Virus record (IMG/VR): IMGVR_UViG_3300025592_000043
Coordinates: 1 to 33,179 of that record
DNA from: a virus
Length of the DNA stretch: 33,179 nucleotides
Direction: 5' to 3' (one strand)
Of the stretch, positions 1 to 33,179 are shown piece after piece. Under the pieces are notes generated by a model. The model saw only the letters and a list, made by a program, of their open reading frames with translations, searched no databases and was not told the DNA's origin. The translations under genes and the position numbers were made by a program. Within the stretch, counting starts at the first letter, position 1, and the number at the start of each line of letters is the position of its first letter.

Positions 1-2
1 GG

Positions 3-284
3 GAACAATCCAACAAGGAATCGCCTTATGCTGCTTTCAACCGTAGATTCATATTCTTTACGGTATTGATGCTAGTGGTGTTCTATGTAACCGTACCTGT
101 ATTCCTAGACATTCAAACAGCAGTACCTATTGTTCACGAGGGCTTTAGTTTTCTTGGCTTTCAGATAACTGCTGATGTGATTGAATATCAGATGGTTAGT
201 GGGTTAGTAAAATATGACGAAGTGTTTGCTTGGTGTGCGATGATACTGGAGTTTTATGTAGGTTCACAAGTGGCTAAAGGATAA
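3..284 (+). CDS. Holin-like 3-TM protein, 5' end outside the window
   Basis: The reading frame is open from the first bases of the window to the stop at 284, so the gene is cut by the left edge. About 93 residues are visible. The visible part starts with a hydrophilic stretch (NKESPYAAFNRR) followed by a hydrophobic segment (FIFFTVLMLVVFYVTVPVFL). A second hydrophobic segment near the C-terminus ends in FYVGSQVAKG. This layout resembles the GTA/phage 3-TM holin family, whose last helix usually ends in a Gly/Ser-rich F-x-G tail. By analogy it would form lesions in the inner membrane at lysis. An internal TTG at 66 is unlikely to be the true start because the similarity extends upstream. The assignment rests on topology and tail motif only. 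Confidence 0.55.
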   Translation, partial: EQSNKESPYAAFNRRFIFFTVLMLVVFYVTVPVFLDIQTAVPIVHEGFSFLGFQITADVIEYQMVSGLVKYDEVFAWCAMILEFYVGSQVAKG

Positions 285-298
285 CATAGGTTATTATT

Positions 299-385
299 AT
301 GATTAAAGTAAACTTCGGAACTAAGGAAAACCCAGTATGGCGTGCTGTGCAACATATACTTAAAAAAGGAAAACAAGTATTATGA
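299..385 (+). CDS. 28-aa hypothetical protein
   Basis: A 28-codon frame starts 14 bases after the holin-like gene and ends in TGA. That stop overlaps the ATG of the next gene (ATGA), so the two are probably translationally coupled. The product is basic and soluble (MIKVNFGTKENPVWRAVQHI...). I do not recognise a family. The tight spacing and same-strand position inside a putative lysis module favour it being real, but a frame this short could occur by chance. Confidence 0.4.
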   Translation: MIKVNFGTKENPVWRAVQHILKKGKQVL

Positions 386-546
386 ATAAATGTTCAATAA
401 CAGCGTTTATTATAGGTATTACGATAACTGTATCAAGTTTAGCCTTTTTTGGACAGATGTTTCAGATGCCAAGTAAGGCGTTTCAGATGGGTAGTCAGAT
501 GGTAATGCCTCAGCAACAACCTAAATGTGATTGTAAGTGTAACTAG
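382..546 (+). CDS. 54-aa single-TM protein with Cys-rich tail
   Basis: The ATG at 382 overlaps the stop of the 28-aa gene. Residues 1-5 are polar and about 6-24 are hydrophobic (CSITAFIIGITITVSSLAFF). Next come Met/Gln-rich repeats (FQMPSKAFQMGSQMVM) and a C-terminus KCDCKCN with three cysteines. It looks like a small membrane-anchored or secreted protein. Its position after a holin-like gene suggests a lysis accessory such as a spanin component or antiholin. I see no convincing lipobox of the Rz1 type, so that remains a guess. The gene converges with the leftward operon 15 bases downstream, with no visible terminator between them. Confidence 0.5.
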   Translation: MNKCSITAFIIGITITVSSLAFFGQMFQMPSKAFQMGSQMVMPQQQPKCDCKCN

Positions 547-561
547 TTAATCTTCATTGTC

Positions 562-1023
562 CTAAATAGTCCTTAGTAATAGTCTGCTCATTTCATCAAA
601 GTAATTCCTGCCGTACATCATCTTAGTAACACTCTTATGAGAGTCTAATACCAAAGGTGCTTCAACTTTAGACCCACCAAGATTGTGTTGCTTATTATAA
701 TTGGGTTGTTTTGATAATCGTTTTATATCAGTAATTCCGTTTGATAATCTATTACGACAAGTACATAGTGGAACACCGTATTTGTTTGAGACTTGCCTTG
801 CTGTTTGTGTAGTTCCGTCAGACAGTGTGTATTCCTTGCACTTGTAAGTACGCTTAGGTCTATTAGCACCAACAACTCTAAATACAGAAACAGGGTCAGT
901 GTACTTCTCAAGTCTGCAACGAGCAGATGGTGTTGACATATGTAATTTCTTGGCTAACTCGCCTGGTGTTATTTCAGTGCCATCGTCTAGCGTGTACACT
1001 TTTTGTTTTCTATTATCTCCCAT
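562..1023 (-). CDS. Protein with duplicated HTH-like repeat, last gene of the modification cassette
   Basis: A 153-aa protein of unknown function. I chose the ATG at 1023 because AAGGAGT lies about 10 bases upstream. The frame stays open to an ATG at 1053, but that would overlap the CmoA-like gene further and lacks a ribosome binding site. Two related units are visible. One begins KVYTLDDGTEITPGELAKKL (residues ~8-40); the other begins KEYTLSDGTTQTARQVSNKY (~60-92). Each consists of a YTL-DGT strand followed by a helix-turn-helix-like segment (ELAKKLHMSTPSARCRL and QVSNKYGVPLCTCRNRL). Such repeats occur in DNA-binding phage proteins and next to homing nucleases, but I see no nuclease motif. 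It overlaps the upstream CmoA-like gene by 11 bases, so it is co-transcribed with both modification genes. Confidence 0.7.
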   Translation of the reverse strand: MGDNRKQKVYTLDDGTEITPGELAKKLHMSTPSARCRLEKYTDPVSVFRVVGANRPKRTYKCKEYTLSDGTTQTARQVSNKYGVPLCTCRNRLSNGITDIKRLSKQPNYNKQHNLGGSKVEAPLVLDSHKSVTKMMYGRNYFDEMSRLLLRTI

Positions 1024-1678
1024 TAGAACAATACTCCTTGCTTTGTACGACATAACCCAAAAAATTATAACTTTGCCAAACAGGGGTTACTCTGCCTAAC
1101 TCAGTAAGTTCGTTAATAAGTTCAGACTCGGTTTTGCAAAACATAGAAACAGACAACTGATTATCTTTGTCTAGTATCTCCGAGTCGGTAAAATTCTCTC
1201 TCTTTTTCTGTATGTGCATTCTATGTAAAAGAGTCTGTAATCGTGTGTCGTCCAAATACACCTTTTCTGCCACTAAAAATATCGAACCTTTGTCGATGTG
1301 TCTCTTTATTGCTTTAAGGGTTTTCTGACGCTTAATTGAGCCTAGAAACTGCAAAAAGAACATACTTGATATTACACCTACATCAGCAAGTTCGTTTAAT
1401 ACGTCTTCACAGTCTCCGACTATGTGTTTGAAACCATCAAATGTTTTCATGTTCACTTTGTCGATTCCAATATATTTACAATTATCAACCTTTGGAAGAT
1501 TGTTTAGAAACCGACCTGTAGAACAACCTAAATCAACAGTTACACTGTCGGGCTGTGAGAACTCTTTAGCAATATGAGAAAATATGCAGTCTAAAGATTT
1601 GTAATTAGGGATAGACAGGTTGATGTGTTGGTCAAACTCTTCTTGTTCTTCAAAATTAAATGGGTCAATATTATTCAT
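1013..1678 (-). CDS. CmoA-like SAM-dependent enzyme (possible carboxy-SAM synthase)
   Basis: A 221-aa Rossmann-fold SAM enzyme. Motif I is VDLGCSTGRFL (residues 48-58), and the acidic end of the second strand is GID (71-73). It aligns along its length with CmoA: FDQHINLSIPNYKSL matches the CmoA start, FFLQFLGSIKRQKTL matches TLQFLEPSERQALL, and AEKVYLDD matches SEKFSFED. LLHRMHIQKKRENFTDSEI matches [20 protein letters not shown], and VWQSYNFLG matches LWFQCFNFG. CmoA makes carboxy-SAM from SAM and prephenate for tRNA wobble-uridine modification. The start at 1678 (ATGAATAA overlapping the methyltransferase stop) is preferred over 1717 because it gives tight coupling and a CmoA-like length. 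Oddity: in my from-memory alignment, E. coli Arg199, which contacts the carboxylate, falls on Asp172 (after Lys171). Carboxy-SAM synthesis is therefore not certain; it may be a divergent SAM-modifying enzyme. Confidence 0.8.
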   Translation of the reverse strand: MNNIDPFNFEEQEEFDQHINLSIPNYKSLDCIFSHIAKEFSQPDSVTVDLGCSTGRFLNNLPKVDNCKYIGIDKVNMKTFDGFKHIVGDCEDVLNELADVGVISSMFFLQFLGSIKRQKTLKAIKRHIDKGSIFLVAEKVYLDDTRLQTLLHRMHIQKKRENFTDSEILDKDNQLSVSMFCKTESELINELTELGRVTPVWQSYNFLGYVVQSKEYCSNGR

Positions 1679-2834
1679 TGTCAATTTCGTCCTGTACCAT
1701 TTGTATTCTAGTTCCAAGCCATTCCATTACATTTATTGCCATAGAACGCCCACAAGCCTCATATCTTTTTGATACAGGGCATTCTTCTTTAGGCTTTCCT
1801 CTGTACGGAATCTGTGTGTAGTTGTCGGGAAAACCTTGCAACCTCTCACATTCTAAAGGCGTTAATCTTCTAATAACATTATTACGTGGCACAGCACCTT
1901 CCAAAAAGACACATGGTTGTCTATTGCCACCTGTCATCGCTGTCAGAGTGGGAGAGCGCTCTTCTTTTTGTATTCTTGGCGCACCACCGTCAGGTGAACG
2001 CTGTTCAAAACATAATACTGTAGGCTTATCATTTGCTGTTAATGTGTAAGACGCACCATCTTGTTTAAATCCACTACCATTAGATTTAGTGTGGGAGGTC
2101 TGAATCGCTATAGGGTCTGTTACCAAGTCTGTAGGTGATTTGTAATCACGAGCGGCGATTGTAGATGCTACATTGTCTTGAACATATTTATCGCTTCTGA
2201 CAATGCGGTGAGTAGTTTTTTCGGTATTTGTTTTCCCCTTAGTTCTGCGCGGCGGAGAATACCCCGACATTGCTTCTCGGTCAAATAGAACCTTTGCGGG
2301 ATTTCTCCAATCTCCAAGATATCCGACAACGAACACACGCCTTCGTCTTTGAGGCACGGCTCTGTTATGTCGTTGTGTTCTGATGTACTGAGCGTCAAGA
2401 ACCCTGTAGGAGAACCCATACCCGCATTCTGCCAACCCGCCAAGGAAACTTCCAAAATCCCTTCCTTTGTTCGAGGACAAAACTCCGGGTACGTTTTCCC
2501 AAAGTACCCATTGTGGTTTAACTCTATCAACCAACTTAATAAACTCAAGTGCGAGGTTTCCACGGTCATCCTCGAATCCTTTTCTAAGCCCTGCAATACT
2601 GAAACTCGCACAGGGAGTTCCTCCAACGATGAGGGAAACAGGTCGTTTGAAATCATCTTTTTTTATCTCCGTAAAATCCCCGAAATTATTTACATCGGGG
2701 TAATGGTAATTTAGTACAGCAGAGCGAAACTCATCTATCTCAGACAACCCTTCGCATTTCCATCCCAAAGGTTTCCATGCAACAGATACAGCGTCTATTC
2801 CACTACATATAGATAGGTAGTTCATCCTACTCAT
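1671..2834 (-). CDS. C5-cytosine DNA methyltransferase with altered cofactor pocket
   Basis: A 387-aa Dcm-type enzyme with motifs in order: I LSICSGIDAVSVA (7-19), IV GGTPCASFS with catalytic Cys75 (71-79), VI WENVPG with Glu113, and VIII AVPQRRRRVFVVG (159-171). A target-recognition region follows (~200-320), then IX RRLTPLECERLQGFPDNY and X YEACGRSMAINVMEWLG. Two usually conserved residues differ: the Gln after the catalytic Cys is Ala76, and the Asn of motif X GNS is Arg363 (codon CGT, 1746-1748). The equivalent positions in M.HhaI are Q82 and N304, which line the SAM methyl pocket. The start could be the ATG at 2834 or at 2825; the second has GAGGG 9 bases upstream. The gene overlaps the downstream CmoA-like gene by 8 bases. 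It probably modifies phage DNA, possibly with a non-standard SAM; target sequence unknown. Confidence 0.93.
   Translation of the reverse strand: MSRMNYLSICSGIDAVSVAWKPLGWKCEGLSEIDEFRSAVLNYHYPDVNNFGDFTEIKKDDFKRPVSLIVGGTPCASFSIAGLRKGFEDDRGNLALEFIKLVDRVKPQWVLWENVPGVLSSNKGRDFGSFLGGLAECGYGFSYRVLDAQYIRTQRHNRAVPQRRRRVFVVGYLGDWRNPAKVLFDREAMSGYSPPRRTKGKTNTEKTTHRIVRSDKYVQDNVASTIAARDYKSPTDLVTDPIAIQTSHTKSNGSGFKQDGASYTLTANDKPTVLCFEQRSPDGGAPRIQKEERSPTLTAMTGGNRQPCVFLEGAVPRNNVIRRLTPLECERLQGFPDNYTQIPYRGKPKEECPVSKRYEACGRSMAINVMEWLGTRIQMVQDEIDNE
2168..2656 (-). other. Long same-strand alternative-frame ORF inside the methyltransferase
   Basis: A 162-codon frame lies wholly within the methyltransferase gene on the same strand in another frame. 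Its sequence (GWQNAGMGSPTGFLTLSTSE, CSLSDILEIGEIPQRF, ACRGILRRAELRG-type segment QCRGILRRAELRG) matches, as I recall, hypothetical phage proteins often annotated elsewhere. This part is opposite the AECGYGFSYRVLDAQ...QRRRR...GYLGDWR region of the methyltransferase, so its conservation may simply echo the conserved methyltransferase codons. I see no clear ribosome binding site. It is reported as a possible dual-coding frame, not as a firm gene. Confidence 0.25.
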
Positions 2835-3042
2835 CCCTCGCTTTCGGATTCCAAGATGGATGCCACCGCTTATAGAATGATTTAGTCCAAACGGTTCGTA
2901 GTTGATTCAAGTCCTTGCACAAGATGGTAACAAACATTCTTTCGTCTTCACCAAACTCATCGGTACATGAATCCACGCTGACTACACGCCAAGCCTCGAA
3001 TCCATGCCACCACCAAGTAGTTCCTATTTCGGGTTGGTTCAT
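2827..3042 (-). CDS. 71-aa hypothetical protein
   Basis: A small, Trp-rich protein (TTWWWHGFEAWRVVSVD at the N-terminus, then WTKSFYKRWHPSWNPKARDE). The ATG at 3042 overlaps the TGA of the preceding gene (ATGA), and GAAGGTGG precedes it. Its end overlaps the methyltransferase start by 8 bases. No family recognised. The SH3-like pattern GTTWWWHGFEAWRVVSV could be a small beta barrel of the kind found in short phage accessory proteins; this is inference. Confidence 0.7.
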   Translation of the reverse strand: MNQPEIGTTWWWHGFEAWRVVSVDSCTDEFGEDERMFVTILCKDLNQLRTVWTKSFYKRWHPSWNPKARDE

Positions 3043-3287
3043 GATGCCACCTTCGCTCTACGTTTAGCATTGTTCTCAAGTCTCACCTGCTCGTTCTCTT
3101 CAGCAAACCATTCTGCGATGACCGAATCTTTAAGTTGTTCAGTGGTCATGCCTGTGGTGTTGCTTAGAACTTTGAGGTGTCTAGGTCTAACAACCAATGT
3201 GTGATAGAAAGCCTCTCTCTCGTTTTTAAATTCAAAGACATATCCATCGCCTTCGTATTTGAAATCTTTTAATGGTACTTGGTTCAT
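3039..3287 (-). CDS. 82-aa hypothetical protein
   Basis: An 82-residue protein with a beta-rich start (FKYEGDGYVFEFKNEREAFYH) and a helical, charged C-terminus (VIAEWFAEENEQVRLENNAKRRAKVA). The start is well supported by GGAGATAAAAATG, the repeated leader of this operon. It is coupled by ATGA to the next gene. No family recognised. It lies in the early operon between SSB and the DNA modification genes. Confidence 0.75.
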   Translation of the reverse strand: MNQVPLKDFKYEGDGYVFEFKNEREAFYHTLVVRPRHLKVLSNTTGMTTEQLKDSVIAEWFAEENEQVRLENNAKRRAKVAS

Positions 3288-3315
3288 TTTTATCTCCGTT
3301 TTATTATTAAAGTGT

Positions 3316-3335
3316 GGGGCTTTCGCCCCGTTTGG
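3316..3335 (-). promoter_or_regulatory. Intercistronic GGGGC-GAAA-GCCCC hairpin, copy 1
   Basis: Read leftward, the stop codon of the 3336-3644 gene is followed directly by CCAAAC and a perfect 5-bp GGGGC/GCCCC stem (3316-3320 with 3325-3329) closed by a GAAA tetraloop. No U-run follows, so it is not a classical terminator. A near-identical element lies at 6310-6328. It may protect the 3' end of the message, act as a processing site, or be a weak terminator. Confidence 0.6.
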
Positions 3336-3644
3336 TTATGCTACTAATTCAAAGTCGTTGTCAGTAAGAACATACTCAGCACCTTGCTCGTCAATAAGTA
3401 TGTCGCCTGTTGAGATTGAAGAACCTTTGAAAGTGCGCTCACCGATGTTTCCGTTTCTGTAAGCATCCCACATTGTTTCGCCTTCAACAAAACCTTCGCA
3501 AACTCTAAACCAACGATTATTCTTTTTTGTTAATTCAACCGAACCATCCCAAGTCATCTTGTCATAGTCACTGTATTCAGAACTCATACGGTCTCTGAAA
3601 TTTTCGATTAAATCCCAATCCATTTGTTTTACTTTGTATTCCAT
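3336..3644 (-). CDS. 102-aa hypothetical protein
   Basis: A 102-residue acidic protein with several aromatic residues (MEYKVKQMDWDLIENFRDRM; TKKNNRWFRVCEGFVEGETM). The start follows AACGGAGATAAAA, the leader used across this operon. It is the first gene after the promoter at 3699-3727 and is followed by the GAAA hairpin element. The C-terminal part (SSISTGDILIDEQGAEYVLT) looks like a small beta domain with a GDI turn. No family or function recognised. Confidence 0.75.
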   Translation of the reverse strand: MEYKVKQMDWDLIENFRDRMSSEYSDYDKMTWDGSVELTKKNNRWFRVCEGFVEGETMWDAYRNGNIGERTFKGSSISTGDILIDEQGAEYVLTDNDFELVA

Positions 3645-3698
3645 TTTTATCTCCGTTTAATTTAAAAGTACCGAACCGTTCCTCGATTCGATAAAGAC

Positions 3699-3727
3699 AT
3701 TGTACACTATACAATACAAGAAGTCAA
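3699..3727 (-). promoter_or_regulatory. Sigma70-type leftward promoter within the early operon
   Basis: On the minus strand, TTGACT (3722-3727) and TACAAT (3699-3704) are separated by exactly 17 bases. The spacer contains TTGTATTGTAT (3709-3719), which also occupies the spacer of the promoter at 6091-6119. An imperfect palindrome, ATTGTA-N5-TACAAT, overlaps the -10. It would drive the genes from 3644 leftward, including the modification cassette, and is probably controlled by the same regulator as the 6.1-kb promoter. Confidence 0.75.
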
Positions 3728-3741
3728 GCATTATTTACAAA

Positions 3742-4209
3742 TTAAAAGGGTATCGTATCTCCAAACACATCGTCATCGGTCGCAACAGGTGCTATTGGTT
3801 CTTGTGCTACTTGAGGAGCGTTATTTGTGTTTGGCGCTACACTAGGATTGTTATTGGAGTCTGACCTACTATCTAGCATCTGTAAAACACCCCCAAATCC
3901 CGACAAAACGACTTCAGTGGTGTATTGGTCTTGTCCTTCCTTATTTTGCCACTTACGGGTCTTTAACGCACCCTCGACATAAACCTTAGAACCTTTGTGT
4001 AGGTACTGCTGTGATATTTCAGCCAACTTACCGAATATGACAACTCTATGCCACTCAGTTTTCTCTTTCTTTTCACCTGTCGTTTTGTCTGTCCAAGACT
4101 CTGATGTTGCTATTGCAAGGTTTGCTATTGCATTACCGTTAGTTGCGTATTTAACTTCAGGCTCTCTGCCTAAGTTTCCTATTAGTATTACTTTATTTAT
4201 TCCTGACAT
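3742..4209 (-). CDS. ssb: Single-stranded DNA-binding protein
   Basis: A 155-aa bacterial-type SSB. The OB fold spans residues 1-~108 ([49 protein letters not shown]). A low-complexity Asn/Pro linker follows, then the acidic tip [11 protein letters not shown], which matches the partner-recruiting C-terminus of cellular SSBs. It coats single-stranded DNA and recruits replication and recombination partners. It lies downstream of the Sak-type annealing protein, a common phage pairing. The start follows AGGAGACAATT. A 261-base structured leader precedes it. Confidence 0.96.
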
Positions 4210-4470
4210 AATTGTCTCCTTTTTGGTTTAAAAGTGGTCACTTACGCACTCGGCTGTGACCTTACCGTTCTATAACTCCACAGAGGATGTGTTTCTGTGG
4301 AAGAAGGTGCGCTCTCCCTAAGTTACTTAATTTAAAGAGTCCGTATCGTGGACAAACCGCACTTTTCACCTTTAATTATCGAGGAATGGAGATTAAACTT
4401 GAGGAGATTATTCTAATTACCCCGACTGTCCAATATAGGTAGTGACACCCGACAGTTCTTTTATTATAAC
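4210..4470 (-). promoter_or_regulatory. Structured 261-nt leader or intergenic RNA before ssb
   Basis: This is the only long gap inside the otherwise packed leftward operon. I see no ORF. Several inverted repeats are perfect: ACTGTC/GACAGT (4425-4430 with 4451-4456), GTCC/GGAC (4339-4342 with 4350-4353), TCCACAGA/TCTGTGGA (4277-4284 with 4294-4301) and GGTCAC/GTGACC (4236-4241 with 4256-4261). GCGCAC and GTGCG segments could add longer-range pairing. It could be a cis-regulatory leader of ssb or a small RNA. A weak promoter-like pair (TTGGAC-N17-TAATCT on the minus strand) lies near 4410-4440. Confidence 0.5.
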
Positions 4471-5052
4471 TTACTCATCAGGTGATAACTTACGCAATCC
4501 CTCTTTGATGACTACTTGTTCAGAACTGTCAAACGCCTTCCAAATATCGTTCTTTTGACGTGAGGTTAGTTCATTCCAAAGTTGTTTAATCCCATCAAAG
4601 TCTGACTCGCCCACAACCTCTTTCAGAGCGTGTACATATTCATCGCGCTCACCGTTTTCCCAAACAGGAATATCGGGTAAGTCTTCACCTGCATAGATGT
4701 ATAAGCCCAAACCATGACGAGCAATACATTTAGTGATAGAACGTTGTATAGACGTGTTCACATTCATCGAAGTGATACTATCCATAGGTATTGACTTGTT
4801 CTTAAAGTCTAAGACAGGCAGGTACTCAATATGCTCAAGACCTTCTATCGTTACACTTGTCTTCACCCAAGCACTCTTACCATCATGGTGGTACAACCAA
4901 CCATCTTCATTCTCATAGACATGGTAGTTTGCTTCGGGGTATTTTTTCTTAACCTCTGACCAAGCCCAAGCCCACGACAGGTAAGTTAGTTGACCCTTCT
5001 GCTCTGTGTGTTCGTTTACGTTTACTTTGTTTAGTGTGTTAAATACGTTCAT
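4471..5052 (-). CDS. Sak-type single-strand annealing protein (DUF1071)
   Basis: A 193-aa protein with the hallmarks of the DUF1071/Sak recombinase family: GQLTYLSWAWAWSEVKKKYP (20-39) and the core NTSIQRSITKCIARHGLGLY (99-118) followed by IYAGEDLP (119-126). These proteins anneal complementary single strands and act with SSB in phage recombination-dependent replication or repair. The C-terminal ~60 residues are a charged helical extension (SRQKNDIWKAFDSSEQVV). The start at 5052 has GGAGATGACTG upstream and overlaps the stop of the 25-aa gene (TGATG), so it is coupled. Confidence 0.9.
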   Translation of the reverse strand: MNVFNTLNKVNVNEHTEQKGQLTYLSWAWAWSEVKKKYPEANYHVYENEDGWLYHHDGKSAWVKTSVTIEGLEHIEYLPVLDFKNKSIPMDSITSMNVNTSIQRSITKCIARHGLGLYIYAGEDLPDIPVWENGERDEYVHALKEVVGESDFDGIKQLWNELTSRQKNDIWKAFDSSEQVVIKEGLRKLSPDE

Positions 5053-5129
5053 CAGTCATCTCCTAATATTAAATATAAAACAAAGGCTTGATAAAGGATA
5101 GCCACTCCTACTAATACTTCAAACATCAT
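5052..5129 (-). CDS. 25-aa transmembrane microprotein
   Basis: A 25-codon frame (MMFEVLVGVAILYQAFVLYL then ILGDD) lies between the HTH gene and the Sak gene. Its ATGATG contains the TGA stop of the upstream gene, and its own TGA overlaps the ATG of Sak, so it is coupled on both sides. The product is almost entirely one hydrophobic helix with an acidic tail, like phage inner-membrane microproteins. Upstream GGTGGGGG may serve as a ribosome binding site. Function unknown. The double overlap is the main evidence that it is real. Confidence 0.55.
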   Translation of the reverse strand: MMFEVLVGVAILYQAFVLYLILGDD

Positions 5130-5335
5130 AACCCCCACCTGTATCTTGCAACGTTACAGTTCTCACCAAATCGGTTATGAACCTTCTTACGGTTGCTGAT
5201 AATATTATGACCTTGTTTCCTTAGTCTAAAAATACAAGCAGATAACCTATAGATGCCTAACTCTTTCCATGCCTCTAATGGGTCAATCTCGTTGTTGTCT
5301 TTTAAATAATCTAATAATCTTTCGTCTTGTGTCAT
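5126..5335 (-). CDS. Winged-helix protein (HTH_39-like)
   Basis: A 69-aa protein starting MTQDERLLDYLKDNNEIDPL and continuing EAWKELGIYRLSACIFRLRK. This is the pattern of the HTH_39 helix-turn-helix family of phage and bacterial DNA-binding proteins: a leucine-rich first helix, a P-L-x-A-W-x-x-L-G-I turn and an R-L-x-x-x-I-x-x-L-R-x-x-G recognition helix. A basic hairpin follows (GHNIISNRKKVHNRFG). The frame is open to 5398, but the start at 5335 has CGGAGATTGAA in front and removes an implausible N-terminus. It is probably a small transcriptional or replication regulator of the early operon. Confidence 0.8.
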   Translation of the reverse strand: MTQDERLLDYLKDNNEIDPLEAWKELGIYRLSACIFRLRKQGHNIISNRKKVHNRFGENCNVARYRWGL

Positions 5336-5348
5336 TTCAATCTCCGTT

Positions 5349-5543
5349 TTAATGTAAAAAGTTTTGTAGTTCTTCGTAAACAAACTGAGAGTCATCATTA
5401 ACTTTGTCTAACTCTTCGTCTGTCAGCCTAACCCCTGTGTCCTTGAACTCTGCCTCTATAATGAAGGAGTCCTCAAATTCGGGGTATTGGTTGCTATCCC
5501 AATCCATATCAATTACCGTAATGTTCTTGAAGTTAATGCTCAT
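5349..5543 (-). CDS. 64-aa acidic hypothetical protein
   Basis: A very acidic small protein (MSINFKNITVIDMDWDSNQY; LTDEELDKVNDDSQFVYEEL). The ATG overlaps the stop of the preceding gene (ATGA). The pattern of beta strands followed by a helix with LTDEELDK occurs in several short hypothetical phage proteins. The high negative charge would fit a DNA mimic or a protein-binding inhibitor, but nothing in the sequence shows this directly. Confidence 0.65.
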   Translation of the reverse strand: MSINFKNITVIDMDWDSNQYPEFEDSFIIEAEFKDTGVRLTDEELDKVNDDSQFVYEELQNFLH

Positions 5544-5722
5544 TTGCCAAACCCCAAACTATCTATTAAATCATCAATCTGCTCTTTAGGATTTCCGAAA
5601 GCCTTGTCAATTTCTTGAGCGTATTGCTCAGTCTGCATGTAATCTTTCATGTCGGGTTCTTGGTCTTGAACGTGAGCGTTATTCTCTTGGTTATCAATAT
5701 CTAAGTCGCTAAAATATCCCAT
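5540..5722 (-). CDS. 60-aa acidic hypothetical protein
   Basis: I chose the ATG at 5722 (MGYFSDLDIDNQENNAHVQD...) because GGAGATTTAAC directly precedes it and it begins one base after the upstream stop codon. The frame extends to 5803, but that would run into the upstream gene. The product is acidic and mainly helical (EQYAQEIDKAFGNPKEQIDD), ending LIDSLGFGK. No family recognised. Part of the run of tiny early genes. Confidence 0.65.
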   Translation of the reverse strand: MGYFSDLDIDNQENNAHVQDQEPDMKDYMQTEQYAQEIDKAFGNPKEQIDDLIDSLGFGK

Positions 5723-5723
5723 G

Positions 5724-6035
5724 TTAAATCTCCCATCCGTATTCATCAAGCAACATTGCTGACAGTTCTTTGTGAAAGTCGTAGTCGATTTGGTCATAGT
5801 CATCTGAGTAATGAAAGTCAGATTTCAGAGACATAAGTTTGATGCAAGTCGCAATTAGTAGAATAACCTTAACTTCCACCTCGCTAATAGGTGTGTCATC
5901 TAGGTAATGCTCAAATGATTGTTTGTCCTCTTCGATTGAACTGTAGAACTCGCTAAGTGCTGTGTCGTAACAAGCCTCGTATCGTGTTTGGAAGTGGTCA
6001 GCCTCTTCGTGTTCTCTGTTAGTCATTCTGCTCAT
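5724..6035 (-). CDS. 103-aa hypothetical protein
   Basis: A 103-residue protein rich in Asp, Glu and Tyr, predicted mostly helical (EHEEADHFQTRYEACYDTAL; VKVILLIATCIKLMSLKSDF). The start follows AGGAGATACAAA, the strong leader of this operon, and it is the first gene after the palindromic promoter at 6091-6123. Family unknown. The central hydrophobic stretch VEVKVILLIATCIKLM is more likely a buried helix than a membrane segment, given the acidic surroundings. Confidence 0.75.
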   Translation of the reverse strand: MSRMTNREHEEADHFQTRYEACYDTALSEFYSSIEEDKQSFEHYLDDTPISEVEVKVILLIATCIKLMSLKSDFHYSDDYDQIDYDFHKELSAMLLDEYGWEI

Positions 6036-6090
6036 TTTGTATCTCCTATTTTATTTTAAAGTATCAACTCTTTGTTCTGTTGATAATGCA

Positions 6091-6123
6091 ATTATACTTG
6101 CATACAATACAATATGCAAGTAT
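6091..6123 (-). promoter_or_regulatory. Leftward promoter overlapped by a perfect 11-bp inverted repeat (operator)
   Basis: On the minus strand, TTGCAT (6114-6119) and TATAAT (6091-6096) are 17 bases apart. A perfect inverted repeat, ATACTTGCATA-N8-TATGCAAGTAT (6094-6123), covers the -35, the spacer and part of the -10. This is the classic placement of a repressor operator. The spacer also contains TTGTATTGTAT, shared with the promoter at 3699-3727. It would drive the gene at 5724-6035 and those downstream. The Cro-like protein encoded at 7478 is the obvious candidate ligand. Confidence 0.8.
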
Positions 6124-6131
6124 TTATTAAT

Positions 6132-6290
6132 TTAATTATTTAAGCCGTTTAAATGTCTAAGCGCCATATCTAAGCCAAGAATCTCTTTCTGAAACGGCTC
6201 TTGGTCTTTAACATATACAGACTTACTAAGTTTGACAATGGCTTTTTCTCTATCACCTTCTAATTGTTTTATTAATTTAATTGTGTTCAT
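6132..6290 (-). CDS. 52-aa hypothetical protein
   Basis: A 52-residue, mainly helical protein (MNTIKLIKQLEGDREKAIVK...QKEILGLDMALRHLNGLNN). The start follows AGGAGATTCAAA, a good ribosome binding site with the operon's typical sequence. The heptad-like pattern suggests a short coiled coil. It lies between the GAAA hairpin at 6310 and the palindromic promoter, so it is transcribed from the upstream promoter at 6692-6720. Function unknown. Confidence 0.65.
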   Translation of the reverse strand: MNTIKLIKQLEGDREKAIVKLSKSVYVKDQEPFQKEILGLDMALRHLNGLNN

Positions 6291-6309
6291 TTTGAATCTC
6301 CTAATAAGT

Positions 6310-6328
6310 GGGGCTTTCGCCCCTTTGG
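6310..6328 (-). promoter_or_regulatory. Intercistronic GGGGC-GAAA-GCCCC hairpin, copy 2
   Basis: Directly after the stop codon of the 6329-6634 gene comes CCAAA and a perfect GGGGC/GCCCC stem (6310-6314 with 6319-6323) with a GAAA loop. It is nearly identical to the element at 3316-3335, including the CCAAA lead-in and the trailing AC. No U-run follows. Confidence 0.6.
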
Positions 6329-6634
6329 TTAAAAGTTAGTGTTTGGGTTTGTTTGCGCTTGGTTCTCAACATAAGCACAAGTTAAGCCGAAGTGTCTAGG
6401 TGCGCCACAACCATCGTAATCATCTTCATGGAACATAACACCTTTCTTTTCTAGTGAAGATAAGTAACCACCTACTTGTGATTCTGTAAGGTTAGGGAAG
6501 AAAGAGAAAACTTTTGGTAAAACCCAAGTAGTTCCATTGTCATGAGTTAAGTCACTCCAAGTTTCACAACCTGTCCAATTCTCTTTAGCAAATGTGTTTA
6601 CAAAGTTCTGTTCGTTTTTTGTTAGTGTGTTCAT
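6329..6634 (-). CDS. 101-aa hypothetical protein, first gene of the leftward operon
   Basis: The first gene after the main leftward promoter. The start follows ACGGAGATACAAA. It has the look of a small winged-helix protein: helix (TKNEQNFVNTFAKENW), helix (LTESQVGGYLSSLEKKGVMF) and a hairpin with DDYDGCGAP. The pattern SQVGGYLSSLEKKGVM resembles the recognition helix plus wing of MarR-like folds. Being first in the early operon would suit a host-takeover or regulatory protein. No family can be named. Confidence 0.75.
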   Translation of the reverse strand: MNTLTKNEQNFVNTFAKENWTGCETWSDLTHDNGTTWVLPKVFSFFPNLTESQVGGYLSSLEKKGVMFHEDDYDGCGAPRHFGLTCAYVENQAQTNPNTNF

Positions 6635-6691
6635 TTTGTATCTCCGTTTTATTTAAAGGTTTAACTCAATTTCATAATCAAGTTACTGCGT

Positions 6692-6720
6692 ATTGTACAG
6701 TAGGTGATACTAGGTGTCAA
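6692..6720 (-). promoter_or_regulatory. Main leftward early promoter (sigma70)
   Basis: On the minus strand, a consensus TTGACA (6715-6720) is followed after exactly 17 bases by TACAAT (6692-6697). Transcription would start near 6685, about 50 bases before the first early gene. Unlike the two internal promoters it lacks the TTGTATTGTAT spacer element, so it may be regulated differently or be constitutive for the host polymerase. The A/T-rich tandem repeat at 6755-6791 lies just upstream. Confidence 0.85.
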
Positions 6721-6754
6721 CAACTAAATGCAAATAAACACTATTTTTTTTACT

Positions 6755-6791
6755 CCAGTGTTGTTTTTTCTTCCCAGTGTTGTTTTTTCTT
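6755..6791. repeat. 19-bp tandem direct repeat upstream of the leftward promoter
   Basis: CCAGTGTTGTTTTTTCTT occurs twice, at 6755-6772 and 6774-6791, with a period of 19 bases (about two helical turns). On the minus strand each copy is an A-rich tract followed by CACTGG. The block ends about 35 bases upstream of the -35 of the leftward promoter. It could be a pair of activator or repressor sites, an UP-like element, or part of an origin. Confidence 0.75.
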
Positions 6792-7120
6792 CATTTGCCC
6801 TCTTTATTTTAGACATAACTATCCCACTTCTACTCTTGTGGTAAGTGCCGTATTAGCGGTCTTAATCACATAAACCAAAGTCACGGTCTAAGAGTATCAG
6901 TTATCGAGCCGACCATGTTTGGTGGTCAACCCTCTATCTTCTTGGTCATTTCATTCCAAGCCAACTAACAAGGACTTACAAAACATTATGTTAGTATCGG
7001 TGGTTATTACAACTTACCACTGCGACCTAGTTGACAAGTGGGCAGTCATTGCTAGGATTTATATTTCTATTGCTTCTTTGAGTTGTGGTCAAATTTAAAA
7101 TTAAACACCATTGCAGTGTC

Positions 7121-7150
7121 TTGACCAAAGTGAATACTATAGGTTATAAT
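7121..7150 (+). promoter_or_regulatory. Rightward sigma70 promoter for a small RNA
   Basis: TTGACC (7121-7126) and a perfect TATAAT (7145-7150) are separated by 18 bases. Transcription should start at about 7157-7158. The next element downstream is a rho-independent terminator only some 45 bases later, with no open reading frame in between. Confidence 0.8.
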
Positions 7151-7157
7151 AGCACTC

Positions 7158-7216
7158 AGGTGGTCGCATCACCTAATTCAAGCCCTCGATTGATTATAGT
7201 CTTTCGGGGGTTTTTT
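7158..7216 (+). ncRNA. Candidate ~59-nt phage small RNA
   Basis: Bounded by the promoter at 7121-7150 and a terminator with a six-T run ending at 7216. The predicted transcript has a 5' hairpin, AGGTG-loop-CACCT (7158-7162 with 7170-7174), then a short A/U-rich single-stranded linker (AATTCA), then the terminator hairpin. No ORF with a start codon is present. It could be a trans-acting regulator of host or phage mRNA, a decoy, or a primer. I know of no matching RNA family. Confidence 0.65.
7183..7216 (+). terminator. Rho-independent terminator of the small RNA
   Basis: CCCTCGA (7183-7189) pairs with TCGGGGG (7204-7210), with one G-U wobble, followed by TTTTTT (7211-7216). The loop is 14 bases. 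It also insulates the rightward genes from any transcription starting further upstream in the control region. Confidence 0.85.
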
Positions 7217-7294
7217 ATTGAATAATGAAAATATCATACACTAATTGAAATCGTGGTTATTCTTTTTTTTAATATTCTCTATCTGTGGTGCTTT

Positions 7295-7314
7295 AAAAAA
7301 GGGATTTTATCCCT
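7295..7314 (-). terminator. Leftward rho-independent terminator in the control region
   Basis: Read on the minus strand, AGGGAT-AA-ATCCCT is followed by a run of T (complement of the A run at 7295-7300). It stops transcription coming leftward from about 7320-7480. No gene is known there, so it either blocks antisense transcription into the control region or ends a second small RNA from the complementary strand. Confidence 0.65.
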
Positions 7315-7321
7315 CAGAGGA

Positions 7322-7388
7322 ACGAAGTGACGAGCCTTACCTAGAGAGAAGGTTGGGTGCTTCAGCACCGACCCAACAAACGAAGTGC
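7322..7388. other. Hairpin-rich intergenic element with repeated ACGAAGTG
   Basis: GTTGGGT (7352-7358) pairs with ACCCAAC (7371-7377), with an inner TGC/GCA pair, forming a strong hairpin. CCTT/AAGG lies just before it. The word ACGAAGTG occurs on both sides (about 7322-7329 and 7380-7388). Together with the leftward terminator this could be a structured RNA on the minus strand or the 5' part of a control element. I see no tRNA-like cloverleaf. Confidence 0.5.
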
Positions 7389-7438
7389 GTTAGTTAGAGT
7401 GATAATGTTGAATCTTATACAAACTAATGTGTGGTAGA

Positions 7439-7447
7439 TGATATAAT
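7439..7447 (+). promoter_or_regulatory. Extended -10 promoter for the rightward early genes
   Basis: TGA followed by a perfect TATAAT (7442-7447) makes an extended -10 promoter. No good -35 is seen 17 bases upstream, as is usual for this class. Transcription would begin near 7454, 24 bases before the Cro-like gene. Confidence 0.7.
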
Positions 7448-7477
7448 ATGTACTTAATTCAATAACAAACTACTATT

Positions 7478-7708
7478 ATGCCAAAAGAGAAGGTTTACAA
7501 AGATGTTGATAAAACAGTTTACTTTAACTCTATTACAGATGAACTAAGACGAATAGGATTAACACAAGAGAAGACAGCAGAACTATTAGGTATTACTCGT
7601 AGTGGATTAATTCATCGTATCAATCAAGACAAGCCTTCTATTCATTGGCAAGTTTACGGATTGAGTCAATACTTTGAATATGATAATCTTGATGAGCGTG
7701 ATTTATAA
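7478..7708 (+). CDS. Cro/C1-like helix-turn-helix regulator
   Basis: A 76-aa protein with an HTH at about residues 22-50 (ITDELRRIGLTQEKTAELLG then ITRSGLIHRINQDK). The pattern is that of the lambda Cro/P22 C2 superfamily: L-T-Q-x-x-x-A-x-L-L-G-I-x-R-S-G-L-x-x-R-I. It is the first gene of the rightward unit, facing the leftward operon across the control region, the usual position of a Cro-type repressor. Likely targets are the palindromic operator at 6094-6123 and the related site at 3709-3719. The ATG has no strong ribosome binding site (only ACTACTATT precedes it), so expression may be low. Confidence 0.85.
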   Translation: MPKEKVYKDVDKTVYFNSITDELRRIGLTQEKTAELLGITRSGLIHRINQDKPSIHWQVYGLSQYFEYDNLDERDL

Positions 7709-7724
7709 TTAAAAGGAGAAGTTT

Positions 7725-7892
7725 ATGTGGTGGGGTCACAATAAAAAGCAATGTGTTACAGCGTTAGTTGGTGTTAAAGAGTTACTAGACAGAATTAGTT
7801 ATATGAACGACAGAGCAGTTAGACAACATACGTGTGAATCAGCAAAAGAGATTATTGATAATTTACTCAGAGAGAAGGACAAAGACAAGTGA
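7725..7892 (+). CDS. 55-aa hypothetical protein
   Basis: Begins MWWGHNKKQCVTALVGVKEL after AAAAGGAGAAGTTT, a strong ribosome binding site. The product is a mainly helical small protein with a charged tail (LLREKDKDK). Its TGA overlaps the GTG start of the VRR-NUC gene, so the two are coupled. The pattern LVGVKELLDRISYMNDRAVR suggests a short coiled coil. No family recognised. Confidence 0.7.
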   Translation: MWWGHNKKQCVTALVGVKELLDRISYMNDRAVRQHTCESAKEIIDNLLREKDKDK

Positions 7893-8245
7893 GACATGAT
7901 TACGAACACCAAGTACAAAAAGCGATATGTCAGTACCTAGATATGAGAAAGGTGTGTTATTTTGCAATACCTAATGGTGGTCAACGTAATAAGATTGTAG
8001 CATCTAAGTTAAAGTCTGAAGGTGTCAAAGCAGGAGTTCCTGATATATGTATTGTCTATGATGGTCAGGCATACTTCTTGGAAGTTAAAAAACCTAAGAC
8101 ATTAGACAGTGGCAAAGGCAGTTTAAGTAAGAACCAAAAGGTTATGATTGAACGAATTAAAGAAGCAGGTGGTGAAGTAGCAGTAGTTTATTCAGTAGCA
8201 GACGTTATTGAAGCTCTAATTGATTGGCAGATAAATGTCCTCTAA
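7889..8245 (+). CDS. VRR-NUC domain nuclease
   Basis: A 118-aa stand-alone VRR-NUC (PD-(D/E)xK) protein starting at GTG 7889, which overlaps the preceding stop. Catalytic-type residues are Glu6 (DYEHQVQ), Asp52 (GVPD) and Glu65-x-Lys67 (LEVK), with Gln83 in LSKNQKV as usual. Phage members cleave branched DNA such as Holliday junctions or flaps and may resolve replication or recombination intermediates before packaging. Its position just upstream of DUF1364 and NinB genes matches a nin-like recombination region. Length is typical. Confidence 0.9.
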   Translation: MRHDYEHQVQKAICQYLDMRKVCYFAIPNGGQRNKIVASKLKSEGVKAGVPDICIVYDGQAYFLEVKKPKTLDSGKGSLSKNQKVMIERIKEAGGEVAVVYSVADVIEALIDWQINVL

Positions 8246-8519
8246 GATAACTAAAAGCGCTAGAGGTCAGTCATGTACTATTCGATTAGATGGGTGTTAT
8301 GGTGGCGTACAAAATGAAACAGTTGTTTTGGCACATCTTAATGGTGGTGGTATGGGCGCTAAGTGTCTTGATATCCATGGTGCTTATTGTTGTCATTCTT
8401 GTCATGATATTCTTGATGGGCGTGTACAATCTGATTATTCATCGGAATTTCTACTATTGAGCCACCTAATGGGTATGAAAAGAACACAAGAGATTTTAGT
8501 TAGTAAGGGGTTAATGTGA
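8235..8519 (+). CDS. DUF1364 HNH-like nuclease
   Basis: A 94-aa protein with the DUF1364 pattern: SARGQSCTIRLDGCYGG, then ETVVLAHLNGGGMGAK, then AYCCHSCHDILDGR. Cys14/Cys21-type and Cys53-x-x-Cys56-His57-Asp58 residues form the metal-binding HNH-like core. The family is found in phage recombination regions and is thought to act on DNA; the exact substrate is unknown. It overlaps VRR-NUC by 11 bases and the next gene by 4. Confidence 0.85.
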   Translation: MSSKITKSARGQSCTIRLDGCYGGVQNETVVLAHLNGGGMGAKCLDIHGAYCCHSCHDILDGRVQSDYSSEFLLLSHLMGMKRTQEILVSKGLM

Positions 8520-8686
8520 GTAAAGATATGTATTATAAATGTGATGATTGTGGAAAGAAGTTTGAGTTTGATGACACTTGTTTCCTTGGAAATATTGAAA
8601 GAATGGAAGACGAAGAGTGTGACCCTATGATGGATTTAGATTGTTATTGTAGTGATTGTGTAGGTAAGCATGAAACGAATCATTGA
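8516..8686 (+). CDS. 56-aa zinc-ribbon-like protein
   Basis: Starts at GTG 8516, overlapping the previous stop (GTGA). The product begins MSKDMYYKCDDCGKKFEFDD and ends CYCSDCVGKHETNH. The two CxxC knuckles (CDDC and CSDC) are the arrangement of a zinc ribbon, with an acidic middle (MEDEECDPMMDLD). It may bind DNA, RNA or a protein partner. Its end overlaps the NinB gene by 17 bases. No specific family. Confidence 0.7.
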   Translation: MSKDMYYKCDDCGKKFEFDDTCFLGNIERMEDEECDPMMDLDCYCSDCVGKHETNH

Positions 8687-9086
8687 ACGTAAAAAAGAGA
8701 AACGACATATTATTGAAACAATGATAGTTAGTCACTTCAGTCAGTTCCCTGATTCTGATAAGGCAATCATCGAGATAAAAGATGATAAAGACTCTCGCTC
8801 AGTAAAGCAGAACAGACTGTATTGGGAGTGGATTAACGTCATAGGTAATGAATTGGGCTATACTAAAGACGAGACACACATACTGTTCAGAGACAAGTTT
8901 CTAGGTTACAATGAACTGACGACAAAGAAAGGTGCAACAATAAAAGAACTAAAAAGCACTACTAAGTTGAAGGTGGGCGAGATGAAGGACTACTTAGAGC
9001 AGATAGATATATTTGTTAGTGAGTATGGCATTATGTTGCCTAGACCTGAAGATTTGTATTTAGAATCAATGGGTTACAAGAAATGA
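8670..9086 (+). CDS. ninB: NinB/Orf-family recombination mediator
   Basis: A 138-aa protein with the NinB core: SVKQNRLYWEWINVIGNELG (44-63), YTKDETHILFRDKFLG, a TTKLKVGEMKDYLEQI helix and the closing SEYGIMLPRPEDLYL. Lambda NinB (Orf) binds single-stranded DNA and SSB and helps load recombinases. Here the likely partners are the phage SSB and the Sak annealing protein encoded in the leftward operon. The length is near that of lambda Orf (146 aa). The gene overlaps the preceding zinc-ribbon gene and shares ATGA with the next one. Confidence 0.85.
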   Translation: MKRIIERKKEKRHIIETMIVSHFSQFPDSDKAIIEIKDDKDSRSVKQNRLYWEWINVIGNELGYTKDETHILFRDKFLGYNELTTKKGATIKELKSTTKLKVGEMKDYLEQIDIFVSEYGIMLPRPEDLYLESMGYKK

Positions 9087-9271
9087 GCGTACATAAACAC
9101 TCAGATGCAATACACGCTTGGGCTGAAGGATTCCCAATACAGAAGTTCGTACTACCTTGTTGTGTAAACAGAAGAGAAGAAGGTGAGTGGAAAGAATGCA
9201 AGTGTCCTATGTGGCTTGATGAAAATGAATACAGAGTAAAACCAAAGGATAAGATTTGGGAAGATGATTAA
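9083..9271 (+). CDS. 62-aa conserved phage protein (AWAEG...EYRVKP type)
   Basis: Begins MSVHKHSDAIHAWAEGFPIQ and ends CPMWLDENEYRVKPKDKIWE. The combination of an I-x-A-W-A-x-G start and a W-x-x-E-N-E-Y-R-V-K-P end is common in small phage proteins of unknown function that form a short beta domain. It is coupled to NinB by ATGA and overlaps the next gene by 8 bases. Cys residues (CCVN, CKC) may bind a metal. Function unknown. Confidence 0.7.
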   Translation: MSVHKHSDAIHAWAEGFPIQKFVLPCCVNRREEGEWKECKCPMWLDENEYRVKPKDKIWEDD

Positions 9272-9455
9272 CAAGTTAAAGAAAATCAATCTAAACGATT
9301 ATAATCCCGAAGAATTTGTAGAGTTGTATGTCTGTGCTTTAATGCTAATGGCAGAAGACTCTTCAATCAATGACGCACACGAAGGCGTTGAATTAATGAG
9401 AGAGCAGTTAGACTTCGAGTTAATGCCTGTTCCACCTCACAAGGAGTTACACTAA
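9264..9455 (+). CDS. 63-aa acidic hypothetical protein
   Basis: A small acidic, helical protein (YNPEEFVELYVCALMLMAED, then HEGVELMREQLDFELMP). It overlaps its neighbours on both sides (8 bases before, 1 base after), consistent with one compact operon leading into the packaging genes. No family recognised. Confidence 0.65.
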   Translation: MINKLKKINLNDYNPEEFVELYVCALMLMAEDSSINDAHEGVELMREQLDFELMPVPPHKELH

Positions 9456-9850
9456 TGACAGCTAAGAAAACAGATAACTTCCTTCCACTAGGGAGACCCA
9501 CTAAATACAATGAAGAAATGCAGGCTAAAGCAGATGAATATCTTGCAACTTATACCGATGACAGTGTAGTTCCAAGCGTAGCAGGACTGTCTTTATATAT
9601 TGATATTCCTGATAGCACTATCTATGATTGGAAGGCTAAACATCCTGAATTTACGGGTACGTTAGGCAGAATAAAGAAGAAACAAGAGGCAGAATTGCTT
9701 AACAAAGGGCTTACAAGTGAGTTTAATGCAACGATTGTTAAGTTAATGCTACACAACCATGGCTACAGTGATAAGGTCGAACAAGACTTAAAATCAAGCG
9801 ATGGCTCAATGAAACCTACAGTGATTGAATTAGTGGCTAAGAGTGAGTAA
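9455..9850 (+). CDS. Terminase small subunit (gp3-like packaging protein)
   Basis: A 131-aa protein resembling the P22 gp3-type DNA-packaging family: GRPTKYNEEMQAKADEYLAT, then VAGLSLYIDIPDSTIYDWKA (helix-turn-helix), then LNKGLTSEFNATIVKLMLHN and HGYSDKVEQD. The N-terminal HTH would recognise the packaging site, and the helical C-terminus would form the ring that docks the large subunit. It overlaps the terminase large subunit by 8 bases. This arrangement suggests headful or pac-type packaging, though no pac site is identifiable. Confidence 0.85.
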   Translation: MTAKKTDNFLPLGRPTKYNEEMQAKADEYLATYTDDSVVPSVAGLSLYIDIPDSTIYDWKAKHPEFTGTLGRIKKKQEAELLNKGLTSEFNATIVKLMLHNHGYSDKVEQDLKSSDGSMKPTVIELVAKSE

Positions 9851-11123
9851 AGCACAGATTGAGTTACCACCTAAGTTAGTTCCTGTCTTTGAGGGTGAAG
9901 CAAGATACAGAATAGCATACGGTGGACGTGGTTCAGGCAAGACAAGAACCTTTGCACTAATGACTGCTGTTATGGGTTATCGTTGGGGAATGGCAGGTAA
10001 GAAAGGACAGATACTATGCGCTCGTGAGTTTATGAACTCCCTAGACGATTCATCACTAGAAGAAATCAAGACATCCATAAGGTCAATAGACTGGCTTAAC
10101 GATTATTACGATGTGGGCGAGAAGTACATCAGGTCTAAAGACGGCAACATACATTACACCTTTGTAGGACTAAGACGTTCACTAGATGCTATTAAGTCTA
10201 AGGCACGTATCATGTTGGCTTGGGTGGATGAGGCAGAACCAATGAGCGACATGGCATGGCAGAAACTAATACCAACAGTTCGAGAAGAAGGCTCAGAGAT
10301 ATGGGCAACGTGGAATCCCGAATCAAAGTACAGCGCAACACATGAACGATTTAGAATATCACCACCTAAAAACTCTAAGATAGTTGAACTCAATTACACT
10401 GACAATCCTTGGTTTCCAGATGTACTAGAGGCAGAACGCCTAGAAGACAAAGCCAAACGTATCGATATGTACGAACACATTTGGGAAGGTGGCTTCTTAG
10501 TATTCAGTGAAGGCGCTTACTATTCAACAGAGATGCGCTTGGCTAAGGAAGAAGATAGAGTAGGTGAGGTTAGATACGATAGAGATAAGGGTGTAGTAAC
10601 TGCTTGGGATTTAGGAATAGGCGACTCAACATCTATTTGGTTTGCTCAGTACATCGGCACAGAGATACACATCATTGACTATTACGAAGCATCAGGTGTT
10701 GGATTAGACCACTATGCTATCGTATTACAAGAGAAAGGTTACGTGTATGAACAACACATATTACCGCATGATGTAAGGGTTAGAGAACTAGGCACAGGCA
10801 AGTCAAGACTAGAGACATTAGATGGTTTAGGCATTAGAAATGTAGAGATAGCACCTGACCTAAGAGTAGATGACGGCATTCAATCAGCACGTTCAATGAT
10901 TCATAAATGTTGGTTTGATGCAAATAAATGTGAAAAAGGTATCGATTGTTTGATAAACTACACACGAGATTGGGATGAAAACGGTAAGACTTGGCGCTCA
11001 AGACCTCGACATGATTGGGCATCGCATGGCGCAGATGCTTTTAGATATTTGGCGATAGGTTACAGACCAATGAACGAATCTTGGGGTAAGCCTATAAAAC
11101 GTAACATTAAGGGAGTTGTTTAA
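9843..11123 (+). CDS. terL: Terminase large subunit
   Basis: A 426-aa packaging motor starting at GTG 9843. Walker A is AYGGRGSGKT (25-34) and Walker B is IMLAWVDEAEPM (about 120-131). The C-terminal nuclease has Asp256 in AWDLGIGDSTS, Asp in LPHDVR (about 309) and Asp in ASHGADAFRY (about 398). These mark the RNase H-like fold of the Terminase_3/6 type. It uses ATP to pump DNA into the prohead and cuts the concatemer. The length is typical. It overlaps the next gene by one base. Confidence 0.96.
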   Translation: MSKAQIELPPKLVPVFEGEARYRIAYGGRGSGKTRTFALMTAVMGYRWGMAGKKGQILCAREFMNSLDDSSLEEIKTSIRSIDWLNDYYDVGEKYIRSKDGNIHYTFVGLRRSLDAIKSKARIMLAWVDEAEPMSDMAWQKLIPTVREEGSEIWATWNPESKYSATHERFRISPPKNSKIVELNYTDNPWFPDVLEAERLEDKAKRIDMYEHIWEGGFLVFSEGAYYSTEMRLAKEEDRVGEVRYDRDKGVVTAWDLGIGDSTSIWFAQYIGTEIHIIDYYEASGVGLDHYAIVLQEKGYVYEQHILPHDVRVRELGTGKSRLETLDGLGIRNVEIAPDLRVDDGIQSARSMIHKCWFDANKCEKGIDCLINYTRDWDENGKTWRSRPRHDWASHGADAFRYLAIGYRPMNESWGKPIKRNIKGVV

Positions 11124-14100
11124 TGGGTTTATTTGATGAGTTGTTAAGTCAGCCAGGTGTTACAGCAACAGGCGGTGGCACAGGGTACGACCCAAGAGAT
11201 GACGAGATGGAAGTGCGCTTCACAGCAGAAGGCACTCCTTACAATGCTAGACCTGGTACTCCGTTACATGAAGGACACACTAGAGCAAACCAACCTATGT
11301 TCGACCTTCCAACGGTCGAAGTACCTAAAGAACCATCATTACTGAATTACGGATATGACCAAACTGTACAGCCACCTCAACAAGTTGACGTAAATCCTAC
11401 GCAAGAATACATTGACCCTATGTCGTTATACAACAGACAAGGCAGAGCAGATTACATCCCACAGAACATTGTAGATACAAACACAGTATTCGGCAGTCCA
11501 AGTCTAGGCTCATTACCAAACCCTACTCAAGACGCTAGTGCTATGGAAGCACTTAACAAAGCATCAGCAGAACGTGATAAACAAGCGCAGATTGAAGCAC
11601 AACTACAGGTATTACTAAAGGCTCAAGGACTAGATAATCGTGCTGAGTGGGATATGCGTAGAGCAGACGACCAATTTGCTAACCTAGACAAGCAGTACGA
11701 TATTAACAACCAAGTAGCCACAGATGACTTCGGCAACCCACTATTAAACGCTAATGAGCATGGTCAAACAAGTTACGACATAAACGCAATCAAACAAGAG
11801 TCTCTTGACAATCTAATGATGCAGGATAGAAAGCCTGTAGCCAATGTAGCCACCCCACCTGTAGTAGCACCAACAGACAACAAACCTGATTATCCAAGCA
11901 ACATGACACCTTATGCAATAAACCTACTAGAGGAACAACGCAAAAGAAACGAGATGTTTCAGGGTATAGGTGATACAGCAACAGGTATTTATGAAGGCGC
12001 TAAGACATTAGGCTCAGATATTTATGATGACGTTACAGGTTTTGACTATAAAGGATTAGGTTCAGATATTTATAAGGAAGGTGCTGACGCTGTACAAGGC
12101 GCAAAGGATTTATACACAGACTTTAATAAGCCTGATACTCGTACTCACAGACAAAGGATGATTGATAATCAGACTAATGTTGTTGAGCCTGTTAAAGAGT
12201 TTATAACTGATACTATTCCTGAATTTGCAGGTGATGCTTATGAAGGCATCTTAGGTCCTCTTGTAGGTAATTGGTATGACAACCTGTCTAAAGATGCAGA
12301 AGGTCCTACACAAGAGTACGATTCAGCAACAGGCGTTCAGAAACCTATGGTGTTTAACTTTAAGAAGTCTCTAGCAACAGAAGTTAAAGGACTTGTGGAT
12401 GCTGCAACAAGTCCTGTAGAGACAGCAGATGCTATCGCTAGTGTAATTTCAGGCGCAGTTCAACACACGCTACCTGATGATATGGCTTGGAATGAAGACT
12501 CTAAGAAGATGGCAGGGGCTATTGGACAAATGTACGCTGAAAGATATGGCTCTATAGATGGGTTTAAGAAAGCATTAGCAGAAGACCCTGTTCCTGTATT
12601 AATTGAATTAACAGGCGCAGGATTAGTTAGTAAGGTGGTTGCAGCGAGAACCCTTGCTTCTATGAAGAAAATTGATATGGGTGAGGCTTTAGAGAAGTTC
12701 ACAGACAAGGCTGTAGAGACAGCAACAATGGGAATGGAAAAGAGAGGGTTTCGTAAGGAACTGATGGTTTATCATGGTTCGCCTCATAAGTTTGAAAAGT
12801 TCGACCACAAGTATATGAGTTCAGGTGAAGGTGGTCAAATGATGGGTTATGGTACTTATCTTGCAGAGCATCCTAGTGTTGCTAAAACTTATGCGCCTCG
12901 CGACATGGTCATGGAAGACAAGTTATTGAAATTGTATGAAGACGCTATGGACTTTAGAAGACCTGGTGGCGAAGACGTTTTTGCCTATGAGGTTTATGAA
13001 AGAGCATTAGACCATTGGACTCCAAAGGAAATATCAGAATACATCAAAGACACATATAAGGGCGATGATTTAGTTAAAGCAGAAAAAGCACTTGGCAATT
13101 TCAAAAAAATGTATGAGGAGTCTGACAGTTATTTATACGATATAGATTTGCCCGATAAAACCATTGCTAAGATGCTAGACTCTGATAAAACAATTATGGA
13201 GCAATCTGATTACGTTATATCTGCGTTAGACGATATTTACCCTAACCTGTCTAAAGAAATTAACAACGCAAAACGAATTAAGCAGAAGTTAGACAAGACT
13301 ACAAACAAAGCAGAAAGAGATAGTTTGTTTCAAGAGTATGCTGATATTAAAAATCGTTTAGGTTTCAACTTGGATGACAATGCTCATTCTCTCTATAGAG
13401 ATTTAGAGAATACACTAGGCTCTGACAAGAAGGCTTCAAAACTTCTTGAAGATAAAGGAATACCAGGTGTGAAGTTTTGGGATGGAGATTCAAGAGGTTC
13501 AGGTGAAGGAACAAGGAACTTTGTCATATTTAACGAGAATAGCGCTAAGGTTCTAAAGCGTAATGAGGTGGATATACCTAATATTGACGATGGTGTATTA
13601 GGTCAGATAGGTAAGACAAAAAACCCTACAACCGATTTAAGAAACTCTCTCAGAGAGGGTGGATATAAAATAGACATGGACGAAGGCATCTCGGGCGAAA
13701 TTAAGTTAAGTCGTATCGAAGTTCCACCTAATGTTCGGGGCAAAGGACTTGGTACAGATGCGATGAATCAGATTGTTAAAATGGCTGATGAAAGTGGCAA
13801 GACTATAACTTTAACACCTGATACATCATTTGGCGCAACCTCAGTTTCGAGATTAAAGAAATTCTATAAGAAGTTTGGATTTGTAGAGAACAAGGGTAAG
13901 AACAAAGACTTTTTATACAAAGATTCAATGCTACGACTACCTAACAGTCCAAAAGTGGGCAAACCTAACAAAGTAACAGATGGTCTATTAGGTCAGACAC
14001 CTGTCAAGGGTGTACACCTAACCATGGAAGAGTTTGATGACTTCAAGATGGGTGCTACAAGAGACTCAGAGCCAGGCATCCACTTTGGTACTAATTCGGC

Positions 14101-15175
14101 ATCAGGCGAGAAACTGATTGAAAACAAGAAGTTTCAGATTGAGAATAATTATATAGGCAAGCCTAGAAACCCTGTTAATTCTCCACAAGGTATTAAGAAG
14201 ATACAGGCTGACTTAAACATTAGTAAGCCACTTAGAGTATTTGAAGAACAAAGAATGATGGGCGGAAGATGGGATGCTCACCAAATTGGTAGAAGTTTGT
14301 TTGAAGTAGATGAGTTGCCAAGAAGGTTTACTGAAGCAGACAGAGAAGCGTGGTACGAAGGGTATTTATCTTCCAAGGTTACTATTGATGGACGAGAAGT
14401 AGATGTACCACTTGAAGTCAACAAAGATGGCTCTACTCCAGATTGGAATTATTCAGAGTTAGATGCCAAGCAAGAATCAGAGTGGATTAATAATTTTCTT
14501 AATGAACGTGGGTACGACCATATTATCTATGACAACGCTTATGAAGGTGGTGGTGATTCACTTGGTGTATATGATTTATCTAAGATTAAGCAAACAGGCG
14601 CAGAGCGCTATGCAACATTAGCAATACCTACAGGTGGTTTACTAGCAACAGATGACGAAGCCCAAGCAGAAGAAGAACTTACAGACGGATTAATAAACAA
14701 CGTCAAGTCTTGGAAGCCTAACAACAATCTTGTAACCTTCGTTAAGACTATGGAGAACGACCCACTAAGGGTAGGCAACACCAAGGTCAAAGAATATGAT
14801 GATGTAGGACACAAAGCAAAGGGTTACGGCACTAAGTCAGGACTACTTGCACAAGATACAGAGGCAGAAGCAACCAACGCGCTTAATAAGAAGTTAGTTG
14901 ATGCTAACAAGGCAGTTGACAGACTTGTTAAAATAGACTTAAATGAAGACCAAAGGAATGCGTTAGTATCATTAGTCTATAACGTAGGTGCAACAGGTTT
15001 TGGTAAATCTAATGCCCTAAAGGCGTTAAATAATGGTAATATAAAGACATTCTTAAAAGAAGCGTTCGACCCTAAAGTGGGCTTTGTCAAGACAAAAGGT
15101 AAGATTGTTAAAGGCTTAGTCAATAGAAGAGCGAGAGAAAAGCAGATTTTCACTAAGGGTAACTATGGCAATTAA
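11123..15175 (+). CDS. 1350-aa polyvalent protein: two ADP-ribosyltransferase-like domains, GNAT, lysozyme-like
   Basis: A giant multidomain protein directly after terL. Residues 1-~500 are low-complexity and helical. About 545-820 form an ADP-ribosyltransferase-like (LPD/ART) domain: VYHGSPHKFEKFD, MMGYGTYLAEHPSVAKTYA and RNFVIFNENSAKVL. About 840-955 are a GNAT-like acetyltransferase: IEVPPNVRGKGLGTDAMNQI and FYKKFGFVENKG. About 960-1165 are a second ART-like domain: GVHLTMEEFDDF, GIHFGTNSASG and IIYDNAYEGGGDSLGVYDLS. About 1195-1350 resemble a GH24 lysozyme: FVKTMENDPL, YDDVGHKAKGYGT and ALVSLVYNVGATGFG. Such polyvalent proteins are usually packaged and ejected with DNA to modify host targets. 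In the lysozyme part the usual catalytic Thr before GYG is replaced by Ala/Lys. Confidence 0.85.
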   Translation: MGLFDELLSQPGVTATGGGTGYDPRDDEMEVRFTAEGTPYNARPGTPLHEGHTRANQPMFDLPTVEVPKEPSLLNYGYDQTVQPPQQVDVNPTQEYIDPMSLYNRQGRADYIPQNIVDTNTVFGSPSLGSLPNPTQDASAMEALNKASAERDKQAQIEAQLQVLLKAQGLDNRAEWDMRRADDQFANLDKQYDINNQVATDDFGNPLLNANEHGQTSYDINAIKQESLDNLMMQDRKPVANVATPPVVAPTDNKPDYPSNMTPYAINLLEEQRKRNEMFQGIGDTATGIYEGAKTLGSDIYDDVTGFDYKGLGSDIYKEGADAVQGAKDLYTDFNKPDTRTHRQRMIDNQTNVVEPVKEFITDTIPEFAGDAYEGILGPLVGNWYDNLSKDAEGPTQEYDSATGVQKPMVFNFKKSLATEVKGLVDAATSPVETADAIASVISGAVQHTLPDDMAWNEDSKKMAGAIGQMYAERYGSIDGFKKALAEDPVPVLIELTGAGLVSKVVAARTLASMKKIDMGEALEKFTDKAVETATMGMEKRGFRKELMVYHGSPHKFEKFDHKYMSSGEGGQMMGYGTYLAEHPSVAKTYAPRDMVMEDKLLKLYEDAMDFRRPGGEDVFAYEVYERALDHWTPKEISEYIKDTYKGDDLVKAEKALGNFKKMYEESDSYLYDIDLPDKTIAKMLDSDKTIMEQSDYVISALDDIYPNLSKEINNAKRIKQKLDKTTNKAERDSLFQEYADIKNRLGFNLDDNAHSLYRDLENTLGSDKKASKLLEDKGIPGVKFWDGDSRGSGEGTRNFVIFNENSAKVLKRNEVDIPNIDDGVLGQIGKTKNPTTDLRNSLREGGYKIDMDEGISGEIKLSRIEVPPNVRGKGLGTDAMNQIVKMADESGKTITLTPDTSFGATSVSRLKKFYKKFGFVENKGKNKDFLYKDSMLRLPNSPKVGKPNKVTDGLLGQTPVKGVHLTMEEFDDFKMGATRDSEPGIHFGTNSASGEKLIENKKFQIENNYIGKPRNPVNSPQGIKKIQADLNISKPLRVFEEQRMMGGRWDAHQIGRSLFEVDELPRRFTEADREAWYEGYLSSKVTIDGREVDVPLEVNKDGSTPDWNYSELDAKQESEWINNFLNERGYDHIIYDNAYEGGGDSLGVYDLSKIKQTGAERYATLAIPTGGLLATDDEAQAEEELTDGLINNVKSWKPNNNLVTFVKTMENDPLRVGNTKVKEYDDVGHKAKGYGTKSGLLAQDTEAEATNALNKKLVDANKAVDRLVKIDLNEDQRNALVSLVYNVGATGFGKSNALKALNNGNIKTFLKEAFDPKVGFVKTKGKIVKGLVNRRAREKQIFTKGNYGN

Positions 15176-15794
15176 TACATACGCAACGTTAAAGACAGCA
15201 ATAGCAGACTTTCTTAACAGAGACGACCTAACATCGGCTATCGAGAACTTCATTGCATTAGCAGAAGCACAGATTAACAGAGACATTCGTCATTGGAAGA
15301 TGGAGAAACGCTCTAGTGGTCAACAAAGTGCTAACGATGAATACGCACAGATACCTGCTGATTGGATGGAGACTATTAGATTCCACGTCACAGACAACGG
15401 AACATCACCTCTTGATTTAATCTCAAGGGCTGCTATGGCAGACAAGAGGGCATCTAATGAAGATTCTACAGGCACACCAACACATTACACACACGCAGAC
15501 AGTCAGTTTCAGTTCTACCCAACACCGTCTGCTACAGTGAACACAGAATTGCTTTACTACGCTAAGACAACGGCTCTTAGTTCAAGTAACGCTGATAATT
15601 GGCTTTTACTAGAAGCACCTGATGTGTACCTTTATGGCGCACTGCTACATTCAGCACCGTATCTAGGGGAAGATGAGAGAATCGCAGTATGGGCGCAGAT
15701 GTATTCTGCTTCAGTATCACGATTAAACGAAGTATCTGAGAACGCTAGATTTAGTGGCTCAGGTTTAAAACTTAAAATAAGAGGATTAGGATAA
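15165..15794 (+). CDS. Head-tail adaptor (SU10-type)
   Basis: A 209-aa protein, helical at the start (TYATLKTAIADFLNRDDLTS; NFIALAEAQINRDIRHWKME) with a central beta part (SQFQFYPTPSATVNTELLYY) and a helical end. This matches the phage adaptor family typified by SU10 and related podoviruses (P22 gp4/T7 gp11-like role), which sits below the portal and connects it to the tail. It overlaps the polyvalent gene by 11 bases and the next gene by one. Confidence 0.8.
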   Translation: MAINTYATLKTAIADFLNRDDLTSAIENFIALAEAQINRDIRHWKMEKRSSGQQSANDEYAQIPADWMETIRFHVTDNGTSPLDLISRAAMADKRASNEDSTGTPTHYTHADSQFQFYPTPSATVNTELLYYAKTTALSSSNADNWLLLEAPDVYLYGALLHSAPYLGEDERIAVWAQMYSASVSRLNEVSENARFSGSGLKLKIRGLG

Positions 15795-16174
15795 TGTCAT
15801 TCACAAACTTTTTAGAAACAGAAATATTAGACCACGTATTTGCAGGTGCGGCTTACACTGCTCCTACAACAATTTATTTGGCTTTATACACAGCAACTCC
15901 AGGTGAGACAGGTGGTGGTACAGAATTATCAGGTAGTGCTTATGCTCGTCAATCAGTAGCATTTACTACATCAGGTGATACTACATCTAACTCATCAGCA
16001 GTTGAATTTCCTACAGCAACAGGCTCATGGGGTTCAGTAACTCACGTTGGTGTATTTGATGCTTTAACAACAGGAAACTTAATGGCTTATGCAACACTAA
16101 CGTCAGCAAAAACTATTGATTCAGGCGATGTGTTCCGTATTCCTACAGGCGACCTAGATATAACACTGAACTAA
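15794..16174 (+). CDS. 126-aa tail/decoration-type beta protein
   Basis: A 126-aa Thr/Ser-rich beta protein: MSFTNFLETEILDHVFAGAA, then TTIYLALYTATPGETGGGTE, YARQSVAFTT and THVGVFDALTTGNLMAYATL. The sequence LDHVFxxxxYTAPTTIYLALYTATP is a familiar phage structural protein family of uncertain role, often placed next to tail or head-completion genes. The ATG overlaps the adaptor stop codon. Probably a minor virion protein. Confidence 0.75.
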   Translation: MSFTNFLETEILDHVFAGAAYTAPTTIYLALYTATPGETGGGTELSGSAYARQSVAFTTSGDTTSNSSAVEFPTATGSWGSVTHVGVFDALTTGNLMAYATLTSAKTIDSGDVFRIPTGDLDITLN

Positions 16175-16175
16175 A

Positions 16176-16730
16176 ATGTTATATAACCAGTGGAAATACA
16201 ATAGGGCGAAGTATTCCACAGCCGACTTAGAAGACGGCACATTAGTTGTATTAGCCACAGGAACAACAACCTGTATTGGCGGTAGAATAAGAGAGTCTGG
16301 CGCTATAAGTATGGGCGACACTGTTGTAACTACAGTGGGAAGCCGTCAGGCTAACGCGTCATTAGTTGTAACATCTACATCTAGCACAACATCATCTTCT
16401 ACAAGAGTTAGAGAGTCTAGTGCTACTGTAAATGCAAGTGCGTCAAACACAACCAGTGCTGAGAAGATTAACTTAGGCAGTTCTACAACCACTGCTTCAA
16501 GTACAACATCATCAATAGCAGAGGTAGTATATTTAGGTGGTGGACAGATTTCACCAACATCGACTGTTACAGCGTCTTGTATAAGGATTATGTTCTCAAG
16601 CGTAGTCATTAACGGCTCATCAGGAACACTGACAGTAGCAAGAGAGAAGTGGGAAGATATTTCAGAAACCTCATCGACTTGGACGTTAATTCCTGAAGGG
16701 TCGGAAACTTGGACAACTATAGCAGCATGA
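16176..16730 (+). CDS. 184-aa Ser/Thr-rich repetitive structural protein
   Basis: Starts MLYNQWKYNRAKYSTADLED and continues with two diverged units carrying RIRESGAIS and RVRESSATV, separated by long Ser/Thr runs (TSTSSTTSSSTRVRESSATV). It ends WEDISETSSTWTLIPEGSET. This composition is typical of extended beta fibre or decoration proteins. It overlaps the next gene by 4 bases (ATGA). No close family recalled; a virion surface role is inferred from composition and place. Confidence 0.7.
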   Translation: MLYNQWKYNRAKYSTADLEDGTLVVLATGTTTCIGGRIRESGAISMGDTVVTTVGSRQANASLVVTSTSSTTSSSTRVRESSATVNASASNTTSAEKINLGSSTTTASSTTSSIAEVVYLGGGQISPTSTVTASCIRIMFSSVVINGSSGTLTVAREKWEDISETSSTWTLIPEGSETWTTIAA

Positions 16731-18205
16731 GTTTAATACCATTACAATTACCGCCAGGTGTTCACAATAACGGAACAGACTTTGAATCATCTAATAGATG
16801 GCGTGACGCTAATTTAGTTCGTTGGCATGATGGTTCAATGCGCCCTGTGGGCGGTTGGACAACACGTAAGGCATCAGCATTCGCATCAGCACCAAGAGCA
16901 ATGATTTCTTGGGTTGATAATACTTCAGGAACTAACTTAGTAGCAGGAACATACAACAAATTATATTACGTCAATCAGTCAAGCACTGTATATGACATTA
17001 CTCCAACAGGACTAACTTCAGGTAATTTAGACGCTGTAGTTAATACTTCATTTGGCGGTAGTTATTGGGGAACAGGTAACTACGGAACAGCAAGAACATC
17101 TACAGGTGTGTATCAAGAAGCAACAACATGGTCATTAGACACATGGGGTCAGAACCTACTTGGTTGTTCATCAGGTGACGGAAATATTTATGAGTGGACA
17201 TTAAGCACTTCTACATTGCCAACAGCACTAACTAACGCACCTGTCAATAATAAAGGTGTAGTAGTTACAGAAGAAAGATTTGTATTCGCATTAGCATCAG
17301 GTGGAAACCCTCGTAAGGTTCAGTGGTCAGACAGAGAAGACAATACTGTTTGGACTCCTGCGGCTACTAATGAATCAGGTGATATGGAGTTACAGACATC
17401 AGGACAGATTATGTGTGGTGTTCGTATGCGTGGTAGAACTATTATATTGACAGATAATGATGCTCATATAGCAACCTACCAAGGTCCACCGTTCGTATAT
17501 GGCTTTGAACGTGTAGGTACAGCGTGTGGTGTTTCATCAAGAAAGGCTGCGGTTGCAGTAGATGAAGGCGCTTTTTGGATGGGTCATAAGTCATTCTTCA
17601 CATTTGATGGTTCAGTAGCAACAGAGATTAAGTGTGATGTTGTGGATTATGTATTCGATGACATCAACCGAAATCAGATTAGTAAGGTGACTGCTGTACA
17701 TAACTCACAGTTTGGTGAGATTTGGTGGTTTTATCCATCAGGCTCATCTACTGAGAACGACAGATATGTTGTATTAGATTACAAAGAAGGACATTGGACT
17801 GTAGGCGAATTAGGTAGAACGGCTTGTATTGATAGAGGTGTGTTCGATAATCCTATTTGGTGTGATGCTAGTGGCAACTTGTACGAACAAGAGACAGGTA
17901 TTAATCACGGCTCATCAGTACCATTTGCTGAATCAGGACCTATTAGCCTTGGAAACGGTGATACTGTTATGAGAGTAACAAACCTTATTCCTGATGAGAA
18001 GGTTCAAGGCGAAGTTAAGGTGTCGTTTAAGACTAGAATGTACCCTAATGATACAGAGACTACACATGGACCTTATACATTGACGAATCCTACAGATGTT
18101 AGATTCACAGGCAGACAGGTAAGAATTAAGATTGAAGGTAACGGATATCATAATTGGCGTTCAGGCATTATGCGAATTGATGCTAAAGCAGGTGGCACTA
18201 GATGA
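16727..18205 (+). CDS. Tail hub/stabilisation protein (P22 gp10-like)
   Basis: A 492-aa protein starting MSLIPLQLPPGVHNNGTDFE at the ATG that overlaps the previous stop. An ATG at 16709 would add six residues but has no reason to be used. SNRWRDANLVRWHDGSMRPV and GGWTTRK are the hallmark opening of podovirus tail-stabilisation proteins. A beta-propeller-like middle follows (NLVAGTYNKLYYVN; WGQNLLGCSSGDGNIYEW; AFWMGHKSFFTFDGS). P22 gp10 closes the portal vertex and holds the tail needle and spikes. Coupled to the next gene by ATGA. Confidence 0.85.
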   Translation: MSLIPLQLPPGVHNNGTDFESSNRWRDANLVRWHDGSMRPVGGWTTRKASAFASAPRAMISWVDNTSGTNLVAGTYNKLYYVNQSSTVYDITPTGLTSGNLDAVVNTSFGGSYWGTGNYGTARTSTGVYQEATTWSLDTWGQNLLGCSSGDGNIYEWTLSTSTLPTALTNAPVNNKGVVVTEERFVFALASGGNPRKVQWSDREDNTVWTPAATNESGDMELQTSGQIMCGVRMRGRTIILTDNDAHIATYQGPPFVYGFERVGTACGVSSRKAAVAVDEGAFWMGHKSFFTFDGSVATEIKCDVVDYVFDDINRNQISKVTAVHNSQFGEIWWFYPSGSSTENDRYVVLDYKEGHWTVGELGRTACIDRGVFDNPIWCDASGNLYEQETGINHGSSVPFAESGPISLGNGDTVMRVTNLIPDEKVQGEVKVSFKTRMYPNDTETTHGPYTLTNPTDVRFTGRQVRIKIEGNGYHNWRSGIMRIDAKAGGTR

Positions 18206-18879
18206 GCGCACCAGTACCGCCACCGCCACTAGGACCTAATTGGAATACGTGGGGTGAGAAGTTAAACTCGTTCCTTGTTAGAACAAGAGACGCTTTAAGA
18301 TTTAAACAGAACGGTGATTCTGCAGCAGAAAACGGCATCCTTATGTGGGATGAATCAGACAAGAATCCTGTAGTGTCTATTGATGGAGAATGGATTCCAC
18401 TAGGTTTAGGCGGTGGAACTAATAGTGGCTCTCATGCTTACGTTTATAGTACAACAAGTCAAACTGCAAGTGCTGTGGATACTGCTTATGGCATTACTTG
18501 GAATAATATAGGCGTTAATAACAATATCTCTATTAATGGTAGCGACTCAACAAGAATTGATTTTGCTAAAGGCGGAACATTTTATATAAACTTTCACGCT
18601 ACATTAGCATCTTCAAATGCTTCTACAAAGACAGTGTATTTCTTCCCTAAGATAAACGGTACAACTCAAGACCATTCAACTATTATTACTACACTTCACG
18701 AGAATGGTCAGAAGAAAATTGCATCAAGAAACGGATTATTTACAGTAAGCGCAGGTGATTATTTACAAGCAATGTGGGCGACTGATGATGTGGCAGCATG
18801 GTTAGAGAATAATACCGCAACATCATTTGCACCATCTACACCGAGCGTTACTCTATCAATAGTTGAGGTAACAACGTGA
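18202..18879 (+). CDS. Fibre/spike protein with C1q-like head
   Basis: A 225-aa protein. The N-terminus (VPPPPLGPNWNTWGEKLNSF then LVRTRDALRF) resembles a virion-anchor segment. The C-terminal ~140 residues form a jelly-roll pattern (GITWNNIGVNNNISINGSDS; GGTFYINFHATLASSNASTK; NGLFTVSAGDYLQAMW), as in C1q/TNF-like phage fibre heads. It probably takes part in receptor contact or tail closure. The start overlaps the previous stop and the end overlaps the next gene (GTGA). Confidence 0.75.
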   Translation: MSAPVPPPPLGPNWNTWGEKLNSFLVRTRDALRFKQNGDSAAENGILMWDESDKNPVVSIDGEWIPLGLGGGTNSGSHAYVYSTTSQTASAVDTAYGITWNNIGVNNNISINGSDSTRIDFAKGGTFYINFHATLASSNASTKTVYFFPKINGTTQDHSTIITTLHENGQKKIASRNGLFTVSAGDYLQAMWATDDVAAWLENNTATSFAPSTPSVTLSIVEVTT

Positions 18880-19241
18880 ATATTAAAGAAGAGTTAATAC
18901 GTTGTAGAGAGTGGATTCAGTCTGCTTTAGACAAAGGTGGTGACACACATTCCTTTATTGACGTTGTAGATGGTGTTGTTGGTGGGAAAATGCAATTATG
19001 GTCAGGTAAAAAAGGATGTGCTGTAACAGAGATAGTAGTGTATCCTAACAAGAAAGTCCTACATGTCTTTTTGGCAGGTGGGAAACTAGAACAGATTACC
19101 GATATGCACAAAGATGCGGTACAATGGGCTAAAGCCCAAGGGTGTGACGGAATGACCCTATCAGGAAGAAAGGGTTGGTTAAAAATATTAAATAAAGACG
19201 GTTGGAAAGAACAACAAATCGTTATGGCAAAGGAGTTTTGA
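18876..19241 (+). CDS. GNAT-like phage virion-region protein
   Basis: A 121-aa protein with a GTG start overlapping the previous stop. It contains CAVTEIVVYPNKKVLHVFLA and HKDAVQWAKAQGCDGMTLSG, then RKGWLKILNKDGWK. This belongs to a small phage family next to tail and ejection genes whose fold resembles GNAT acetyltransferases: beta-alpha core, then an R-x-G-W-x-x-x-L-x-x-x-G-W end. I see no clear acetyl-CoA loop, so activity is doubtful. Role unknown; the location suggests a virion or assembly protein. Confidence 0.7.
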   Translation: MNIKEELIRCREWIQSALDKGGDTHSFIDVVDGVVGGKMQLWSGKKGCAVTEIVVYPNKKVLHVFLAGGKLEQITDMHKDAVQWAKAQGCDGMTLSGRKGWLKILNKDGWKEQQIVMAKEF

Positions 19242-19242
19242 T

Positions 19243-19614
19243 ATGAGCGGTGGAAAAGGCGGTAGCCAAACACAAGTAACAGAAATACCTAAGTGGATTG
19301 AAGAACCTTCAGTCAGAAACTTAGCAAGAGCAGAAACAGCACAAAAAGTTGGATATATGCCTTGGTATGGTCCTGATGTGGCATCATTTAGTCCTGCCAC
19401 TCAAGAGGCTTGGAGACAGAATATTGGAGCATCAGAGGCTTTTGGATTATCAGCCCCAGGCTCATTAACCCCTATGGGGGGATTACCAGCACCTACTACT
19501 TATTCAAGCGGTGTTACAGGTTACAGTGGTCAGCCTTTATATGACCAAGCACTAGCAGAATTAAAAACTAACAAACCTGCGGATGTTGCACAATATAACA
19601 AATTATTTGTTTAG
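19243..19614 (+). CDS. 123-aa hypothetical virion protein
   Basis: Begins MSGGKGGSQTQVTEIPKWIE. The G-rich start followed by W-I-E-E and an R-A-E-x-A-x-x-x-G-Y-M-P-W-Y-G-P-D-V-A-S-F segment is shared by small proteins encoded just upstream of podovirus ejection proteins. The C-terminus is Gly/Pro-rich with SQPLYDQALAELKTNKPADV. It ends 9 bases before the next start, with AGGAG between, so the two genes are separate, not frameshifted. Confidence 0.65.
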   Translation: MSGGKGGSQTQVTEIPKWIEEPSVRNLARAETAQKVGYMPWYGPDVASFSPATQEAWRQNIGASEAFGLSAPGSLTPMGGLPAPTTYSSGVTGYSGQPLYDQALAELKTNKPADVAQYNKLFV

Positions 19615-19623
19615 GAGAATAAT

Positions 19624-20319
19624 ATGGCAGGTGGACCTCAAACAGGCGGAATAGCACAAAACCCAAACATTAATCAGATGGCTGCTCAAGGAATTAAAGG
19701 AGCAGGAATTAACTCAGCAGTAGGAATGGGTTATCAGCCAGGTCAGTTAGCAACAACTAGCATGACTCCTTACATGAATCCTTATACTACTGAAGTTATT
19801 AAGGCTAATGAGGCTGACATATTACGAGGCGCTGACAAAGGATTAGATATGTTAGGCGCACAGGCACAGGCTGCTAAAGCATTTGGTGGTTCTCGTCATG
19901 GTGTTGCTATGGGTGAGATGGGTAGAGATGTGGCTACACAACTTGCACAATCATCAGCAGGTCTGAGACAACAAGGATTCCAACAAGCGCAACAAGCAGC
20001 GCAACAAGATATTCAGAGTGGGCTACAAGGCGCACAACAAAGATTAGGTGCAGCAAGTCAGTTAGCAAACATATCTAACCTAGGTTTCGGCATGGGTCAG
20101 ACTGTTACGCAGAACTTAGCACAACAAGGCTCACAGCAAGAAGCAATGCAACAAGCGCTTATTGATTCTGCTAAACAAAGATTCCAAGGTTATACAAATC
20201 AACCTTCTACATCTATTGGTTATGTTACTCAGGCTCTTGGTGCTACACCAGTTCCACAGACACAAACAACAGCAAAACAACCAGGTCTATTCGATTACTT
20301 AACATTAGCAATGTCATAG
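19624..20319 (+). CDS. Ejection-type Gln/Ala-rich internal virion protein
   Basis: A 231-aa protein with Gln- and Ala-rich amphipathic helices (GADKGLDMLGAQAQAAKAFG; RQQGFQQAQQAAQQDIQSGL; GAQQRLGAASQLANISNLGF). Such helices are typical of internal proteins that leave the capsid and form a channel across the cell envelope at infection. MTPYMNPYTTEVIKANEADI is a recurring segment of this phage family. The start follows TAGGAGAATA. Together with its neighbours to 24726 it probably forms the ejectosome. Confidence 0.75.
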   Translation: MAGGPQTGGIAQNPNINQMAAQGIKGAGINSAVGMGYQPGQLATTSMTPYMNPYTTEVIKANEADILRGADKGLDMLGAQAQAAKAFGGSRHGVAMGEMGRDVATQLAQSSAGLRQQGFQQAQQAAQQDIQSGLQGAQQRLGAASQLANISNLGFGMGQTVTQNLAQQGSQQEAMQQALIDSAKQRFQGYTNQPSTSIGYVTQALGATPVPQTQTTAKQPGLFDYLTLAMS

Positions 20320-20328
20320 GAGATAGTT

Positions 20329-20835
20329 ATGGGATTCTTGATGGACACAATAAGTAATTGGAACAAGAAGAATGACGAAGAAGATAAACTAAAGGGTCTT
20401 TTAGAGAAAAACGATTTTGATAGTAATGAAGACGCAGTAAGTACCGCTAGACAATACGAAGGTTTAAAGGCTCAAACACAAGATGGTTTTCTTTCACACG
20501 CAGGTGATGATTGGTTGGGTCGTATGGGTCAACGTACAGGAATGGGTAATTTAGGAATTGGAACAGAGCAAAGTTTTATGCCTGAATATCAAATGAACGG
20601 TCAGACTTTACCTGCTATCAATAGTGGAATACAACAGGGTAATATTGATTCATTAAGAGGTGGGTATGACCCACAAGCGCCTTATTATTCTTATGAAACA
20701 CAAGGAACTCCTGGTGGAATACTTGACTTGTTTGATTCTAAAGATATTAGTGGAGCGTTAAATTACACAAAAGACACAGGCGCTAGAAGCAGACAAGAAG
20801 AGATTTTCAAGATGTTTATGAGCATGATGGGTTAA
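20329..20835 (+). CDS. 168-aa hypothetical internal virion protein
   Basis: Begins MGFLMDTISNWNKKNDEEDK after AGGAGATAGTT. A charged helical N-terminus is followed by a Gly/Gln-rich central region (MGNLGIGTEQSFMPEYQMNG) and a helical end (SRQEEIFKMFMSMMG). No family recognised. The segment EQSFMPEYQ recurs in looser form in the next protein (TNQSFIPQEQ), which suggests related assembly motifs. Placed in the ejection cluster by context. Confidence 0.6.
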   Translation: MGFLMDTISNWNKKNDEEDKLKGLLEKNDFDSNEDAVSTARQYEGLKAQTQDGFLSHAGDDWLGRMGQRTGMGNLGIGTEQSFMPEYQMNGQTLPAINSGIQQGNIDSLRGGYDPQAPYYSYETQGTPGGILDLFDSKDISGALNYTKDTGARSRQEEIFKMFMSMMG

Positions 20836-20848
20836 TTAGGAGAAAATT

Positions 20849-22405
20849 ATGAGTCCTTTGTTAGAAATGATTTTAAGTGGTCTTGCGACTAAAGCGTTTA
20901 ATAAGACTGAAACAGGGCAACAATTAGATGAAGGTGTTAATTCATTATTAGACTATCTAAAGAACAATATATTAGGTGGTGATTCAGAACCACAAGAAGG
21001 ATTACTGTCAACAAACCAGTCTTTTATCCCTCAAGAACAACAAGATTTAGGTGGCTTCACAAGAACAGCAGATGGAACTACAAACGTTATTCCTGCTATG
21101 CCTATGGTAACTGAGCGCAAGGTAGTAGATTATAACGCTCCTACAACACAGAGTCCTGTTATGAATCTTTCTAATCAAGACTCTATGACACCTGAACAAG
21201 TAAACAAATATTCTAATATGTCTGACACTGTAGGAAACTACGATACGACTCTTGAAGATATTATGAATAAAAACCTAAACAGCACAAGTCCTGCTGCTGA
21301 CGCATTCAGTAGAGGTTCACAAGAAATGAATCTTGCTAAAGAAGAGCCTAGTTTTATTGATACTGCTATGGATAAAGTTTCTGATGCAAGTTCAGATATG
21401 TGGGGTTCTACGTTTGGTGATGAGTCTTGGAGATTGAGAAAGGCTCTTGCGCTTAACTCAATGAGACTTAACCCTGACCAAGGGTTGGCTAAGTCAATGG
21501 AGACTAGGTTAGAGGGTCTTCGTAAGAATAAACAAGCAAACAAGACAGCGCAAGCGCTTAGAGCGATGGGTCGTGAAGATTTAGCCAAGATGGTTGAGTC
21601 AGGACAGATTGATGCTAAGACAGCAATTACTATTGCTTATAAGAAAGGTTCAGCATTCGAAGAGAAGTTAGAATTTATTGAAGGTAAGACACCTGAAGAG
21701 TTGGCACGCTACAAAGACCTTGGTATTCTAGGCGGTGGAACTACTATCAACATGGGTAATGACAAGTATTACGATGCTATTGGAAAAGATATTGCTACTA
21801 TGCAATCTACTCACAGAGAGCGTGGCGAGTTGGCTACAAGTTCTTTAAATGCTCTAAACGAGTTAAATACAGCAATAGTTAATTTTGGCGAGACAGGTCC
21901 TGATGAGTACACTAAGCAGAAATTAAGAGTTATGGCATCTAAGTATGGCATGGGAAGTCTTATTGATGAGAGTAAGATGTCTAATGGACAGTACGTTGAG
22001 GCTATTAAAAACCGAATGGTTGCTGAAGAGTTGAGACGAAACAAAGGTCCACAAACAGATTTTGATGCTAAGTTTGCAGGAACATATATTCCTGGACTAG
22101 GAACTTCAACAGAAGCTAATAAAGCGCTGATGAACTACTCTAAGTCAATTTCATTGCAACAAAAAATCTTCTCTAATATGTCTGCTAGTATTAGACTTAG
22201 TGATTTTGACAACGCCCAAAATACTATACGAGAAATCGACCAACTATCCTTAATGTCTCCTGGTGCTATGGAAAGAAATGACGGAACTTGGATTACATTC
22301 AATGAGTTCTTTAACTCTGACCTAGAGCAAATTAAGAGTATGTCTGCTCAAGAGAGATTACAAGAGTGGTCTAATAGATATAAGCAAAGAATGGGGTTTA
22401 AATAA
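20849..22405 (+). CDS. 518-aa internal virion (ejection) protein
   Basis: Starts MSPLLEMILSGLATKAFNKT with AGGAGAAAATT upstream. Residues 1-~200 are low-complexity. From about 200 the protein is strongly helical: NSMRLNPDQGLAKSMETRLE, LRKNKQANKTAQALRAMGRE, AKMVESGQIDAKTAITIAYK and STHRERGELATSSLNALNEL. The size and helical nature match podovirus ejection proteins such as those of P22. The motif RAMGREDLAKMVESGQI is common in marine phage internal proteins. It overlaps the next start by one base. Confidence 0.7.
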   Translation: MSPLLEMILSGLATKAFNKTETGQQLDEGVNSLLDYLKNNILGGDSEPQEGLLSTNQSFIPQEQQDLGGFTRTADGTTNVIPAMPMVTERKVVDYNAPTTQSPVMNLSNQDSMTPEQVNKYSNMSDTVGNYDTTLEDIMNKNLNSTSPAADAFSRGSQEMNLAKEEPSFIDTAMDKVSDASSDMWGSTFGDESWRLRKALALNSMRLNPDQGLAKSMETRLEGLRKNKQANKTAQALRAMGREDLAKMVESGQIDAKTAITIAYKKGSAFEEKLEFIEGKTPEELARYKDLGILGGGTTINMGNDKYYDAIGKDIATMQSTHRERGELATSSLNALNELNTAIVNFGETGPDEYTKQKLRVMASKYGMGSLIDESKMSNGQYVEAIKNRMVAEELRRNKGPQTDFDAKFAGTYIPGLGTSTEANKALMNYSKSISLQQKIFSNMSASIRLSDFDNAQNTIREIDQLSLMSPGAMERNDGTWITFNEFFNSDLEQIKSMSAQERLQEWSNRYKQRMGFK

Positions 22406-24726
22406 TGGCTGATGAAATTGATGATTTGTTATGGGGTGGAAACACAACGACACAACCTGTAGTAACGTCTCAAGGCGGTGTTGTGGGTACAACACAGACA
22501 ATAGATGATGTATTTAAGGGTAGCAATGTGCAAGCAACAGAAAAACAGTTTGAGGAAAGCCTTGAGCCAATTCTGAGAGGACTTCCCGATAATGGTAGAA
22601 TACTGAGAGATAATAAAACAGGCACTCTTGTTTTTCGTTCAAATAGTTACTCAACTAGCAACCAAGATGAAATAAAGAGAATTATTGATGAAGGCAAACA
22701 GGGAGAGGTTGTTGACCTTGGCGCTGAAGCAGAATCTAAGTTCACAAAGGACATCTTAGGGCAAATACCTGAATCGGGTTTATTATCTCAACAGTTTATG
22801 AGAGGTGGACTTGGTGGTGGCTCTTGGATGGATGAGGTTATGACAAGCGACCCTGCCGAACAGTGGAAGTATGAAAAGGCAAGAACAGCATACGAGCAAG
22901 AATATCCTGAAAGAGCATACCCTGCTCAAATTGCAGGTTTAGGTGCAAGTACCTACCTAACAGGTGGATTGGCACAAGGCATTGGCAAGATTGATAAAGT
23001 GGGAAAAGCGGTTAATGTTGTTAAAAATTGGTACAGTAAACTAGCACCTCTTGCACAGAAAACAGCACAAGTTAGTGGAGTATCTGCCTTATCAGGCGCT
23101 GAGGGATTGTTATATGGCGCAGGTGACGGTAACACACTTGATGAGCGCACAGTTAATGCACTTCAAACAGGCGCATTAAACACTGCTATTACAGCTCCTA
23201 TTGCAGTAGCGTTTCCTATTGTTGCAAGCATGATTGATAGATTTAAAATTGATAAGGCTAAGATTGGCGCTATTGCGACAGAGTTTGGTATATCAGTAGA
23301 AGCATCTCGTTTCATTAAAGATGCGTTTGATAGTGGTGCTACTCTAGCGGAAATGATGGAGAAAGTGTCTCGCTCAGGTAATGAGCGCATGATTGCTGAT
23401 GCTAATACAGCGTTCACTAAATTGTTAGACGCTGCTGCTACAGTCTCACCACAAGCAGGTGGTGATATTCAGAAGATTGTTGGAGACCGTGTAACAGGGT
23501 CATCAACTAAGTTGGCAAGTGATTTAGACACAAGTTTAGGTGTTCAGCCACAAGGCGAGAAGACTATCTATGATGTGATTAGTGAAGAGACTAAAGTAGG
23601 ACGTAGTGACGCATATACAAAAGCGTTCTCACAGCCTGTTGATTACACATCTCCACAAGGTCAACAGATAATAAGAACTCTACAAGTTTTGCCACAAAAA
23701 ACGGTTGATGGCATCAATACATTGTTAGCGATTCGTGGAAAGTCACAACGATTAAAGTATAAGGGTGTTGACAAAAACGGAAACATCCAATACACAGAAC
23801 TACCTGACGTAGAGACTCTTGATTTAATAAAGAGAGAGTTAGACAACATTGCTGAAGGAGCAAGAGACCCACTTACACAGAACATTAGTGGCATTAGCAA
23901 CATGGTTGCAGATGAGGCAAGAAAAGCAATTAGAGACAACCTAAAGGCTATTAATCCTGCATACGCAGATGCCTTGTCACAAGGTCAAGGAAAGATTCTA
24001 ACGCAACAGGCTGTGAGGCTTGGTACAAAACTAATGAAAGATGGCACGCCATTAGATGAAGTTAAGATTTTCATGCGTAATGCTAGTAAGGAAGAGGTTA
24101 AAGGTGTAAGACAAGGTTTGCGTGAGCAGATTGAGAGCATTATGTCTAATGCTAAGACCGCATCCACTACAGGGCGACCTGAAGATGTATCTGAGGCTAT
24201 GAAGTTAATTACCACTATGTCGTCAAGAAGTGTACGCCTAAAAGTAGAGCAAATCTTAGGTAAGAAGACATCAGACGCTATGTTCAAGAGATTAGATGAG
24301 ACTCGTTCTGCTATCGAATTACAAGCAGGTACACGTACAGGCTCGGCAACAGCGTCAAGACAAGAAATAATGGGAACTGCTGAAAGAATGATTGAGCGTG
24401 GTCCTATCGGAACTTTGTTTGAAGGTCAACCTATTAAAGCGGTACAAAAACTAAGAGACTTCTTCACAGGAACAGGTGATGACTACTTACAATCACGTAA
24501 AGAAGAGATATTTAAAGAGGTGGCAGACTTACTCACTAAAACAGGAAAGGGTGGAAAAGATGTTGATATGGCACTTAGATACTTAGACGCTGTTAAGAGT
24601 GGTCAAAAACTAAGCAATCCACAAGCATCATATTTAACATTGTTAATCAAAAATGGTTTACAATCTACCTCAGCACCGATTGCTACAGGTGTGGGCGCAC
24701 AGCGTTTCTTAACAGAAGAAAAATAG
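22405..24726 (+). CDS. 773-aa internal virion (ejection) protein
   Basis: A long helical protein. Residues 1-~130 are acidic and flexible (ADEIDDLLWGGNTTTQPVVT). About 170-290 include Ala/Gly-rich hydrophobic helices (AQIAGLGASTYLTGGLAQGI; NALQTGALNTAITAPIAVAF) that could insert in membranes. The remainder is mixed helical with coiled-coil character (DPLTQNISGISNMVADEARK; EVKGVRQGLREQIESIMSNA). This is the usual build of the largest podovirus ejection protein. I see no transglycosylase motif in it. Nine bases separate it from the portal gene. Confidence 0.7.
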   Translation: MADEIDDLLWGGNTTTQPVVTSQGGVVGTTQTIDDVFKGSNVQATEKQFEESLEPILRGLPDNGRILRDNKTGTLVFRSNSYSTSNQDEIKRIIDEGKQGEVVDLGAEAESKFTKDILGQIPESGLLSQQFMRGGLGGGSWMDEVMTSDPAEQWKYEKARTAYEQEYPERAYPAQIAGLGASTYLTGGLAQGIGKIDKVGKAVNVVKNWYSKLAPLAQKTAQVSGVSALSGAEGLLYGAGDGNTLDERTVNALQTGALNTAITAPIAVAFPIVASMIDRFKIDKAKIGAIATEFGISVEASRFIKDAFDSGATLAEMMEKVSRSGNERMIADANTAFTKLLDAAATVSPQAGGDIQKIVGDRVTGSSTKLASDLDTSLGVQPQGEKTIYDVISEETKVGRSDAYTKAFSQPVDYTSPQGQQIIRTLQVLPQKTVDGINTLLAIRGKSQRLKYKGVDKNGNIQYTELPDVETLDLIKRELDNIAEGARDPLTQNISGISNMVADEARKAIRDNLKAINPAYADALSQGQGKILTQQAVRLGTKLMKDGTPLDEVKIFMRNASKEEVKGVRQGLREQIESIMSNAKTASTTGRPEDVSEAMKLITTMSSRSVRLKVEQILGKKTSDAMFKRLDETRSAIELQAGTRTGSATASRQEIMGTAERMIERGPIGTLFEGQPIKAVQKLRDFFTGTGDDYLQSRKEEIFKEVADLLTKTGKGGKDVDMALRYLDAVKSGQKLSNPQASYLTLLIKNGLQSTSAPIATGVGAQRFLTEEK

Positions 24727-24734
24727 GAATAAAC

Positions 24735-26834
24735 ATGGCAGAACTAAAGCAAATGAGTGAAGATGACATCCAAGGCATTGTTAGTGATGCTGTAACTGAT
24801 GCTATTGACTTTATGGAAAGTGAAATAACAGAAGGTCGAATTAAGGCACAACGTTATTTTGACGGTGAAGTGGATATTGGCGAAGAAGATGGTCGTTCTA
24901 AGATTGTTGCAACCAAAGTAAGAGACACTATTAGAGCAATCAAACCAAGCCTAATGAGAGTGTTCTTATCGTCTGAGAACCCTGTTGAGTATGTTCCTAC
25001 AGGTCAAGAAGACGTGTCTAACGCAGATTCAGCAACTAAGTTTGCTCATTATAGATTCAACGAACTAAACGGATTTACCCTTCTTAACGATGCTATTCAT
25101 GATGCTTTAGTTAAGAAAACAGGCGTATTAAAAGCATATTGGGAAGACTACTCAGAGGCTAAGATTCACACTTACTCAAACCTTACTGAAGAAGAAATGT
25201 CAGTTATTGTTAATGATGATGATGTAACAGTTATCGAGCAATCAACTGAACTTGAAATGTCTATGGACGAGTTTGGTATGGAAGTAGAATTGCCTAAATA
25301 CACACTAAAAATTAGTCATCAGAAAGATTCAGGTAAGTTATGTATTGAAAGCGTACCACCTGAAGAGTTCCTTGTAGATAGAAACGCTATAAGTATTGAA
25401 GATGCTTATATTGTCGCCCACAGAACAGAGATGAGAGTGGGTGAATTAGTTTCAATGGGATATGACTTCGAGGTTGTATCAGAATTGTCAGGCATAGCAT
25501 CAGACGACACCTTCACTGACGCAGAGATATACGAGAGAAACAGTTATCAAGACAGTGACGAAGAAGAAATTAAAGACCCTTCTATGAAACAAGTAGCAGT
25601 AACAGAAGCGTACATGAAGATGGACGTATATGGCACAGGTCAAGCCACCATGCACAGATTTATACTTGCAGGTGGTGAGAGTAAACTTTTAGACTTTGAG
25701 CCTTGGGGTGATGTTCCATTTGCTGTCTTTGAGATAGACCCTGAGCCTCATACGTTCTTCGGACGCTCTATTGCTGATTTGATTATGAACGACCAAGACT
25801 CATCTACTGCTATGTTACGTGGCATGATGGATAACGTAGCATTAACTAATATGCCACGAGTAGGTGCTGTAGAAGGTCAAGTAAACATAGATGACTTAAT
25901 GAACAATGAAATTGGTGGCATTGTAAGAATGAAATCACCAACAGCATTAGTTGATATTGCTACTCCTTTTGTAGCAGGACAGGTATTAGGCGCTATGCAA
26001 TACCTTGATGATGAGATTCAAGTTAAAACAGGTGTTACTAAAGCAAGTATGGGATTAGACCCTGATGCCTTACAGAACACCACTGCAACAGCAGCACAAT
26101 TAACTGCTCAAGCAGGAGCAGGTCAGGTTGAGGTTATGGCTCGAAATCTTGCCGAGGGTGGCATGAAACGACTGTTTAAGTTAATCCTTAAACTTATGGT
26201 AGAAAACTCTTGTGAAGAGACTATGATGCGTCTAAACGGTAATTATGTACCGATTGACCCTCGTTCATGGAACACATCTATGGATGTGACTGTAAACGTA
26301 GGTTTAGGAACAGGTCAAGAAGAGCAAAAACAAGCAGCGCTTAATCAAGCATTCCAAACACAAATGCAGATTTGGTCAACATACGGACCTACCAACGGTC
26401 TTGTAACTATGACAGGAATGCGTAACACATTGTCAGATATGTTGGTATTATCAGGAGTTAGAAACGTTGATAGATACTTCAACCCTATGACACCTGAACA
26501 AGAGCAACAGTTAATTCAACAACAGCAACAGGCTCAAGCACAACAGCAACCTGCCACTTCACCTGAAGCACAGGCAATCGTACAGGCTGAGACTATTAAG
26601 GCACAAGCCAAGTCACAGACAGATATGCTTAAATTAGAGATTGAAGCGCAGAAGGCTATAGCAGAAGATGACCGTAAGAGAGATGAATTAGACCAAAAAC
26701 TTGTAACAGACGCGGCTAAGATTTATGGTGATTATGGCTCTAAATTAGACATTGCTAGAGTTAAGCAGATGCAAGAAGCACCTAGATACCCACAACAACA
26801 ACCAACTCAAGCAGTAACAGGCGGTAGATTTTAA
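24735..26834 (+). CDS. Portal protein (P22 gp1-like)
   Basis: A 699-aa P22-type portal. The N-terminal wing is recognisable in RYFDGEVDIGEEDGRSKIVA, TKVRDTIRAIKPSLMRVFLS and ENPVEYVPTGQED. The stem/clip region has FGRSIADLIMNDQDSSTAML with QNTTATAAQLTAQAGAGQVE. The C-terminus is Gln-rich and coiled (EQEQQLIQQQQQAQAQQQ; KSQTDMLKLEIEAQKAIAED), like the barrel of P22 gp1. The dodecameric portal is the DNA entry and exit channel and the dock for terminase and adaptor. The length is close to P22 gp1 (725 aa). Confidence 0.93.
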   Translation: MAELKQMSEDDIQGIVSDAVTDAIDFMESEITEGRIKAQRYFDGEVDIGEEDGRSKIVATKVRDTIRAIKPSLMRVFLSSENPVEYVPTGQEDVSNADSATKFAHYRFNELNGFTLLNDAIHDALVKKTGVLKAYWEDYSEAKIHTYSNLTEEEMSVIVNDDDVTVIEQSTELEMSMDEFGMEVELPKYTLKISHQKDSGKLCIESVPPEEFLVDRNAISIEDAYIVAHRTEMRVGELVSMGYDFEVVSELSGIASDDTFTDAEIYERNSYQDSDEEEIKDPSMKQVAVTEAYMKMDVYGTGQATMHRFILAGGESKLLDFEPWGDVPFAVFEIDPEPHTFFGRSIADLIMNDQDSSTAMLRGMMDNVALTNMPRVGAVEGQVNIDDLMNNEIGGIVRMKSPTALVDIATPFVAGQVLGAMQYLDDEIQVKTGVTKASMGLDPDALQNTTATAAQLTAQAGAGQVEVMARNLAEGGMKRLFKLILKLMVENSCEETMMRLNGNYVPIDPRSWNTSMDVTVNVGLGTGQEEQKQAALNQAFQTQMQIWSTYGPTNGLVTMTGMRNTLSDMLVLSGVRNVDRYFNPMTPEQEQQLIQQQQQAQAQQQPATSPEAQAIVQAETIKAQAKSQTDMLKLEIEAQKAIAEDDRKRDELDQKLVTDAAKIYGDYGSKLDIARVKQMQEAPRYPQQQPTQAVTGGRF

Positions 26835-27067
26835 TGAACTTAGGTGAAAAATCTGCTAAGATAAAGACATTGATGAATGATGACACCTTTAAGGATATTA
26901 TTTCAGAAATCGTGGAGAGGCAAGTTGCTATCTTCATGGACGCTTATTCGGAAACGAACGAGCGCGACAGGGCGCATGACATTGTTTGTGCGATAAATGA
27001 GATTACTAATTATATGGAAAGTGTAGTAGCAGACGATAAGATTAGTAAACGTAAACGTAAAAAATAG
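26834..27067 (+). CDS. 77-aa hypothetical protein
   Basis: A small charged helical protein (MNLGEKSAKIKTLMNDDTFK; IVERQVAIFMDAYSETNERD) with a very basic end (DDKISKRKRKK). It overlaps the portal stop by one base and precedes the scaffold. Its Lys/Arg tail may contact DNA or the acidic scaffold. A head-assembly accessory is plausible from position only. Confidence 0.65.
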   Translation: MNLGEKSAKIKTLMNDDTFKDIISEIVERQVAIFMDAYSETNERDRAHDIVCAINEITNYMESVVADDKISKRKRKK

Positions 27068-27079
27068 GAGAACAGCACC

Positions 27080-28093
27080 GTGGAAACGACTGAAACCCAA
27101 ATTGATGGTAGTATTGAATCTGCCATTGAGAGCATAATTGCTCCGATAGAAGAAGAAAAAGTAGAAGCAACTGAAGAAGAAACTCAGACAACAGAGGATG
27201 CTACAGATGTAGAGGAAACTGCTGAGGCTGAAGAAGTGGAAACTGATTCTGAAGAAGACTATGACACCGAAGCAGAATATGATTCTGAAGAAGTATCAGA
27301 GTTGGACGAAGATAACGACCAAGTAGAGGATGCCGTTCAAAATGCGCCTTCTAACATTAAAGTCAAGATTGACGGTAATGAAGTAGAAGTAACGCTTGAT
27401 GAACTAAAGCAAGGCTATAGCGGACAGAAATACGTCCAAAAGGGGATGCAAGAGGCAGCAACGCAACGTAAAGAAGCAGAGCAAGTCTATGAATCTCTAT
27501 TAAACGAACGAAAGCAGATGGCACAACTTTTCCAAGAACTTCAACAGGGAAACATTGCATCACCACCTACTCCACCGTCTCGCGAGTTATTTGAAAGTGA
27601 CCCAATAGGGTACATGGAACAAAAACTTAACTATGATGAGAGTAAAGTGACTTATGATAATCAAATGGCACAACTTCAGCAAGTGAGTAATAAAAACTCA
27701 AATGCAGAAAAAGTTGCTAAACAGACTTATCTAAAGCAAGAAATGCAAGTTTTACAACAGAAGATTCCTGAATTTGCTGACTCTAATAAAGCAGGTAAAA
27801 TCAAGGAAAGACTGGTACAAGTAGGACGTGAGCATTATGGTTATTCAGCCGATGAAATCGGACAAGTGATGGACCATAGAGCAATACAGGTTTTACATGA
27901 TGCTATGAAATACCGTGACATTATGAGTGGTAAGGCTAAGGCAGTCGCTAAGACTAAGAAAGCAAGACCTATCGTAAAGGCAGGGGCGAAGAGAGTTGAT
28001 GATTCAAAAACTAAAGTTCGTAAACGCCAAAAGGCACAACTCAGAAAGTCAGGTGGCATTGAAGATGCTATCGGCTTAATTTTACAAACCTAA
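27080..28093 (+). CDS. Scaffolding protein
   Basis: A 337-aa protein starting at GTG 27080 after AGGAGAACAGCACC. Residues ~15-85 are extremely acidic (EEKVEATEEETQTTEDATDV; YDTEAEYDSEEVSELDEDND). A helical middle follows (QKGMQEAATQRKEAEQVYES), and the end is basic (KTKKARPIVKAGAKRVDDSK; KTKVRKRQKAQLRKSGG). An acidic-to-basic gradient with a basic C-terminal coat-binding end, placed between portal and coat, is the classic scaffold build. It would guide procapsid assembly and then exit. Confidence 0.85.
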   Translation: METTETQIDGSIESAIESIIAPIEEEKVEATEEETQTTEDATDVEETAEAEEVETDSEEDYDTEAEYDSEEVSELDEDNDQVEDAVQNAPSNIKVKIDGNEVEVTLDELKQGYSGQKYVQKGMQEAATQRKEAEQVYESLLNERKQMAQLFQELQQGNIASPPTPPSRELFESDPIGYMEQKLNYDESKVTYDNQMAQLQQVSNKNSNAEKVAKQTYLKQEMQVLQQKIPEFADSNKAGKIKERLVQVGREHYGYSADEIGQVMDHRAIQVLHDAMKYRDIMSGKAKAVAKTKKARPIVKAGAKRVDDSKTKVRKRQKAQLRKSGGIEDAIGLILQT

Positions 28094-28109
28094 TAATAGG
28101 AGAACGACA

Positions 28110-29078
28110 ATGGCACAACCATCAAACACATTTGATAGTTATGACGCAAAAGGTATTCGTGAAGACTTGGAAAACGTAATCTACGACATTTCCCCTGAAG
28201 AAACACCTTTTTATTCATCATTAAAAAAAGTAAGCGCATCTAACACTTTCCATGAGTGGCAGACTGACGCATTACGTTCATCAGCATCAAACGCTCACAT
28301 TGAAGGTGACGACACTACTGCTAACGCAATGACTGCAACTACTCGTATGGGTAACTACACGCAAATCTTTAAGAATGCTGTGATTATTCCTGATACTGAT
28401 GCAGGTCTTGACAAAGCAGGTAGAGCAACTGAAATGGCTTACCAAACTTTGAAGATTGCTAAAGAGCAGAAGCTAGACATCGAGAAGGCATTGTTTGACA
28501 ACAACGCACACGTTGCAGGAAGCGCATCAGTGGCTCGTGAGTTAGCAGGTGTACCAACGTTTATCAATAGTAATATTGGTAATATCGGTACTTCAGGTGT
28601 AAACCCTGAATCAGTATCTGGTTGGACAGTACCTGGCTCTAAGCCACGTACAGACGGTACTGCAACTGTGTTTGCTCAAGCAGACTTTGATAGCACTATG
28701 CAATCTATCTGGGAAGCAGGTGGACGTCCGGACACTGTTTACTTATCAGCGTTCCAGATGAACAAAGCGTTAGGCTTCACTGGTAATAACAACCAACGTT
28801 CAACTGTTAAAGCAGAAAGCGAAGGCGTTATTAATCACATGGATGTTTATGTAACTCCGTGGGGTACTGTTGAGTTCACTCCAACTCGTGAGAATCGTGG
28901 TCGTGATGTTTTCATCATGCAAAACGATATGTGGGCTTGTGGCGTATTACGTCCAACCAAGAACACTGCTCTTGCGAAGACAGGTGATAATACTAAACGC
29001 CAAGTTCTTACTGAACTTACGCTTATCTCTAAGAATGAGAAAGCATCAGGCGCAGTAATCGACTGTACTACTTCTTAA
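28110..29078 (+). CDS. Major capsid protein (SU10/DUF5309 family)
   Basis: A 322-aa coat protein of the DUF5309 (SU10-type, HK97-fold) family: MAQPSNTFDSYDAKGIREDL, YDISPEETPFYSSLKK, EWQTDALRSSASNAHIEGDD, TRMGNYTQIFKNAVIIPDTD and FIMQNDMWACGVLRPTKNTA. It forms the icosahedral shell together with the scaffold upstream. The start follows AGGAGAACGACA, the strongest ribosome binding site of the late region. A terminator follows directly. The tail of the sequence (GAVIDCTTS) is typical. Confidence 0.94.
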   Translation: MAQPSNTFDSYDAKGIREDLENVIYDISPEETPFYSSLKKVSASNTFHEWQTDALRSSASNAHIEGDDTTANAMTATTRMGNYTQIFKNAVIIPDTDAGLDKAGRATEMAYQTLKIAKEQKLDIEKALFDNNAHVAGSASVARELAGVPTFINSNIGNIGTSGVNPESVSGWTVPGSKPRTDGTATVFAQADFDSTMQSIWEAGGRPDTVYLSAFQMNKALGFTGNNNQRSTVKAESEGVINHMDVYVTPWGTVEFTPTRENRGRDVFIMQNDMWACGVLRPTKNTALAKTGDNTKRQVLTELTLISKNEKASGAVIDCTTS

Positions 29079-29095
29079 TATAAGAAGTTAATAAG

Positions 29096-29117
29096 AGGGT
29101 GGGAAACCGCCCTTTTT
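29096..29117 (+). terminator. Rho-independent terminator after the major capsid gene
   Basis: AGGGTGG (29096-29102) pairs with CCGCCCT (29107-29113) around a GAAA loop, with one G-U wobble, followed by five T (29113-29117). It separates the highly expressed capsid gene from the fibre genes. Partial read-through is likely, because no promoter is obvious before 29134. Confidence 0.88.
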
Positions 29118-29133
29118 ACATAAGGAATTTAAA

Positions 29134-29424
29134 ATGAAAATAGGTGAAAAAATACACGTTGACCACAAGAACGATAAAGTAATCGTTCAAAAGATTCACA
29201 CCGCTAACCCTGCCTTAAAAAGAGCAGAGCAGTTAAGAAGCCATAAATTAGATGGCATGGGTGAGAGTAAATTAGTTGGCACAATCCCTATTTTCCTTAT
29301 TAAACAATGGTGTGACGAACTTGGAATCAAGTGGGGCGACATTGAAGCACGAAAAGAAGTGGTAAAAAAGAAAATACTCAGTGGTGAATTTGATAAACTA
29401 CGAGTGTGGAAAGGAACTTATTAA
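29134..29424 (+). CDS. 96-aa hypothetical protein
   Basis: Begins MKIGEKIHVDHKNDKVIVQK with AAGGAATTTAAA upstream. A basic protein with a short beta start and helical middle (NPALKRAEQLRSHKLDGMGE), then VGTIPIFLIKQWCDELGIKW. It lies between capsid and fibres in several marine phages known to me, with unknown function. The pattern ALKRAEQLR...HKLDG...KLVGTIP suggests a small virion or head-completion protein. Nothing more specific can be said. Confidence 0.7.
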   Translation: MKIGEKIHVDHKNDKVIVQKIHTANPALKRAEQLRSHKLDGMGESKLVGTIPIFLIKQWCDELGIKWGDIEARKEVVKKKILSGEFDKLRVWKGTY

Positions 29425-29438
29425 TATAGGACAATAAA

Positions 29439-29945
29439 ATGGCAGATACTACTACTACAACTTATAGTTTGACTAAACCTGAAGTAGGAGCGTCAGCAGA
29501 CACATGGGGTGGTAAGATTAATACCAACCTAGACACTCTTGATGATTTATTCGATGGCACTACAGCCGTTGCACCCAACCTAGTAGGTTTTAAAGTTGGT
29601 GGAACATCAGTAACTTCAACCGCAGCAGAACTCAACATATTAGATGGCGTTACTTCTACAGCAACAGAATTGAATATATTAGACGGTGTTACTGCTACTA
29701 CAGCAGAGTTAAATATCTTAGACGGTGTAACTTCAACAGCAGCAGAGTTAAATGCCTTAGATGGTATAACATCTACAGTAACAGAATTAAATTATACTGA
29801 TGGAGTTACGTCTGCCATTCAAACTCAGTTAGACGCAAAACAAACAACGCTAACAAGTACATCTAATGGCTACGGTACTAAAACTGTATCAACATCAGCA
29901 CCTAGTGGTGGCTCTGATGGAGACATTTGGTATAAGGTAAGCTAA
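29439..29945 (+). CDS. Tail fibre protein with five 13-aa repeats
   Basis: A 168-aa fibre. Residues 1-16 ([16 protein letters not shown]) are nearly identical to the start of the fibre at 30661 and probably form the attachment module. [20 protein letters not shown] follows, then five 13-residue repeats of the type [13 protein letters not shown] (59-123), and a C-terminal peptide, [13 protein letters not shown]. The repeats fit a beta-helical trimeric shaft. It overlaps the next gene by one base, so the Gly-rich adhesin that follows is probably co-assembled. Confidence 0.8.
29613..29807 (+). repeat. Five tandem 39-bp coding repeats (ELNILDGV)
   Basis: Codons 59-123 of the fibre gene encode [52 protein letters not shown] and [13 protein letters not shown]. 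The DNA has diverged at third positions, so the repeat is old or under codon-level selection against recombination. Confidence 0.85.
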
Positions 29946-30640
29946 TGACACTCCACGTCAAACAATCAGGCACATGGAAACAGGCACAAGAAGTTCACAT
30001 AAAAGACGCAGGAACATGGAAGCCATGTAATGACGTATTAATTAAAGACGCAGGTGCTTGGAAATCAGTTCTTTATACGTCAGGTTCTCAAGATTGGTAT
30101 TCAGGTAGCGGTTCTTGGACTGTACCTGCTGGTGTTTATACTGTTACTGTTAATATGGTTGCTGGTGGTGGCGGTGGTGGCGGTGGTTCAGATTACGGTT
30201 CTGCTGGTGGTGGCTCAGGTGGTCAATATGTAAGTTATTCTTATTCTACTACTCCAGGCGCTTCATTATCTTATTCGATAGGAGCATTAGGAGCAGGTGG
30301 TGGTACAGGTGTTGCAGGTAGTAGTTCTACATTCGGTACATTAACTTGTACTGGTGGTGGCGGTGGTGGAAGAGACCCCTCTTCCCCAGGAGCAGGTGGA
30401 ACACCAAGCGGTACTACAGGTGAAACTGGTAACAGAGGTACTTGTGGTTCAGCAGGTGATGGTGGTGACGGTGGTGCTTCTGCCTTCGGAACTGGTGGTT
30501 TAGGTTGTTGTGGCGGTGGTCCAGGCTCATCAGGTCCAGCAGGGGGAGCAGCATCAGGTTACGGAGCAGGTGGTGGCGGTGGTTGTAATAATGCACAAGG
30601 CGCTAATGGCTCTGCTGGTAAAGTAAGCATTAGTTGGTAA
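29945..30640 (+). CDS. Glycine-rich adhesin with KDAGTWK repeats
   Basis: A 231-aa protein. Residues 1-~40 contain three repeats (KQSGTWKQAQEVHI, KDAGTWKPCNDVLI, KDAGAWKSVLY). WTVPAGVYTVTVNMVAGGGG follows, and then polyglycine-rich motifs (GGGGGGGGS; CTGGGGGGR; GGLGCCGGGPGSSG), ending GKVSISW. The Gly-rich part resembles the polyglycine sandwich of T-even gp38-type adhesins, which bind outer-membrane receptors. The variable Gly loops would determine host range. It follows the repeat fibre without a gap. Confidence 0.8.
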   Translation: MTLHVKQSGTWKQAQEVHIKDAGTWKPCNDVLIKDAGAWKSVLYTSGSQDWYSGSGSWTVPAGVYTVTVNMVAGGGGGGGGSDYGSAGGGSGGQYVSYSYSTTPGASLSYSIGALGAGGGTGVAGSSSTFGTLTCTGGGGGGRDPSSPGAGGTPSGTTGETGNRGTCGSAGDGGDGGASAFGTGGLGCCGGGPGSSGPAGGAASGYGAGGGGGCNNAQGANGSAGKVSISW

Positions 30641-30660
30641 GATTAATATAGGATTAAATT

Positions 30661-31194
30661 ATGGCAGATACTACAACTACAACTTATAGTTTGACTAAAC
30701 CTGAAGTAGACGGCTCAGACGATACGTGGGGAACTAAACTAAATACAAATCTTGATACTATTGATGATTTGCTAGACGGAACTACTGCTATTAAGCCAAA
30801 CTTAACAGCAGGTCAATTCAAAGTAAGTGGAACGGTAGTTAGCACGACTGCTGCTGAACTTAATGTTGTTGATATGTCTGCTTCAGGCTCAACATCAGGT
30901 CAATTACTAACATCAACAGGAACTACAACAGTGCCTACTTGGCAGGACGCTCCTGTGTCTTTACCTAGTCAAACAGGCGAGGACGGTAAGTATCTAACAA
31001 CAAATGGTACAGAGGCTTCTTGGGCAACAGTATCAAGTAACTCAACAGACCAAGGTCTGTATGAACATGCTCATACTATAAGTACAGCAATTACAATTAC
31101 AACTAATTACAACGCTATGTCAGCAGGACCTGTAACTATTGATGCTAGTGGCTCAGTTACCGTTCCAACTGGTTCAGTTTGGACAATCCTTTAG
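30661..31194 (+). CDS. Tail fibre protein, paralogue of the 29439 gene
   Basis: A 177-aa fibre whose first 16 residues ([16 protein letters not shown]) repeat those of the fibre at 29439; at DNA level the first 48 bases differ at about one position. After [19 protein letters not shown] it diverges into a shaft with one [10 protein letters not shown] unit and a C-terminal domain ([30 protein letters not shown]). Duplication of the anchor with a new distal part suggests recombination between fibre modules. The upstream AGGATTAAATT acts as ribosome binding site. Confidence 0.8.
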
Positions 31195-31205
31195 GAGAAT
31201 AGAAT

Positions 31206-31862
31206 ATGAGCAAATTAAAAGTAAGTGGTAACGCAAGTGGTACTGGTGTCATTACCCTAGAAGCACCTAATACCAATACCGACAGAGCAATTACTTTGCC
31301 TGATTCTGCTGGTGAGTTAATCAATATAGCACCTTCTACAAGTGGTAATGTCTTAACAAGTGATGGTACTAACTGGACAAGTGCTGCGGCTGCGGCAGGT
31401 GGTAAGGTGTTGCAGGTAGTTGAAGGAACAGATAGTTCGCAAACAGGCTCGTCATCAACAACTTTAGCAGATACTGGGTTATCAGCAACCATAACACCCT
31501 CAAGTACGAGTAGTAAGATTTTGGTTCAAGTAGTACAAAGAATAGTTCTTATTGGTAATATAAATGCAGGGTATGGCTATGGTGGAACTATGAAAACAAC
31601 TTTGTTAAGAGGGGCAACTACTATTCAATCATCTCCAACAAATGCTGGTGGTGGTTATGATATGTATATGAGGATTGGGAATTTAAGTTCTGGTAATAAA
31701 GCGATGGCATCACGAGTGCCTACTATTGTTTTAGATTCACCAAGCACAACATCAGCCACTACTTATAAAACGCAATTTGCTGTAGGTGTTTCGGGTGAAT
31801 CTGCCTATTCAGATAATCAAGGATTTACTTCGAGAATAATACTAATGGAAATAGGAGCTTAA
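31206..31862 (+). CDS. Tail fibre protein with C-terminal beta domain
   Basis: A 218-aa fibre starting MSKLKVSGNASGTGVITLEA after TAGGAGAATAGA. The N-terminal shaft (APNTNTDRAITLPDSAGELI; SGNVLTSDGTNWTSA) is the standard marine-phage fibre pattern. The C-terminal ~140 residues (LSATITPSSTSSKILVQVVQ; YGYGGTMKTTLLRGATTIQS) form a beta sandwich, probably the receptor-binding head. It is followed two bases later by a putative chaperone gene. Confidence 0.75.
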   Translation: MSKLKVSGNASGTGVITLEAPNTNTDRAITLPDSAGELINIAPSTSGNVLTSDGTNWTSAAAAAGGKVLQVVEGTDSSQTGSSSTTLADTGLSATITPSSTSSKILVQVVQRIVLIGNINAGYGYGGTMKTTLLRGATTIQSSPTNAGGGYDMYMRIGNLSSGNKAMASRVPTIVLDSPSTTSATTYKTQFAVGVSGESAYSDNQGFTSRIILMEIGA

Positions 31863-31863
31863 T

Positions 31864-32157
31864 ATGATAGACATAATGACAGCAATACAATCATTACGCC
31901 CCAAAGCAGAATGTGTAATTAGAGGTACAGAAATTGAATGGCACTCAACTGACATAACTCAACCAACAGACTCTGAGATTGATGCAGAAATCACACGCTT
32001 ACAATCAGCCTATGACTCTAATCAATACCAACGTGATAGAGCAACAGACTACCCAGCAATAGCAGACCAACTAGATGACATATTCCATAATGGTATTGAT
32101 GGATGGAAAGCAACAATACAATTAACTAAAGACAAATATCCTAAAGGGGGTAACTAA
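31864..32157 (+). CDS. Fibre-assembly chaperone-like protein, copy 1
   Basis: A 97-aa protein: MIDIMTAIQSLRPKAECVIR, EIEWHSTDITQPTDSEIDAE and ITRLQSAYDSNQYQRDRATD. The I-x-A-E-x-x-R-L-Q-x-x-Y-D-S-x-x-Y-x-R-x-R pattern belongs to DUF4376/XkdW-like proteins encoded next to phage fibres and thought to help fibre folding or form their tips. A second copy lies at 32800-33093. It overlaps the next fibre gene by one base. Confidence 0.75.
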   Translation: MIDIMTAIQSLRPKAECVIRGTEIEWHSTDITQPTDSEIDAEITRLQSAYDSNQYQRDRATDYPAIADQLDDIFHNGIDGWKATIQLTKDKYPKGGN

Positions 32158-32795
32158 TGGCAATTACTATAAGTGGAAATGGCATCGTAGAGGCTAACTT
32201 AGCAGATAATGCAGTAACTCTTGCTAAGATGGCTAGTGGTACTGACGGTGAGATACTTACTTATGATGCCAGTGGTAATCCTGTTGCTGTATCGGTAGGT
32301 ACTGATGGTCAAGTATTAACATCAACTGGTGCTGGTAGTCCACCTGCTTTTGAGGCAGCTGCTGCTGGTGGTGCTGATTATGATGACCATTGGAAGTGTT
32401 GGGTAAATTCTACCAGTTATACCGCCCCATCTAACGGTGCTTTTAATTTTGGTGGTACAACTTTAGGTACAAATATATCTTATTCAAGCGGAACGATTAC
32501 TGTAACAAACGCTGGTGTGTATTTCATAACCATTACAGCAGGTACTGAAAATAATAACAGTGGTACTATTTCTTTAAACTTAAAGATTAATGGTAATTTT
32601 ACAGAAGGTAGGATATATAAGGAGTCACAAAGCACATCAGGTCACGATTCTGGCGTGTCTATGTCTTGGGTAGTAAATCTTAGTGCTAGTGACACTTTGT
32701 TTATGTACTCACAATCTGCAATTAATTATTATGGCAGTTCTGATGTACCAGCACAATATGCTGTGACCAAGTGGGAAGGAATTAAAATAGGATAA
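32157..32795 (+). CDS. Tail fibre protein with C1q-like head
   Basis: A 212-aa protein: MAITISGNGIVEANLADNAV at the N-terminus, a shaft (TDGEILTYDASGNPVAVSVG; GQVLTSTGAGSPPAFEAAAA) and a jelly-roll head (GTNISYSSGTITVTNAGVYF; SWVVNLSASDTLFMYSQSAI). The head resembles C1q/TNF-like fibre tips and parallels the head of the 18202 gene. It is paired with the chaperone-like gene that follows. Confidence 0.78.
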   Translation: MAITISGNGIVEANLADNAVTLAKMASGTDGEILTYDASGNPVAVSVGTDGQVLTSTGAGSPPAFEAAAAGGADYDDHWKCWVNSTSYTAPSNGAFNFGGTTLGTNISYSSGTITVTNAGVYFITITAGTENNNSGTISLNLKINGNFTEGRIYKESQSTSGHDSGVSMSWVVNLSASDTLFMYSQSAINYYGSSDVPAQYAVTKWEGIKIG

Positions 32796-32799
32796 AATT

Positions 32800-33093
32800 A
32801 TGATAACACAAAATCAAGTTGCACTTTTACTACATCCAGATACTTTTTATGACGGTGATGAAAACACGCTTCGTTGGAAAGATGGTCACGAAACAACAGA
32901 AGCAGAACAATCTACAATAGATGCAGAAGTAACACGCCTACAAGCAGAATACGACAGCCTAGCCTACGCAAGAAGTCGCAAACAAGAATATGACAAACTC
33001 CCCCAGTTCGAGATGCAATTCGATGACCAACGAGATGGCACTTCAACTTGGATAGATTCAATCAACGAGATTAAAGAGAGGTTTCCGAAATGA
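32800..33093 (+). CDS. Fibre-assembly chaperone-like protein, copy 2
   Basis: A 97-aa paralogue of the 31864 gene: QSTIDAEVTRLQAEYDSLAY and ARSRKQEYDKLPQFEMQFDD, ending SINEIKERFPK (copy 1 ends LTKDKYPKGGN). The N-terminal part (MITQNQVALLLHPDTFYDGD) is different, so the copies share the helical core but differ at the ends. Its stop overlaps the next fibre start (ATGA), showing that the fibre-chaperone alternation continues beyond the window. Confidence 0.75.
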   Translation: MITQNQVALLLHPDTFYDGDENTLRWKDGHETTEAEQSTIDAEVTRLQAEYDSLAYARSRKQEYDKLPQFEMQFDDQRDGTSTWIDSINEIKERFPK

Positions 33094-33179
33094 GTATTAA
33101 ATACAGTGACAGTGGCTTCCTAGATGGAGCAGATGAAACAAAGAAGTTATCGTTTGATGTCAGTGGGGTAACTACTGGT
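33090..33179 (+). CDS. Fibre protein, 3' end outside the window
   Basis: Thirty codons are visible (MSIKYSDSGFLDGADETKKL then SFDVSGVTTG) before the right edge cuts the gene. The Asp/Ser/Gly-rich sequence fits the start of another small fibre gene, in keeping with the alternating cassette. The ATG overlaps the preceding stop codon. Confidence 0.6.
   Translation, partial: MSIKYSDSGFLDGADETKKLSFDVSGVTTG

Follow-up and report, generated by a model that had tools for sequence, protein, structure and literature searches.

A phage operon predicted to carboxymethylate DNA cytosine, with a methyltransferase apart from the published CmoX lineage

Results

Proposed function of the gene pair

Two overlapping genes of an IMG/VR virus record (33,179 bases, without end repeats; analyzed at its full length and called here the window) very probably constitute a phage DNA-modification operon that makes carboxy-SAM (Cx-SAM) and carboxymethylates DNA cytosine, as judged from sequence comparisons and from analogy with a characterized phage system. 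A CmoA-like enzyme would convert SAM and prephenate to Cx-SAM, and the overlapping C5-cytosine methyltransferase (MTase), turned carboxymethyltransferase, would use it on DNA. In the proposed mechanism, Cys75 would attack C6 of the flipped cytosine, Arg363 would hold the carboxylate of Cx-SAM with Glu359 probably orienting this arginine, and the replacement of the usual Gln by Ala76 would make room. The carboxymethyl group would thus be delivered to C5, giving 5-carboxymethylcytosine (5cxmC). This base would be expected to protect the phage genome from restriction by the host.

The precedent is Synechococcus phage S-B43, in which CmoA makes Cx-SAM, CmoX, a homologue of C5-MTases, makes 5cxmC, and CmoY links glycine to this product (Yang et al. 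2025, Nat Commun, 7 December 2025; PMC12783734). The evidence for that system includes a crystal structure, HhaI resistance and LC-MS data, the latter obtained both in vitro and in vivo (PMC12783734). The preliminary description of the window, which proposed carboxymethylation of cytosine by such a pair, was therefore correct in kind and already published, as Yang et al. had shown it for S-B43.

Gene anatomy

The features of the pair are summarized in Table 1. The overlap of a Dcm-type MTase with a CmoA-like gene, from which the preliminary description had started, was confirmed by matches to PF00145 and TIGR00740 and by the exact eight-base sequence shared by both genes. A longer CmoA-like form of 234 aa, starting at a TTG at 1717, was set aside as a merely mechanical ORF, the ATG being preferred. 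Among the relatives of the same lineage, CmoA starts overlap MTase stops by 1–17 nt in 38 of 38 measurable pairs, and MTase plus CmoA is the sole gene combination kept across otherwise different phages, so the overlap in the window is not due to chance. From this arrangement we infer translational coupling of the two genes. The lack of a CmoB-like partner, also claimed beforehand, was borne out, with no match to PF08003 found on the 33-kb contig.

Table 1. Features of the putative carboxymethylation operon in the window
Feature	Position	Strand	Basis
CmoX-like C5-cytosine DNA (carboxy)methyltransferase (putative), 387 aa	1671..2834	-	PF00145, motif X Arg, tree; ATG at 2834, stop at 1671
CmoA-like Cx-SAM synthase (putative), 221 aa	1013..1678	-	TIGR00740; PDB 4gek/4iwn by sequence and fold; ATG at 1678, stop at 1013
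Eight-base overlap ATGAATAA, MTase stop / CmoA start	1671..1678	-
Catalytic Cys75 codon (motif IV TPC)	2610..2612	-
Ala76 codon (M.HhaI Gln82 position)	2607..2609	-
Glu359 codon (M.HhaI Lys300 position)	1758..1760	-
Arg363 codon (M.HhaI Asn304, SpCmoX Arg350 position)	1746..1748	-

The contig, which may be a fragment of a phage genome, carries SU10-type portal, adaptor and capsid genes, plus an SSB and a Sak annealing protein, and its terminase is 48–52% identical to those of phages of Paracoccus and Sulfitobacter, among others. Downstream of the pair, an ORF of 163 aa (562–1053) overlaps the end of the CmoA gene. This ORF was left out of the system because it is common only to the contig L001 and its Ren-like and HNH matches are weak. 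Elsewhere in the window, 11123–15175 encodes a polyvalent virion protein of 1350 aa that carries a phage lysozyme domain at its C terminus, one stretch resembling GNAT and another weakly resembling an ADP-ribosyltransferase.

The CmoA-like protein

The best NCBIfam model for the CmoA-like protein was TIGR00740 (CmoA, E 1e-19), with a score of 71 bits that lies below the equivalog cut-off of 193.3 bits. The closest solved structures by sequence were those of E. coli CmoA (4gek and 4iwn, E ~1e-14), which were also the top structural matches of the predicted fold (pLDDT 87). In E. coli CmoA, Tyr39, Asp62, Gly64, Ser66, Asp89 and Asp117 contact SAM, and Glu164 is in the active site (PMC3663124); the window protein keeps these residues as Y26, D49, G51, S53, D73, D89 and E138, respectively. 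Asn132 of the E. coli enzyme is kept neither in the window CmoA nor in that of S-B43, the two being 28% identical. Arg199, which in E. coli CmoA forms a salt bridge to the carboxylate, is not conserved in phage CmoAs, being replaced by Asp172 in the window and by Glu188 in S-B43. Arg199 was dropped as a test of CmoA function, since the biochemically active S-B43 enzyme is also devoid of it, and for the same reason its absence is no objection to the window CmoA. Compared to the E. coli CmoA/CmoB pathway for cmo5U34 in tRNA, the window shares the CmoA fold and most SAM-contact residues, but it is without CmoB and its predicted acceptor is DNA cytosine.

The methyltransferase and its three-residue signature

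The window MTase matches PF00145 (E 8e-53) and shows a C5-MTase fold with the catalytic Cys75 in motif IV (GGTPCASFS), while its motif X (CGRSM) places Arg363 in the column of M.HhaI Asn304. Its predicted structure matches both HhaI and 8YF3. The catalytic part was mostly modelled with confidence and residues 196–321, the target-recognition part, were not, for which reason no DNA specificity is claimed. The contig itself gives no hint of site specificity either, since the GC dinucleotide is not depleted (observed/expected 1.02).

Gln82 and Asn304 of M.HhaI mark conserved positions of motifs IV and X that have been shortened in M.HhaI, M.SssI and other C5-MTases, which lets these enzymes accept extended SAM analogues (PMC10666283). 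In SpCmoX, the position of Asn304 is occupied by Arg350, which contacts the carboxylate of Cx-SAM (PDB 8YF3); activity is lost in the R350N mutant, and the wild-type enzyme accepts Cx-SAM only (PMC12783734). Enzymes with Arg at this position are called here R-type, and those with Asn N-type. All 154 aligned R-type enzymes, on SPPC, TPC and one FPC backbone, had a small residue (Ser, Ala, Cys or Val) at HhaI position 82 together with E300 and R304; in the window the signature is Ala76, Glu359 and Arg363. Gln was found at position 82 in 163 of 163 N-type enzymes, among which only one (L097) had Glu at position 300. We read the change at position 82 as steric relief and R304 as charge recognition, with Glu300, one helical turn before the arginine, probably fixing it. 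In the main text of PMC12783734, no mention of the equivalent of position 82 was found. The earlier suggestion that the neighbouring MTase would use Cx-SAM made by the CmoA-like enzyme thus finds support in the S-B43 precedent and in Arg363 with its two co-varying residues.

Concerning the similarity with S-B43, both systems have a CmoA homologue that adjoins a C5-MTase homologue, without CmoB, and both MTases have Arg at HhaI N304, Glu four residues earlier and a small residue after the catalytic Cys. They differ in the backbone (SPPC in S-B43 CmoX, TPC in the window), in gene order (CmoA-CmoY-CmoX in S-B43, MTase followed by CmoA with overlapping ends in the window), and in CmoY, present in S-B43 and not found on the window contig. 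With respect to engineered enzymes, the M.MpeI mutant N374K, as cited in PMC12783734, also carries a basic side chain in place of the motif-X Asn, which permits the use of Cx-SAM, but it is a laboratory mutant of a CpG enzyme and the residue is Lys, whereas the window enzyme is natural, has Arg, and is changed at positions 82 and 300 as well. M.HhaI Q82A/N304A and M.SssI Q142A/N370A (PMC10666283) have the same two pocket positions altered for a larger transferable group. The engineers put Ala at both; the phages have Ala or Ser at 82, Arg at 304 and additionally Glu at 300, and this Arg adds charge recognition.

Linkage of CmoA with R-type enzymes

In a CmoA-anchored sample of 80 contigs, nearly all those with enough flank have an adjacent C5-MTase, and Arg at N304 is seen with three different backbones, namely SPPC as in S-B43, TPC as in the window, and FPC in a single enzyme, L056. 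Every window-lineage enzyme readable at motif X has R at HhaI N304, and the nearest CmoA-less relatives have N. In an MTase-anchored viral sample, CmoA was present at 6 of 7 R-type loci versus 0 of 71 N-type loci (Fisher p 2.7e-8, only indicative because rows are related), and it was present at none of the best 80 N-type loci of bacterial genomes. A DNA pattern for motif X matched 68 contigs, 66 of them with MTases of the window type, and 61 of these 66 carry CmoA; as many rows are related, such counts express linkage and not independent events. The adjacency, whose uniqueness to this contig would have spoken against the proposal, is thus conserved in the database, also with regard to the 38 overlaps mentioned above. 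No relative of the window lineage was found among the matches listed for named phages or among the best 80 bacterial-genome loci.

An R-type enzyme with the full signature occurs in L098 (4001–5735), where its gene overlaps a putative ThyX-like ORF. No recognizable CmoA was found on this contig of 58,965 bases. A host CmoA could serve the L098 enzyme, as E. coli CmoA served S-B43 CmoX (PMC12783734).

Other loci showed related arrangements. The third backbone, GFPC, is so far represented once, by L056 (5022–6645), which lies next to CmoA and has all three of small82, E300 and R304. In Streptomyces phage TurkishDelight (L258), a gene annotated as 'methyltransferase' has the full signature and lies between ParB-like genes and a glutamine-amidotransferase gene, an arrangement consistent with the ammonia-type ligase cluster described by Yang et al. 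(PMC12783734). The SPPC-type C5-MTase of Methylophilales phage Melnitz-3 (L257) has Leu in the N304 column and Pro in the column of position 82, and its gene lies close to one for a RimK-like ATP-grasp protein.

End product of the pathway

No CmoY-like ligase was found in the 33-kb record by phmmer, profile or PF00733 searches, and the neighbourhood of the pair in the window has no asparagine-synthetase-like PP-loop ligase. Since the contig is without this ligase, 5cxmC itself may be the end product; the alternative is that the record does not include the gene for a later step. A CmoY-like ligase encoded elsewhere, by phage or host, could amidate 5cxmC, the virion base then being an amide as in S-B43. 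This is rather unlikely; in its favour, CmoY-like ligases (PF00733, PP-loop) occur near at least eight window-lineage loci, being directly upstream of the MTase in L020, L021, L023, L028, L033, L041, L100 and L101, and the record, having no end repeats, may be a fragment. Among well-framed loci matching the motif pattern, 8 of 19 have a CmoY-like gene, but it is absent nearby in the other 11, as it is from the whole window. The upstream position of this ligase in several relatives resembles the S-B43 system and also speaks for carboxymethylation as the main reading. Neighbours other than MTase, CmoA and CmoY, searched for a conserved CmoY substitute in the window lineage, are specific to the phage type, and no other conserved partner that could replace CmoY was found among them.

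CmoA beside ordinary-pocket enzymes or without a C5-MTase

Four loci, L007 (7121–8636), L008, L051 (5106–6627) and L053, have CmoA genes closely related to that of the window, overlapping C5-MTases that keep Q82 and N304, with CNGM or YNGM as motif X. These enzymes are either unconverted methyltransferases or have another way of binding Cx-SAM, and because of them adjacency alone is no proof of conversion. In the CmoA tree, all phage CmoAs, a host-like fragment excepted, fall on the same side of E. coli CmoA, and the CmoAs of L007, L008 and L051 sit within the window group, some branches being long or weak; as far as the tree indicates, CmoA has been exchanged between MTase backbones. The CmoA-like match L256, from Moraxella phage Mcat8, sits on a very long branch and may be something other than a CmoA.

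In bacteria, CmoA serves tRNA modification. This role, the four ordinary-pocket loci, and phage CmoAs without any C5-MTase (L079, L081 and L091) would fit a window MTase making ordinary 5-methylcytosine, with the CmoA-like protein acting on tRNA through host CmoB or depleting SAM against SAM-dependent defences. We consider this very improbable, as Q82 and N304 are both lost in every window-lineage enzyme, as in the proven CmoX, the contig has no CmoB, and MTase and CmoA overlap in every measurable pair; moreover, wild-type SpCmoX, with the same Arg, is restricted to Cx-SAM (PMC12783734). Carboxymethylation of cytosine by the window pair is the preferred reading.

Further variety was observed around CmoA. 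In the Staphylococcus phages vB-SscS-F1 and SPbeta-like (L012, 4974–7492; L013, 4998–6697), CmoA accompanies a C5-MTase whose motif X (VVGGVIN) is without Arg and which keeps Gln82; any residue that binds the carboxylate must be located at another site. L012 additionally has a CmoY-like ligase. In L079 (1327–2719), L081 (5223–6630), L091 (5009–7363) and L064 (414–2745), CmoA is without a C5-MTase nearby. MTS-type methyltransferase-like ORFs overlap or adjoin it in L079 and L081, a Methyltransf_12 ORF is found in L091, and in L064 a DruA-like ORF, preceded by MT-A70, is near it. These are possible representatives of other carboxymethyltransferase classes.

Origin of the window lineage

The origin of the window MTase was studied in a tree of 83 MTases from which the N304 column was left out. 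The window-type R enzymes came out as a single group (SH-aLRT 91) within the ordinary TPC enzymes, and its sister was the viral N-type L097 (67% identical, no CmoA; SH-aLRT 100 for the 24-row group). The nearest relatives outside the R-type group, 45–67% identical, are ordinary orphan MTases of the Dcm type, from Pseudanabaena phage Pan4, Roseobacter phage CRP-821 and IMG/VR L097, which have a TPC motif IV like the window but differ from it in retaining Gln82 and Asn304 and in lacking an adjacent CmoA. Forcing the window type into one clade with the SPPC R-types, SpCmoX included, lowered the log-likelihood by 271 (AU test p 2.9e-6), and forcing it with L056 was 125 log units worse (p 2.7e-5). 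By parsimony, there are three changes between N and R on the tree.

From these data the window MTase is probably a separate family that reached the same change independently. Common descent with S-B43 CmoX, masked by fast evolution of the backbone, is very improbable: the three residues are common to all R-types, which also go with relatives of a single phage CmoA family, and few N-type SPPC relatives are in the sample, but the nesting of the window type within N-type TPC enzymes, with L097 as sister, and the rejection of a single clade with SPPC R-types argue against it.

Discussion

The natural base 5cxmC was described in December 2025 from one enzyme lineage (PMC12783734). The survey of CmoX enzymes in that paper, as stated in its main text, filtered for an SPPC motif IV plus R350. 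Having TPC, the window lineage fails this rule, and it is outside the published CmoX set as the main-text filter defines it. The novelty supposed in the preliminary description does not hold for the chemistry, which is published for S-B43.

A broader reading, which we put forward tentatively and hold somewhat short of probable, is that phages have converted separate C5-MTase lineages at least three times around one mobile phage CmoA, through the same change at three positions (a small residue for Gln at 82, Glu for what is usually Lys or Arg at 300, and Arg for Asn at 304), with the window lineage ending at free, negatively charged 5cxmC. The pocket positions changed by the phages are those known from the engineering of M.HhaI, to which the phages added a glutamate. 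The signature, being near-perfect, makes it simple to test from sequence for carboxymethyltransferases, whatever the C5-MTase family. With the window as a second lineage, excluded by the motif filter given in the main text of the 2025 paper, 5cxmC is likely commoner than the published count, and further site specificities for placing carboxyl handles on DNA may come with the new enzymes.

Follow-up and report, generated by a model that had tools for sequence, protein, structure and literature searches.

Background

RNA-run replication origins are already a known kind, since RNA-based origins of mycobacteriophage prophages have been demonstrated (PMC7157519). In that report, a region of ~600 bp that makes a non-coding RNA suffices for plasmid replication of the prophage, and RNA-based origins belong to Alma, LadyBird, RedRock, Gladiator and Et2Brutus, which are extrachromosomal prophages of phages without repA (PMC7157519). 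This is the one close precedent found for ColE1-like phage origins in the open-licence literature; an earlier description elsewhere is possible. Here we describe a locus in an uncultured phage, taken from an IMG/VR virus record 33,179 bases long (the whole of which is called the window), that is probably an antisense-controlled, RNA-primed replication origin.

Genomic setting

The genes of the window fall into two divergent groups.

Left-facing, early genes: SSB, the Sak annealing protein, methyltransferases and small ORFs
Right-facing genes: a small HTH-like protein, a VRR nuclease, YbcO, NinB and terminase, then virion genes (the latter by position)

The small RNA cassette sits between these divergent operons, with early recombination (Sak) on one side and the HTH-nuclease-terminase genes on the other. 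The early operon of the window begins at 6634. The cumulative GC skew of the window reaches its minimum at ~7 kb, i.e. at the cassette locus, and such a flip is also expected from the flip in transcription at the same place.

Among the early ORFs of the window, none was recognised as an initiator, helicase, primase or polymerase, and no obvious initiator candidate was seen in near-complete relatives. Some of the early ORFs have no known function, and an unrecognised initiator protein is conceivable among them. In L074, a terminase relative (66%) that lacks the cassette, the early region (1540-3152) encodes an O-like initiator and a DnaB-like helicase.

Two other genes of the window are recorded here. 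The product of 562-1053 (minus strand) is an early DNA-binding protein in which the motif YTLxDGTxxT is repeated; its match is Ren-like/HNH-like, and it adjoins SSB in several relatives. Directly after the terminase is a very long ORF (11123-15175, 1350 aa) with an endolysin-like C-terminus (phrog_7), the middle of which is strongly divergent among relatives.

The small RNA gene and its conservation

The small RNA gene of the window has the following parts.

7121-7150, plus strand: promoter of the small RNA (TTGACC at 7121-7126, an 18-nt spacer and TATAAT at 7145-7150)
7158-7216, plus strand: small RNA of ~59 nt, predicted to be an RNA I-like antisense RNA from its fold, 24 homologous cassettes and compensatory changes
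7158-7174, plus strand: hairpin 1, by folding
7175-7179, plus strand: unpaired linker, by folding
7180-7213, plus strand: terminator hairpin, ending in UUUUUU (U-run 7211-7216)

The RNA would start with AGGTG at 7158, which is 7 nt past the TATAAT. A promoter scanner gives TTGACC-18-TATAAT a score of 11/12 and places it in the top two of the promoter-like sites in 7 kb. Taken together, such sites are no commoner than in shuffled sequence; therefore, the promoter alone is not evidence of a gene. The fold has an energy of -24.4 kcal/mol, compared with -11.1 for shuffles (z of -5.1), and none of 200 shuffles was as good. The terminator was missed by a simple scanner because of its long loop. There is no ATG within 7158-7216.

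Relatives were found by pattern and covariance-model searches of phage contigs, and in relatives picked by their terminase further copies were read immediately before the HTH gene. The initial annotation had named conservation across related phages beforehand as a test of this gene, and the same small RNA was present in 24 phage contigs, a count inflated by relatedness as it includes near-duplicates such as L225/L230, L233/L269 and L041/L042. In all 24 cassettes, a short 5' hairpin lies 6-12 nt past a TATAAT and is followed by a linker and a terminator. The 15 close members represent about seven groups, whose flanks beyond the opposing promoter described below are unrelated from group to group. 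The consensus -35 box is found only in close type A relatives (defined below) and is not kept in more distant copies.

The stem of hairpin 1 (AGGUG/CACCU) is constant in the 15 close members and its loop is variable. In distant members the stem is GGUG/CACC, GCAG/CUGC or GGUA/UACC, which are compensatory changes, and the loops are fairly conserved (GGGGCAA) in the distant clade. The terminator hairpin covaries throughout the 24 cassettes. The linker reads AAUUC, AUUUC, AACUC or AAUUU, and AGUUUUAGA in distant copies. In antisense copy-number RNAs, the loop varies and the stem stays fixed. On these comparative grounds the small RNA is encoded by a conserved gene. The sequence, fold, conservation and compensatory changes together bear out the original proposal of a self-contained gene of ~59 nt, made of a promoter, a hairpin and a terminator and containing no ORF.

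The exact small RNA pattern was absent from GTDB representatives, which were searched for a host genome, and a TerL search for the host returned distant prophages only and no host. Rfam scans, including those for ColE1 RNA I/II, gave nothing at threshold; the sub-threshold matches were NsiR1, a His leader and others. No tRNA or tmRNA was found. No record in the phage collection had significant similarity to this region of the window, and the plasmid collection gave no significant match.

The opposing promoter and the predicted long RNA

The strand opposite the small RNA carries a second set of features.

7233-7238, minus strand: -10 box (TATGAT) of the opposing promoter, ~17 nt past the small RNA terminator
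6805-7226, minus strand: predicted long RNA (RNA II-like, type A) of ~420 nt, from conservation and a strand-biased fold
7087-7126, minus strand: conserved hairpin region GGTCAA...TTGACC enclosing CAC..GTG, which shares bases with the small RNA -35
7026-7056, minus strand: hairpin CCTAG..CTAGG of the long RNA, which is CCAAG..CTTGG in L196
6823-6829, minus strand: 3' arm AAGTGGG (as read on the minus strand), which can pair with the hairpin loop 7036-7042

A TATNAT that faces back toward the small RNA is present in 23 of the 24 cassettes, compared with ~10% of random stretches from the same loci. It has near-constant spacing within each clade, and the sequence past the small RNA terminator is otherwise unrelated between phage groups. 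Thirteen of the 15 close members have the box as an exact TATAAT, the window and L088 have TATGAT, and L225 and L230 have a perfect opposing sigma-70 promoter (TTGACA-16-TATAAT). The window's own opposing promoter is weak, with TATGAT and a poor -35. Transcription from this box, with a predicted start near 7226, would produce the complement of the entire small RNA followed by the region upstream of the small RNA gene. The 5' part of the predicted long RNA (7216-7158) is thus perfectly complementary to the small RNA. The divergent internal TTGACC boxes were considered as the type A long-RNA promoter and dropped, since L256 loses the TTGACC of the small RNA and keeps the hairpin; the conserved opposing -10, which lies beyond the small RNA, also disfavours them.

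The long RNA would contain about 300-420 nt of conserved, structured, non-coding sequence. In the window, 6805-7130 is non-coding yet nearly unchanged in relatives with differing flanks. The longest ORF on the long RNA is ~33 aa in the window and 20-60 aa across those checked, and the indels are not in threes; a coding role for the region was therefore rejected. The long RNA comes in two types without detectable similarity, which have the small RNA in common and align poorly elsewhere. Type A consists of the window, L088, L012, L241, L196, L194 and L256. Type B consists of L010, L225, L228/L230, L233, L235, L253, L267/L268, L269/L270, L018, L022, L030, L041-L044, L046 and L048.

Changes on both sides of a consensus pair are seen at 23 of 51 pairs in type B and 12 of 80 in type A. 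When the same alignments are folded on each strand, the alifold z is -9.7 for the antisense strand vs -7.0 for the small-RNA strand in type B, and -5.6 vs -3.4 in type A. GU:AC cells in type B number 118:7 on the antisense strand vs 53:34 on the small-RNA strand. With single sequences, the fold z-scores show a clear difference between the strands in type B alone. Covariation and wobble pairs thus favour a long RNA on the strand antisense to the small RNA, and a long RNA on the small RNA's own strand is disfavoured by both the alifold z and the GU:AC comparison.

The type B long RNA has a conserved covarying hairpin at its 3' end, followed by a U-rich tract; no clear terminator was seen at the 3' end of type A. 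In type A, the loop 7036-7042 and the 3' arm change together in L194/L256 (ACCCCT/AGGGGT), which is suggestive of a possible pseudoknot that closes the conserved domain by pairing of this loop with the arm at 6823-6829.

Two sequence elements lie near the cassette. A tandem CAGTGTTGTTTTTTCTTC repeat (6761-6796) is located just past the end of the conserved region and is missing in L084, which is otherwise ~96% identical. On the other side, a left-facing terminator-like hairpin (GGGATAAAATCCC-TTTTTT) is located at 7290-7315 on the minus strand. A conserved stretch in which CACTTCGTT motifs recur comes before it, with conservation to about 7415, and most type B relatives have a counterpart between the cassette and the HTH gene. 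This element is possibly another small RNA, or a terminator that guards the cassette.

Orientation and proposed function

The same two operons flank the cassette wherever a contig covers both sides, and the cassette is always kept together with the long region. Its orientation varies. The long RNA is directed at the Sak operon in the window, L088, L012 and L196, and at the HTH-terminase operon in the type B phages L010, L225, L230, L233, L235, L253 and L267; in L194, which is type A, it is directed away from Sak. Since the orientation relative to the flanking genes differs between phages, the cassette, judged from these arrangements, is autonomous from those genes and is not the leader of one particular operon.

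The antisense geometry of the small and long RNAs, as read from the aligned cassettes, is well supported, and antisense regulation of the long RNA is the most likely role of the small RNA. A terminated antisense RNA against the 5' end of a long RNA, a movable cassette and the lack of a recognised initiator together give the anatomy of ColE1 RNA I/RNA II. By analogy, the long RNA most likely primes replication of the phage DNA. We infer that both RNAs are made, that their pairing inhibits and that the output is replication. Leftward transcription from ~7226 to ~6805 would produce a long, highly folded non-coding RNA, and rightward transcription of 7158-7216 on the opposite strand would produce a short stable RNA complementary to its 5' end. 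Pairing of the two would alter the folding of the long RNA, which, like ColE1 RNA II, would prime phage DNA replication using host enzymes. The small RNA, like RNA I, would set the frequency of priming. The initial annotation had suggested that the small RNA might itself serve as a replication primer, which came close; however, it is the long RNA, from the opposite strand, that probably acts as primer, with the small RNA as its probable inhibitor.

An unlikely alternative is that the small RNA is an antisense attenuator or immunity RNA on a structured leader, which controls readthrough into an operon as in the CI RNA immunity of phage P4 or the attenuation of plasmids pIP501/pT181. The antisense geometry would be identical, the long RNA of the window would read toward the early operon starting at 6634, and type A ends without an evident terminator. 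However, the operon downstream of the long RNA differs between phages, the early operon of the window has its own promoter-like site downstream of the long RNA (TTGACA-17-TACAAT, 6720-6692), and the type B RNA ends in the hairpin and U-rich tract.

The long RNA could instead be an independent functional RNA, involved in host takeover, anti-defence or packaging, with the small RNA as its antisense silencer. Its size, conservation and structure without likeness to known families would agree with this, as would the autonomy of the cassette. Two dissimilar types in the same slot would then need to be two unrelated RNAs with the same role, and replication would be left unexplained given that no initiator was recognised, so that this also seems unlikely.

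Regulation of host or phage mRNAs in trans by the small RNA, with the opposing promoter and the long region forming an element of their own, is very unlikely. The anatomy is typical of sRNAs and there is a weak resemblance to NsiR1 (22 bits vs a gathering score of 39); however, the linker is not conserved and so offers no fixed single-stranded seed, the opposing -10 is retained at its clade-specific spacing, and the cassette is never separated from the long region. Trans action through an AAUUCA linker, as first suggested, is not favoured for the same variability of the linker and because a perfectly complementary partner is encoded opposite. A promoter-terminator leader of the late operon, with anti-termination of the lambda pR' type, would suit the window, where the small RNA points at the HTH-nuclease-terminase operon, but is contradicted by the reverse orientation in type B phages and can practically be discarded.

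A broader form of the RNA-primed origin is proposed more tentatively. This phage family may replicate without an initiator protein, by an RNA I/II-like pair that evolved independently of ColE1 and consists of one antisense RNA and at least two unrelated primer RNAs, with the cassette inverted or exchanged as a unit. If the reading as an RNA-primed origin is right, many small uncultured phages without a recognisable initiator have an RNA-run origin, which is invisible to annotation because there is no gene. It would also extend plasmid-type antisense copy-number control to phage origins, imply loop-defined incompatibility groups in these phages and add two large structured RNA families that are absent from Rfam.

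Comparison with known systems

As in ColE1/pMB1, a short untranslated RNA is complementary over its full length to the 5' end of a long non-coding RNA that is structured. The opposing promoters, the stem-loop antisense RNA ending in a terminator and the lack of a recognised initiator protein are also shared, here at the level of sequence. In ColE1 itself, RNA II primes after an RNase H cut and is extended by DNA polymerase I, and RNA I inhibits the process. Many ColE1-like plasmids have no Rom/Rop protein. Unlike ColE1, whose antisense RNA is ~108 nt with three hairpins, the phage RNA is ~59 nt with two; the cassette is in a phage genome, has two unrelated long-RNA types and would act as a primer by inference. 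A direct comparison with ColE1 gave no long match. A 24-nt similarity (83-88%) to ColE1 1121-1144, near its origin, was seen in L010 (4693-4716) and L233 (12518-12541) with E of 0.013 and 0.083; it is probably due to chance, as it occurs in two members only and its sense is opposite to that of the predicted long RNA. With no Rfam, plasmid-collection or direct match, the cassette does not belong to the ColE1 family by homology.

Systems of the CopA/CopT and RNAIII type also have a cis-encoded antisense RNA with a conserved stem and variable loop that acts on a leader. These control the mRNA of a Rep protein, whereas no conserved ORF is located downstream here. P4 CI RNA, P22 sar and lambda OOP are likewise small phage antisense RNAs; however, their targets are mRNAs or the leaders of specific operons, and the target here would be a long non-coding RNA of variable orientation.

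The mycobacteriophage origins are ~600-bp regions of a phage genome that make a non-coding RNA and work without a protein product (PMC7157519). The window has a conserved region without a long ORF, and an RNA is predicted from it. In the available portions of that report, they adjoin parABS in temperate actinobacteriophages and no antisense partner is described, whereas the window has no ParA/ParB among the early ORFs scanned and has an antisense small RNA (PMC7157519). Relative to the origins as described in those portions, what is new is an origin-like locus with no parABS, with a cis-antisense partner and with unrelated long-RNA types under one small RNA (PMC7157519).
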